A stretch of 45,068 nucleotides of DNA from a virus, in the IMG/VR virus record IMGVR_UViG_3300036719_004321, positions 1 to 45,068 of that record; one strand, 5' to 3'. Below are positions 1 to 45,068 of the stretch, piece after piece. Under the pieces are notes generated by a model, which was given only the letters and a program-made list of their open reading frames with translations, searched no databases and had not been told where the DNA came from. The position numbers and the translations under genes are program-made. Every line of letters begins with the position of its first letter. Position 1 is the stretch's first letter.

Positions 1-1
1 A

Positions 2-880
2 TTGGCCGATGTGTTCGAGGACTGGCAAGGGCCGATCGTCAACAGCAAGGGGGAAAGGCTTTGGCTTGAAACTGCATCTTCGACATGGATTTTTGCAAGC
101 AAAGAAGATTCTGAGCGATCGGAGTTGGCAAGGCAAAGAGGTGTCAGGGCCGGGACAATGGCCGACGTTCGTCAGAGGTTGTTCTCTTTGATCGATGCGA
201 CGCCAAATTTGAATTGGTTGTTGTTAACGAAGCGGCCAGAAAATATTCGGAAAATGTGGCTAGCTCAGCACCTAGACGGAGGCACTACGGGACGCATTCG
301 AGAGCTAATGGACGAAGGGGAATCTAAGGACGTTCATCCATACTTTCGGCGTAACGTTTGGCTCGGGACCTCGATTGAGAACCAAGGGTATGTGGACCAG
401 CGGATACAGGAGTTTCTCCAATGCCGAGACCTTTCCCCTGTGCTGTTTTTGAGCTGCGAACCGTTGCTTGGGCCCATCGATCTTAGTTACCCTGATTCGC
501 TATATCCAGACGGTCCAGAGTATTGCTGTAGCGGCTTTGAATGCGGATGCCGAGGCCTCCCGATCGATCCGCCTGCGTACCTAAACAAAACATTTGGTGG
601 AGTCGACTGGGTTATCGCTGGCGGTGAAAGCGGACCAGAGGCTAGGCCGACCGATCCGGAATGGTTTCGGTCGCTCCGCGATCAGTGCCAAGCTGCGGGA
701 GTGCCATTCCTGTTCAAGCAGTGGGGAGAGTTTGGACCGGTGGCGGCGGCCACGCCGGCGCAACTCTGCAAAGCAACATTCGCGAGTTACAAACGAGGAG
801 AGCGACTTTATCGCATTGGTAAGGCGCAAGCTGGTCGCGTGCTCGACGGCGTGACGCACAACGGCTTTCCGAATGAGTGA
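2..880 (+). CDS. DUF5131 (phage Gp37/Gp68-like) protein, 5'-truncated by window edge
   Basis: The visible 292 residues match the C-terminal two thirds of the phage Gp37/Gp68 (DUF5131) family. Family-type blocks are LADVFEDW at the edge, NWLLLTKRP, NVWLGTSIEN, LFLSCEPLLGPI, VDWVIAGGESG and PFLFKQWGEF. Complete members begin with roughly 80-100 further residues holding a cysteine cluster that resembles a metal-binding site; that part lies outside the window. The first codon seen (TTG) is probably internal rather than the start. The biochemical role of the family is not established. The gene heads the plus-strand run and is followed after 94 nt by the coiled-coil gene. Confidence 0.85.
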   Translation: MADVFEDWQGPIVNSKGERLWLETASSTWIFASKEDSERSELARQRGVRAGTMADVRQRLFSLIDATPNLNWLLLTKRPENIRKMWLAQHLDGGTTGRIRELMDEGESKDVHPYFRRNVWLGTSIENQGYVDQRIQEFLQCRDLSPVLFLSCEPLLGPIDLSYPDSLYPDGPEYCCSGFECGCRGLPIDPPAYLNKTFGGVDWVIAGGESGPEARPTDPEWFRSLRDQCQAAGVPFLFKQWGEFGPVAAATPAQLCKATFASYKRGERLYRIGKAQAGRVLDGVTHNGFPNE

Positions 881-974
881 GTTCATTGGATCACTTTTGA
901 CGTTTACCACGACGCAAGAGTGTTCCGCTAATTGGTATCGAAGTGTGGTGTTTTTTCTAAAGGAAAATCGCAAG

Positions 975-2417
975 ATGGCATCCGAAGTAATTGTAGAGAC
1001 GACGATCAAAGGTGATGGTGAAGGCCAACTGTTCCTCTCGGTTGTAGCGGACGAGGTAATCGATCAGTTTGCCTTGACGGTCGCTGACTACGACCTCAGC
1101 ACACCCGAGGGCTACGAAAATCACAAGAGTGCAATCAAATGGTGTACTACCATGCGGGGCAAGGTTGGGGATTTGAAAAAGGTGCTGAATGAGGAGGCTC
1201 TCGCCCACCAACGCAAAGTGAACAAAGAAGAGTCGAGACTGATTGCTCGGCTGACCGAAATCGAGACGCCTCTACGCAAGAAAAAGGCGGATTTCGACAA
1301 CGCTGCGGAGCTTAAGAAAAAGGAGATGGAAGCCCAGCGTGAAGCGATGATCAAGGATCGCCAGGATTATTTCTTGTCCGAGACCGGGCAGCGATTGGCG
1401 TACGAGCACGCCGAAACCTGGACGCAGCAGCAATACGAGTCCGCCTTGCAAGATGGCCGGGAAGCGAAAAAGCGAGCCCAGGAGGAAAAAGATAGGCTCG
1501 CCAAGGAGGAGGAGGACCGCAAAGCAAAACTCCGAATCGCAGAGGAGCAAGTCGAGAAGGAGCGGAAGGAATTGAAACGCCAACAAGATGAGTTGCAAGC
1601 AGCTCGGGATGCACTGGCAAAGCAGCAGCGTGAGCAAGAGGAGCGCGAGCAAGCAGCTCGGGATGCACTGGCAAAGCAGCAGCGTGAGCAAGAGGAGCGC
1701 GAGCAGGCAGCTCGGGATGCACTGGCAAAGCAGCAGCGTGATCAAGAGGAACGCGAGCAGGCAGCTCGGGATGCACTGGCAAAACAGCAGCGTGATCAAG
1801 AGGAACGCGAGCAGGCAGCTCGGGATGCATTGGACAAACAGAAGCGTGATCAAGCAAAGCCGAACCCATTCCACGATGCTCATATGACCTTTCTTCCCAG
1901 GCGGTTAACTAAGACCCTTTTGCCGCAGCGTCAAGTTGCTGCACCTGAGAACGAACCTGAGGAACGCGAGCAAGCATCGAAAGATGCACCTGAGAACAAA
2001 CCTGTCGAAACCCCCTTGGGCCAGTTGGATGATCAGCCGCGATTGTTTCCCGCTTCTCGACCGATCGGGACTGTTTATGACCCTACGCTGGTAAACCATG
2101 AATTGACTTCGGAGCAAGCCGCTGCTCGCGATAAGGCCGAAGAAGGCTTTCGTGAATTGCTGCTGGAATACGAGGCCGAACGAGCTGATCGGAACGAAAA
2201 GCTGGTTCTGTTGCGTCCCTATGCATCGAAGATCCAACACTGCTTGAGGATCCTTGGCGAACAGGTACGCATCTTGGAAGACTTGATCGTCGACGAAAAC
2301 CAAGTCCTCGAAGAATACCTTGACGGAGCCGGTGAAATCAAAATAGCTGTTGATGATTTGCAGGAAGATATGAATGACCTCCTGGACGAACTGGCTAGTT
2401 GTCCAGACGCCAAATAA
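975..2417 (+). CDS. Phage coiled-coil protein with tandem 18-residue repeats
   Basis: 480 residues. ATG at 975 is chosen because an AGGA Shine-Dalgarno lies 10 nt upstream; the in-frame ATG at 873 has none and overlaps the previous gene. The N-terminal ~110 residues (globular, then Lys/Glu-rich) resemble phage DUF1351-type early proteins. Residues ~110-300 are a highly charged coiled coil, including four near-identical 18-residue units (AARDALAKQQREQEEREQ) and a diverged fifth. The C-terminal ~100 residues form a second helical region rich in Leu and acids. It precedes a winged-helix gene by 15 nt, so the two are probably co-transcribed. Function unknown; a role in early DNA metabolism or assembly is only a guess from position. 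Confidence 0.8.
   Translation: MASEVIVETTIKGDGEGQLFLSVVADEVIDQFALTVADYDLSTPEGYENHKSAIKWCTTMRGKVGDLKKVLNEEALAHQRKVNKEESRLIARLTEIETPLRKKKADFDNAAELKKKEMEAQREAMIKDRQDYFLSETGQRLAYEHAETWTQQQYESALQDGREAKKRAQEEKDRLAKEEEDRKAKLRIAEEQVEKERKELKRQQDELQAARDALAKQQREQEEREQAARDALAKQQREQEEREQAARDALAKQQRDQEEREQAARDALAKQQRDQEEREQAARDALDKQKRDQAKPNPFHDAHMTFLPRRLTKTLLPQRQVAAPENEPEEREQASKDAPENKPVETPLGQLDDQPRLFPASRPIGTVYDPTLVNHELTSEQAAARDKAEEGFRELLLEYEAERADRNEKLVLLRPYASKIQHCLRILGEQVRILEDLIVDENQVLEEYLDGAGEIKIAVDDLQEDMNDLLDELASCPDAK
1599..1855 (+). repeat. 54-bp tandem repeat inside the coiled-coil gene
   Basis: Units start at 1599, 1653, 1707 and 1761, exactly 54 bp apart, with a shortened, diverged fifth unit from 1815. 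Each begins GCAGCTCGGGATGCA and encodes one 18-residue coiled-coil block. The first two units carry GAGCAAGAGGAG and later ones GATCAAGAGGAA, so copies fall into two subtypes. Near-identity at DNA level suggests recent expansion. Confidence 0.95.
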
Positions 2418-2432
2418 AGGAGCTGACCAGCA

Positions 2433-2735
2433 ATGAGTATCAACGGCGAAGCCAATCGAGACCTCGCGTACTCCGATCTTGCCATAGAGACTTTGTCCAG
2501 GGCCCAAAGGGCGATCCTAAAGGCTCTGGAGAAAGAAGGATTGACTCGGCATGAGCTTGCGGAAGTTTGCAACATGCCGTTGTCGTCTGTTTGTGGGCGA
2601 GTGAGCGAACTAGAGGAAATCGGGTTGGTCAAAACCACCTCGGAAAAAAAGCTGACACAGCACGGAAAGCCTGCGACGATCGTCGTCAACACGGTTCCAA
2701 GAATGAAGCAAGGCTGGTTGGAACTTGATTTCTGA
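2433..2735 (+). CDS. Small winged-helix DNA-binding protein
   Basis: 100 residues. Residues ~20-75 read as a winged helix: a helix rich in Ala/Leu, then LTRHELAEVCNMPLSSVCGR as a helix-turn-helix with recognition helix, then VSELEEIGLVKTTSEKK as the wing, as in MarR/ArsR-like folds. AAGGAG lies just upstream of the ATG. The gene sits between the coiled-coil gene and two unknown genes in one apparent operon. It could be a phage transcription regulator, but no sequence evidence links it to a specific operator. Confidence 0.75.
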   Translation: MSINGEANRDLAYSDLAIETLSRAQRAILKALEKEGLTRHELAEVCNMPLSSVCGRVSELEEIGLVKTTSEKKLTQHGKPATIVVNTVPRMKQGWLELDF

Positions 2736-2743
2736 GGCACGCG

Positions 2744-3232
2744 ATGGACGAAAAACTAGACACGTTCAAGCGTCTGAGGGGAACCGCGAGTTCGATCGAG
2801 GATCGGCATAGAGCGAAGCTGTTAGAAGAATCGCGTAAAAATCCGCTACTGCCAAGCATTCTTCATTGGATTGCTGGTAGGCATTTCAGGCCGATGGTAG
2901 AGACCTGTGTGAACCATAGTTATCTCTTCGATGTGTCGCACATCGGATTCCTGGTTATTTCGATTGACTTAATGAGTCAAGACACAGAACTGGGTGACTG
3001 GGCAGCGTCAGAGGGTGCAGGCCCTTTTGAGGTGACCGAACACTTAGAAGAGATGCTTTCCGACATGTTGGATAGCGAAGATTTTCTGCGATATGACCCA
3101 GCACGGCTTGAGGAAATCCTTAACGAAGTAGCAAGACCGTATCCGGAACTGACACTGATGATCGAAGTAGGCTCGGCAGCATTGATGCACCGAATGGCGA
3201 AGGACATAGACGCGCGAAGCTCAGAGGAATAA
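2744..3232 (+). CDS. Hypothetical phage protein
   Basis: 162 residues, acidic and predicted mostly helical, with no motif I recognise. ATG lies 8 nt after the winged-helix gene and the stop is 2 nt before the next ATG, so it is translated as part of that operon. An aromatic/aliphatic core (VSHIGFLVISIDLM) is followed by acidic helices (EHLEEMLSDMLDSEDF). No membrane segment or signal peptide is seen. Confidence 0.6.
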   Translation: MDEKLDTFKRLRGTASSIEDRHRAKLLEESRKNPLLPSILHWIAGRHFRPMVETCVNHSYLFDVSHIGFLVISIDLMSQDTELGDWAASEGAGPFEVTEHLEEMLSDMLDSEDFLRYDPARLEEILNEVARPYPELTLMIEVGSAALMHRMAKDIDARSSEE

Positions 3233-3234
3233 CC

Positions 3235-4116
3235 ATGAAGGTTGGCACGGTCGATCTTATCAAGTTCAAGCGGCTCCAGCGTAGCTTGTCCGAGTCGCAG
3301 CGAGGCATCGTTGGACTTCTGGAACTGCTTTGGGCCGGGACTGCGAAAAACTGCCCGCAAGGCGATATTGGTCGTTTTGAGAACATCGATATTGCCGTCA
3401 TCTGCGATTGGGAAGGTGATCCCGACAAGCTCATTGATGCGCTCGTCGACTGTGGTTGGCTCGATAAATCGGAAGACCATCGACTCGTGGTTCACGATTG
3501 GCACGAGCATTGCCCAACTTGGGTGAAGGGCAATCTAGCCAGCTCTAAAAAGCCCTTCGCGTCGGTGCCTGAATCCGAATCGGACGTCGCTAAGCAGGTC
3601 TCTGAGGAGGATGCTAAGGAGGGGGCTAAGGATGGTGCTAAGGGGGTGGCTAAGGAGGGTGCTAAGGGGGGGGCTAAGCCACCCACTACCAAACCAAACC
3701 AAGCCAAGCCATACCAAGCCCAACCACACCAAGCCGCCCATGGCTGGTTTGGTTGTTCGGTTGTTGGTGGGGAATGTACTTGTGAGGCAAAGGCGGAGAA
3801 AGCCGTTGAAATCGCCAACAAGCTCGTACGTTTGTCTGACCGAAAGCGGCTAAAATACGATCGTGAACTATTTTGGCGATACTCGTGGATCGCAGCAAAC
3901 TGCGACCCTGGGGGCTTCCTCGATGCGTGCGATCGGATCCTCGAACATTCAGTTGATAAACCATCGAGCTATCTCGCAACGGTTGTCCGCAAGATGTTGG
4001 AATTCCATGGCGTTTCAATTAATCAAGTGACGCTGGAGCTATGTCCACCGATACCGCCACCCACCAACGAACAACGGAACGTCCGAATCGATCCAGCAGC
4101 GATCTCCGTTTGTTGA
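3235..4116 (+). CDS. Replication-organiser-like phage protein with Ala-Lys-Gly repeat linker
   Basis: 293 residues in three parts. Residues 1-110 look like the N-terminal domain of phage replication-organiser (DnaT/DnaD-type) proteins: compact, with CDWEGDPDKLIDALVDCGWLD and then VVHDWHEHCP, a phrase typical of that group. Residues ~111-180 are low complexity, first an AK(E/D/G)G repeat, then a Pro/Gln/Lys stretch. Residues ~185-293 form a helical C-terminal domain with an aromatic cluster (ELFWRYSWIAANC). GAGG precedes the ATG. The 3' end overlaps the next HTH gene by 76 nt. A role in replication initiation is inferred from domain style and its position before an HTH gene. Confidence 0.6.
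   Translation: MKVGTVDLIKFKRLQRSLSESQRGIVGLLELLWAGTAKNCPQGDIGRFENIDIAVICDWEGDPDKLIDALVDCGWLDKSEDHRLVVHDWHEHCPTWVKGNLASSKKPFASVPESESDVAKQVSEEDAKEGAKDGAKGVAKEGAKGGAKPPTTKPNQAKPYQAQPHQAAHGWFGCSVVGGECTCEAKAEKAVEIANKLVRLSDRKRLKYDRELFWRYSWIAANCDPGGFLDACDRILEHSVDKPSSYLATVVRKMLEFHGVSINQVTLELCPPIPPPTNEQRNVRIDPAAISVC
3613..3678 (+). repeat. 12-bp GCTAAGGRNGGN tandem repeat (codons Ala-Lys-Xaa-Gly)
   Basis: Five and a half in-frame 12-bp units, each starting GCTAAG, from codon 127 of the replication-organiser-like gene. They are followed by a second low-complexity stretch of CCAAGCC/CCAAACC words to about 3745. In-frame units imply length variation without frameshift; the G runs are prone to slippage. 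Confidence 0.85.
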
Positions 4117-4268
4117 ACGTCAAGCAGCTCGCTCTGCTGCTCGGAGTGTCGGATCGGACAATCAGGCGATGGCGCTCCAACAAGCTACTCCCCAAGCCAT
4201 TGATCGAAAATCATTGGTCGGTATTGCAAATCGAGTCGTGGCAAAAAGCGGACAAAACCGGCCACTAA
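4041..4268 (+). CDS. Excisionase/AlpA-like helix-turn-helix protein
   Basis: 75 residues. LLNVKQLALLLGVSDRTIRRWRSNKLLPKPLIENHW is a MerR/AlpA/excisionase-type winged HTH: the first helix reads the phase, and GVSDRTIRRW is the recognition helix. Such proteins act as excisionases or small transcription factors. The start (ATG 4041) lies inside the preceding gene, in another frame; a later start is possible because the first ~25 residues are low complexity. Its last codons form the left copy of the 37-nt repeat that recurs at 8005. Confidence 0.75.
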   Translation: MSTDTATHQRTTERPNRSSSDLRLLNVKQLALLLGVSDRTIRRWRSNKLLPKPLIENHWSVLQIESWQKADKTGH

Positions 4269-4274
4269 CGGACA
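4238..4274 (+). repeat. 37-nt direct repeat, left copy
   Basis: 34 of 37 positions match 8005-8041, including 28 of the last 29. It covers the last codons and stop of the HTH gene. Each copy contains two CGGACA words 21 bp apart (about two helical turns), one near each end of the conserved 29-nt core. The two copies bracket the membrane-protein/protease cassette. Confidence 0.85.
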
Positions 4275-4381
4275 TGTAGCCCCACCGATATTCTCTTGCC
4301 GGCCGTGTGTGCTAGTCTGCAATCGTTCAAGCGACTCGTAAGCAATTTCGATGTTACCGGCACAAGCGAAGAAGATCTGTC

Positions 4382-4744
4382 ATGAACCAAATTGTTGAAT
4401 GGGCCAAAAGCCGACGATCGTTTCTCACCGCTGCAATCGCATTGGTGTTTGTGTTACTGCGAGAAAAGCTTGGTTTGCCGATCGACGAAGAGACCTCGCA
4501 TACCATCACCAATTCGCTCGTTCTGTGGATCATCGGGGAATCTGCGGGGGCGACAAAGGGCTGGATGCAGCTTGTTCAGAGCCCAAGATTTTGGGCTCTT
4601 GCCGCAGCCATTGCAAATGCAGTGCTTAAGGACAGGCTTAACCTTCCGATCACTCCTGACACCATCCAGCAAGTATTGACTCTCGTCCAAACCCTTTTGG
4701 CCGGATATGCAATTAGACCGCATATCTCTCCAAACACACCGTAA
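4382..4744 (+). CDS. Small membrane protein with internally duplicated domain
   Basis: 120 residues made of two related halves. Residues ~12-55 (FLTAAIALVFVLLREKLGLPID...) and ~68-112 (FWALAAAIANAVLKDRLNLPIT...) share the plan hydrophobic helix, basic/acidic turn, LxLPI, Thr-rich helix, so an ancestral ~45-residue unit seems duplicated. At least two membrane helices are likely. It is the first gene of the cassette and begins 107 nt after the left repeat. Holin-like architecture is possible, but no holin family signature is recognisable. Confidence 0.7.
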   Translation: MNQIVEWAKSRRSFLTAAIALVFVLLREKLGLPIDEETSHTITNSLVLWIIGESAGATKGWMQLVQSPRFWALAAAIANAVLKDRLNLPITPDTIQQVLTLVQTLLAGYAIRPHISPNTP

Positions 4745-4755
4745 GGAATCAAGCC

Positions 4756-5070
4756 GTGGCGAAAAGAAGATTCCCTCGATTTTTCAGTCGTCGCAAGGTT
4801 CGAAAGTTTGCGATCGAGTCGTATGAGGCTGCAAGCGGGGACCACAACGTAGCTAAAGGCTTGTTTGAGGCCCGAGCCGAAAAATACGGCATGGATCCGG
4901 CCACGATTGCCATGCTGATTATTTCAATCATCCGATTTTGGTTGTGGCTCAAAGATCAGGGCTTCCTAAGCAAAGTCCCTCGCGATGTGGGTTACAAGTG
5001 GCTGACCGAAGACAAAGGCTTTTTAAAGGCCTGCGAAGGCTGCGGAATCACGGAGGCTGACGAGCAATGA
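4756..5070 (+). CDS. Basic single-span membrane protein
   Basis: 104 residues, GTG start after AAGGAA. A strongly basic N-terminus (KRRFPRFFSRRKVRKF) is followed by an amphipathic region, one hydrophobic segment at ~residues 53-68 (TIAMLIISIIRFWLWL) and an acidic C-terminus with CEGC. The end overlaps the next start (ATGA), implying coupling. It may be a structural or lysis-associated membrane protein; function unknown. Confidence 0.65.
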   Translation: MAKRRFPRFFSRRKVRKFAIESYEAASGDHNVAKGLFEARAEKYGMDPATIAMLIISIIRFWLWLKDQGFLSKVPRDVGYKWLTEDKGFLKACEGCGITEADEQ

Positions 5071-5342
5071 ACCTGCAATGGATCGGACTTTTGCTGATGC
5101 TTGGCGGAGCAGCGTGGGCCCTTTACGGTCCTGCTCTCAAGACGGTGTCGTTTTTGGATCAAGGCGACGAGCCCAAGACTGATAGACCGGCTGGAACGGA
5201 ATCCAGCCAGCCTATTGGGTCTCGCGTCGAGGCCGTCGCTCATTGCGAAGCTCTGATGCAGTACTTTGAGTCCCAGAACAACAAGACCGGGGCTGACTGC
5301 ATGAGAACCGCAATCGGCAGTATCTACGCCCCGAAGGAGTAA
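5067..5342 (+). CDS. Small membrane-anchored protein
   Basis: 91 residues. A single N-terminal hydrophobic helix (LQWIGLLLMLGGAAWALYG, residues ~3-21) is followed by a polar tail. The start overlaps the upstream stop by 4 nt and the next gene begins 5 nt after its stop, so it is co-translated within the cassette. The helix resembles the anchor of the next protein (MLIGGLLLFLGGG). No catalytic motif seen. Confidence 0.6.
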   Translation: MNLQWIGLLLMLGGAAWALYGPALKTVSFLDQGDEPKTDRPAGTESSQPIGSRVEAVAHCEALMQYFESQNNKTGADCMRTAIGSIYAPKE

Positions 5343-5347
5343 GCGAC

Positions 5348-5776
5348 ATGAAGTCAAAAGCGCCAGCAATCTTGATGTTGATTGGCGGCTTACTTCTCTT
5401 TCTTGGGGGAGGCGAGTCGCTGAACTTCGACTTCCTGTCTCCAGGAGTTCGCCCTATCAACGCGGAAGGATTTCGCGTGATGCTTGTTTACGACGACTCG
5501 AAGCTGTCCTTGATGCCCGAGTCTGAGAAGTCGGTGATTTTCTCCAGCGACATCCGCAAGTATCTTGGCGAGGCAGCAAAGGATTATCGAATCGTCTCTA
5601 ACAAGGCAGATATGTCTCAAGACGAAGCGTATTGGAAAGAAGCCTTTGAACGCCCCAGAAAACACAATCCCTGGCTGATGATTTCTTCTGGAAAAAACAA
5701 GGGCGGATACGAAGGCAAGATGCCAAAAACCATTGACGGAACAATGTCGCTGCTAAAGAAACACACCGGAGGGTAA
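5348..5776 (+). CDS. Membrane-anchored protein of unknown function
   Basis: 142 residues: an N-terminal membrane anchor (ILMLIGGLLLFLGGG, residues ~8-22), then a ~110-residue soluble domain. The order MLVYDDSKLS, a helix, KDYRIVSNKADM, then PWLMISSGKNKGGYEG suggests a small alpha/beta fold reminiscent of thioredoxin-like domains but without CxxC; this is a structural guess only. It lies 2 nt before the cysteine protease gene. Confidence 0.55.
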   Translation: MKSKAPAILMLIGGLLLFLGGGESLNFDFLSPGVRPINAEGFRVMLVYDDSKLSLMPESEKSVIFSSDIRKYLGEAAKDYRIVSNKADMSQDEAYWKEAFERPRKHNPWLMISSGKNKGGYEGKMPKTIDGTMSLLKKHTGG

Positions 5777-5778
5777 CG

Positions 5779-6606
5779 ATGGCAGAGTTCATCATTGATG
5801 ACGACAACTATCGAGATTTCATCCAGGGCGGAAAGGAAACCCAAGGCAACACCTTTGGTCTTGTATACCGCGATCCCAAGCAGTATCCGGTTGGCTCTTA
5901 CGGGGCCCCCGAGTGGGACTTGACTCAACTGCAAATCATCCCGCGATCGGAGTGGTCGGATCGCATCAAGGAGATGAAGCGAACCAAGTCGAGGATCAGC
6001 GACTTGAGAAACATTGCCGATAGAGGCAAGCCTTTTCAAAACCTCGATCAGAACGGCCAAGGGTACTGCTGGACCTATTCGACGGTCCATTCCATCATGC
6101 TTTGGCGAGCCTCGATGGGGCTGCCCTATGTTCGATTATCTGCCCACGCCATTGGATGCAAGGTGAAGAACTACGCAGACCAAGGCGGCTGGGCGGCGCT
6201 AAGTATGGAGTACGTCGCCAAACACGGCGTGCCCTCAGTTGAGTTCTGGAAAGAAAAATCCATGTCTCGATCAAACGACACTCAGGCGACTTGGTTGAAC
6301 GCAGCCAAGTACAAGATCACTTCAGGATGGGTCGAGTTGTCTTCGCCGGTTTACGATCGCAAGATGACCTTTGATCAGTTCGCGACATGCTTGTTGAATC
6401 GAATACCAGTCGCGACCGACTTTTACTGGTGGGGGCATTCGGTCTGCTCGATGGACCTCGAGGAAGTTGAACCAGGATCTTTTGGCGTTCGCATCCTGAA
6501 CTCCTGGAAGAACTGGGGCGAAAACGGTACGGCCGTGCTTCGCGGAGATAAAGCCTTGCCCACAAACGCCGTTGCTCCCCGTGGTATTACCTCCAACGCA
6601 GCTTAA
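5779..6606 (+). CDS. Papain-like (C1-type) cysteine protease
   Basis: 275 residues with a full papain active site in order: oxyanion Gln91 and nucleophile Cys97 in QNGQGYCW (six residues apart, as papain Q19/C25), then His220 in WWGHSVC and Asn241 in ILNSWKNWG (papain NSWG). No signal peptide or pro-domain is obvious; the first ~85 residues are polar and could be a short pro-region. Expected activity is peptide-bond hydrolysis. It sits among membrane proteins in the repeat-bracketed cassette. As no lysozyme, amidase or transglycosylase is recognisable in the window, a role in host envelope breakdown is plausible; virion or regulatory proteolysis is the alternative. Confidence 0.85.
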   Translation: MAEFIIDDDNYRDFIQGGKETQGNTFGLVYRDPKQYPVGSYGAPEWDLTQLQIIPRSEWSDRIKEMKRTKSRISDLRNIADRGKPFQNLDQNGQGYCWTYSTVHSIMLWRASMGLPYVRLSAHAIGCKVKNYADQGGWAALSMEYVAKHGVPSVEFWKEKSMSRSNDTQATWLNAAKYKITSGWVELSSPVYDRKMTFDQFATCLLNRIPVATDFYWWGHSVCSMDLEEVEPGSFGVRILNSWKNWGENGTAVLRGDKALPTNAVAPRGITSNAA

Positions 6607-6624
6607 CGATAGCGAGGCTCCTCC

Positions 6625-7083
6625 ATGGAAAGCAAAAAACCGGACATCAAGACAATAGCCATGCTTGTGGTTGGAGCTGCTTTGCTTTTGTGCGGACCAA
6701 GGGCTGCTGAGCTATGGCAGTCGTACCAAGAGACGCAAGCAAAACTCGACGCAAAAACGGACGAAGCGACCGAGAAGCTCAAGGACTTTTTCATTGATGA
6801 AAAGGAACCTTATCACCCTGACAGGCCGGTATCTGACGAAACGCCAAATGTGGAGCCCGCGAAGAAAGAGATCATTATTTTTTCTGCGGACTGGTGCGAG
6901 CCCTGCAAGAGATGGAAACAATTCGAGCAAGAAAAGTTTCGGGCTATGGGGTACAGCTTTGCATATGGCGATGAAAAAACCGTGTCGCCGCTACCTCATT
7001 TCATTGTCATTGACGGCACAAAGACTTTCGAGATTTCTGGGTACATGAGCGTTGAGCGACTAGAAAGCGAGCTGAGGCGATGA
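6625..7083 (+). CDS. Membrane-anchored thioredoxin-like protein
   Basis: 152 residues. An N-terminal membrane helix (TIAMLVVGAALLLCGP, residues ~10-25) is followed by a charged linker and a C-terminal thioredoxin-like domain: strand EIIIFSA, active site WCEPCKRW with Cys91 and Cys94, and the cis-Pro loop SPLPHFIVI. Topology would place the redox domain in the periplasm or on the outer membrane face. The domain is short (~75 residues), missing part of the usual ~100-residue fold. The gene overlaps the next by 4 nt. It might keep the adjacent cysteine protease or cysteine-rich virion proteins in the right redox state (inference). Confidence 0.8.
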   Translation: MESKKPDIKTIAMLVVGAALLLCGPRAAELWQSYQETQAKLDAKTDEATEKLKDFFIDEKEPYHPDRPVSDETPNVEPAKKEIIIFSADWCEPCKRWKQFEQEKFRAMGYSFAYGDEKTVSPLPHFIVIDGTKTFEISGYMSVERLESELRR

Positions 7084-7418
7084 CGGAAGAAACAGTCAAA
7101 TGGCTATTTAACAACGGCCTCGCTGTGGCAATCATTGCCGCAATCTTCCTAGGGGTTCACAGGGGCGGGAAAGCCTTTATGCAGTTAGTGCTGGTCCCGA
7201 TGAAAGACGCAGCGATAGCTTACTTTCAAGGCCAAACGGAAAACCTCGAAAAAAGCAACGTAACGCAGCAAAAACTCGGGCAGACAATGGATCGCGTTTG
7301 CGAGGAGCTGTCGGAAACCCGCAGAGACGTTGCATCGATCAAGGCCAATACCCAGCAATGCCCTAAGCAACTGTTTGGCCACGGCCACGCGAATCATTTA
7401 GAAAAACCAAACGGCTAA
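7080..7418 (+). CDS. Holin-like membrane/coiled-coil protein
   Basis: 112 residues: a hydrophobic helix near the N-terminus (AVAIIAAIFLGV, residues ~14-25), a second weaker hydrophobic stretch (FMQLVLVPM), then a coiled coil (ENLEKSNVTQQKLGQTMDRV) and a His-rich tail. This plan is seen in some phage holins and XhlA-like lysis accessories, but no family signature confirms it. The start overlaps the thioredoxin-like stop (ATGA). Confidence 0.55.
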   Translation: MTEETVKWLFNNGLAVAIIAAIFLGVHRGGKAFMQLVLVPMKDAAIAYFQGQTENLEKSNVTQQKLGQTMDRVCEELSETRRDVASIKANTQQCPKQLFGHGHANHLEKPNG

Positions 7419-7443
7419 TCCATTTAAGGACTGCGATTTCCCT

Positions 7444-7983
7444 ATGACTAACTGCTTTGTTTTTATTTGCCTGTCGTGGCTGGCTGCGGATTTCCTCGCA
7501 GGCTTTTTTCATTGGTGGGAGGATACTTACCTAACCCAAAGCGACTCGTTTATCGGTCGGCTGATTGGTGGGCCGAACCAGTTGCATCATGCTAATCAAT
7601 ATGCGTTTCTCAAGGGATCGTACTGGGAGCGAAACTACACCACGATCGTCCCAAGCTTTGCTGCAATGCTATTCTGCTTGGCTTTCGAGCCATTGCGCGA
7701 CGGATGGCTGACTATGCTGTTTGTTTCCCAGGCAAACCAAATTCACGCCCTTGCGCACAGCAAAAGTAGGAACGGATGGTTGGTTGTGATGATGCAGCGT
7801 TTGTGCATTTTCCAGAGCCCAAAACATCACTCGGAGCATCATAGGAATCCGTTTCATGTTCGGTATTGCGTGATGACTCCGATTCTCAATCCAGTGCTCG
7901 ATGCAATCTACTTCTGGAGAATGCTCGAGATTTTTGTACTTGCCTGCTTTTGGATTCCGCCGAGAGCAAATCACCAAACGTAG
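7444..7983 (+). CDS. CarF/TMEM189-type lipid desaturase domain protein
   Basis: 179 residues, membrane-rich, carrying the histidine signature of the plasmanylethanolamine desaturase family (CarF/TMEM189, PF10520): FFHWWED (His23, Asp27), GGPNQLHHANQ (His48, His49), ANQIHALAH (His101, His105) and SPKHHSEHHRNPF (His128, 129, 132, 133), then the downstream RYCVMTPILNPVLD. In characterised members these His residues bind a di-iron centre that introduces the vinyl-ether bond of plasmalogens; CarF also acts in light/singlet-oxygen signalling in myxobacteria. The protein is shorter than human TMEM189 but spans the core. It is last in the cassette, directly before the right repeat, and probably alters host membrane lipid during infection or lysogeny (inference). 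Confidence 0.85.
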   Translation: MTNCFVFICLSWLAADFLAGFFHWWEDTYLTQSDSFIGRLIGGPNQLHHANQYAFLKGSYWERNYTTIVPSFAAMLFCLAFEPLRDGWLTMLFVSQANQIHALAHSKSRNGWLVVMMQRLCIFQSPKHHSEHHRNPFHVRYCVMTPILNPVLDAIYFWRMLEIFVLACFWIPPRANHQT

Positions 7984-8004
7984 TCGGACTGGATCATTCC
8001 AACA

Positions 8005-8041
8005 GTGGAAATAAGCGGACAAATCCGGCCACTAACGGACA
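8005..8041 (+). repeat. 37-nt direct repeat, right copy
   Basis: Matches 4238-4274 with three mismatches. Here it is intergenic, 21 nt after the desaturase stop and 81 nt before the next start. The left copy is coding (3' end of the HTH gene); this one has an in-frame TAA early in the same frame, so it looks like a decayed duplicate of that gene end. Confidence 0.85.
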
Positions 8042-8121
8042 ACGTCGAAACTTGGACAGTGAGGTGTGGCGGATGAGGTTACCATTGCGGTGGACCTGAT
8101 CACACCAACATCAACCCCAAA

Positions 8122-8403
8122 ATGGACTCGCGCGATATGCCACTTCTTGCTACCGACGTTGACCGCCATCGCATCGCTTGCCAAGCCTTTGAATCCAAAG
8201 GAGGACGCGATCGGAGCCAATTCACCAATTCCGTTCGGATGCGGTTGGCTGGCTTCGAGGACCACGAGGAAGCCGTTTTGCATTGCCAAGCGATGTTTGA
8301 CCATTGGGTCTCTGATGGCGTCGTTGAGCCATCTACCTTGACTTCCGTGCTGTCTCGAGAGTCTGTTGTCGGATGGCCATTGGACACGGAGGCGCAGGCA
8401 TAG
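8122..8403 (+). CDS. Hypothetical small protein (uncertain)
   Basis: 93 residues with no recognised motif. It ends 1 nt before the start of the next gene, fitting the tight packing of the structural operon, and its composition (acidic C-terminal part) is reasonable. However, two other reading frames across 8066-8341 and the minus strand are also open, and no clear Shine-Dalgarno precedes the ATG. The assignment of frame is therefore tentative. Nothing else is recognised in 7984-8404 apart from the right copy of the direct repeat. Confidence 0.4.
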   Translation: MDSRDMPLLATDVDRHRIACQAFESKGGRDRSQFTNSVRMRLAGFEDHEEAVLHCQAMFDHWVSDGVVEPSTLTSVLSRESVVGWPLDTEAQA

Positions 8404-8404
8404 C

Positions 8405-8755
8405 ATGCCACTGCCAGCGATCCGAAACCTGACAATAGGCCAGAATATCGATTGGTCCGAAACCTTCGACATTCGCGTTGATGACGTTGCAATGAACCTT
8501 GCTGGGTACTCCATCGTTGGAAAGGTTCGGAAAGGTGAAGACGTTTCATCGGCGCTGATGTTCTCGTTTGCATTCGGGATTTCTGGAACCGTAGTGACCA
8601 TGTCCGTAGCTGCAAGTGTGACGGCAGTAATCGACCTCTCAAACGAACCAGCGGACGCGCAGTACTTCTATGACGTCACGCTAATAGATCCTTCAACGAA
8701 GAGAACGAAAATCTTAAAAGGTCGTGTTACGCTGGAACGGACGGTAAGTACATGA
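8405..8755 (+). CDS. Phage virion-associated beta-sandwich-like protein
   Basis: 116 residues. [49 protein letters not shown] and [13 protein letters not shown] follow the pattern of small phage proteins that sit next to tail fibres (a beta-rich domain beginning with a D-W-x-x-T-F motif). The start at 8405 follows the previous stop immediately; an in-frame ATG at 8366 would overlap that gene. The end overlaps the collagen-like fibre start by 4 nt (ATGA), which supports a fibre or baseplate accessory role. Confidence 0.65.
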
Positions 8756-9834
8756 CCACGTTCTCAATCCACTACTCGGCAGCGCCAACGCGGTATTCGA
8801 TTCACTTCGCCAAAGGGACGGGTCCGCAAGGTCCGGCGGGCGGAGGCGGAGAAGGCGGGTCTCTGACCGTCCGAGAAGTCGACAACAATCCCACAGGCAC
8901 GGCCACCGAGTTGGTGTTTCCCAATGGCACCCTATCGTTCGCCGGAACCGTGGTAACGATCACAGGGTTGACGGGGGCCACCGGTGCCACGGGCGCCCAG
9001 GGCCCAACAGGCCCGACCGGGCCGACAGGTGCAGCCGGGGCCGCGGGATCCGCCGCCACGATTACCGTGGGCACCGTATCGACCGGGGCCGCTGGTTCGA
9101 CTGCGACAATCACCAACATTGGCACCTCGAGTGCCGCCGTTTTCAACTTCGCGATTCCTCGGGGAGACACCGGGGCGACAGGTGCAACGGGAGCCACTGG
9201 CCCACAAGGCCCAGCGGGTGCGACCGGTCCTGCAGGCGCGACAGGACCGCAGGGTCCAGCGGGTGCGACGGGATTCACTGGGGCGACCGGTCCCCAGGGG
9301 CCGACGGGTGCCGCAGGGCCCAACAGCGTGTCGAGCTCCACTACGACGACCCTTGCAGGGTTGTTGGCCGGCAACGGATCCGTTGTCAGTGTCGCGACCC
9401 TCGGGGCGGGTTTGCAGTTTGCAGATGGGCAGTTGTCCGCCTCGGGCGTTGTTTTAACCACCACGGCCCAGAGCGTCGCAGGCGTCAAGACGTTCACCGA
9501 TGCGTTGGATCTGGCCCCCGAGGCATTAGCCGACGCGGAAACCATCACGGTCGATGCCGCAGCGGCCAACAAATTCGACGTGACACTAGGCGGAAACCGG
9601 ACGATTGCCAACCCGACGAATCCCTCCGATGGACGCGTGATAATTTTCCGGTTGCGTCAGGATGCGACCGGTTCCCGCGTTGTGACCTGGGGCAGTGACT
9701 ACCGATTTCGTGGCGACCTGGCATCCGCCAGCGTGACGTTGAGCACATCGCCCACGGTCGTCGACCGCGTTGCGTTCGAATACGTCGGAGTTGATGCCAA
9801 ATGGGATTGCATTTCATTTATCAAGGGGAGTTAA
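8752..9834 (+). CDS. Collagen-like tail fibre protein
   Basis: 360 residues. Two blocks of Gly-X-Y triplets (about residues 75-100 and 139-190, rich in GPTGPTG, GATGATG and GPQGPAG) flank a short non-collagen insert; a third short block is near residue 25. The C-terminal ~140 residues are a beta-rich globular domain ([19 protein letters not shown], then [12 protein letters not shown], and a terminal head DAKWDCISF). This is the architecture of phage fibres with collagen-like shafts, trimeric and host-recognising. The DNA is GC-rich compared with its neighbours because of the Gly/Pro codons. Confidence 0.85.
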
Positions 9835-9838
9835 AACC

Positions 9839-10303
9839 GTGCACGCCGACAAACTACGCGGCATTATTCAGGCCGACGACCAAGCGTTGGCGCATTACAT
9901 GGCCCGCCAATTTGCGGATTGTGCCTTACGTGTCAATGCGATCGCACCGCCCAAGCCTACAATCTGCCGATTGAGCCGTTTGGGAATCATTTCTCTCCAT
10001 CGCGAGAATGCAAATTTAGCACAGAGCGTTTTACAAAAACTGGACGCCGCAGCTCTGGTCAATCCTTTGATTGCGGAGGTGATTGCATGGATGAAACCCG
10101 ATGCGAATCAACTCCCCGATTTCGGGATTGAAGAAATTCGGATTGCCTTGACAGCACCGACAAATTTCAACGGCGTTGGATTAACCGCCGAGGAAGCCGC
10201 ACCGATTTTAGCCGCAGGCGTGGAAGCAGATACCACAACACCCCTAGAAATCGAAACATTGAAGGATCGGGAACAATGGCAACCGTTATACAGCGTAGTT
10301 TAA
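9839..10303 (+). CDS. Fibre-associated hypothetical protein
   Basis: 154 residues from a GTG start with AGGGGAG about 9 nt upstream; an earlier in-frame ATG lies inside the fibre gene and is rejected. The protein is mainly helical and Ala-rich (LAQSVLQKLDAAALVNPLIAEVIAWMKP), then a C-terminal beta region. It overlaps the next gene by 28 nt. Position between fibre and surface proteins suggests a fibre accessory or chaperone; no family recognised. Confidence 0.6.
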   Translation: MHADKLRGIIQADDQALAHYMARQFADCALRVNAIAPPKPTICRLSRLGIISLHRENANLAQSVLQKLDAAALVNPLIAEVIAWMKPDANQLPDFGIEEIRIALTAPTNFNGVGLTAEEAAPILAAGVEADTTTPLEIETLKDREQWQPLYSVV

Positions 10304-10899
10304 GCACGTTTCCTAGCCCCGATTTAATCGTTGGCCAAACATTGGCCAACGATGCGACCCTGGACGCCACAATCGACGCCCGCACCGCCGAAAGCGTGGT
10401 TGTGCACGTCTGGATTGGACGCCGGAATCCCAGCGTTCCAACGCGTGAAATTCGTGTAATGGTACGCCGAACATTGAACGGTGTGGTGAATACCCAGGAC
10501 AGGCGGTTCGACACAACAAACCCAGGCCCAACAACCGCAGCGTCACAAACAACGTTAAGCGCGGCAGCTAGTGCTGGGGCCACGTCAATTACAGTGGCAG
10601 CCGCAGGGACGTTGGCAATTGGGGACGTTATTTGTATAAGCGCGGCCGCAGGTGGAACAGGCACGCACCAATGGGCAGAAATCATTTCCGTGACGGGTGG
10701 AACAACCTTTGGGTTGGCAGCCCCCCTTAAATTGGCGATGGCACAAGGAGACATTGTTGCAAACCTTGGAATCAATACCCAACAGGTAATTGAAGGCGGG
10801 GACCAAATTAACGTGCGAATAAATAACCGTTCAGGCCAGCCCATGGCCGTGCGCGTTGCCGTCGAAATCCGAACAGGTTCGGAGGTAGTTGTCAATTGA
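10276..10899 (+). CDS. Phage structural protein (beta-rich)
   Basis: 207 residues, Ala/Thr/Gly/Ile/Val-rich with alternating beta patterning. The central ASAGATSITVAAAGTLAIGD and then ISVTGGTTFGLAAP is the motif style of phage carboxy-terminal beta repeats found in tail and fibre proteins. AAGGAT lies upstream of the ATG and the stop overlaps the LamG gene start (TTGA). Probably a virion surface component. Confidence 0.6.
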   Translation: MATVIQRSLSTFPSPDLIVGQTLANDATLDATIDARTAESVVVHVWIGRRNPSVPTREIRVMVRRTLNGVVNTQDRRFDTTNPGPTTAASQTTLSAAASAGATSITVAAAGTLAIGDVICISAAAGGTGTHQWAEIISVTGGTTFGLAAPLKLAMAQGDIVANLGINTQQVIEGGDQINVRINNRSGQPMAVRVAVEIRTGSEVVVN

Positions 10900-11669
10900 C
10901 CGCGTACTACGGGCCAGAATGGGAAAGTCTCGCAAGCCGAATGGTCGGTCGTTGGTGTCCTTCGTTTTCCGGCAACACCGGATTGCAATTGCCGGACACG
11001 ATGGGCCGGAATCATGGCACGCTGATTAACTTTTCGAACAACGGCAATGATGCGTATGTTGCGAGTCCTGACAAGTTAGCATTGGATTTCGACGGGTCAA
11101 ATGATTTTTTTGTCGCCACAATTCCGCTCCTTTCAGGGACTCTTTCGTTTTCGGTGTGGGCCAGAGGAGTTCCCGGAAATGCGAGCACTAATTACATAGC
11201 AAGCATACCGGTAGTTAGCTCCGGATCAAATGGGGTCGATTTCAAAAACCCAACAAACGTGCAGGCTAATTTATCGCTAAACGGAACCTTCGTGACGATT
11301 AGCTCTGGTGTCGACATTCGAGGCCCCTGGAGTCACTTGCTTTTGGGGTATCAAAATGGAGTTGCATTCTTTTACGTCAATGGAATTTTGGTAGGCTCTC
11401 AGGCATGGGCGAACGGAGTGAACGCTTTGAGTTCACGAGAGTTAAATCTTGGCAGGTTTGGGACGTTTGGGTCTTATTCTCCGGTGCGACTCGACGACAT
11501 AACTATTTTTAACGCCGCCCTGACCGCCGGCGAAATAAAATTCATCTACGAGCAGGGCCGAGGCGGTGGCATGTTGCGAGAACCACCGAGACGCCGTTCG
11601 TTTTTCGTGCCGACATTGCCGTTACCAGTACGCCGACGTTCGAGCCGATTTCTAGCATTCCCAGGTTGA
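10896..11669 (+). CDS. LamG/concanavalin-A-like lectin-domain surface protein
   Basis: 257 residues from a TTG start with GGAGGT 9 nt upstream. Residues ~25-215 form a LamG/pentraxin-type jelly roll: LPDTMGRNHGTLINF, then LDFDGSNDFF, FSVWARG, WSHLLLGYQNGVAFFYVNG and LDDITIFNAALTAGEIKFIYEQGRGG are standard family phrases. The C-terminal ~35 residues are very basic (PPRRRSFF, PVRRRSSRF). Such domains bind glycans, so a receptor-binding or capsid-decorating role is likely. Confidence 0.8.
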   Translation: MTAYYGPEWESLASRMVGRWCPSFSGNTGLQLPDTMGRNHGTLINFSNNGNDAYVASPDKLALDFDGSNDFFVATIPLLSGTLSFSVWARGVPGNASTNYIASIPVVSSGSNGVDFKNPTNVQANLSLNGTFVTISSGVDIRGPWSHLLLGYQNGVAFFYVNGILVGSQAWANGVNALSSRELNLGRFGTFGSYSPVRLDDITIFNAALTAGEIKFIYEQGRGGGMLREPPRRRSFFVPTLPLPVRRRSSRFLAFPG

Positions 11670-11741
11670 TAGGTTGAGCCATGCAAATTCGAGCCAGGTT
11701 TCAAAACTTATTTTAAAAACGCAAAACGCGAAATTTAACCA

Positions 11742-12143
11742 GTGAACAAAATCGACATAGATTCGGACAAAGAACGATGGTTGAACGCGATCGCGAAGAA
11801 CGCGGGGATGGTCACGGCCATTGCCAAGGAACTGGGTGTCAATCGCAAGACCGTGGCGAAGTATCGCAAGGAAGTCGAATGGGTGGGCGATGCTTTTGAT
11901 GAGGTTGAGGCCAAAGCGCTTGACGATGCGGAGCAGACCATCCAAAAAGCGATCAGGACAAACGCAAAGGTTGCGGGTTGGTACCTCGATCGCAAAGGCA
12001 GGGACCGAGGGTACGGAAAGGAAGTCCGGGTAAAAACCGAAATGACCGGTCGATTGATCATCAAGTTACCGGACAACAATCGACGCTTGCCATCGACTCC
12101 GAGACCGCCAACGGAAGAGGTACAGGCCGATGGTAGCGAGTAA
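11742..12143 (+). CDS. Candidate small terminase subunit (HTH)
   Basis: 133 residues from a GTG start. Residues ~18-47 contain an HTH (AGMVTAIAKELGVNRKTVAKYRKEV), followed by a helical oligomerisation region and a basic/proline C-terminus (KLPDNNRRLPSTPRPPTEE). It overlaps the large terminase gene by 14 nt, the usual TerS-TerL arrangement. Small terminases bind pac/cos DNA through an N-terminal HTH. The 72 nt upstream are AT-rich and show no clear Shine-Dalgarno, so the start is less certain than the identity. Confidence 0.7.
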   Translation: MNKIDIDSDKERWLNAIAKNAGMVTAIAKELGVNRKTVAKYRKEVEWVGDAFDEVEAKALDDAEQTIQKAIRTNAKVAGWYLDRKGRDRGYGKEVRVKTEMTGRLIIKLPDNNRRLPSTPRPPTEEVQADGSE

Positions 12144-13623
12144 CCTCGACACGATCCTAGAACCGAACCCAGGACCGCAAACCGATTGCTTTGAATCGGA
12201 GGCCGATATTGTCATTTATGGCGGCAGCGCCGGAGGTGGCAAGTCTTGGACTATAGTTCACGATCCATTGCGATACGTGGACTTGCCAGGGTTCCGAGCA
12301 ATCATCTTTCGACGGACCTATCCGGAGCTAACGGGGCAGGGCGGATTGTGGGACGAATGCCAACCGAGCTATCGAGCCCTTGGCGCTAGTCTTCGAGACA
12401 TTCCACACCTGGACGCGGAATTCGAATCTGGTGCACGGATTAAGTTGTCGCATTTGCAGCATGAAAAGGACAAGTATTCGCATCAGGGCTTGCAGTACGC
12501 TTTTGTCGGGTTCGACGAGTTGACGCACTTTACCGAGACCATGTTTTTCTACATGTTGTCTCGATTGCGGACTACATGCGGAATCCGTCCATACGTGCGT
12601 TGCACTTGCAACCCAAAGCCAGGCTGGGTTGCTGACCTCCTTGCTTGGTGGATCGGCGAGGACGGCTACGCAATTCAAGATCGCATTGGGAAGCTTCGAT
12701 ACTTCTATCGCGACTCCGAAGGGATCTTACATTGGTCCGACTCGAAGCAAGAATTGATCGAGGAATTCGATGACATCGACGAAAACGACATCATGTCGGT
12801 CACGTTCATCCGGGCGACGCTCGATGACAACCCCAAACTGCTCGAACGGGATCCGGGCTACAAAGGGCGGTTGAAAGCCCAATCCAAAATAGAGCGAGCC
12901 AGATTATTAGACGGCAACTGGAATGTCGCCGAAGGAACACAAATCGATTCAGCTTGGGTTCGTAGATACGTTTGCAACCAAGCTGAGTTCCACATCACTT
13001 TTCAAGATCACTTCTACAGGATCCCTTTCGCCAAGTGCCAACGCTTTGCCACGATCGACACGGCTGGAACATCTAAGGAAAAGGCAGCGGTAACGCGTGG
13101 CAAGCAACCATCTTGGAGTATCTGCGCGGTATGGGATCACCTGCCCCATTTGGTCATGCCGGTTGGGGACCGAAAGGTGATTCTCTCGGAGCTGCTGTTC
13201 CTGCGATACGTTTGGCGTGGGCAAGTAGATTGGAGCAGGCTGGTAGCTGGCGTAGACGATACGCTCGCAGCATGGGAAGTGCCAAAGGCATACGTCGAGA
13301 ATGCTCACTTCGGGCCGGTACTTGCAAAAGAGGTAACCGCGTGCAAGGTGGAGCTTGTGGGCCCGTGCATTCCAGGCATGGGAGACAACTGGGAAGGGGC
13401 TAAGCTAGAACGTGCGGTCGCTTCCAAAATGCTCGCTCGTTGGGAGCATGGAAAGATATTCGTCCCCCTCGAACAATCCGATTGGCTCAAAGCGTACTTG
13501 CGAGTACTTTTAGGCTGGACTGGCAAGCCGGACGAACCAAACGACGACATTGACGTGACCTCCTACGCCGCCTACGTCTCGAAGCGATCGAGCGCGGCAT
13601 GGGGGGGAGTTATCAAAACGTGA
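12130..13623 (+). CDS. terL: Terminase large subunit
   Basis: 497 residues. The ATPase domain has Walker A GGSAGGGKSW (31-40), an adenine-type RRTYPEL motif (~61-67) and Walker B FVGFDE (125-130) followed by LTHF; TCNPKPGW (~155-162) is the coupling motif of terminases. The C-terminal RNase H-like nuclease has acidic positions in RFATIDTAG (~312), DDTLAAW (~376) and DDIDVTSYAAY (~475). It packages DNA into the prohead. The Mu-gp28/P-loop subtype fits the Mu-like head genes downstream. Stop overlaps the next GTG by 4 nt. Confidence 0.95.
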   Translation: MVASNLDTILEPNPGPQTDCFESEADIVIYGGSAGGGKSWTIVHDPLRYVDLPGFRAIIFRRTYPELTGQGGLWDECQPSYRALGASLRDIPHLDAEFESGARIKLSHLQHEKDKYSHQGLQYAFVGFDELTHFTETMFFYMLSRLRTTCGIRPYVRCTCNPKPGWVADLLAWWIGEDGYAIQDRIGKLRYFYRDSEGILHWSDSKQELIEEFDDIDENDIMSVTFIRATLDDNPKLLERDPGYKGRLKAQSKIERARLLDGNWNVAEGTQIDSAWVRRYVCNQAEFHITFQDHFYRIPFAKCQRFATIDTAGTSKEKAAVTRGKQPSWSICAVWDHLPHLVMPVGDRKVILSELLFLRYVWRGQVDWSRLVAGVDDTLAAWEVPKAYVENAHFGPVLAKEVTACKVELVGPCIPGMGDNWEGAKLERAVASKMLARWEHGKIFVPLEQSDWLKAYLRVLLGWTGKPDEPNDDIDVTSYAAYVSKRSSAAWGGVIKT

Positions 13624-14063
13624 GAAACAAAATGAGCAGCGCACCACACGGAAAAAGCCAAGCGAACCTCGTTGGAGACATCGAGACGCATGCAACTGAC
13701 CCGATTCTAAACCAAGCGACGGTTGCGTCGGTTCTCGGTGTGCATAAAAGTACGGTGCACCGATGGCTCGAAACCGGTGCGATGCTTGCGGTTCGGAATC
13801 CGAAGGGCATCCTGAAGGTACGCAAAAGTACCGTTTTGAATTTTGTTCGTTCTTCCAAATGGGGCGACGACAAAGCGGTTATTGAAACATTGGAAGGGAT
13901 CGAGGACGAAGAGGTTTCGCAATCCGTAACGGTCGACCCGGTCGACGAAACAAACAGAACTGAGGAGCTGGTAAGCGATGGCAATACGCAGATGGTTGGG
14001 GACAGTGGCAGCGGTCAAGCAAGTAACGACAATCACCATCGGCGGAACAATCGCCATCGGTAA
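13620..14063 (+). CDS. HTH protein downstream of terminase
   Basis: 147 residues. NQATVASVLGVHKSTVHRWLETGAML is an excisionase-type HTH, followed by VRKSTVLNFVRSSK and an acidic C-terminal half. GTG at 13620 is preferred: it overlaps the terminase stop and a GGGGGAG lies ~10 nt upstream; ATG 13599 and 13632 are alternatives. Its position suggests a role in packaging-site recognition or late regulation. It overlaps the next gene by 86 nt in another frame, which is unusually long. Confidence 0.65.
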   Translation: MRNKMSSAPHGKSQANLVGDIETHATDPILNQATVASVLGVHKSTVHRWLETGAMLAVRNPKGILKVRKSTVLNFVRSSKWGDDKAVIETLEGIEDEEVSQSVTVDPVDETNRTEELVSDGNTQMVGDSGSGQASNDNHHRRNNRHR

Positions 14064-15138
14064 CACGTTGACGTTCACGGTAGGGTTTGCTTCGCTCCCT
14101 ATCGTGATGACGGGGGCTACGACGGCACTAGCGGCAACGCAAATCACGGACGCATTGAACGCTAGCGGAATCCCCCCTGAGTTCTTAGAGTTCACCTATT
14201 CGGTTGCGGGATCCGTCATAACGGCGACGGCAAAGGTGGCGGGTGTTCCGATCGTAATATCGGGCGTTGTGACAACCGGTTCGGGCACGATCACAATTGC
14301 AACACCAACGGCGGCGACAGGTCCAAACTTTGTCGACGTTGCGGCCAACTGGAGTGGCGCGACTCTTCCCGTGGTTACGGACACCATCGCTATCGAGAGT
14401 GGTCCGCCTATGCTTTATGGACTTGAGACGATCACGGGCTTGATGGCAAGCGTGGTCATCGAGGCGGAAATGTCGGAAGCGATCGGACTGCCAGAAACAA
14501 ACGCGGCTGGCTACCCTGAGTATCGAGCGCAGTACTGGGCGATCAACACCTCGGCATTGACGATCGGCGGCGGTGCCGGGCGATTGTCTCCAAGGATCAA
14601 GCTGAACCTTGGAAGCGTTGCTACTGCGATTGTTATCGAGAAAACTGGGCAGCAATTCGGTGGCGAATGGCCAGTGCAAATCATCGGTGGATCCAACGCG
14701 ACGGCATACATTCTTGGGGGCCAGGTCTCGTTTGCGGGCCGAGCTACCGAAGTTTGTTCTTTGACGTCGTTGAATGTCGCAGAAGGGGCAACGGTTATTT
14801 GTGGTGCAGGGGTCACGCACACAACCATCGATTCCACCGGAAGCCTGCTTTTGGCGAACACGGTCACAACGTTGCGAGTACACGGCGGGACGACGTACCT
14901 CCAAGCGGCGGCGACAACTTTGGTAATCGACGGCGGGACATTGGTCTATCAGGCCTTGAATACTCTTCCGAGTGTTACTGTTGGTCCTGGTACGCTGGAT
15001 CTATCCGACGTCAGACCGCGAACTATCACGTCGTTGACACTCAAGCGAAACGCGACCGTCCGAGACCCCAGAAAGACGGCGACCATCACTACAACCACGA
15101 TCGCGGCGGATTCAACGACCATCACAACATCGGGCTAA
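13978..15138 (+). CDS. Beta-helical virion protein
   Basis: 386 residues, dominated by short Thr/Ile/Val/Gly strands (TITIGGTIAIGNTLTFTV; AESTGS-type turns). From residue ~230 regular rungs (TSLNVAEGATVICGAG, HTTIDSTGSLLLAN, TTLRVHGGTTYLQ, TTLVIDGGTLVYQ) predict a right-handed beta-helix, typical of tailspikes and autotransporter-like adhesins. GAGGAG precedes the ATG. It lies between terminase and head genes rather than near the fibre, so it may be a head decoration or fibre. Catalytic residues of a lyase are not identifiable. Confidence 0.7.
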   Translation: MAIRRWLGTVAAVKQVTTITIGGTIAIGNTLTFTVGFASLPIVMTGATTALAATQITDALNASGIPPEFLEFTYSVAGSVITATAKVAGVPIVISGVVTTGSGTITIATPTAATGPNFVDVAANWSGATLPVVTDTIAIESGPPMLYGLETITGLMASVVIEAEMSEAIGLPETNAAGYPEYRAQYWAINTSALTIGGGAGRLSPRIKLNLGSVATAIVIEKTGQQFGGEWPVQIIGGSNATAYILGGQVSFAGRATEVCSLTSLNVAEGATVICGAGVTHTTIDSTGSLLLANTVTTLRVHGGTTYLQAAATTLVIDGGTLVYQALNTLPSVTVGPGTLDLSDVRPRTITSLTLKRNATVRDPRKTATITTTTIAADSTTITTSG

Positions 15139-15187
15139 CACCAGCGGTAACCGAGTCGCCGCCAAGAGACCCGGAGTTGAGAACTAG

Positions 15188-15532
15188 GTGACCGGCGACT
15201 TTGGTTCACCGCTTTGTTTTGCGAGAATAATGATGGCGATGAGTTTACAGCAGGCATGGGCACATGTTAAGGCATTGTGGCCGAATGCGGAGCGATTGGA
15301 TCGGCACGATGGGAAGACAACGGCTTGCTTTAAAAATGCGACCATCGTGGTTGGTCCGATGTTTTTTTATCACATTGATCCAGGCATTGTGGATTGGCCG
15401 GTGGGGGTATCGAAGTTCGATCCTCAGCAGCAAACGATTGACCATCCGAAGGAAAACGACAATCCAGCCACGAAGGAAGATTACGAAACAATGCACGATT
15501 ACCTGTATCCGAAAAATGATCGCAAGGAATGA
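15188..15532 (+). CDS. Hypothetical small phage protein
   Basis: 114 residues if started at GTG 15188 (GGAG about 10 nt upstream); ATG 15239, beginning MSLQQAWAHVKALWPNAERL, is the alternative and gives a more ordinary N-terminus. An N-terminal amphipathic helix and a short beta hairpin (CFKNATIVVGPMFFYHIDPG) are followed by an acidic, proline-poor tail. Not recognised. The next 89 nt to the protease gene hold only a TTGTTGCG-rich imperfect repeat. Confidence 0.55.
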   Translation: MTGDFGSPLCFARIMMAMSLQQAWAHVKALWPNAERLDRHDGKTTACFKNATIVVGPMFFYHIDPGIVDWPVGVSKFDPQQQTIDHPKENDNPATKEDYETMHDYLYPKNDRKE

Positions 15533-15621
15533 TCGGCCTAACTTGTTGTCATTGTTGCGATTGTTGCGTCCGTTGCATGCGTCGCTAGCGGTTTCTAGAA
15601 AGGCTCTGCATACTTCCATCC

Positions 15622-16890
15622 ATGAGCGGCAAGTATCGTAAAGCGATGTTGGAGGTAGGGACTTACACGAGTCCCGACGGCGAGGTTGTCGTTACTCCCG
15701 AGCGATTGCGACATTGGGAAAAAGAAGTCAGGCGTGTACAGGAAGCGAACTATGTAATTCCTATGCATTGGGATCATGCAAGCGACATGGAGCTGCTAGA
15801 ACCCATAATGCTCGATACCCTCCATGAAAACAAAACACGATCGGCCAAGAACACTGTCGGGAAAATCGTCGACTTCCAAGTAGCAGCGGACGGGCAAGCG
15901 GCGAACATCACGCTCGAGACTCTGACCCCCGAAGCAACGCGGGCAGCGGCTTCGAACACTTGCTTTGTGTCACCGGTACTTTTTTCTGAATGGAAAGATG
16001 GACGCGGCAATCTCTATCGGGACGTCATTGGGTCGGTCGATTTTGTCGACTACCCGGTTGATGCGTCGCAAGGCCCTTTTGAACCCGTTCAAGACCAACC
16101 GCAATTCATGTCTTGCGTAATTCGCATGGCCACTAACCCAAGGATTTTTAGGATGGCATCGGAAAAGGATCCAAGCAGCGCCGAACCATTCGGTAGCGAA
16201 CCAGCAGCAGACGCGACATCGTACCCGGTAGCCGAAGGATCGGACGACGCAATCACCACGGACACCACGCCCCCGCAAGCAGGCGGAACCAGCGTATCGG
16301 ACGTCCTCGAAGCCTTAGCCCAGTTGGGGCTCGTCTTGCCTGCTGACACCACAACCACAAGCTTCCTGGAACGTCTAAGGCCTGCATTGCTGACCGCTAT
16401 CGCTGGCAAGCAACAACCTCAAGTTGAGCAACCAGCTACGACTCTCCCACCGGAAGAGAACCAGCAACAACCAGACAATCCGATCATGTCGGAGCAACCG
16501 CAAATCGCGGCCATGAGCGCGCTCAAGAAACGTATCGAGACTCTCGAATCCGATCGTATCGAAGCGACACGGGTCAAGCTCAAGGAACGAATCCAAGCTT
16601 TGCTCACGTCCGGGCGATGCTTCCCCCACGAAGCCAATGACAAGACGCGACTACTCCAAGTCCAAAAGCTTTCCGTCGCAGCGGATTGCACGGTCCATAG
16701 CGGAGATTTAGACGTGTGGCTGCGATCGCGTGAAGTATTGCCAACCGGAGCTTGTTGGGACGCTACGCAGAAGGTCAGCAAGCTCGGAACCAAACCCGTC
16801 GAAGCTCCACAGAGCTATGACACCAAAGGCTCTATCTCGAAACGTGAAGAGGACGAAGCTGTCGCAGCTTTGACCGCTCGCAACAAGTAA
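15622..16890 (+). CDS. Capsid maturation protease fused to scaffold (Mu gpI-like)
   Basis: 422 residues. Residues 1-150 resemble Mu-type prohead proteases: a short strand region, IPMHWDHASD (His49/His52), VGKIVDFQVAADGQAANITLE, then NTCFVSPVLFSEW with Ser117-Pro118 and VIGSVDFVDYPV. Residues ~160-280 are a Pro/Gln/Thr-rich linker and ~285-345 a coiled coil (SALKKRIETLESDRIEATRV), typical of a scaffold region that is degraded on maturation. It is followed by decoration and major capsid genes, the canonical protease-D-capsid order. Catalytic residues are inferred from motif resemblance only. Confidence 0.8.
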   Translation: MSGKYRKAMLEVGTYTSPDGEVVVTPERLRHWEKEVRRVQEANYVIPMHWDHASDMELLEPIMLDTLHENKTRSAKNTVGKIVDFQVAADGQAANITLETLTPEATRAAASNTCFVSPVLFSEWKDGRGNLYRDVIGSVDFVDYPVDASQGPFEPVQDQPQFMSCVIRMATNPRIFRMASEKDPSSAEPFGSEPAADATSYPVAEGSDDAITTDTTPPQAGGTSVSDVLEALAQLGLVLPADTTTTSFLERLRPALLTAIAGKQQPQVEQPATTLPPEENQQQPDNPIMSEQPQIAAMSALKKRIETLESDRIEATRVKLKERIQALLTSGRCFPHEANDKTRLLQVQKLSVAADCTVHSGDLDVWLRSREVLPTGACWDATQKVSKLGTKPVEAPQSYDTKGSISKREEDEAVAALTARNK

Positions 16891-16905
16891 CAAGGAACTG
16901 CCGGA

Positions 16906-17745
16906 ATGAACTACGGACAATTTGGAACACCTGGTTTTACAGTACTCGCCGAAACGGTCGATTCGGAACTGTTTTGGGGTGGCGACGCCTCGCGGATTCA
17001 CGTGCTGACAAAGCCGGGGATGGTATCAAGCGCGACGGTTGATGCGGGCGCTACTCCAACGTGGCAAATCCGAAAAGGAATGCTGCTTGGCAAGATTACC
17101 GCATCCGACCAGCATGCGCAATGGAACCCACTGGCAACCGACGGTTCCCAAGAACTGGACGGCGTCTTGCAATTCGAGTTGATCACACAAGACGGAATGG
17201 GGGCCGCGAAGAGGAACGCGGTGCCTATCGTTGTCGTAGCACCCTTGAAAGCATCCTCGTTGATTGTGCTGGGCTCGCCACTCGTTGGCAGCATCCACGA
17301 ATACACAGCCCGTCGTCGCCTCCATCAAATGGGTTGCGTTCTCGACGATGACGTGAACGGGTACAGGGCGGGCGTTGTACCGCGATCGCAAACGAAGATC
17401 ACGGACTACACGGTTCTGGCAACTGACAACGGTACAAGGTTCTTCGCTGATACGGCCAATGCGAACTTCACGCTTCCAGCGATCCGAGCTGGATTAAGTT
17501 TCGAGTTCATGAGAGTGAGTGACCACAACCTTGTCGTCACTTCCGCCGAAGGTGACAACATCATCGTTGGCAATGACTTGTCCGCAGACTCGATCACTTA
17601 CTCGACAGCCTCGAACAAGATTGGGGCACGCATTCGGGTCTCGTGTGAATACGTAGGAGCGACGCCAACTCTCAAGTGGATTGCGGAAATCGTACCGGTC
17701 CCATTCAGCACGGGCGCGTTCCTTACTCAAACCTTGGCAACCTAG
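16906..17745 (+). CDS. Head decoration protein (lambda gpD-like) with C-terminal extension
   Basis: 279 residues. The first ~125 match head decoration proteins of the lambda D family: WQIRKGMLLGKITASDQHAQWNP and then DGSQELDGVLQFELI correspond to the RKGTVLGKI...DGSQ...GVL signature. The remaining ~150 residues (TDYTVLATDNGTRFFADTANANFTLP...) form a second beta domain, of the type attached to phage capsid surface proteins, so this is a D-fold plus an outer domain. AAGGAA precedes the ATG. Confidence 0.8.
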   Translation: MNYGQFGTPGFTVLAETVDSELFWGGDASRIHVLTKPGMVSSATVDAGATPTWQIRKGMLLGKITASDQHAQWNPLATDGSQELDGVLQFELITQDGMGAAKRNAVPIVVVAPLKASSLIVLGSPLVGSIHEYTARRRLHQMGCVLDDDVNGYRAGVVPRSQTKITDYTVLATDNGTRFFADTANANFTLPAIRAGLSFEFMRVSDHNLVVTSAEGDNIIVGNDLSADSITYSTASNKIGARIRVSCEYVGATPTLKWIAEIVPVPFSTGAFLTQTLAT

Positions 17746-17757
17746 TAGTCGACACGG

Positions 17758-17783
17758 CGACTAGCTCACACGACTAGCTCACA
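17758..17783 (+). repeat. Perfect 13-bp tandem duplication in the capsid gene leader
   Basis: CGACTAGCTCACA occurs twice head to tail (17758-17770, 17771-17783), 30 nt before the major capsid ATG. It lies in the only spacer of any length inside the head operon (17746-17813), so it may be a transcript-processing or regulatory element; that is inference. Confidence 0.9.
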
Positions 17784-17813
17784 GATTCTTACTTTTTAAC
17801 AGGATGTTTTGTC

Positions 17814-18956
17814 ATGCCAGCTCTACAAACCCTATTGAACCCACAGGTTCTAACGCGAACCGTTAGCCAAGTGGCAGCGAGTTCCGATTGGCTTGCGGCT
17901 TTGTTTGGCGTCCAGCCGGGCGGCAAGAACATCATCAACCAGGGACATGGACGCGAAGGCGCATTCCATGTCTATAACAACACGCGGAAAGTTGCCAGGG
18001 GTCGAACACCTGGATCAGCGGCCGCACGACGTGCACCGCAACCGATGGGAAAGGTAATGTTTTCGTATCCACGAATGCATGATTCGGTCTCGCTTGTTGC
18101 GGAACAACTTCACAACTTGTCGAAAATCGACGATCCAGCGGTACGAGACGTAGCAGGCAAGGATATGGTTTCGCGACAAACCACAACCCTCGGGCAACTT
18201 GCGGCCAACTGGCGCAAGGTGCAGTTGATGGGAATGCTTCGCGATTCGCTCTACGTCGCGAGAAACGGCGACGATGAGTACTTCTCGTTGACGGATCCGG
18301 GGATCACGGGCGAACGGGTGAATTTCCGTATGCCGTCTGGCAATCAAGGGCAGTTGAACATGCTTGGCGCGGGCAACATCATCACGGGCTCATTTGCGTC
18401 CGATGCGACCGATATTCCCCTGATTCTTGGCAACATCAACGCGGCGTTCCAACAACTATGCGGCGGGTTCCTGGGTGCAGTTATCACCAACTGGCAACAG
18501 TGGAACAACATCATCGGCAACGCTTTCGTACAAGCCCTCCACGGGACCTCGAGCGCTCCATTTGTGAGTATCGATTGGATGGGGGAAGAAACGGTCGCCA
18601 AGACCATGAAGAACGTTTACATGGCAAGATTGAACTTCATGCCGCAGACGATCTTCTACATCACCGACGAAGGGCTAGAAATCGGCTTACCTGGGTCCGA
18701 AACGTATCAGAAAATCATTCCGGCCAACAATGCAGCATTCATCGGATTCACACCGGGCGATGACGTAGTGGGAATGTACGAAGGCTCGGAACCGATTGCG
18801 GAATATGACGGCGGGCCGATGAACGTCAAGACGGGTTTGAGTTCTTGGTCCGTAGCGCGTTCCAATCCAACGGCAACTGAGTTGTATGTCCTCGACAACG
18901 CCATGATTGCAAACCACGTCCCATCGGCTATGGCGTTTGGTACTGTCCAGTTCTAA
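17814..18956 (+). CDS. Major capsid protein
   Basis: 380 residues. Assigned by position (protease, decoration, capsid) and by features of HK97-fold Mu-type major capsid proteins: an N-terminal arm, then FSYPRMHDSVSLVAEQLHNL, a long helix (QTTTLGQLAANWRKVQLMGML) and a C-terminal LYVLDNAMIANHVPSAMAFG. AGGATG lies just upstream. No domain is decisive from sequence alone, but size and context fit well. It would form the shell assembled around the scaffold and be decorated by the D-like protein. Confidence 0.8.
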   Translation: MPALQTLLNPQVLTRTVSQVAASSDWLAALFGVQPGGKNIINQGHGREGAFHVYNNTRKVARGRTPGSAAARRAPQPMGKVMFSYPRMHDSVSLVAEQLHNLSKIDDPAVRDVAGKDMVSRQTTTLGQLAANWRKVQLMGMLRDSLYVARNGDDEYFSLTDPGITGERVNFRMPSGNQGQLNMLGAGNIITGSFASDATDIPLILGNINAAFQQLCGGFLGAVITNWQQWNNIIGNAFVQALHGTSSAPFVSIDWMGEETVAKTMKNVYMARLNFMPQTIFYITDEGLEIGLPGSETYQKIIPANNAAFIGFTPGDDVVGMYEGSEPIAEYDGGPMNVKTGLSSWSVARSNPTATELYVLDNAMIANHVPSAMAFGTVQF

Positions 18957-18971
18957 GAATAGGCGGTTGCC

Positions 18972-19490
18972 ATGGATTTAACCGACCTTGACGCCTTGAC
19001 GCGGTTGATTACCGCCCAAGGCGTCATTTCATTTTCGGAGCAAGACGAGGGGGGCTCGGACGGCAGCTCGGCAGACGAATGCATCGCATTCGCGATCGCA
19101 TACGTCAAGGGACGTCTGGCAGCAATGTACCCACCTGCGGTTTTGGTAAACGCTCCAATTCTCCGAGAATGGACTACGGTTATCGCGGCGAGAACGCTTT
19201 GCACCAGGCGAGGAAACCCTATTCCAGATTCGCTGGAAATGCGATACCAGGAAATCATCGACCCTCGGTCGGGATTCCTGACCCAAGTATTCACCGGGAT
19301 CATTGCTCTTGTTGACGCCAACGGCAGCATCATCATCGGAAAGCCATCCTCGGCACCTGTGATGAGCAACTTACGGATTGATCGCCGGTATCCGAACAAG
19401 TCGGTACGGGTTGTACGTCAGACTACGCGACCCGTAGACAGCCAGCTACCTCGAGACATCGGACAGAACGGGGGATTCTTCAATGGTTGA
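18972..19490 (+). CDS. Head-tail connector-type protein (Mu gp36/DUF1320-like)
   Basis: 172 residues. Mostly helical: TDLDALTRLITAQGV, then ECIAFAIAYVKGRLAAMYP, WTTVIAARTLCTRRGNP and RYQEIIDPRSGFLTQV follow the plan of DUF1320/gp36-like adaptor proteins found directly after the capsid gene, with a flexible basic C-terminus. It overlaps the next gene by 8 nt. Confidence 0.65.
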   Translation: MDLTDLDALTRLITAQGVISFSEQDEGGSDGSSADECIAFAIAYVKGRLAAMYPPAVLVNAPILREWTTVIAARTLCTRRGNPIPDSLEMRYQEIIDPRSGFLTQVFTGIIALVDANGSIIIGKPSSAPVMSNLRIDRRYPNKSVRVVRQTTRPVDSQLPRDIGQNGGFFNG

Positions 19491-20340
19491 CTTTAACGGA
19501 AACCGAGACGAAGCAATCGCACTCATTCGCGGCGTGGTTGCACAGCTTGTTGGGCGAGCCCCAGATTCGCACGGGATTGCCCGTGGGGTTTTTTATGCGA
19601 TCGGACTCGCGGCACTGTCCGACGTCCAAGAGGCCTTCATAGTCAAATCGCGAGGGGGGACGGATGAGGCTGGGATAAGTTGGCCGAAGCTTTCAAAGAA
19701 GTATCTGGCTTACGGCCGTCGCTTCGGACCTGGGGAACAAGCTGCGCTCAAACGAGCTGCGGGGCTTGGCAAAGGTCACAATCGAGGAGTCGGTGGAAAT
19801 CGCGTTGTGGGAAGTCGATGGGAAGATGATGTACTCCAACCTGTATTCGGCGGGAACACGGGACTGCTTACCGCGGCCCAACAGAAACGATGGAAAACCG
19901 TCTTTGCTCAAACCTTTGCATGGGCCATGGCGAGGTTCGGGGAAAAGCAAGCCAAAGCGATCGCGGCGAGCCACGCATGGAATGTGCTCAAATCCGAAGG
20001 GGCCAAAACCAAGCTAGAAGTCTACGGTAATCGCGTTGTCGACATCCTGAGGGACACGGGCGTCCTCTTCAACTCAATATCCCCTGGATACCTCGATGGG
20101 AATGAATACACCCCACCAGCCGGGGACGGGGGCGAAAAACAGGTATTCCGCGCCCTGCAGGACGGCATCGTCATTGGTACAACAGTCGCATACGCGGGGG
20201 CGCACAACAAAGGAAAGGGAGTCCCCAAGCGTCAGATCTTCCCGGAACGCATCCCAGCGGTATGGGCACGGCGATGGGCAGGCGTGGGCCTCCAAGCGAT
20301 CGGAAACGGCATGCGGCAAGCATTCGGGGAGGCAGCATGA
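19483..20340 (+). CDS. Virion morphogenesis / tail completion protein (Mu gpG-like)
   Basis: 285 residues. AFIVKSRGGTDEAGISWPKLSKKYL matches the 'F..e..P.G..W.pl...' block of phage virion morphogenesis proteins, and near the C-terminus KGKGVPKRQIFPERIPAVW matches their 'P.R.Fl' block. In between, DTGVLFNSISPGYL equals the 'dTG.L..Si' block. The protein is longer than usual, with an insert of ~90 residues (WEDDVLQPVFGGNTGLLTAAQQ). It probably completes the neck-tail junction. GGGGGA precedes the ATG. Confidence 0.75.
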   Translation: MVDFNGNRDEAIALIRGVVAQLVGRAPDSHGIARGVFYAIGLAALSDVQEAFIVKSRGGTDEAGISWPKLSKKYLAYGRRFGPGEQAALKRAAGLGKGHNRGVGGNRVVGSRWEDDVLQPVFGGNTGLLTAAQQKRWKTVFAQTFAWAMARFGEKQAKAIAASHAWNVLKSEGAKTKLEVYGNRVVDILRDTGVLFNSISPGYLDGNEYTPPAGDGGEKQVFRALQDGIVIGTTVAYAGAHNKGKGVPKRQIFPERIPAVWARRWAGVGLQAIGNGMRQAFGEAA

Positions 20341-20915
20341 TCGAAGGCGAAGTATGCGTACTTGAAGGGGTGCGGGACGTCTTACGGCGCAAGCTCAGTC
20401 TGTCTGATGGGCAATGCGATTGTGAGTTCGACGACCAAGTGCCGTCGATTGCATCGGACGTCTATTTTGCCGTCATCGGGGCAGGCATCGCACCCGGCCC
20501 CACACATCGGCCAAGCGGTGGAGTTCGTGATGTCATTCATTCCGTTCAGGTCCTCGTGATACAGCGATCGTTCACCGCAAGGGATCAAAGGCGTTCCATC
20601 TATTTGAATCGCTTGCATGGGCTCAATGCGGACCTCGGACGGGTTTTTGCTGCGCTCGATTGGCAACATGACCTTTTGAGTTACATTAACGCATTGTTGT
20701 TTCGAGACAGCCCGAGCGCTCAGCCTTTTATCGAAATGCTCAGATACGAACGCGTCGACGCCAAGCCGAGAATGGTCAACTCGGACCTATTCGCAGGCAT
20801 GAACCCAGGAGGCAAAGGGACAACACCATTCGTCGCAATGGCGAGGTCGATCTATTTCGGTGGCTTGCGTCGAATCCAAACCGTCGGGCAACTCAATAAG
20901 GCGGCGAGAATATGA
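20337..20915 (+). CDS. Tail terminator/completion candidate
   Basis: 192 residues from ATG 20337 (overlapping the previous stop; GGGGAGG upstream). An N-terminal helix (GVRDVLRRKLSLSD), then strands (VYFAVIGAGIAPG, HSVQVLVIQRSFT) and a helix, as in small phage neck or tail terminator proteins located after gpG. The identification rests mostly on position. It overlaps the next ATG by 4 nt. Confidence 0.6.
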   Translation: MIEGEVCVLEGVRDVLRRKLSLSDGQCDCEFDDQVPSIASDVYFAVIGAGIAPGPTHRPSGGVRDVIHSVQVLVIQRSFTARDQRRSIYLNRLHGLNADLGRVFAALDWQHDLLSYINALLFRDSPSAQPFIEMLRYERVDAKPRMVNSDLFAGMNPGGKGTTPFVAMARSIYFGGLRRIQTVGQLNKAARI

Positions 20916-21418
20916 ACTGGAAGAATCCAAGCGTATCAAACAATCCTGCATTCCGGTCGGAGTCGAATCCGAATGACCCGATTGCAGCGATTCTCGCAGC
21001 GATCAAGCCATTACCGATGGCGACATCGGACGCGGGTATCGTCATCCCTGACGAAAGAACAACGCGGCAACGCAATTTCGCCTTTTGCTCGAACCCAGAA
21101 TGCTCAGAGCAGGGAATGGAATTTCGCTTTGAAATCCAAAACGACCTGGTTCCCTGCCCAAAGTGCGGCGCTTGCCAAGCTCCGATGGTTGGGATCCTAG
21201 CCAAAACTCACTTGCTCGTAAGGGACCCGATGGGCCATATCGTCGGGCAAGGTGGATTGCGTTATCGCATTGGATGCGACGTCGAGAACAAGCGGCACGT
21301 TATTTCAACCATTTACAACCACGAATTAGCGACTTCTGATCGAGCGACGGCTAACTGCTTGGACTGCTTGATCGAAGTGCCACAAAACTACCGAACCGGA
21401 TTTTCAATCCACAACTAA
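20912..21418 (+). CDS. Zinc-binding phage protein in the neck/tail region
   Basis: 168 residues with two cysteine pairs, CSNPEC and CPKCGAC (~residues 59-90), suggesting a zinc ribbon; a third pair, CLDC, is near the C-terminus. The middle (HLLVRDPMGHIVGQGGLRYRIGCD) is beta-rich. Zinc ribbons in tail operons are uncommon; function unknown. It sits 10 nt before the tail tube candidate. Confidence 0.6.
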   Translation: MNWKNPSVSNNPAFRSESNPNDPIAAILAAIKPLPMATSDAGIVIPDERTTRQRNFAFCSNPECSEQGMEFRFEIQNDLVPCPKCGACQAPMVGILAKTHLLVRDPMGHIVGQGGLRYRIGCDVENKRHVISTIYNHELATSDRATANCLDCLIEVPQNYRTGFSIHN

Positions 21419-21428
21419 GGGGCATACC

Positions 21429-21965
21429 ATGGGCTTCGTCGCCGGTGCATATTTGATGGGGTACAACGCGAAAGTCTGCGGGCAATCGCAAGATGGAATC
21501 GTCTTCGAAAGGCAAATTTACAAGCGTCTCATCACGGGCGATTGGATGGGCCAAGCGGCACAGGATGGGATGTATCTTGGCGTCGACCTCTTGAGCAATG
21601 TCACGTTTATTGAGGCGGACGCGGCGGCGCTCAACGATATAATTCGTCCATACAATGCAGCGGGGGGATCGGCATTCGTCAACGGCGTTGTTGGCATCCT
21701 GGATCGGCAGCACGGGGTTGCCAAGTCTCTGGTCCTCACTTCGCTTCTCACGGCTGCGGTCATCAACGCCAACGGCGGTACCGGAGCGACGGCCGTGTTA
21801 CCTTTGACGAGAACTCTACCACGTACGGCTCTCGCAGAAAACTTCCCGATCCGAGAGTTACTCGGGACCAACCTGCGCGACGTCCCTCTTCGGATGCGAC
21901 ACTACCCAACGCCACATACCCAGTCGACCGGAACGGGCGGCGGGGAATTCGGCACGGAAACCTAG
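21429..21965 (+). CDS. Tail tube protein candidate
   Basis: 178 residues. Gly-rich N-terminus (GFVAGAYLMGYNAKVCG), an extended beta region and a C-terminal tail that is disordered and Gly/Thr-rich (TQSTGTGGGEFGTET). AAGGGG precedes the ATG. It is placed just before the chaperone-like gene and tape measure, where siphophages encode the major tail protein. Sequence alone does not prove this. Confidence 0.6.
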   Translation: MGFVAGAYLMGYNAKVCGQSQDGIVFERQIYKRLITGDWMGQAAQDGMYLGVDLLSNVTFIEADAAALNDIIRPYNAAGGSAFVNGVVGILDRQHGVAKSLVLTSLLTAAVINANGGTGATAVLPLTRTLPRTALAENFPIRELLGTNLRDVPLRMRHYPTPHTQSTGTGGGEFGTET

Positions 21966-21968
21966 CCG

Positions 21969-22301
21969 ATGATACAAAAGACCTGGAGGATTCACACGGG
22001 CCAAAAGTCGATCGAGGTTGATCGAGGTGGAGAGGTATCGACCTTTTCCTATGACATCGTAGAAATGAAGCTCTTGGCTGAGGAACTGGAAATCAAGCAT
22101 GGAATGCGCAAGCCTGACACCAACAAGGTTTCCGGACCAACGATAGCTTTCCTGAAAGAGTATGCCTCTGCCCTAGATCATCTTGGGATTCCAGGATGCA
22201 CAAGCGACACGGCTTTCCGGTTCTACAACTTAATCGGAACGCAATTCGTATTGATGACTAACGAACTTCAATCGCAATGCGAAAGCATGGCTAAGGGATA
22301 G
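21969..22301 (+). CDS. Tail assembly chaperone-like protein
   Basis: 110 residues lying between tail tube and tape measure, the place of tail assembly chaperones. Its second half (SGPTIAFLKEYASALDHLG... then AFRFYNLIGTQFVLM) is clearly related to residues ~38-80 of the protein at 25384 (RPTMPFLKQVAELLASKG... AWQFWQLITEAIDAY), so the phage carries two members. No slippery sequence is apparent at its 3' end. Confidence 0.6.
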   Translation: MIQKTWRIHTGQKSIEVDRGGEVSTFSYDIVEMKLLAEELEIKHGMRKPDTNKVSGPTIAFLKEYASALDHLGIPGCTSDTAFRFYNLIGTQFVLMTNELQSQCESMAKG

Positions 22302-22307
22302 TATGGC

Positions 22308-23645
22308 ATGGCATCTGATGCAGAATTGGTTATACGTCTGCTTGGTGATAGCACGCCGGAGGAAAGCGAGGCTATCAGTACGTCCGTCCCAAGGGATCCG
22401 GGCGTGCAGGACTATCCGCGCGCAAACCCAAACGCATCCGAGACGACTGCAACAACTCGACCGGAATCCGGACATCAGTCGGATGGCACGGGGCTGGAAC
22501 GCCATTCCCTCGAGGGAGCTGTCTCCGACCTGAGAGAGACAATCCAAGTTCTCAACGATAAGCTCAAGCCAGAGCTATTCGAGCGACCCGTAGAGGATTT
22601 CTCTCGTAACCTCGATCGCTTCCTTTCGGAGTATCAAAAGAAAGAAAGCCAACGATTGGGGGCAACCGAGTCGGAACCAAATAGGCAAGACAGCAATTCG
22701 ACCTCGCAACCAGAAAGTAACCCTCGAAGTACTTTCGGCAAGTTGCGAGAGACGGGACGTCGGTTCTTAGACAGTGTCGAAAAGCGATCACCAACAGCGC
22801 GGACAATCCGAACCGGTTTTCGACTCGGAAAGGCAGTGGGGCAACGATTCACAAAGAGAGCCAGAACGCTTGCAACCAGCGTTGGCAAAACTCGATTTGG
22901 CAAGGCAGTAACAAGTGTCTCGTCTAAAGTCGCTGCGAGGTTTGGAGTAGGAGCTGCAAGCACGGCAACAACAGCGGCAACGGCGGCAACGGCGGCAACT
23001 GCAGCGCCAGCGGCTGCAAGTGCCGGTGCAGCGGCGATCGGTGGGGTAGGAGTCGCGGTGGGAGGCGTAGTAGCCGGAATGGCAGCGCTTGCAATTGCTA
23101 CTGGCGTGTTAGTAAAGAAGTTCAACGATGCGGCGGACGACATCGAAAGATTTTCCCCAGATGTATCACTTGCCAGGGCACGAAGCCGAGCAAACACCGA
23201 ACTAAACTTACTCGATCGAGCACAGCGCATCGGTCCAGCATCGGGACGATTAGAAGCGTCCAAGGGCGCTCTTGGCAATCAAGTTGAGAAGCTGCTTACT
23301 GACCTTCTCGATCTTGTGTCGAAGTTTCAGCCACAGTTAAGCGCCGGAATCAATACAGCGGAGGCAATTGTCATCAGTATTCGTGGCATGGTTGCTGCGA
23401 TCGAGCGGATACTGGGTGAGATTGAAGCGTACAAAGCTTTGCTAACCCCCCTGGATCCTGCGGACGACGCGGCGGCGGCGGCGAGAAACGCAAAAGCCGA
23501 AAAAGACTTCGCAGACCGCATGGCAGATCTAGCCCTAAAATTGAATGAAGCTTGGTTGAACCTGCAAGGCAACGCGCAGCAGAATCAGCAACAGATCGAT
23601 CCAATGTTGCTGCAAATTATGAACTCCAAATTCGGAGGGCCATGA
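22308..23645 (+). CDS. Tape measure protein
   Basis: 445 residues. MASDAELVIRLLGD resembles tape measure N-termini; next comes a polar helical region, a basic helix block (KVRRT/GFRLGKAVGQRF), an Ala/Thr/Gly-rich hydrophobic stretch with membrane character at ~residues 215-270 (ATAATAATAATAAPAAASAG, then GVGVAVGGVVAGMAALAI) and a helical C-terminus. Position after the chaperone and before the distal tail gene agrees. At ~1.5 angstrom per residue this predicts a short tail of about 65-70 nm. Confidence 0.8.
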   Translation: MASDAELVIRLLGDSTPEESEAISTSVPRDPGVQDYPRANPNASETTATTRPESGHQSDGTGLERHSLEGAVSDLRETIQVLNDKLKPELFERPVEDFSRNLDRFLSEYQKKESQRLGATESEPNRQDSNSTSQPESNPRSTFGKLRETGRRFLDSVEKRSPTARTIRTGFRLGKAVGQRFTKRARTLATSVGKTRFGKAVTSVSSKVAARFGVGAASTATTAATAATAATAAPAAASAGAAAIGGVGVAVGGVVAGMAALAIATGVLVKKFNDAADDIERFSPDVSLARARSRANTELNLLDRAQRIGPASGRLEASKGALGNQVEKLLTDLLDLVSKFQPQLSAGINTAEAIVISIRGMVAAIERILGEIEAYKALLTPLDPADDAAAAARNAKAEKDFADRMADLALKLNEAWLNLQGNAQQNQQQIDPMLLQIMNSKFGGP

Positions 23646-25387
23646 TAGTGGGCATGTCCTCGATAAGATACAACGGCTATCAATTCAACGATCGGTCAAC
23701 TTACGGAGTTGTTGAGCAATATGTCTACGACGATTCTGAAAGGACTGTAAAGGCGGTTCGCTTTACCCTGAACGTCAAGACGATCATCACGGGGAATGCG
23801 GGAGCGTCCTACACTCCAGGTACGGAAGATGCAACAACGTTTGCCGGGTTGAACGTCCACAACGCTCGGCAATTGCTTTCCAAACCCGCCGGGATACTAG
23901 ACATCAAGCATGATGGTTTAGGTCCGTGGTGGGAAATCAATGGCTATTCCCTCAAAGACATTTCCTGGGGACCCAAACCGCGTTTCTTGCGTTGGGATCC
24001 TATCGGACATACCAACGCGGCGGAAGTCGAATGGGAATGCGAATTCGAGATTGCCATATGCGATGGCACTCGACCGCCAGCGTTGTCCGGCATTGCTCAA
24101 TTCTCCTATTCCGTATCCTTCTCGATCGATCAGAAGGGATACACAACGCGACGAATATCGGGCGTCGTCGAAATCGCTTTGACACGCCTCACACAGATGT
24201 CGAATTGGCTTACGGATTCGGTCGATCGGTGGAAGGATCAAATCACATTCGGGAAGCCAACAAACTTCGAACGGCAATCCGAGTGGAGCATCAACCCGGA
24301 CAAAAGAACCGCAACGTTTATCATCGTTGACTCGGAGATTCAAAGCCCCAACGCTTGGCCCCCTGGAGTTGTTGGGATTCAGGCTACGCACAGAGTAAAC
24401 CGCAACCGCAATTCACTTGCGAGGGTGTCTCAAACACTCAGCGCGACAATCGAGCTTTCGCCCATTGAACCCAAGGTACGCACGTGGTTGATTTTCCGTG
24501 ACCTGTTTTTGTTGCGTATCGCATACCTAAGAGAGCTAGGAACGGGCGCGGCTATCTTCATCGAATCGATCGACATTGCTGAAGAAATCTATGCCAACAA
24601 AGCAAGCTTCCAAATCGTCTTCTATTACCTTGACCCCTCCAATATGGTGAACATGTTTTCGGGGACCGGTCTATTCCAACCTTTGTTGCAAGGTCCTAAT
24701 CCATGGCTTGCTTGGGCTTCGTCCCTGCAACTAATCACTCCACACCAAGGAACGGGCGGCGACCGGGCCGCGGCGGGCTTGATGCATGAATGGGGCAATG
24801 AGCGGATTATCGACCTTTGCAACCAAACACCCTTTGGCTTTACGCCGGGAAGATCGCCCGGAGCGTTCCCGCAAAACCCGCTCCAACCCGGATCACCAGG
24901 GCAACAACAACCACCTCCGCCATGGCAAGAGGGAAGCGTCCTATCGAATACCAAGCCATCCCCCCTGAGCAGTTGGTTGCAATTTTCTGTCACTATCGAG
25001 GTGAAAGACGACCCGTGGGTCAGCACATCGGTTCAACTCGCACCTAACGCAACAATGCATCAGCCATTCAATCCACAGAGACCAGATACGGGCATGCCTG
25101 TAGAGTCGGAGCAAATCAAGAGGTTTATCGAGGACAAGGCAGGATTCCAATCGATTATCGTGCGAGGGTATGCCGAGCGAATCGGATACCCTGTACCAAA
25201 ACCGGGTGGGCGAATCTTCATAGGAGGACAGGCCTACACTCCGGTGGGTAAGGGTGCATTTGGGATGAAATTTGATGGCGATTATTTTGGTGTCCCAAAG
25301 TACTCCGCTTCATGGGCACAAGAGTATCGACTGCTCACCTTCCCGAATGACAACGATCCGAAGGAAGGTCAAGAGGGCGTCGAGTGA
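23642..25387 (+). CDS. Distal tail / baseplate protein
   Basis: 581 residues from ATG 23642 (GGAGGG just upstream, overlaps the tape measure stop; the more 5' ATG lies inside that gene). Two repeated beta domains: residues ~10-150 (RYNGYQFNDRSTYGVVEQYV...) and ~215-330 (ATIELSPIEPKVRTWLIFRDL...), with conserved Trp/Pro turns. The C-terminal ~200 residues hold a long Pro/Gln-rich linker (PGSPGQQQPPPPWQEGS) and another beta domain. This fits a Dit-like hub beneath the tape measure. Function inferred from position and fold style. Confidence 0.65.
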   Translation: MIVGMSSIRYNGYQFNDRSTYGVVEQYVYDDSERTVKAVRFTLNVKTIITGNAGASYTPGTEDATTFAGLNVHNARQLLSKPAGILDIKHDGLGPWWEINGYSLKDISWGPKPRFLRWDPIGHTNAAEVEWECEFEIAICDGTRPPALSGIAQFSYSVSFSIDQKGYTTRRISGVVEIALTRLTQMSNWLTDSVDRWKDQITFGKPTNFERQSEWSINPDKRTATFIIVDSEIQSPNAWPPGVVGIQATHRVNRNRNSLARVSQTLSATIELSPIEPKVRTWLIFRDLFLLRIAYLRELGTGAAIFIESIDIAEEIYANKASFQIVFYYLDPSNMVNMFSGTGLFQPLLQGPNPWLAWASSLQLITPHQGTGGDRAAAGLMHEWGNERIIDLCNQTPFGFTPGRSPGAFPQNPLQPGSPGQQQPPPPWQEGSVLSNTKPSPLSSWLQFSVTIEVKDDPWVSTSVQLAPNATMHQPFNPQRPDTGMPVESEQIKRFIEDKAGFQSIIVRGYAERIGYPVPKPGGRIFIGGQAYTPVGKGAFGMKFDGDYFGVPKYSASWAQEYRLLTFPNDNDPKEGQEGVE

Positions 25388-25884
25388 TTATCGAATACGA
25401 ATCACAATCCATCGAAGTATCCATGCTTGAGATGGCGAGGACAATCACGAAGCTTGCCGGGGCGTTGCCAGTTCGGAACTCGAACATGCGTCCCACCATG
25501 CCATTCTTGAAGCAAGTGGCCGAGCTTCTCGCAAGCAAAGGATTGAAGTGCGATACAACGGCGGCTTGGCAGTTTTGGCAGCTCATCACCGAAGCGATCG
25601 ACGCTTACTCGCAAGCGATGGAAATTGAATCCGAAATAGCTTGGGAATATCACATCGACCCAACGCAGCTATCGGAAGAGACCAAGCTGGGGCTAGAACG
25701 CAACATCGTGCGCAACCGAGCAAAGCAACGGTTGGCAAACGGCGACTATTCTCCCACCGATTACGAGGGTGTGTATAACTTAGCACTCTTGGCGACAGGG
25801 GACGAAGCGTACTCGCAGAAACTAAAAACCGAAGCCTTCAAACGCTTCGTCGATTCGCAAGCAAAACGAGGGCAACGAGCATGA
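25384..25884 (+). CDS. Paralogue of the tail chaperone-like protein
   Basis: 166 residues from GTG 25384. Residues ~38-80 align with the 21969 protein (PT..FLK, a Gly/Cys turn, A..F..LI), and the remainder is a helical extension (TEAFKRFVDSQAKRGQRA). The start overlaps the distal tail stop (GTGA) and the stop overlaps the portal ATG. Two related genes flanking the tape-measure/distal-tail pair suggest duplication; it may chaperone the portal or its extension (inference). Confidence 0.6.
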   Translation: MIIEYESQSIEVSMLEMARTITKLAGALPVRNSNMRPTMPFLKQVAELLASKGLKCDTTAAWQFWQLITEAIDAYSQAMEIESEIAWEYHIDPTQLSEETKLGLERNIVRNRAKQRLANGDYSPTDYEGVYNLALLATGDEAYSQKLKTEAFKRFVDSQAKRGQRA

Positions 25885-28800
25885 GTCAGTCATGGGAATT
25901 CGAGACGTACGTTGGGGTTGGAAATCGTCCGACGGGCGATGCGGCAAAAGCCATGACGGTACCGACAAAGGAGAATCCACGCGGAAACCCTCGCACGCAG
26001 CACTATCGCGGTCCTCACTACGTTTATTTCAATCAGCATCGCGATCTTCCACTCTTCACCTTTGAGACTATTCGTGTCATGCTGCGAGATCCGCAGGTTC
26101 GCTTGTGCCTCGCGATGCGAGCTGCCCCGCTTCAATCAGTCGAGTTCGCTTATCAAGATGGAATCGGCGAGGATGGGAAGCCTACTTGGATCCCTGGAGT
26201 CAAAGCTAAGAATCCAGTGGTTGCGGCATGGGTATTACGACAACTCCAAACGATATGGAATAATTACCTACCAGGAATCATGCGATCGCAAGTATGGGGC
26301 TGGGCAGCAGGGGAAGTAACGTTGCGGCTATCTGATTCGAATCTCATTGAAATCGATCAATTGTTGCATCGGCACGCAAGGGATTGCCGCCTTATGGAAT
26401 GGGAGCATGCGGGTACTCCCTGGGGTGTTCAAATCGACAACGTGAAGAACATGGGCGTTGTGCAACTCCCCTTTCCGTACTGCTACTTCATAAACTTCCG
26501 ACCTGAAGACGGGGAGCGATACAGTTGTCCGATTCTGCTCGGAGCCTATTCGCCATGGTGTGACAAGTGGCTTAACGGCGGTGCGCTCGATACTCGACGC
26601 CTGTACATGCACAAAGATGCATACGGCGGCATGAAAGTGGGATACCCTGAGGAATCTGTATTTGTCGAAGGAAACGATAACCCGGTACCAGCAAGGGATA
26701 TTGCTCTGCAAATCGTAGAGCAACGCCAAGCGGGTGGAACTCTCACCTATCCGTCGACGCGCGACGATCAAGGCAACGAGAAGTGGATTATCGCAGAGGC
26801 AACAGTAGCTTCGAATCCCGAACACATTTTGAAGTATCCAAAAGACCTTGATGCGGAAATACGCCAAGGCATGGAGATCCCAGACGGTGCCATTTCCAAC
26901 GACGGCGCTGGATCCTGGGAGGGCAAATCGCTTCCACTCGCAGCGTTCTACAGCGGTCTCGATTCGTGGGTGGTGCAAATTCTTTGCGACATTCGCCGCA
27001 CTTTAGACCCGATCGCCCGAATGAATTTTGGGACCGACGTCGAATACGAGATCACCCATAAACCACTCGCACAATCGGCGATGGAGCAACAGGGACAAAA
27101 GCAAGCTGGCACCGATCAAGGCCAAGCGATGCATGGCGACCCGTCAGGCATTATGAATCCAGCGGACCAAGGCATGCTGCAGCGCATGGGATCACTAGAC
27201 CCCGTCGATGCGGTTGGCCGTGGTGTTCTTAGCGCTTCGTCAATCGTAGAAGCAGCTCGGAGAGCTTTGGATAATGGTGTCTTGAGGCTTTCGTTGAAAG
27301 AATCCGACGAGGGCGAAGACTCGGACGAAGAAGCCCTGGAACGCGCTAAAGCCATCGCGGAAATCCTCGAACACATCTACGGAGACGATGCGGAATCTCA
27401 CTTCGACGAAATGTTCGGTTCGCAGGTCCAAAAAATGGGTTCATGGAACGCCATCGACCATCCGCGAGGACCAAACGGGCGATTCATTCCCAAGTACAGC
27501 GCAGAGGCAGTATCAGCGGCCAAGGATGCCGTCAAGGAATCGCTACAGTCGAACAAGACACCTGAGAGTGCAAAAAAACTGGTCGAGCATTTGTCGTTGC
27601 TGAACGGCAAGCAACTTCGCGAACTGAAACAGGAATACGGTGTTTCGGCAGCAGGAAAGACCAAGCAATCTCTCGTAGAGAAGATCGCAGATCGCCTGGA
27701 TCGAGGGAGACGTACTCCCAAGGATGACGCCGGTACCGAAACTCCCAAGGAAGACGCTCAGGCCTCGAGTGACACTGCTTTGAGCGACACTGCTTTGGCA
27801 GACAAAAGCTCGGAATCCAAAGCCGGGGAACCGAAGGCAAGGGAAAAGAAACCGTTCGTCTATCCAGACGGATCGACGCAGGTCTTCAACGCCGACGGAA
27901 CCCCAGCGGCAACAACGGAAGCATTTTCAAAAGCCGAGGAATCTGGGGCGGATCCACGCGAGGCCGCAAAGGCTGCGGACCAACAAGAAGAAACCAAAAA
28001 GGAGTACGAATTCGCTCGCGACAGCGAAGTAGGCAACCGTGGCGAAGACCTTAAGAATTCAGCTCGACACAAGGTCAACGCTTGGAAAGGGCTAGCATCC
28101 GCCGAAACCGACGGGACAGCCGAAAAGCTTGTCAATCGCGACATGCTCTTGAAGCTTGAACCTCACAATTTGATGGAACATGCAGACCGGGCGCCGTTGA
28201 CGTCCTTGGCCATGCACTTTGCGATGAAAAGTTTTCCGCCAAACCCAGTTTACGGGAAGAACACGAAGAACACGCCCGAGCTTCGCAGTGACTACGTGGC
28301 AGCATATCAGAGCATCAAGGCTAAGGCCGAAGAGATTGCTTCCACTCATGACGATAAAGACTCGATAAAGTCCATTCGTAGACTCCAAAGCCACGTCATG
28401 GGGATTGTCAACGAGCGGAGGAAAGCAAATCGCTTTGACAACCTCGCTAATAACTTGATCGGCTTGGCAAACTCTCTTGAGGTCAGCCGCTATGCAAGTA
28501 AGACGACCACGTATGGCAAGCTCAACGAGTTTGCCAGTGAGCTAAAAACCAAGTACGGAGACGAGTGGACAAACGCTTTCAACGACGATAACACTCCGCA
28601 AGGAATGGAGTCCAAGCGGATCATGTTGGAAAAGGCTGCGGAACACGCAAAGGATGTCATTGAAGGGAAGTCCATCAATGCGACCTTCGGAAAAGAAAGC
28701 AAGACCGGGGCCAAAAGAAAAGATTTTGAGCTTAAGAACCTGTACGGTCAAAAGGCTGAAAGAATGGGCGGGAGGGATCTTTCGTCGATAACTTCGGACC

Positions 28801-31733
28801 CAAACAAAGCAGTCGACCATTTGATAGACGAATATGGTTTGAGGGGCTTTCAGTGGGGCAATTCAGTCACGGATTCAGAGCGGAAACACCATGCAGCCCG
28901 AATGGTTGAGGCCATAGCGGACCTTGCGGACGTCACAGGGCTCCATCCAAAAGATATTTCACTTGATGGGAAACTAGGACTTGCCGTCGGGGCTCGTGGA
29001 CACGGTACGGCAGCCGCGCACTACGAGCCGGGAAACCAAGTGATCAACATGACCCGCAATAGCGGAGTTGGAACCTTCGCCCACGAATGGGGCCACGCCT
29101 TCGATCACATGCTCGGTGGCTTTGGCATTGGCCGCGACGGCGGAAAATATATGTCCGACGTCGACGTTTCCCATACCCACGAAGTTACCCACAAGACGCG
29201 GGGCTATCCTCTCCGAGTCAATGCGGCCACCGCCGAAGCCTACCGAACTCGGGGTGACGATGAGTTTACGGTAAAAGAACTGCCAGACCCAGAAATCAGA
29301 GGAGCCATGGCCTCTTGGCAAGAAGCGGCCAAGCCTTTTATGAGGCGGGTACGGGGCGTGGTATCGAAGATGATCAGAGATGGAAAGCTATCCGAGGGTA
29401 AAAGGGATTATTGGAATAGCTCTATTGAGTGCTTCGCACGAAGCTTTGAAGTTCACGTAAAGAAGCAACTGGAAACCAAGGGCCGAAAAAACACCTATCT
29501 TTCTAGCCTCTCCGATGAGTCTGGCGAAGCTTCCCTATGGCCAACCAACGCGGAAGCCGAGTCCATGGCCGAAGCCTTTGCGGGGCTTATGACCGCATAC
29601 CGACAAAAACGCCACGGACAGGCCGATCCGATCAAGTTCTCACTCTTTGACGTCATCGGCGAAGTAATTCCCGATTCTGATGATTTCGATGAGCTTGCTA
29701 TCGAAGAAAACGAGTCACCGAATTCATCCGGGCAGGTCCACAAGTACGCATGCTTGATGTTTCACCTAACGGAAGATCTTTCAGGCCGCATTCGCGAGTT
29801 CCAAGCCAACATTGCCGATGATCAGCTTGCGTCTGGCGACAGGGAACAAGAGTCGCACGTGACGCTTCTCTACGGGTTCAAGGATGAGGAGTTACAGAAC
29901 GTCTTAGATGCCTTGTCCAATATGCAGGCTCCTTTGGCGACATTCTTCCAGTTAGATGCATTCCCATCAGGTAAGGATGGAGCACCACTGCACGTCTGCG
30001 TCGATTCTCCAGACCTGCACAAGATGTACGCTGAACTTAGAAAGCGTATCCCAGCCGTTTGCACGCATCCGGAATACAAGCCGCATGTCACGATTGCCTA
30101 CATGAATGACGCGAGTTCACTGGTGGGCGCTAACGGTCCAATTTTTGGCGAAAGTCGCGTACTCGATCGAGCATTCATCGCTCTCCAAAGTGGAAAAAAT
30201 ATCGAGGTGACTTTGGGTAAGGCCGATCCGATAAGGATGGGTATTGACGACCAAACCAGAGTTGCTGGAGCCGAGTCAGAGAATGGCGATGAACAGGCAG
30301 AAGCGATCGCGGAAATACTTACGTCGCTCTACGGCGATGACGCCGAAGCCATGTTCGACAAGATCTATGGCATCAAGAGAATGGCATGGGCAGCCATCGA
30401 TCACCCAAGGGGGCCCAATGGGCGTTTCATCGCCAAGAACAGCCCCGAGGCGGCATCCGCTGCGAAGGAAAAGATCAATGAGGCGCTCAATGGCCAAAGG
30501 TCGCCTAGCTCACTGAAGACGGTTACGGAGCACCTATCGATCTTGACTGTCAAGCAGCTACGGGAGATGCAGAAGGAGCATGGTATCCGCGCAGGCGGAG
30601 CGAAACCGCAATTGGTCGCCAAGATCGCCGATCGGCTGCATGGCAAAGTAACTCAGACGGACAGCCAAGCAAGTAAGTTCCACGAAAACGGCACTCCAAA
30701 ACAAGTCAACAACCGCGACATCTACACGGTCCCAACGTCTTCCTTGAAGGTCGACCCAAAGCGATTTCAGTACAAAGTGAAAGACATCGGGGAGGATGGC
30801 GTTACTGGAGAACTCAAGGGAGTTTCCAAGTGGAACCCGGAACTGGCCGGATCGCTATTGGTGTGGCGTGATCCATCCGACGGGCAGGACTACGTGATCA
30901 ACGGACACCATCGCCATGAATTGGCAAGCAGACTCAATGCCGATCACATCAATGCGAGATACATCGACGCGCCAAACGCCAAGGAAGCTCGCGCTCGAGG
31001 GGCATTAGCGAACATCGCGGAAGGCCGAGGATCGGCCATCGACGCCGCAAAGTACCTTCGAGACTCGGGGCAAACCCTTGACCACCTACGCGAAGCGGGG
31101 ATCAGCATGTCCGGGAAACTGGCGTCCGATGCGGTGACGCTTACTGCCCTAAACGATAAGGCATTCCAGAAGGTGACCGAAGGGAGGTTGGATGAAACGA
31201 CCGCGTTGGCCGTCGCAAAGCACCTCAAGGATCCAGCACTTCAGGATCTATTGTTCAAGAAACTTGCTGATCGAGAGACCGAAGGCAAGGACTGGAGTAC
31301 GCGAGAAATCGAGACGGCTGCACGCAAGATGGCCAACGCTGGAAAGGCAACGCAAACGGGCTTCGATCTGTTCGGTGCATTTGAAGATGAAAAATCGACG
31401 TTCGATCAGGAGGTAGAACTTGAATCGTTTGCAAACCGCATGCTTCAGCAGGAAGCCGACGACTACCGAGCCGTGGCCAACAAGCGCCGAGCCAATCGGG
31501 TATCGGAGGCTGGGAACGTACTGGCGATCGACGAAAACGCTAAGCGATCCGATTCGGCAGAGCAATCCGTCAAGGATTTCAATCGAGAAGTTCATCTTCG
31601 GGGCCCAGTAAACGCAGTGATCCAAAAGCACGCGGCAGATCTTCTGTTGGCGAAAACCAAAAAAGAGAAAGAAGCCGTTAAGTCCGCAATGATGGACGAG
31701 TTAAAATTGTCTCTTCGATCCTTTGGAACCTAA
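25881..31733 (+). CDS. Portal protein fused to giant polyvalent tail (LPD1-zincin, 2H phosphoesterase, ParB-like)
   Basis: 1950 residues in one open frame. (a) ~1-430: DUF935/Mu gp29-type portal (VRLCLAMRAAPLQ, EKWIIAEATVASNP, AEIRQGMEIPDGAISNDGAG, WVVQILCDIRRTLDPIARMNFG). (b) ~491-608 and (c) ~1474-1590: a duplicated module of AIAEIL..YGDDAE, W.AIDHPRGPNGRFI, then a SAP/HeH-like helix pair (KQLRE...KIADRL). (d) ~720-1130: a polyvalent-protein region with an LPD1-like stretch (YGLRGFQWGN, LGLAVGARGHG, AHYEPGNQVINM) and the zincin motif HEWGHAFDH (His1068-Glu-Trp-Gly-His1072). (e) ~1288-1465: 2H phosphoesterase with two HxT motifs (His1326-Val-Thr, His1402-Val-Thr). (f) ~1600-1800: ParB-like nuclease with NGHHR (1674-1678) and a helical KorB-like part. 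Polyvalent proteins are known from phages; fusion to a portal is unusual. Confidence 0.88.
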   Translation: MSQSWEFETYVGVGNRPTGDAAKAMTVPTKENPRGNPRTQHYRGPHYVYFNQHRDLPLFTFETIRVMLRDPQVRLCLAMRAAPLQSVEFAYQDGIGEDGKPTWIPGVKAKNPVVAAWVLRQLQTIWNNYLPGIMRSQVWGWAAGEVTLRLSDSNLIEIDQLLHRHARDCRLMEWEHAGTPWGVQIDNVKNMGVVQLPFPYCYFINFRPEDGERYSCPILLGAYSPWCDKWLNGGALDTRRLYMHKDAYGGMKVGYPEESVFVEGNDNPVPARDIALQIVEQRQAGGTLTYPSTRDDQGNEKWIIAEATVASNPEHILKYPKDLDAEIRQGMEIPDGAISNDGAGSWEGKSLPLAAFYSGLDSWVVQILCDIRRTLDPIARMNFGTDVEYEITHKPLAQSAMEQQGQKQAGTDQGQAMHGDPSGIMNPADQGMLQRMGSLDPVDAVGRGVLSASSIVEAARRALDNGVLRLSLKESDEGEDSDEEALERAKAIAEILEHIYGDDAESHFDEMFGSQVQKMGSWNAIDHPRGPNGRFIPKYSAEAVSAAKDAVKESLQSNKTPESAKKLVEHLSLLNGKQLRELKQEYGVSAAGKTKQSLVEKIADRLDRGRRTPKDDAGTETPKEDAQASSDTALSDTALADKSSESKAGEPKAREKKPFVYPDGSTQVFNADGTPAATTEAFSKAEESGADPREAAKAADQQEETKKEYEFARDSEVGNRGEDLKNSARHKVNAWKGLASAETDGTAEKLVNRDMLLKLEPHNLMEHADRAPLTSLAMHFAMKSFPPNPVYGKNTKNTPELRSDYVAAYQSIKAKAEEIASTHDDKDSIKSIRRLQSHVMGIVNERRKANRFDNLANNLIGLANSLEVSRYASKTTTYGKLNEFASELKTKYGDEWTNAFNDDNTPQGMESKRIMLEKAAEHAKDVIEGKSINATFGKESKTGAKRKDFELKNLYGQKAERMGGRDLSSITSDPNKAVDHLIDEYGLRGFQWGNSVTDSERKHHAARMVEAIADLADVTGLHPKDISLDGKLGLAVGARGHGTAAAHYEPGNQVINMTRNSGVGTFAHEWGHAFDHMLGGFGIGRDGGKYMSDVDVSHTHEVTHKTRGYPLRVNAATAEAYRTRGDDEFTVKELPDPEIRGAMASWQEAAKPFMRRVRGVVSKMIRDGKLSEGKRDYWNSSIECFARSFEVHVKKQLETKGRKNTYLSSLSDESGEASLWPTNAEAESMAEAFAGLMTAYRQKRHGQADPIKFSLFDVIGEVIPDSDDFDELAIEENESPNSSGQVHKYACLMFHLTEDLSGRIREFQANIADDQLASGDREQESHVTLLYGFKDEELQNVLDALSNMQAPLATFFQLDAFPSGKDGAPLHVCVDSPDLHKMYAELRKRIPAVCTHPEYKPHVTIAYMNDASSLVGANGPIFGESRVLDRAFIALQSGKNIEVTLGKADPIRMGIDDQTRVAGAESENGDEQAEAIAEILTSLYGDDAEAMFDKIYGIKRMAWAAIDHPRGPNGRFIAKNSPEAASAAKEKINEALNGQRSPSSLKTVTEHLSILTVKQLREMQKEHGIRAGGAKPQLVAKIADRLHGKVTQTDSQASKFHENGTPKQVNNRDIYTVPTSSLKVDPKRFQYKVKDIGEDGVTGELKGVSKWNPELAGSLLVWRDPSDGQDYVINGHHRHELASRLNADHINARYIDAPNAKEARARGALANIAEGRGSAIDAAKYLRDSGQTLDHLREAGISMSGKLASDAVTLTALNDKAFQKVTEGRLDETTALAVAKHLKDPALQDLLFKKLADRETEGKDWSTREIETAARKMANAGKATQTGFDLFGAFEDEKSTFDQEVELESFANRMLQQEADDYRAVANKRRANRVSEAGNVLAIDENAKRSDSAEQSVKDFNREVHLRGPVNAVIQKHAADLLLAKTKKEKEAVKSAMMDELKLSLRSFGT

Positions 31734-31751
31734 ACCTAATCGGAGTAAGCA

Positions 31752-31922
31752 ATGGCCAACGATCCAACCGAGCCCAAAAAAAGCGAATGGTACCTGACCC
31801 CGGAGGAAGCTAGCCGAGTCGCCAAAGGCCATCGCGAAATGGTTGAACTCCCAGAGACGAAACCTATCCCTCAGGCCAAAAAATCTGAACCCGACAAGAC
31901 GAAACCGGAAACCGATGGCTAG
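31752..31922 (+). CDS. 56-residue Lys/Pro/Glu-rich protein
   Basis: A 56-codon gene between portal and MuF, with GGAG 6 nt before its ATG and a stop overlapping the MuF ATG (31915). WYLTPEEASRVAKGHREM could form one helix; the rest (KPIPQAKKSEPDKTKPETDG) is a charged, disordered tail. The good Shine-Dalgarno and overlap support it as real. Small charged proteins at this place sometimes assist head assembly; unproven. Confidence 0.6.
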   Translation: MANDPTEPKKSEWYLTPEEASRVAKGHREMVELPETKPIPQAKKSEPDKTKPETDG

Positions 31923-32931
31923 TTTAACGTCCCTCGAACCAAGCGATCGCATAGCAGGCATGGCCCTCATCGGGGCTGAGGCTTTGTTTGCAGAAATTCG
32001 CGGACGGATCGGCGATGCTGCTACCGGACCAATCTACGCACCGCAATCGAACTTGCTTTCGGCAATCTGGAAAGTGATGAACGATTCGGTCCCTGTCATT
32101 GTCGACCATCTGACGGATACCGAGATGGCGAGCTGGACGGGTGGTATGGATTCGTTGGCCAAGCAACTCCCGAAGTGGCTACTCGGCGACTTCATGGATG
32201 GACGTTTTGGGCAGTCTCCCCCGGACCGTCCTCGCTTCTCTCTCTTCGACATGTTCGGCGACGAGCCGAAACTGCGATTTCCATTGATCGAAAAGGCAGC
32301 AGAGAAACTCGCCGATCGCAACATCATGACTCGCAGCGACTGGGATGCAGCAACGCGGTCCGCGCAGGAGCGAGCGTTCTTCATCACCGGCGACATCACT
32401 CGGGACACGATCTCCAAAGTTCGAGATGAGCTTGTCAACGATTTATCCGACGGCACGTCGCTTCTCACGTTTCGCGAACGAGTCAGCGACGTTCTGAACC
32501 GTTCTGCCATCGGCCCGGCCAGAGTGGAGAACATTTATCGCACCAACGTCCAAGCCGCATTCCGCGATGGACGTGAGACGTTGGCCAGCCATCCGGTTGT
32601 CGCTGGGATCTTCCCCTATCAGCAGTACCTCGCTCAGCATGATGCGAGAACCAGGCACCAGCACAAGGAACTCGAGAAGCTGGGTCTCAACGGGACTGCG
32701 GTCTATCGCCGAGACGATCCGTTCTGGGATATGTTCACGCCCCCTTGGGATTACCAGTGCCGTTGCGGCGTACGCATGCTGACCATCTCCCAGGCGGCTA
32801 AGTTGGGCGTCAAGGAAGCAATCGAGTGGCTCGATACCGGCGTCGCGCCGATGCGACCGGAATGGCGGTATCAAGACATCCCATTTGCTGCGAAGCCAGG
32901 ATTTGGAAGCCGTGGAAGGGTGGCAGCATGA
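31915..32931 (+). CDS. Mu gpF-like minor head protein (MuF)
   Basis: 338 residues from ATG 31915, which overlaps the stop of the small upstream gene. The C-terminal ~170 residues are a classical MuF domain: SKVRDELVNDLSDGTSLLTF, ARVENIYRTNVQAAFRDGR, FPYQQYLAQHDARTRHQHKEL and then PFWDMFTPPWDYQCRCGVRML, including the conserved C-x-C turn. MuF proteins bind the portal vertex and are usually encoded right after the portal, as here. Residues 1-150 are the N-terminal helical part. Stop overlaps the next ATG (ATGA). Confidence 0.92.
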   Translation: MASLTSLEPSDRIAGMALIGAEALFAEIRGRIGDAATGPIYAPQSNLLSAIWKVMNDSVPVIVDHLTDTEMASWTGGMDSLAKQLPKWLLGDFMDGRFGQSPPDRPRFSLFDMFGDEPKLRFPLIEKAAEKLADRNIMTRSDWDAATRSAQERAFFITGDITRDTISKVRDELVNDLSDGTSLLTFRERVSDVLNRSAIGPARVENIYRTNVQAAFRDGRETLASHPVVAGIFPYQQYLAQHDARTRHQHKELEKLGLNGTAVYRRDDPFWDMFTPPWDYQCRCGVRMLTISQAAKLGVKEAIEWLDTGVAPMRPEWRYQDIPFAAKPGFGSRGRVAA

Positions 32932-34214
32932 CGAAGGTTTATGCCTACAAATGGAAGGTTGGAGGCTTTGATGTTGAAAGCCCTGAACCATCGACCAACC
33001 CCCAAAAGCAGTTTCTTGATATGCCGCGAGGGGCCGTCTCTGGATTTGCTCAGTTCTACCTACGAACGGATGACGCAAAAAAGGTATCGCAGCAGTCTTC
33101 GGTTGACATCGTTGCCAACATCTTTACCCGCGAAAATGACGGTTCAACGGTATGGCAACAAACCGATTCGATGACCTGGAAAAAGTACATCCCCGTCGAA
33201 ATCGCGGAAGAGAATCAACGAGGCTATTCGCTCGTCATTCTTCGGGACGTGCGTCACAAACTCGACAGAGCGGAAACGGCGAAGATCTGGAACGAAGTAC
33301 GATACGTGACATTTACGGCATCCCTTGCCGAAACAATCACCTACGAGCCCCTGCATTTGAATAGCGGCGTTCCGTACACGTATCAGAACATCGTGACGGA
33401 GCTGCTCGGACCAATTACAGCGCCATCACTTCCAGCGGGTGGATCCGGCATTCCAAGAAACCTGAAAAGCACAGGATCGACCGCTGCGGCTCTCGATGGA
33501 ATCCTTGCATCGCTTGGCTACGCCCTGACGATTAGCCGGGACGGTACAGCGAACTATGTAGACGTAGGCAACGTGACGGTCCCACCTAAGATCACAGCGG
33601 CGCGAACTGAAAAGCTTATCGGGACGATAGAAGGAAACCCAGTGCTTCACGGCAAGGTTACGGTATGGCCAACGAAGTATTATCCCTATCACCCAAAATC
33701 CAGTTCGACCGCGATCGGAGGTGGAGGCGACGCAAAAGAAATCATCCTTCTCGATCACGAACTATCTGACAAAAACGCGGGTGTTCTCTCTGCCCGACTG
33801 ACCGCCATTCAGACCGTTGTGAATGCATGGCACCAGGCCGAACGGAACGATTACGACGACACCTTCTACGGTCTTTTGGACGTAGTGCCAGGTCCAGGGA
33901 TAACACGAGTCACTTGGTACGTTGGCGACAACGCACAAGGGCATTGCACGCGGGTAAAGCAGTATTCGCCGCCTATGCCTTGGCCAGACCGCACCGAACC
34001 GCCAGCTCCAACGCCATTGTGGGGCAAGACATTCAACACTATCGCGGCGGATTCCACCGGCGAAGTATTTGTTGACGATCCGGTATCGGGCGGTATGTGG
34101 ACGACATCGAGCAAGGTGCAGTTTGTCTACAACCGTGGGCCTGCGATCGCAACGAACAAGCGGGTGATACTATTTCCCATGGATGACCGTTGGTGCGTTG
34201 TGGAGGTGTGCTAG
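32928..34214 (+). CDS. Tail hub/baseplate candidate
   Basis: 428 residues from ATG 32928 (overlaps the MuF stop). Beta-rich throughout: VYAYKWKVGGFDVESPEPS, then repeated strand pairs, and a helical insert (GSTAAALDGILASLGYALTI) followed by PHPKSS/GGGGDAKEI. The middle resembles phage hub proteins with a late Pro-rich linker (PMPWPDRTEPPAPTPLWG). It ends 1 nt into the next GTG. No enzymatic motif seen; assigned from position between MuF and a cysteine-rich protein. Confidence 0.5.
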   Translation: MTKVYAYKWKVGGFDVESPEPSTNPQKQFLDMPRGAVSGFAQFYLRTDDAKKVSQQSSVDIVANIFTRENDGSTVWQQTDSMTWKKYIPVEIAEENQRGYSLVILRDVRHKLDRAETAKIWNEVRYVTFTASLAETITYEPLHLNSGVPYTYQNIVTELLGPITAPSLPAGGSGIPRNLKSTGSTAAALDGILASLGYALTISRDGTANYVDVGNVTVPPKITAARTEKLIGTIEGNPVLHGKVTVWPTKYYPYHPKSSSTAIGGGGDAKEIILLDHELSDKNAGVLSARLTAIQTVVNAWHQAERNDYDDTFYGLLDVVPGPGITRVTWYVGDNAQGHCTRVKQYSPPMPWPDRTEPPAPTPLWGKTFNTIAADSTGEVFVDDPVSGGMWTTSSKVQFVYNRGPAIATNKRVILFPMDDRWCVVEVC

Positions 34215-35443
34215 TGGCCAGGATCGGTACTTGTTGCTGCATCGAATGCCTTATTTTTTCCGACGACTTCACGAGAGGAGAGACCGGAACTCCGTTGGGT
34301 AATAGAGTCTCAGCACCGTTCTCGGGCCAGGGATGGTGCGATACCCCTGGGGACTACTACATCGTGGATACCCCAACGTGGAGAGCCAGGTGCGAAGTCC
34401 CAGACGCGAAAGCGATCTGCAACGTGAAGCACCCTAACGAAGTTGGCTCCATGTACGTCTCTCTGATCACGCAAGAGGAAGAGAACCGAGCTGGTTCGGA
34501 GTACTCTGATGGACAGAAGTGGCGACTCTATTTGAACGTCTCCAGGACGGTCTCGGGCGACCCGGAGGAATGCGAGGCGACATCCTACTACTTCGCCGAG
34601 TACGAGAGGCTTGGTGGAGCTGCTGGAGGGTCTTCGGATCCCGCCGATCGGAGCTGGATTCGGCTTGGGGTTGGCAGCGGGGGCAGCGAATCGATTTTGA
34701 AGCAGCTCCAAGTGTTTTCCGAAACGGGTGACTCAAGGCGTTTCTGGGCGACTATCGACGAGGACAGCTTTTGCGCCGGGGTCGACAATTCCATACTTGG
34801 TTCCGTGTCGATGGAATCTCCAGGGCTGTTTGTAAACGGATGGTACAGCGGGTTCGGGATGAGCGAACAAGACATGCTCGCCGACAACTTTGAGTTCTAT
34901 CGGCACTACAACAGCAATCCACCTGAAACCAGGGACCTCAATTGTCCGCGATGCGGATTGTGCCTTTGTGACGACAACACCGCAGAAGGAACCGATAACC
35001 AAATCGAACTGCCCGCAGTGCTGAACGTCTGCATTTGGCCAGACCCAGAGGACTGCGCTCGCCTAATAAACCTTGAGCCTTGTTGCTTCCAGATCGAATA
35101 CGATCGAGTCGACAACGCGTGGAAGCATGATGAGCAGCAGTGCTGCGGTCAGTTTATCGTCGAGTTTGCTTGCGCTGCCGAGCCGGGAATCAACAAGTAT
35201 GTCCTGGCAAACATGGGCGGTTGCACTCAGACAGGTGAAGGCACCAGCACTCGCAACCCGATCGACTACAGATGCGCAAGCGAGACGGGGGAGTCGTGCT
35301 TCCTTTTCGGCCCATACGTCATAACCGAACTAGATTTTGCTTGCCTTTGTCGCGACACTATTTTCGGGACTGGTGCGTGTGGTTACTACGTTACGGTAAG
35401 TTCCGATGACTGTTGCTCACGAAGGGATTGCAGTGGTGTGTAG
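34214..35443 (+). CDS. Cysteine-rich phage protein with beta-jelly-roll-like N-terminus
   Basis: 409 residues from GTG 34214 with GGAGGTG 5 nt upstream; an in-frame GTG at 34190 lies inside the preceding gene. It contains about 29 Cys. The first ~220 residues (LIFSDDFTRGETGTPLGNRV, GWCDTPGDYYIVDTP) look like a LamG/concanavalin-type jelly roll. The C-terminal half has many Cys pairs (CPRCGLCLC, EPCCFQIEY, QQCCGQFIV, DDCCSRRDC), suggesting disulfide cross-links or metal sites, consistent with an extracellular virion component. Overlaps the glycosyltransferase gene by 38 nt. Confidence 0.6.
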   Translation: MARIGTCCCIECLIFSDDFTRGETGTPLGNRVSAPFSGQGWCDTPGDYYIVDTPTWRARCEVPDAKAICNVKHPNEVGSMYVSLITQEEENRAGSEYSDGQKWRLYLNVSRTVSGDPEECEATSYYFAEYERLGGAAGGSSDPADRSWIRLGVGSGGSESILKQLQVFSETGDSRRFWATIDEDSFCAGVDNSILGSVSMESPGLFVNGWYSGFGMSEQDMLADNFEFYRHYNSNPPETRDLNCPRCGLCLCDDNTAEGTDNQIELPAVLNVCIWPDPEDCARLINLEPCCFQIEYDRVDNAWKHDEQQCCGQFIVEFACAAEPGINKYVLANMGGCTQTGEGTSTRNPIDYRCASETGESCFLFGPYVITELDFACLCRDTIFGTGACGYYVTVSSDDCCSRRDCSGV

Positions 35444-36554
35444 CTGTCCGCATTGCGATAAGGCTTGCTCGAATGATATTCGCCCATACGTGTGTACGTG
35501 CGGTGCGGTGCTTGGCAAGCGTGGCTGGCTGACGACCGTGACGGTCAAACCGACCAGTGGAAACTCGATCGTCGATCGCGAGGCGAGAAAAGCCATCGAA
35601 GGGCGGAGAGCGTGGTCGAAGCTGCACCGCATTGAGCTTGGGACTCCCGAAGCTTTTGAGAAGTGGAAGAAGTACATGCCAGCCGGCTGCGAGTGCCGCA
35701 AGAAGGTTGGTGCGATTTTGAGCCGACTACCGCCGAGGTACGGATCGCCCGAAGAATGGTTCGAGTGGACCGTGGAGTTCCACAACGCAGTGAATGCAGG
35801 CTTGAGCACCCCAAAGCCTGCCGTTCCAATGGAGCGAGCCTACGTGCTTTGGCGCAACCGCAGGCCATGCACAAGCAAGACTCGTTGCATTGTTTCTGTA
35901 GCCGTGGGTCTCGAGATGATAGAGATAGCCAAGGAGACGTGGCCGCTCATGCAGGCTTACGCCGATCGGTGCGGAGCCGACTTTATCGGTCTCGACAACG
36001 ACACCGAAGATTGGTGGGGGCTCGAAAAGTTTCGGACGGGACATTTTGCAAGCCAGTATGACGAAACGCTATTCCTGGATGCAGATTGCGTGGTGCGAGA
36101 GCAATCGCCGTCGATTTTCGACGAGCACCTCGAATCGATCGGCATTTGCGACGAATCCAGCAAGTTTAATCGCCGACACCGAGAATGGATGATCAAAGAG
36201 CGAAAGTCGGTCGAGTCGCGTTCAAAAGTCAAGATTGAGCACACGGAGCATTCGGTCAACTCGGGCGTGGTCTTGTGTCGTCGGTCGGCCAGTGACATTT
36301 GGAAGCGACCGGAAGTTGACATCGGCACGATGCACTGCGCGGAGCAAGTGTGGGTCGGAAAGCAGATTGACGATTTGGTAGCGAACGGGGCCTCGCTCGG
36401 AAATCTTAGCTTTCGATGGAACTGGCAATACTGGTACTCAGACTTTGTCGAGGGGCTGCAAGACGCCTATATTGTTCACTTTTCTAGCGCGTCCAATCGG
36501 TTGGCGTTGATCAAGGACTACATTCGGACCCAGCGTACTATGGTGGCTAGCTGA
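35406..36554 (+). CDS. GT-A-fold glycosyltransferase (GT8-like) with N-terminal Cys motifs
   Basis: 382 residues. The N-terminal ~35 residues hold CSCPHC and CTCG (possible zinc ribbon). From ~160 the protein is a nucleotide-diphospho-sugar transferase: IVSVAVGLEMIEIAKETWPLM, the DxD motif FLDADCVV (Asp225-Ala-Asp227) that binds metal/UDP-sugar, SVNSGVVLCRRS (acceptor-side 'NsGv' of GT8-like enzymes), and an aromatic C-terminus (RWNWQYWYSDFVEG). It lies at the end of the late operon, only 3 nt from the convergent minus-strand gene, and could glycosylate virion proteins or host envelope; substrate unknown. Confidence 0.75.
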   Translation: MTVAHEGIAVVCSCPHCDKACSNDIRPYVCTCGAVLGKRGWLTTVTVKPTSGNSIVDREARKAIEGRRAWSKLHRIELGTPEAFEKWKKYMPAGCECRKKVGAILSRLPPRYGSPEEWFEWTVEFHNAVNAGLSTPKPAVPMERAYVLWRNRRPCTSKTRCIVSVAVGLEMIEIAKETWPLMQAYADRCGADFIGLDNDTEDWWGLEKFRTGHFASQYDETLFLDADCVVREQSPSIFDEHLESIGICDESSKFNRRHREWMIKERKSVESRSKVKIEHTEHSVNSGVVLCRRSASDIWKRPEVDIGTMHCAEQVWVGKQIDDLVANGASLGNLSFRWNWQYWYSDFVEGLQDAYIVHFSSASNRLALIKDYIRTQRTMVAS

Positions 36555-36557
36555 CGG

Positions 36558-36992
36558 CTAAAAAGGGATCTCGTCGTCGTCGTCCAGTTCTTTCCGTTCT
36601 TCCTCGCCGCAATCGCAACACTCCGGGCAGCGGTCGCAGCAATCGCGCAGCTTGTGCCATCGCAAGCCCATTGGAGCTAGTCCGCAGGAATCGCACTCGG
36701 ACTCGCCTTCCTCTTTCCACCCCATCAGCCGCAAGACCTCCGGGCTCGAAATACGGTGCGGAAAGCGAGGTTGCCTGTCCTCCGGCCAATTGGCAGTGTG
36801 GATCTCTGTAGCAGCAAAAGCCGTAGTCCAGTTCCATTCGTCGCGGGGTGTGTCACCATCGTAAAACGCCGCCGCCAGAGCCAAAGCCTGATTCTCGTCT
36901 TCTGCTGCGATCGCAATCCATGTCCGATCCTCGGGGTGCTTATACTGTTCGGGATCGTCGTGGATCGACCAGACGCGGATATGTTGTGTCAT
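36558..36992 (-). CDS. Zinc-binding early protein with SSB-like acidic tip
   Basis: 144 residues. N-terminal ~85: an alpha/beta domain resembling small phage proteins (TWIAIAAEDENQALALAAAFYD). Then three Cys-rich motifs (CDSCG, DCCDRC, PECCDCG), likely one or two zinc sites. The last residues are ELDDDDEIPF, which matches the C-terminal acidic tip of bacterial single-stranded DNA-binding proteins (consensus D-D-D-I/L-P-F). Distal gene of the minus-strand operon, ATGA overlap with the small membrane gene at its 5' end. The tip could recruit SSB partners; not proven. Confidence 0.7.
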   Translation of the reverse strand: MTQHIRVWSIHDDPEQYKHPEDRTWIAIAAEDENQALALAAAFYDGDTPRDEWNWTTAFAATEIHTANWPEDRQPRFPHRISSPEVLRLMGWKEEGESECDSCGLAPMGLRWHKLRDCCDRCPECCDCGEEERKELDDDDEIPF

Positions 36993-37129
36993 TTTTGCTC
37001 GCTCACTTGCTGATTTTTCATTACATGCTCAGGCATCCTCGATGCCTCAAGCCAAAGCCACCAGAGCAGTGCGAGGTAGCAAATCGCGCACAGATCGAAC
37101 CAATCACGAGACCAATCAAATCGCTTCAT
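36989..37129 (-). CDS. 46-residue membrane protein
   Basis: 46 residues with one strongly hydrophobic helix (LCAICYLALLWWLWL, residues ~13-27) and a charged tail (EHVMKNQQVSEQK). Its ATG lies inside the 3' end of the gene at 37116 (14-nt overlap) and its stop overlaps the next ATG by 4 nt, so a chain of overlaps supports translation despite the small size. Confidence 0.6.
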   Translation of the reverse strand: MKRFDWSRDWFDLCAICYLALLWWLWLEASRMPEHVMKNQQVSEQK

Positions 37130-37394
37130 TGTTTGGCTCCTCCGGTCGCTCGTAGTAGCTTTCTTCATCAATATCGGGCTCCTCCATCCTTGGCTGCTGC
37201 GCTCTGACTTCCATGCTCGCTGCCTGATGCGAGTCCATGCCTTGATAGTAATGATCTTCAACTCGATCGCGATCGATTCGATCCACGTTGCCCCCACTTC
37301 GCCAGACTTCATAGGTTACGTCCCCTTCAAAGTCCCTGCGATCCTCGCGCTCTCGTTCTCGTCGATCTTCGTAGCTTTCACTAAATCTGCTCAT
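37116..37394 (-). CDS. Highly charged small protein
   Basis: 92 residues, Arg/Glu/Asp-rich (EDRREREREDRRDFEGDV), predicted helix then disordered. GAGG lies 6 nt before the ATG, in the 28-nt leader that is duplicated at 37960. Possibly a nucleic-acid mimic or anti-host factor by composition; no family recognised. Confidence 0.65.
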   Translation of the reverse strand: MSRFSESYEDRREREREDRRDFEGDVTYEVWRSGGNVDRIDRDRVEDHYYQGMDSHQAASMEVRAQQPRMEEPDIDEESYYERPEEPNNEAI

Positions 37395-37395
37395 G

Positions 37396-37423
37396 ATTAA
37401 CCTCGTTTTGATTTAGGCCTAGT
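37396..37423 (-). repeat. 28-nt duplicated leader, copy 1
   Basis: 26 of 28 positions match 37960-37987. This copy lies directly upstream of the 37394 start codon, supplying its GAGG Shine-Dalgarno. Read on the minus strand it would encode TRPKSKRG then TAA, the same ending as the protein at 37961 (TRPKAKRG), so it looks like the preserved end of a duplicated gene whose body is lost. The rest of 37395-37480 holds only a small ACTGAC/GTCAGT hairpin. Confidence 0.75.
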
Positions 37424-37480
37424 TTCCTGCGATGATTACGGCGATTTCGCACGTACTTTCCACTGACACCGCGTCAGTAG

Positions 37481-37696
37481 CTATTCGTCATTTTCTCTAT
37501 TTTCTCTTGTGGTAGGCTCGAATTGAACCGACTGCAATTGTTTCATCAAATCCGTCGAGTCTGCTGATACGGGCTGTTCGTCTTGCTCCCCGTATCGGGG
37601 ACTCAAGATTTCTTGCGTTATGGCCGCCAGCAGGACGACAATGAACGCAATCAACACCCCAGCCATAGCGAATTCCACTGCTTGTTGCCTACTCAC
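37481..37696 (-). CDS. Small single-span membrane protein
   Basis: 71 residues from GTG 37696, overlapping the upstream stop (GTGA). One hydrophobic helix (FAMAGVLIAFIVVLLAAIT, residues ~9-27), then an acidic, disordered tail. Likely an inner-membrane early protein; function unknown, possibly superinfection-related by analogy only. Confidence 0.6.
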   Translation of the reverse strand: MSRQQAVEFAMAGVLIAFIVVLLAAITQEILSPRYGEQDEQPVSADSTDLMKQLQSVQFEPTTRENRENDE

Positions 37697-37956
37697 GATT
37701 GCCCCCCTTTGCCACTGGAGTCCAGTTGCTCGATGATTGCATCGGCGTGCTGAACCGCCCAGCCAGCAATCAGGACCACGTTAGCAACTCCCAGCTCGGA
37801 GTTCGCCAACATCCCCTGCATCGCCCTCGCCGCTATCCGCTCGCGTCTTCCGTTCTGCCAGTCCATTATGCCCCACATTGCCGCCCCAACACCAAATGGG
37901 CAGCCAATTGCGAAGCCAATTGCAACGCAACCCACCGCAATCAAATAAACATCCAT
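37693..37956 (-). CDS. Small membrane protein with two hydrophobic segments
   Basis: 87 residues. N-terminal hydrophobic stretch (YLIAVGCVAIGFAIGCPFGVGAA, residues ~4-26) and a second at ~58-70 (VANVVLIAGWAV). Its GAGG is provided by the leader copy at 37960, itself the end of the upstream gene. Overlaps the next gene by 4 nt. Confidence 0.6.
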   Translation of the reverse strand: MDVYLIAVGCVAIGFAIGCPFGVGAAMWGIMDWQNGRRERIAARAMQGMLANSELGVANVVLIAGWAVQHADAIIEQLDSSGKGGQS

Positions 37957-37959
37957 CGA

Positions 37960-37987
37960 ATTAACCTCGTTTTGCTTTCGGCCTAGT
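37960..37987 (-). repeat. 28-nt duplicated leader, copy 2 (3' end of the 37961 gene)
   Basis: Here the repeat is the last codons and stop of the zinc-binding gene, and also carries the GAGG used by the next start (37956). Two mismatches to 37396-37423. Confidence 0.75.
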
Positions 37988-38203
37988 AAATTGTGAATCT
38001 TCGTGATCTTCCCAGTCTTCTATTTCCCAATGGAGCGTTTGCAATTCGCACTCGTTGTGCATCCGGAACCAAACGAACTCATCCTCGTAGTGTCCGACTC
38101 GACAGAGATAGACTTCGCCAATCTCGATGGATTGGCCGCACAGATAGCACTTGTGGGCCTTTCTGGCCCTGGGATGCCGGTCGAACATTCGGTGCCAGCT
38201 CAT
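37961..38203 (-). CDS. Small zinc-binding protein
   Basis: 80 residues from ATG 38203, which overlaps the upstream stop (ATGA); a longer form to 38263 would intrude on that gene and is rejected. HKCYLCGQSIEIGEVYLCRVGHYEDEFVWFRMHNECE is a treble-clef-like zinc motif (two Cys at the knuckle, then His/Cys downstream). Such short domains occur in phage early proteins. Ends with the duplicated 28-nt element. Confidence 0.7.
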   Translation of the reverse strand: MSWHRMFDRHPRARKAHKCYLCGQSIEIGEVYLCRVGHYEDEFVWFRMHNECELQTLHWEIEDWEDHEDSQFTRPKAKRG

Positions 38204-38610
38204 GATTTTTTTGACCTTCTTTGCAACACAGAAACCCGCTCCCTTTCGCGACACTCTTTCCATTCCGCAAAGTCCCGAGCCTGTTCTTTTGCCATTTCCT
38301 TGGCTCTCGCATTGATTGTTTCGAAGTCGATGTAAACGGGACGCATCGTTGCCCAGTCGTCAAATCGCATGATGATCGCTTCGTCGGCTAACTCCCTCGC
38401 GCGATCATAATTGCGCATCGCGTAAAACTCACTCAATCTGCACCCAATCCGCTGACACCTGCATTCCGCGAGAAAGGACTCAGTAAATTCCGTTTCGTTT
38501 TCAATACATTCGGCTCGGTATTTTGCGTCTGTGTCACAAAGCCGAACCAAGACTTTTGGCGATGGTAAGGATCGTTCATTAAACTTGAGATCGAGCTGGA
38601 CAGCGTTCAT
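38200..38610 (-). CDS. Hypothetical early protein
   Basis: 136 residues from ATG 38610, chosen because it overlaps the upstream stop (ATGA) and AGGTGG lies upstream; an in-frame ATG at 38634 sits inside the previous gene. N-terminal strand region, then three Cys (ECRCQRIGC), then long charged helices (AKEMAKEQARDFAEWKECRERE). Not recognised. Confidence 0.65.
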   Translation of the reverse strand: MNAVQLDLKFNERSLPSPKVLVRLCDTDAKYRAECIENETEFTESFLAECRCQRIGCRLSEFYAMRNYDRARELADEAIIMRFDDWATMRPVYIDFETINARAKEMAKEQARDFAEWKECRERERVSVLQRRSKKS

Positions 38611-38903
38611 TGCCCACCTGCCTTTTCTGCGCATGGCTCACACATTGGCATTCCGTCTGGAATGCAGACGACTAGAGCCCCGCAATCCATGCAAGGACAA
38701 ATGTCGAAGCCGCTTCGCTCGATGGCCGCGACAAGACAAAGGGCAACCTCCAGGGCTCCAACAGTCCGGTCTCCCACTTTCTTTCGAACTTTATTCAGTT
38801 CGTCTCGACGTGGGACGGCCTGCTTCCATCCACCGTTGCCGACCGGAAGATCATCCGGAAGCACTACCCCGTAGATCGGCCCTTTGTTTTGGTCACCGCT
38901 CAT
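38607..38903 (-). CDS. Zinc-ribbon early protein
   Basis: 98 residues. C-terminal zinc ribbon: CPCMDCG ... CEPCAE (residues ~69-93). N-terminal half is basic and helical. Coupled to both neighbours by ATGA overlaps. Confidence 0.7.
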   Translation of the reverse strand: MSGDQNKGPIYGVVLPDDLPVGNGGWKQAVPRRDELNKVRKKVGDRTVGALEVALCLVAAIERSGFDICPCMDCGALVVCIPDGMPMCEPCAEKAGGQ

Positions 38904-39226
38904 GATTCACTCCCTGCTGATTGTTCGTTTTTGATTTTTTGATCTTTCTGTCTGTAGTGCTCACGGAATTTGGATGTTGATTGCCGAAGAACCGAGAACA
39001 ATTCCGAAAGCGTGAAAGTCTTGGTAGGCTCCCACCATTTCCCGTTGACTCGGATGCGGTAGACATCGGCATGTATCGTTTGCTGATAGCCAAGCTTCAC
39101 CTTTGCTTTCGGAGTCATAGGCCAGAGCCTCGCCGGGAAAAGCTCTACGCGAATCATCTTCTTCTTCCCCCTGATGCCATAAAACCAGGCATCAAAAACT
39201 AGCTCAGGCTTGCGTTTTTCGCTCAT
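38900..39226 (-). CDS. Hypothetical early protein
   Basis: 108 residues. The N-terminal ~85 residues are beta-rich (ELVFDAWFYGIRGKKKMIRVELF, YQQTIHADVYRIRVNGKWWEP); the C-terminus is a charged helix (FREHYRQKDQKIKNEQ). AAGGAAA lies ~9 nt before the ATG. The 95 nt between this gene and the next (39227-39321) contains nothing recognised. Confidence 0.6.
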   Translation of the reverse strand: MSEKRKPELVFDAWFYGIRGKKKMIRVELFPARLWPMTPKAKVKLGYQQTIHADVYRIRVNGKWWEPTKTFTLSELFSVLRQSTSKFREHYRQKDQKIKNEQSAGSES

Positions 39227-39321
39227 TTACGAATGTTTTCCTTGTCGTTGCGGTAAACCTTGGATCCGGAATTCCTGGCAGCCGGTAAATCAGTCGATCG
39301 ACCCGCTCCTGACTTGACTTC

Positions 39322-39534
39322 CTAAACCGCTTGAACGAAACCCTTAAACGCCAGATCCCTAAGCGGATCGTACCGCGATGCCGAGACCCGAAACGCGCCT
39401 CGGATCCCGATCAAACGCAACGCACGCTTGCCAAGATCGATGGCTTGCGATTCGCTGTCCGCACGAACGTAGCTTGAACCGAGCAAGACGTTGCGATGCT
39501 TTCCGGTGTACGCTGTGACCTTCCATTGATTCAT
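39322..39534 (-). CDS. Small alpha/beta early protein
   Basis: 70 residues. VTAYTGKHRNVLLGSSYVRADSESQAIDLGKRALRLIG is a strand-strand-helix pattern common in small phage proteins acting on intracellular signalling or as antitoxins, but no family can be named. AAGGAAA precedes the ATG and overlaps the end of the upstream gene. Confidence 0.6.
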   Translation of the reverse strand: MNQWKVTAYTGKHRNVLLGSSYVRADSESQAIDLGKRALRLIGIRGAFRVSASRYDPLRDLAFKGFVQAV

Positions 39535-39543
39535 AGTTTTCCT

Positions 39544-39732
39544 TCACTCCCATTTCATGACTTCTGCAAACTCTACGCCCTTTGGCAGCTTGCCCTTAAG
39601 GCCGCGAAGGAGCTTTTTGGCCTCTCCTTCCGTCTCGCAGTATTTCTGAACGTCGTAAACCCCAGGCTGTGCATCTTTCCACTTGAAAACGACCGCAAAA
39701 GGCTTGGTCTTTATGGGAGTATGCTTGCTCAT
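39544..39732 (-). CDS. Small early protein
   Basis: 62 residues, beta-hairpin then helix (FAVVFKWKDAQPGVYDVQKY, EGEAKKLLRGLKGKLP). It starts within the upstream gene's stop (ATGA) and is followed after 9 nt by the next ATG. Not recognised. Confidence 0.6.
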   Translation of the reverse strand: MSKHTPIKTKPFAVVFKWKDAQPGVYDVQKYCETEGEAKKLLRGLKGKLPKGVEFAEVMKWE

Positions 39733-39923
39733 CGTTCAGCCCTTTTCCGTTTTGGAGTCTTACGTTCCCAGTGGCCTAGCATCTCGGCGACGTGTCTTCT
39801 GGCTACGACCATTTCGCTCCCCCAGTCTTCATCGCCAGGGTCGACACCGCACCACATGCAATAGCATGCGGCTAGCTCTGTTCTTTGCTCGCTGGTTAAT
39901 CGTGGTGTTTTAGGTTTGCTCAT
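39729..39923 (-). CDS. Small early protein with Cys pair
   Basis: 64 residues. ACYCMWCGVDPGDEDWGSEMV holds three Cys within four to five residues of each other; the C-terminus is very basic (HWERKTPKRKRAER). Starts 14 nt inside the upstream gene. Possibly metal- or nucleic-acid-binding. Confidence 0.6.
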   Translation of the reverse strand: MSKPKTPRLTSEQRTELAACYCMWCGVDPGDEDWGSEMVVARRHVAEMLGHWERKTPKRKRAER

Positions 39924-40188
39924 CGAGGCTGCCCTTCTCGCCCACCAGTGTGAGATTCAAGTGACTCAGGAATTGGACTTCGGCTTCGGAGATAGCTGGA
40001 ACGCTTCGACCGAACCAGACGCGTTCCTCGCCACTTGTTACACGAGCAACTACACGATAGGGCCCTATGTCGACAAGCACTTTTGCGTTGTCCGAGTCAA
40101 TCTGAACAAAACGAATCTCATACCGAGGACCAAGGATCTCCAAAATCTTGTTGATCAAAGTCGCTGTTCGCCCGCGCAATGCACTCAT
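39910..40188 (-). CDS. Hypothetical early protein
   Basis: 92 residues from ATG 40188 (overlaps the upstream stop; GGAGG upstream). An N-terminal helix (LRGRTATLINKILEILGP), then strands (IRFVQIDSDNAKVLVDIGPYRVVARV) and a short helix near the C-terminus. No family recognised. Confidence 0.6.
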   Translation of the reverse strand: MSALRGRTATLINKILEILGPRYEIRFVQIDSDNAKVLVDIGPYRVVARVTSGEERVWFGRSVPAISEAEVQFLSHLNLTLVGEKGSLDEQT

Positions 40189-40472
40189 GCTTCCTCCATT
40201 TCCAGATACACCAAAGCAAGGCATTCTTGGAGGAGCATGGGATTTTTGCATACTTCGAGATGCAGTATGGGCACGTTGCACACTTCAAAGCTGTTGGTCG
40301 ACAACAGCAAGCCGTCGTCGTTGTACCAGAAGGCTTGAGTCGGAGTGCCGTTATTGATGAATGCGTCGGAAATGAAAAGATGGCGTGTACCGAGCTTGTT
40401 CCGGACGGTCCGGACAAACTCGACCGGATGCCCTCCGACCGTGCGTGTGATGTGCCGAACATCATTGTTCAT
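40185..40472 (-). CDS. Hypothetical early protein
   Basis: 95 residues from ATG 40472, with AAAGGAA upstream; a longer reading to 40610 would overlap the neighbouring gene heavily. Beta-rich, with the order HPVEFVRTVRNKLGTRHLFISD, then NDDGLLLSTNSFEVC. Coupled to the next gene. Not recognised. Confidence 0.6.
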   Translation of the reverse strand: MNNDVRHITRTVGGHPVEFVRTVRNKLGTRHLFISDAFINNGTPTQAFWYNDDGLLLSTNSFEVCNVPILHLEVCKNPMLLQECLALVYLEMEEA

Positions 40473-40485
40473 TTTGGTTGTTCCT

Positions 40486-41154
40486 TTAGGTTGAAGATGG
40501 TTGAGTCCAGAAAAATTCCTCGGCTTGCGAAAAGGCCTTCGAGCCTCTCCGCCCATGGGTTTTTGCGTACATTTCGCACAGGCACGAAAGCATGCGATCC
40601 GATAGTCCACCCAGCGGACCTTGCTTCAACTTCTCGACCATGGAAGCGGCAAAGTCTCCGGGCATGCCGTCGATCGCTTTGATGAGCCACTCATTTGCTG
40701 AGGCGTGCTTTGCTTCTCTGGCCTTCATTTCCGATTCGATCCTGGCTTCGTTAAGCTCGTAGTCGGTTAGGCCACCGTTGACTGCTCGCTGCCGATCGAG
40801 TTCCGCTGCATAGGCAACCCTCTGAGCTTCGCGCTTCGCTTCTTTGATCGCATCCCGCTTGGCCTTGTTGATCTTGGCCATTTCACGTTCAGCGGCTTGC
40901 AGAACCCGATTGTCTGCTCGGTATACCTTCCGAACGCAATCCATTCCGACCTCGAAAGTCTTGCCGTCGCGGCTTTGGATCACGCACTCGTAGCGAATCC
41001 CTTGACCGCAGTACTTGCAACTCCCACCGGCTTGAACGTGACCAGGAGCAGCCGAATAGACATTTTCCCTGACGGCCACAAGCCGGAACGGGGATTGCCC
41101 CAATCCAGCAGACTCGAAAGGGTGTAGCGTCAGAAGTTCGTTCGCGTCAGTCAT
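40486..41154 (-). CDS. First early-operon protein: zinc motif plus coiled coil
   Basis: 222 residues. N-terminal ~85 residues: SCKYCGQGIRYECVIQSRDGKTFEVGMDCVRKV, a four-Cys zinc site of a type seen in phage- and plasmid-borne proteins. Residues ~85-150 are a basic coiled coil (AEREMAKINKAKRDAIKEAK); the rest is a helical domain. GAGGAG precedes the ATG, and a strong sigma-70-like promoter with an operator lies 20-50 nt upstream, so it opens the minus-strand operon. Confidence 0.75.
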   Translation of the reverse strand: MTDANELLTLHPFESAGLGQSPFRLVAVRENVYSAAPGHVQAGGSCKYCGQGIRYECVIQSRDGKTFEVGMDCVRKVYRADNRVLQAAEREMAKINKAKRDAIKEAKREAQRVAYAAELDRQRAVNGGLTDYELNEARIESEMKAREAKHASANEWLIKAIDGMPGDFAASMVEKLKQGPLGGLSDRMLSCLCEMYAKTHGRRGSKAFSQAEEFFWTQPSST

Positions 41155-41173
41155 AGTTTGTCTCCTCGCTCAC

Positions 41174-41202
41174 AGTATATCACCTGCATGATAAACCGTA
41201 AA
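41174..41202 (-). promoter_or_regulatory. Minus-strand early promoter
   Basis: On the minus strand, -35 TTTACG (41202-41197), 17-nt spacer, -10 TATACT (41179-41174), an excellent sigma-70 match, 20 nt upstream of the first early gene. The rest of 41155-41225 shows nothing else besides the overlapping operator. Confidence 0.85.
41177..41194. promoter_or_regulatory. Operator 1 (TATCA-N6-TGATA)
   Basis: Plus-strand sequence ATATCACCTGCATGATAA. It is an inverted repeat of TATCA and TGATA separated by 6 nt. It starts 2 nt after the -35 hexamer and overlaps the first three bases of the -10, exactly like operator 2 at 42857. 13 of 18 positions are identical between the two. Confidence 0.8.
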
Positions 41203-41225
41203 GAGTCATCGCATAAATTTTTGAT

Positions 41226-42077
41226 TCATCCAACTTTCGGCGGCAGCGTGCCTTGCCTCAAGCTCGACGACTCGATGTAGTGCTGCATTGCTACTCTGGG
41301 CCCGGAGCGATGGCCTAAGCTTTCGGCGGCGACAACCGCTCCCTCTGTCCGGTACAGCTCTGTGGCATGTGTCTTGCGTAATGTTCCAATGCCTTGCCCG
41401 CGTAGTCGATTAAATCCGATCGCACGAGCTTGGGCAAAGGCAAGCAGCTCGATACGTCTCATTCCGGACTTCGATAGTGGAAAGATCAAGTCGCGTTTCG
41501 GCTCGCGGATCGCTTCCAGAGCTTCAAATGTGGCAGAGGAAATTCTTGCACGATGCAAGGCTTGCGTCTTGCTTTGGACCACCGTTACGGATCCCGAGTC
41601 GAGATTGCACCACTCCAGCCTCCGCAGATCGCTCGGGCGTAGACCTGTGTCGTATCCAGTGCGGACCATTGCTTGGACGAATTTAGCGATCGGTATGCCG
41701 ATGCGTAACCTACCTGGGATCCCCTCACAGGCATCGAGCAACATCTTTACTTGTACCAGGGACCAGCTTTTGACTAGACGCTGAGGGATTTTTGGCCGAA
41801 AAACTCGCCGAGGATGGACATCACAAGCCCAGCCTCTATCAGCGCCAAAACCCCATACTCGCAACAAGGCGAGTCGGTAGTTGGCGACTGTGGTCGAAGC
41901 TTTGTCCTTCAACGATCGGAGAAAACCGTTGACATTTTCGTAGCTAAGGTCCTCGCCATTCGCCTCTCGCCCAAGGAACAATCCAAATTTTCCGCAAACT
42001 CGGTAATATTGGTCCAGGGTGACCTCGCGCAGATCGCACTCCATTGCGATTGCATCAACAATTTCAGCAATTCGCAT
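41226..42077 (-). CDS. int: Tyrosine recombinase integrase
   Basis: 283 residues. The N-terminal SAM-like core-binding region (VTLDQYYRVCGKFGLFL...) leads to a catalytic domain with Arg147 in DTGLRPSDLRR, Lys170 in VQSKTQ, Arg234 in GTLRKTHATEL, His256 in ESLGHRS and the nucleophile Tyr267 in MQHYIE. The usual His of the H-x-x-R box is Gly231 here, a known but less common change. The gene is immediately next to the tRNA-derived attachment site, as expected for an integrase that uses it. It ends 24 nt from the minus-strand operon's promoter region. Confidence 0.93.
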   Translation of the reverse strand: MRIAEIVDAIAMECDLREVTLDQYYRVCGKFGLFLGREANGEDLSYENVNGFLRSLKDKASTTVANYRLALLRVWGFGADRGWACDVHPRRVFRPKIPQRLVKSWSLVQVKMLLDACEGIPGRLRIGIPIAKFVQAMVRTGYDTGLRPSDLRRLEWCNLDSGSVTVVQSKTQALHRARISSATFEALEAIREPKRDLIFPLSKSGMRRIELLAFAQARAIGFNRLRGQGIGTLRKTHATELYRTEGAVVAAESLGHRSGPRVAMQHYIESSSLRQGTLPPKVG

Positions 42078-42116
42078 GATAAAACCTACCTTTCGCCGAA
42101 ATCTAGCTTATGAGTA

Positions 42117-42178
42117 CCGGATTGCTAATTCGGCGTAGGGTTAACTCCTTACCGCAGGTTCGAATCCTGTCCTCTCCG
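42117..42178 (+). other. attP/att core: 3' part of a tRNA-Ser(GCT) gene
   Basis: From the anticodon arm onward the sequence folds as the 3' portion of a class II tRNA. The anticodon stem is CCGGA/TTCGG with loop TTGCTAA (anticodon GCT, 42124-42126). It is followed by a ~20-nt variable arm, T-stem GCAGG/CCTGT with loop TTCGAAT, acceptor CCTCTCC and discriminator G. No 5' half (GGAGAGG and D-arm) precedes it; the upstream sequence is the integrase leader. This is what a phage carries to rebuild a host tRNA-Ser on integration. Phage genes flank both sides, so it is attP in free phage DNA or one att site between two phages. Confidence 0.85.
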
Positions 42179-42180
42179 CT

Positions 42181-42238
42181 TTCGAAAACGTGGGTGTTCC
42201 GGCCATTGGAACGTGCTACCCCGCGTTTTCGAATTTTT
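42181..42238 (+). terminator. Intrinsic terminator after the tRNA fragment
   Basis: Inverted repeat TTCGAAAACG (42181-42190) with CGTTTTCGAA (42224-42233), plus inner pairs GGGT/ACCC and TTCC/GGAA, followed by TTTTT (42234-42238). It may end transcription from a host tRNA-Ser after integration, or insulate the int-side from the rightward operon. Confidence 0.85.
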
Positions 42239-42299
42239 CCCAAGTCGGCGAAGCCTTGAAAATTTTTATGCCTTGGACGATAATTGGAGCATGATTCAA

Positions 42300-42509
42300 A
42301 TGCTAGACAAAAATCTGATCACGACGCTTCAAGCAGCAGACATGATAGGTTGCACGCAGAATCACGTTCGACTCATGCTCAAGCGTGGGCTGCTTCGTGG
42401 CGAAAAGATCAGCGGCAACCTGTGGCTTTGCGACAAGCGACATGTCGATCAGGTTGCTAAGCGACCGTCATCCGTGGGTCGGCCTCGTGGGGATAAAAAA
42501 AAGAAGTGA
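42300..42509 (+). CDS. HTH protein (excisionase-like), paralogue A
   Basis: 69 residues. ATG 42300 is chosen because GGAG lies ~11 nt upstream; longer readings run into the terminator. ITTLQAADMIGCTQNHVRLMLKRGLLRGEKISGNLW is a MerR/excisionase-type winged HTH, then a basic tail (SVGRPRGDKKKK). Next to integrase and attP, it is the best candidate for the excisionase. Its DNA and protein resemble the next gene over the HTH. Confidence 0.75.
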   Translation: MLDKNLITTLQAADMIGCTQNHVRLMLKRGLLRGEKISGNLWLCDKRHVDQVAKRPSSVGRPRGDKKKK

Positions 42510-42596
42510 TTTGGTAGCGGTTTAAGCGTTGCCTCAAACAACTGCCTCGTTGCGGGCGTGATTCCTTCGTCAAGTAAATCCCCCAGCAGATTGCCC

Positions 42597-42752
42597 ATGA
42601 TCGACAAGAACTACTGCACTGTCTCCGAAGCAGCGGAAATGATTGGTTGCACTAAGAACCATGTGCGACTGTTGTTGACTCAAGGGAAGCTGCGCGGAGG
42701 CAAAATTACGGAACGCTTGTGGCTTGTCGAAAAAAACACGTCGCGGAAATAG
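42597..42752 (+). CDS. HTH protein paralogue B with possible -1 frameshift
   Basis: 51 residues in the zero frame: VSEAAEMIGCTKNHVRLLLT and RLWLVEKN. It matches paralogue A up to LWLVEK, then the zero frame stops early. At 42730-42736 the slippery heptamer context A AAA AAC lies in the correct phase (codons AAA AAC). A -1 slip gives KHVAEIAKKPYKTGRPRGV, which aligns with KRHVDQVAKRPSSVGRPRG of paralogue A, ending at the stop at 42803-42805. So either programmed -1 frameshifting yields a 69-residue protein, or the gene is a frameshifted relic. The upstream Shine-Dalgarno is weak. Confidence 0.65.
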   Translation: MIDKNYCTVSEAAEMIGCTKNHVRLLLTQGKLRGGKITERLWLVEKNTSRK

Positions 42753-42848
42753 CCAAAAAGCCCTACAAAACAGGTAGGCCACGCGGAGTTCGGCCAAAAT
42801 CGTAGGGTAGCAAACTACCTTCTCCAAAAAAAAAAGCGTCGAGTAGCC

Positions 42849-42877
42849 TTGACGAAATATCACCATGGTGATATATT
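42849..42877 (+). promoter_or_regulatory. Rightward early promoter
   Basis: TTGACG (42849-42854), 17-nt spacer, TATATT (42872-42877); near-consensus sigma-70. Transcription would start near 42884 and run into the csrA-recE operon with a ~90-nt leader. The leader has an AGGGCA/TGCCCT hairpin and a GGAG Shine-Dalgarno. Confidence 0.85.
42857..42874. promoter_or_regulatory. Operator 2, perfect palindrome ATATCACCATGGTGATAT
   Basis: An 18-bp perfect palindrome sitting between -35 and -10 of the rightward promoter, overlapping the first three -10 bases. A dimeric repressor bound here would block RNA polymerase. Its twin is operator 1 at 41177. No repressor of the expected size is recognised inside the window. 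Confidence 0.85.
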
Positions 42878-42974
42878 CCAGGGACCGAGGGGCACAGGCG
42901 TAGCACCCTGCCTTCGGTAATGGCATCTAGGGCATCGTGCCCTGCCACAGTTTCTCTCACCTGGAGATTTTTCC

Positions 42975-43184
42975 ATGGCTGTGAAAACCGGGGCTCTTTT
43001 GTTGTCAAGACGACAAACCGAGTCGGTTCGTATTGTGTTCGGGGGCCAAACGTTGCTCCTGACTGTCGCAGAAATTGTTGGCCGCAAGGCCAAACTACTC
43101 TTCGAAGGTCCAGAGACTTTTGAGGTATCTAGGGTTGAAGCAAATCGCAAGTCGCGTCCCGAAACGAACGGGGGTGACAAGTGA
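42975..43184 (+). CDS. csrA: CsrA-like RNA-binding protein
   Basis: 69 residues. The core GALLLSRRQTESVRIVFGGQTLLLTVAEIVGRKAKLLFEGPETFEVSRVE follows CsrA/RsmA (L.LtRr.gEsi.I...i.itV.ei.g..v.LgieAP..v.v.R.E). Family members bind GGA motifs near Shine-Dalgarno sites and change translation. The N-terminus is ~7 residues longer and the start context shows CTGGAGATT in the leader, a potential autoregulatory GGA. First gene of the rightward operon; stop overlaps the next GTG. Confidence 0.85.
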   Translation: MAVKTGALLLSRRQTESVRIVFGGQTLLLTVAEIVGRKAKLLFEGPETFEVSRVEANRKSRPETNGGDK

Positions 43185-44113
43185 GCACTGTCTTCACACA
43201 TGATCGGGACTACGAGGTCCCGGCTGGTCTACATCCGGACATTCCATTCGAGGAGTATCGCGCATGGCCAGCTTTGTCAAACTCGACGCTGAGTCTAATG
43301 CGGCGATCGCCACTTCACTGTAGATCCGGTTTCGGTCCTGCGACCGAAGCCATGAAGCTGGGCAGCCTAGCGCACTGTGCTTTGCTGGAGCCTCTGGAAA
43401 TTATCAAGCGGTATGTTTTCATGCCGAACTATGCGAACCATCCTGATAACACCACGAAGGATGGCAGTCGATCCTATTCGTCAGCGACAACCTTTGTGAA
43501 GAACAAGGAGGAGGAGTTCACGAAGCTGCACCACGACAAAGAGATTGTCTCCGAGCAGTTCTACAATCAGGTGCTTGGTATGTCTCGTGCGTATCACCGA
43601 CACGAGTTGACGGCATCCTTGATCCGCAACGCCGAGAGGGAACTTTCCGCTCTCTGGTGGGACGAGGAGCTAGGAGTGTGGTGTAAAGCTCGGTTCGACG
43701 TGTTCCAGAATTCGTCAGACGGCCCGAGACACATCCTCGACGTCAAAAGCACTGTCGACGCGCGATCATTCGAACGAACGATTGCGAACTGGGGCTATCA
43801 CCGTCAAGCGGCCTTCTACTTGCGAGGCATGTGGGCCACGACCAAGAAAGTCTGTGGGGGCGATGAGTTCTACTTCACGGCCATCGAAAAGACTGAGCCC
43901 TATGGGATCCGGACAGCTCCAATGGATTTTGAAGCGATCCAGACCGGAAATTGCGAAATCAAAGAGCTAGTCGCTCTGTATCGCGAGTGTTCAACAAATG
44001 ATCGTTGGCCGGGCTATGACAGCCCGGAAGCTTGGTCCTTACCAGCGTGGTATGGCGAGCGAGCCGAGGATTCCGTCGAGCTTATGATCGACGGCGAAGT
44101 GCTGGAGGTATAA
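43181..44113 (+). CDS. RecE-like PD-(D/E)XK exonuclease
   Basis: 310 residues from a GTG that overlaps the CsrA-like stop. Matches phage exodeoxyribonuclease VIII-like (DUF3799) proteins: FEEYRAWPALSNSTLSLM, MKLGSLAHCALLEP, ALWWDEELGVWCKARFDVF (acidic strand), GPRHILDVKSTVDARSF (D-x-K motif) and GYHRQAAFYLRG (Q-x-x-x-Y). It would resect double-stranded DNA 5'-3' for phage recombination and replication. No separate Redbeta/RecT is seen; the next small gene is a candidate partner by position only. Confidence 0.9.
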   Translation: MSTVFTHDRDYEVPAGLHPDIPFEEYRAWPALSNSTLSLMRRSPLHCRSGFGPATEAMKLGSLAHCALLEPLEIIKRYVFMPNYANHPDNTTKDGSRSYSSATTFVKNKEEEFTKLHHDKEIVSEQFYNQVLGMSRAYHRHELTASLIRNAERELSALWWDEELGVWCKARFDVFQNSSDGPRHILDVKSTVDARSFERTIANWGYHRQAAFYLRGMWATTKKVCGGDEFYFTAIEKTEPYGIRTAPMDFEAIQTGNCEIKELVALYRECSTNDRWPGYDSPEAWSLPAWYGERAEDSVELMIDGEVLEV

Positions 44114-44119
44114 GCAGCC

Positions 44120-44443
44120 ATGCGAGTTACTGAACTATGTCCGTCTCCACACCTAGAAGCCCTGGATGTCGGAGACAAGATCGGTGACGAATGTACCGTC
44201 ACGATAAAGGGCGTCCACATCGCGGACGTTGGCCAGGAGAAGGTCAAAAAGGGGGTTGTTGTGTTCGATGAGTTCGATCGCGGCTTGGTTCTGAACAAGA
44301 CCAATTCGCGGATGATCGCTTCGATCCATGGAGCCCAAACCGATTCATGGAAGGGTAAGAAACTCGTCCTCTATCGTTCGGAGACGAGCTTCCAAAACAA
44401 GACGGTCCCCTGCATCCGCGTGAAGGAGGCGGTCAAGAAGTAA
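44120..44443 (+). CDS. Conserved small phage protein downstream of RecE-like nuclease
   Basis: 107 residues. The pattern IKGVHIADVGQEKVKKGVVVFDEFDRGLVLNKTN, then WKGKKLVLYRSETSFQNKTVPCIRV occurs in phage proteins next to recombination genes and may be an OB-like DNA-binding fold; unproven. GGAGG lies ~10 nt before the ATG. It ends just before the structured non-coding stretch. Confidence 0.65.
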   Translation: MRVTELCPSPHLEALDVGDKIGDECTVTIKGVHIADVGQEKVKKGVVVFDEFDRGLVLNKTNSRMIASIHGAQTDSWKGKKLVLYRSETSFQNKTVPCIRVKEAVKK

Positions 44444-44785
44444 GGGATCCATGCTCGGCAGTCGAGGGGAGAGGACCGGCTGTCGAGAGTGTGAGGATCG
44501 GCGGCGCAGTGAATTGCGCTTTGCGACAAGCGGCAATCGACAAGAGAAGCGGGCAACCGCAGAGACTCAAGCGAAAAGTGGGGTAAACACTTCGCATCCC
44601 AGAGGCCGTCTCAGGTGAAAACCCTGACCGATCCTTTCATCCGGTGGCAGCAAATTGCTGGTGATGCCAGCAGCGAGCGAAGGAAGCCAGCTTGGCCACA
44701 GTAATAGGCTTGGCACTTGAAGGCAGCAAGTTTGACCTAGGTAGACGCGATAAGCCCTGGGAACTGTCAGAAAACTCAGTCGCAA
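44444..44785 (+). ncRNA. Structured non-coding RNA candidate next to a tRNA
   Basis: 342 nt without a convincing gene but dense in inverted repeats: GCGCA/TGCGC (44505-44520), GCGG-GCAA-CCGC tetraloop (44549-44560), GAGAC/GTCTC (44562-44566 with 44608-44612) enclosing GCGAAAAGTG/CACTTCGC, TCAGG/CCTGA, TGGCA/TGCCA, GCTGG/CCAGC, ACTTG/CAAGT and GGCTT/AAGCC. The order and nesting suggest a folded RNA of several domains ending at the tRNA. It is not tmRNA and no group I intron core could be matched. Large ornate RNAs beside phage tRNAs (GOLLD, ROOL) are the nearest precedent, by context only. Confidence 0.5.
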
Positions 44786-44857
44786 GGATCGGTCGGTTAG
44801 TGGTAAGCCAGCGTCCTATAAAGGGCGTCCTCGCAGGTTCGATTCCTGCCCGGTCCT
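44786..44857 (+). tRNA. Phage tRNA with enlarged 8-nt anticodon loop
   Basis: Cloverleaf: acceptor GGATCGG/CCGGTCC (with one T-G pair), D-stem GGTT/AGCC with loop AGTGGTA, anticodon stem GCGTC/GGCGT (two G-T pairs) with loop CTATAAAG, variable CCTC, T-stem GCAGG/CCTGC with loop TTCGATT, discriminator T, no encoded CCA. The anticodon loop is 8 nt rather than 7, so the anticodon cannot be assigned (ATA, TAT or a four-base reading). Possible frameshift-suppressor, decoy or non-coding function. Lies directly after the structured RNA stretch. Confidence 0.75.
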
Positions 44858-44916
44858 TTTGCCAACCCATACCGGAGCGGCGTAATCGAGCGTACTACAG
44901 CTAACAAGGGTTCAGC

Positions 44917-45068
44917 ATGTCAACATCTGGTTTTTTTCATTCGATGATTGATTTTGCAGACAAGTTTAGCGACTTGGTGCAAGATCAAGCCAAATGGTCG
45001 CAAGACACATTTGGTAGCGATTTAGAACGAGGTCCTTTGGGTGCTTTGAAGCATTTGGAAAAAGAAGC
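44917..45068 (+). CDS. DUF550 / MazZ-like dATP/dGTP pyrophosphohydrolase, 3'-truncated by window edge
   Basis: First 50 codons only. FADKFSDLVQDQAKWSQDTFGSDLERGPLGALKHLEKEA matches the N-terminus of DUF550 proteins (QxxWSxxTFG...GPLGxLKHLxKEA). The family includes MazZ, a MazG-like enzyme that removes dGTP/dATP, known from phages with 2-aminoadenine DNA. AAGGG precedes the ATG. Active-site residues are beyond the edge. Whether the phage uses modified bases cannot be told; no PurZ gene is in the window. Confidence 0.75.
   Translation, partial: MSTSGFFHSMIDFADKFSDLVQDQAKWSQDTFGSDLERGPLGALKHLEKE

Follow-up and report, generated by a model that had tools for sequence, protein, structure and literature searches.

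Two divergent early promoters of this virus carry the same short dyad, which raises the question of whether they are parts of one switch and, if so, which protein would act on it. The stretch of DNA that was analysed, hereafter the window, is the 45,068-bp IMG/VR record IMGVR_UViG_3300036719_004321; its relevant features are collected in Table 1. An initial annotation of the locus had placed TATCA-N6-TGATA in the same register in the leftward promoter (PL) and the rightward promoter (PR), and had put a csrA and a recE gene under the control of the latter.

Table 1 Features of the switch region and candidate regulators in the window.
Feature	Position	Strand	Remarks
222-aa protein	40486..41154	minus	First gene after PL; gone from the sister phage
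PL, leftward early promoter (predicted)	41202-41174	minus	TTTACG-N17-TATACT; kept in the sister phage
Left operator, 16-mer	41178..41193	plus (as written)	TATCACCTGCATGATA; one TATCACC half-site and one degenerate half-site
int, tyrosine recombinase	41226..42077	minus	Pfam PF00589, E=5e-10; relatives at 36-45% in Pirellulaceae
attP core	42124..42169 (tested stretch)	plus	3' part of tRNA-Ser(GCT); exact match in 13 Pirellula/Planctomycetota genomes
HTH1 promoter-like site	42256..42284	plus	TTGAAA-N17-GATAAT; without a clear operator copy
HTH1	42291..42509	plus	72-aa winged HTH, probably excisionase family (HTH_17), C-terminal GRPRG; candidate operator-binding regulator and/or excisionase
HTH2	42597..42752	plus	HTH1 paralogue, 57% identity; 51 aa in the window, intact 69 aa in the sister phage
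PR, rightward early promoter (predicted)	42849-42877	plus	TTGACG-N17-TATATT
Right operator	42857-42874		ATATCACCATGGTGATAT; perfect 18-bp palindrome
csrA-like gene, first in PR operon	42975..43184	plus	PF02599 26.2 bits, just under the 27-bit cut-off
RecE/exonuclease VIII-like nuclease (DUF3799)	43181..44113	plus	NF007259 E=2.6e-21
107-aa protein	44120..44443	plus	68% identity to a protein in a Pirellula prophage fragment that also has the exonuclease
100-aa winged-HTH protein	2433-2735		Rival candidate
75-aa HTH protein	4041-4268		Rival candidate

Twin sites in PL and PR

Both exact sites were located inside the predicted promoters, which are of the sigma-70 type, in the same register. Read on the minus strand, the left operator is TATCATGCAGGTGATA (41193-41178), and its arms pair in the outer 5 bp only; the PR spacer carries TATCACCATGGTGATA at 42858-42873 on the plus strand, within a longer sequence that an inverted-repeat test confirmed as the perfect palindrome of the initial annotation. 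The spacing given there (2 nt after the -35 hexamer, with a 3-nt overlap of the -10) is correct for the 18-bp palindrome, whereas the 16-mer, in which TATCA begins 3 nt after the -35, extends 2 nt into the -10. In each right arm, TGA doubles as the TGn of an extended -10. Family searches placed a csrA-like and a RecE-like exonuclease gene downstream of PR, in agreement with the earlier gene assignment. PL is separated from PR by 1.65 kb, a distance that holds int, attP and two HTH genes, and each promoter has one operator, with no clusters within the window. The label "compact pL/pR-type switch" was therefore dropped, considering this distance, the single site per promoter and the lack of a detectable CI/Cro-type gene (see below).

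One alternative is that AT-rich promoter hexamers gave rise to the palindrome by chance. As TGATA overlaps the -10, the pattern is not independent of the promoter, and the post hoc choice of motif also favours a chance reading. Against this, a third-order Markov model predicted 0.0125 exact copies per window and none of 400 simulated windows held two, although these odds are somewhat flattering because the motif was picked after inspection of the sequence. A search for more copies of TATCA-N6-TGATA, as had been suggested, recovered only the two known exact copies in the 45,068-bp record, together with one further site with 1 mismatch (15024), remote from PL and PR. The best ungapped match between the PL and PR regions is the whole 28-nt promoter-operator block, a similarity that was equalled in only 2/300 shuffles. 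Taken with the preservation of the arms in a sister phage whose hexamers have drifted (described next), this makes a chance origin extremely unlikely.

The single sister phage that was found (IMGVR_UViG_3300032249_000988) has an integrase 97% identical to that of the window. The 123-bp repeat at the ends of its 41,222-bp contig indicates that this genome is most likely complete and circular. The initial annotation had made its case depend on sister phages sharing the motif, and this one has both sites in the same places. The left operator is identical and PL is kept, even though the first gene after it is absent. In the right operator (TATCACCAGGGTGATA), both 7-bp arms are kept and the central dinucleotide alone is changed, while the PR hexamers differ (-35 TTGACG to TTGCTG, which is weakened; -10 TATATT to TATACT). 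The alignment shows that selection acts on the site rather than on the promoter. The twin-operator early switch is thus real and conserved, and the shared site, in the same register in both divergent early promoters, makes the two sequences candidate operators of one repressor. Viral contigs searched with the integrase, the exonuclease and the HTH protein yielded no relative beyond the one sister phage; TerL relatives were near-identical copies or fragments, all without the switch region, and a TerL scan of genome contigs gave no match.

Host assignment and candidate regulators

The 13 genomes with an exact attP core are all Pirellula or Planctomycetaceae/Planctomycetota MAGs, and the tRNA-like sequence at attP runs on to about 42179. 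As the core is that of the tRNA-Ser(GCT) of these 13 Pirellulaceae genomes, the host of this temperate virus is a planctomycete of the Pirellula type. The host itself was considered as the source of the regulator, as regulators of the host, LexA among them, serve some phages. Across the 13 candidate host genomes (~76 Mb), TATCACNNNNGTGATA matched once, within a CDS, and the combined promoter and site pattern was found in 0 of 241 Pirellulaceae genomes. These results rule out a host regulon and, given the absence of the site from host promoters, indicate that it is phage-specific; a host transcription factor recruited by the phage is accordingly a very unlikely binder.

A second possibility is a true CI/Cro-type repressor that has diverged beyond recognition. 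The TATCACC half-site is the half-site of lambda operators, dyad symmetry and a size of 16-18 bp are typical of HTH dimers, and an unrelated phage with TATCAC-N4-GTGATA sites (L006/G001) encodes an HTH_3 protein. However, lambda operators are 17 bp long and come in clusters of three, whereas single sites of 16 and 18 bp are present here, and a search for HTH_3 in all six frames, run on the window and on the complete sister, found nothing over the cut-off, nor did an HTH_3 search of a related integrated prophage (in genome G112). Family searches of the switch-flanking genes, the replication region and the minus-strand operon likewise returned no XRE/CI, S24 or ribbon-helix-helix repressors. We consider this explanation improbable.

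The initial annotation had stated that the repressor gene is not recognised. For a gene of the CI/Cro type this agrees with the HTH_3 and family searches, but comparison with other elements (next section) makes two tandem genes between attP and PR, HTH1 and HTH2, good candidates, and thus better ones for the missing repressor than had been available before. Both encode winged-HTH proteins with an AT-hook-like GRPRG tail; the start of HTH1 was set at the ATG following TTGGAG. By Pfam HTH_17, the sister's HTH2 scores 31.1 bits against a cut-off of 27 and HTH1 falls below it at 21.5 bits, and both HTH1 and HTH2 are just under the cut-off of TIGR01764. A profile of HTH1/HTH2-type proteins (A3) matches Pukovnik Xis in the PDB (E=1e-7). 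As a single-sequence fold of HTH1 was too poor for use, we relied on an AlphaFold2 model built on 14 sequences (pLDDT 82.7), which has a beta-alpha-alpha-beta-beta-alpha winged helix without an obvious dimerisation domain. Its first fold matches are Pukovnik Xis and BldC, and RacA, RdfS and a P2 DNA-binding protein (4lhf), which we take to be Cox, are also among the matches; the E-values are weak (best E=0.016). HTH2 stops early in the window owing to a 1-nt difference from the sister in an A-run (42720-42752), a frameshift that may be a real truncation or an assembly error. Elsewhere, a single 146-aa ORF beside a tRNA-Leu (L150, G059:C3, reverse strand 4063-4500) contains two HTH-AT-hook units and is a natural fusion of an HTH1-HTH2-type pair.

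Shared promoter motifs in related prophages

Genes of the HTH1/HTH2 type are encoded beside the int and att of a tyrosine-recombinase element in the window, in the G112 prophage and in relatives adjacent to tRNA genes. The G112 element is integrated in a tRNA-Asp with a 45-bp flanking repeat. At one end, its HTH-AT-hook gene precedes a winged-HTH gene, a CsrA-like frame and genes for a RecE-like exonuclease and a RecT-like protein, and at the other end lies the gene of an integrase 44% identical to that of the window, so that the circularised element has the order int, att, HTH, csrA, exo, as in the window. The promoter before its HTH gene contains TTGTAATTGTCCCGCGTCCAGTTACAAT and the promoter after it TTGCAATTGTCCCGCATTCTGGTACAGT, a pair that was matched as well in 0/300 shuffles. 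A second G112 element, at a tRNA-Ser, has the same layout, and its twin motif, taken by itself, did not reach significance. The corresponding pair of G089 (tRNA-Leu) is TCTACGATAGTGTGTAAA and TCTACGATAGTGTAGAAA (0/300 shuffles), the second belonging to a long palindrome.

A wider search of the order recovered more HTH-AT-hook genes, many of them just downstream of tRNA genes (beside the tRNA/attL). Over 16 loci, which were selected by HTH similarity and for some of which the gene starts are approximate, the upstream and downstream promoters of the same locus matched with a mean score of 10.25 compared to 8.06 for mismatched pairs (permutation 1/5000), and scores of at least 12 were reached by 6/16 same-locus pairs compared to 5/240 mismatched ones. 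For this test we relied on the same-strand comparison, as the two-strand score of one locus (L188) came from a 19-bp inverted repeat outside the promoter. In that locus the promoter regions flanking the HTH gene (4180-4262 and 4470-4560) are inverted copies of each other (GCCGTTTGTGACAACGCCC...AGTTTATGC(A/G)ATA), and the twin site may therefore have the opposite orientation. About half of the 16 loci are without a shared twin motif.

Of 8 motif pairs, 4 have exactly one copy that forms a perfect inverted repeat, with arms of at least 7 (TATACAATCTTTTGTATA, TATTGCGGTGTCGCAATA, ATTTACGATAATCGTAAAT, GATTTCTACGATAGTGTAGAAATC), compared to 61/4000 background windows. One palindrome paired with one degenerate copy is also the pattern of the window, with the palindrome at PR and the degenerate copy at PL. 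By the inverted-repeat test used, the shared motif of L109, L110, L189 and L201 is non-palindromic. The motif is specific to each element, and those of the relatives are unrelated in sequence to TATCACC. Other integrase relatives in Pirellulaceae have no palindromic operators in their int-adjacent promoters.

A proposed regulatory model and its parallels

On balance we lean towards an HTH1/HTH2-type protein as the repressor that would shut both early promoters through their spacer operators. A phage-encoded protein, likeliest HTH1 (and its paralogue HTH2), would bind both sites. As the site takes up the 17-bp spacer and extends into the -10, binding would block RNA polymerase, and covering the spacer would be expected to shut PL and PR together, that is, to repress rather than activate them. 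The related prophages suggest a common arrangement in which two promoters with a shared motif flank the att-adjacent gene, one presumably serving the regulator and the other the early operon. The twin site before the HTH gene would there provide negative autoregulation in addition to early-gene repression. In the window, the second operator is at PL and not at the regulator's own promoter, so the leftward and rightward early genes would be co-controlled while the regulator escapes autorepression. As there is no clear site in its promoter, expression of HTH1 would be unrestricted, in keeping with a maintained repressor. We infer a role in lysogeny and/or excision, and HTH1/HTH2 may also be the excisionase. 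Short-spaced direct repeats of the kind expected of Xis sites (~10 bp apart) were not found in 42078-42300, a search that degenerate sites could escape. A degenerate operator at the HTH1 promoter was also considered and was not significant in a shuffle comparison.

Several observations count against HTH1 as the repressor. Its own promoter in the window has no clear operator, unlike those of the relatives; several of the sites are palindromic, whereas known excisionase-type regulators use direct repeats; HTH2 is truncated in the window; HTH1 has no obvious dimerisation domain; the shared motif is missing from about half of the loci, non-palindromic in four others and different in sequence from TATCACC in the relatives; and the E-values of the fold matches are weak. 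The first of these favours an alternative in which another phage DNA-binding protein binds the operators and HTH1/HTH2 act as excisionase only. Other small phage proteins of unassigned function may be the binder, and most minus-strand genes are without any family match, which favours the same alternative and makes an unrecognised small protein of the minus-strand operon a further candidate. Two HTH proteins encoded near the start of the record were also considered: the 100-aa winged-HTH protein, which is conserved in both phages, and the 75-aa HTH protein, which has weak HTH_3 similarity. Both genes, however, are far from the sites, winged-HTH proteins of the 100-aa kind also occur in replication/early regions of phages without TATCACC sites, and the twin motifs of the relatives flank the HTH_17 gene rather than either of these genes. 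We regard this alternative as rather unlikely.

If HTH1 or HTH2 is the binder, it would probably act in the manner of Xis, Cox or Apl and repress the two early promoters by occlusion, and its nearest functional parallel would be Apl. Phage 186 also has a CI repressor, while in this phage none was found. As is proposed for HTH1, 186 Apl, P2 Cox and P4 Vis, which serve both as excisionases and as regulators of the lysis-lysogeny decision, are small HTH proteins that act at att and early promoters. The excisionase Apl binds at att and also in the pR-pL region, where it represses the two promoters, its sites being tandem direct repeats between face-to-face promoters (PMC7498355); here, single dyad sites are located in two divergent promoters 1.65 kb apart. 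Pukovnik Xis also binds tandem repeats, and on direct repeats the known regulators of the excisionase type form head-to-tail filaments (PMC7498355). Pukovnik Xis (PDB 4j2n) is the closest sequence-profile match to the HTH1 group and, together with Streptomyces BldC (6ama), the closest fold match, to which HTH1 adds its GRPRG tail and a tandem paralogue. The lambda OL/OR system shares the paired operators in two divergent early promoters and the TATCACC half-site, but the promoters here do not form one compact region, each has one operator (16 or 18 bp, not 17 bp), no CI/Cro gene was found and the candidate regulator adjoins attP; a lambda-like label would fit by analogy only. MerR-family regulators also use a dyad site in the -35/-10 spacer, and the winged-HTH fold of HTH1 is MerR-like. 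MerR-activated promoters, however, have long spacers of 19-20 bp compared to the ordinary 17 bp here, and HTH1 lacks a dimerisation helix or sensor domain.

The open literature that was searched yielded no account of a repressor of immunity or of a lysis-lysogeny switch in a phage of planctomycetes. For this locus, the host has now been assigned, and a sister genome, operator sequences and a named candidate for the regulator are available. The comparison also yields a prediction across prophages, namely that the att-adjacent HTH protein binds the motif common to its two flanking promoters, with the motif varying from element to element. More broadly, it is conceivable, if doubtful, that an excisionase-type winged-HTH/AT-hook protein at the attachment site is the sole immunity repressor of planctomycete temperate phages, and that its targets are paired palindromic operators that diverge fast. 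In that case a single small protein, with no CI-type repressor involved, would tie its own level and the silencing of early genes to the excision of the prophage. The proposed model, if right, would widen the Apl/Cox theme from accessory regulator to possible sole repressor, and would supply a phylum in which genetic tools are scarce with promoters that are well characterised and repressible.

Similar sites were seen in other phages. Three with the same promoter and site pattern (L004, L005, L006) were rejected as relatives, as their gene content is unrelated. In L006 (IMGVR_UViG_3300017971_000486), TTGACG-gca-TATCACATCAGTGATATAAT at 5330-5345 has the same register as here, and a second site, TATCACAGGTGTGATA, follows 806 nt on (6136-6151); this phage, which is the one with the HTH_3 protein, may use the same type of operator independently. 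The viral contig L261 has two TATCACC-N2-GGTGATA sites 69 nt apart (4831-4846 and 4900-4915), one of them within TTGCAA-N16-TATAAT. TATCACCNNGGTGATA alone was rejected as a marker, as it is scattered over 96 viral-contig stretches, and 0/79 of those newly fetched encode relatives of the switch region or the marker proteins.

Elsewhere in the window, a stretch of ~3 kb (44443-45068 and 1-2432) separates the 107-aa gene from the 100-aa winged-HTH gene, and in the sister phage ~350 bp take its place. This stretch holds a DUF5131 protein, a tRNA-like sequence at 44785-44858 and a repeat-rich 514-aa protein, within whose ORF tandem 54-bp repeats (1595-1854) encode coiled-coil units of the QAARDALAKQQREQEERE type. 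Finally, a single 1,950-aa ORF at 25881-31733 looks portal-type at first and then continues through several further segments, and may be a fused head/portal gene.
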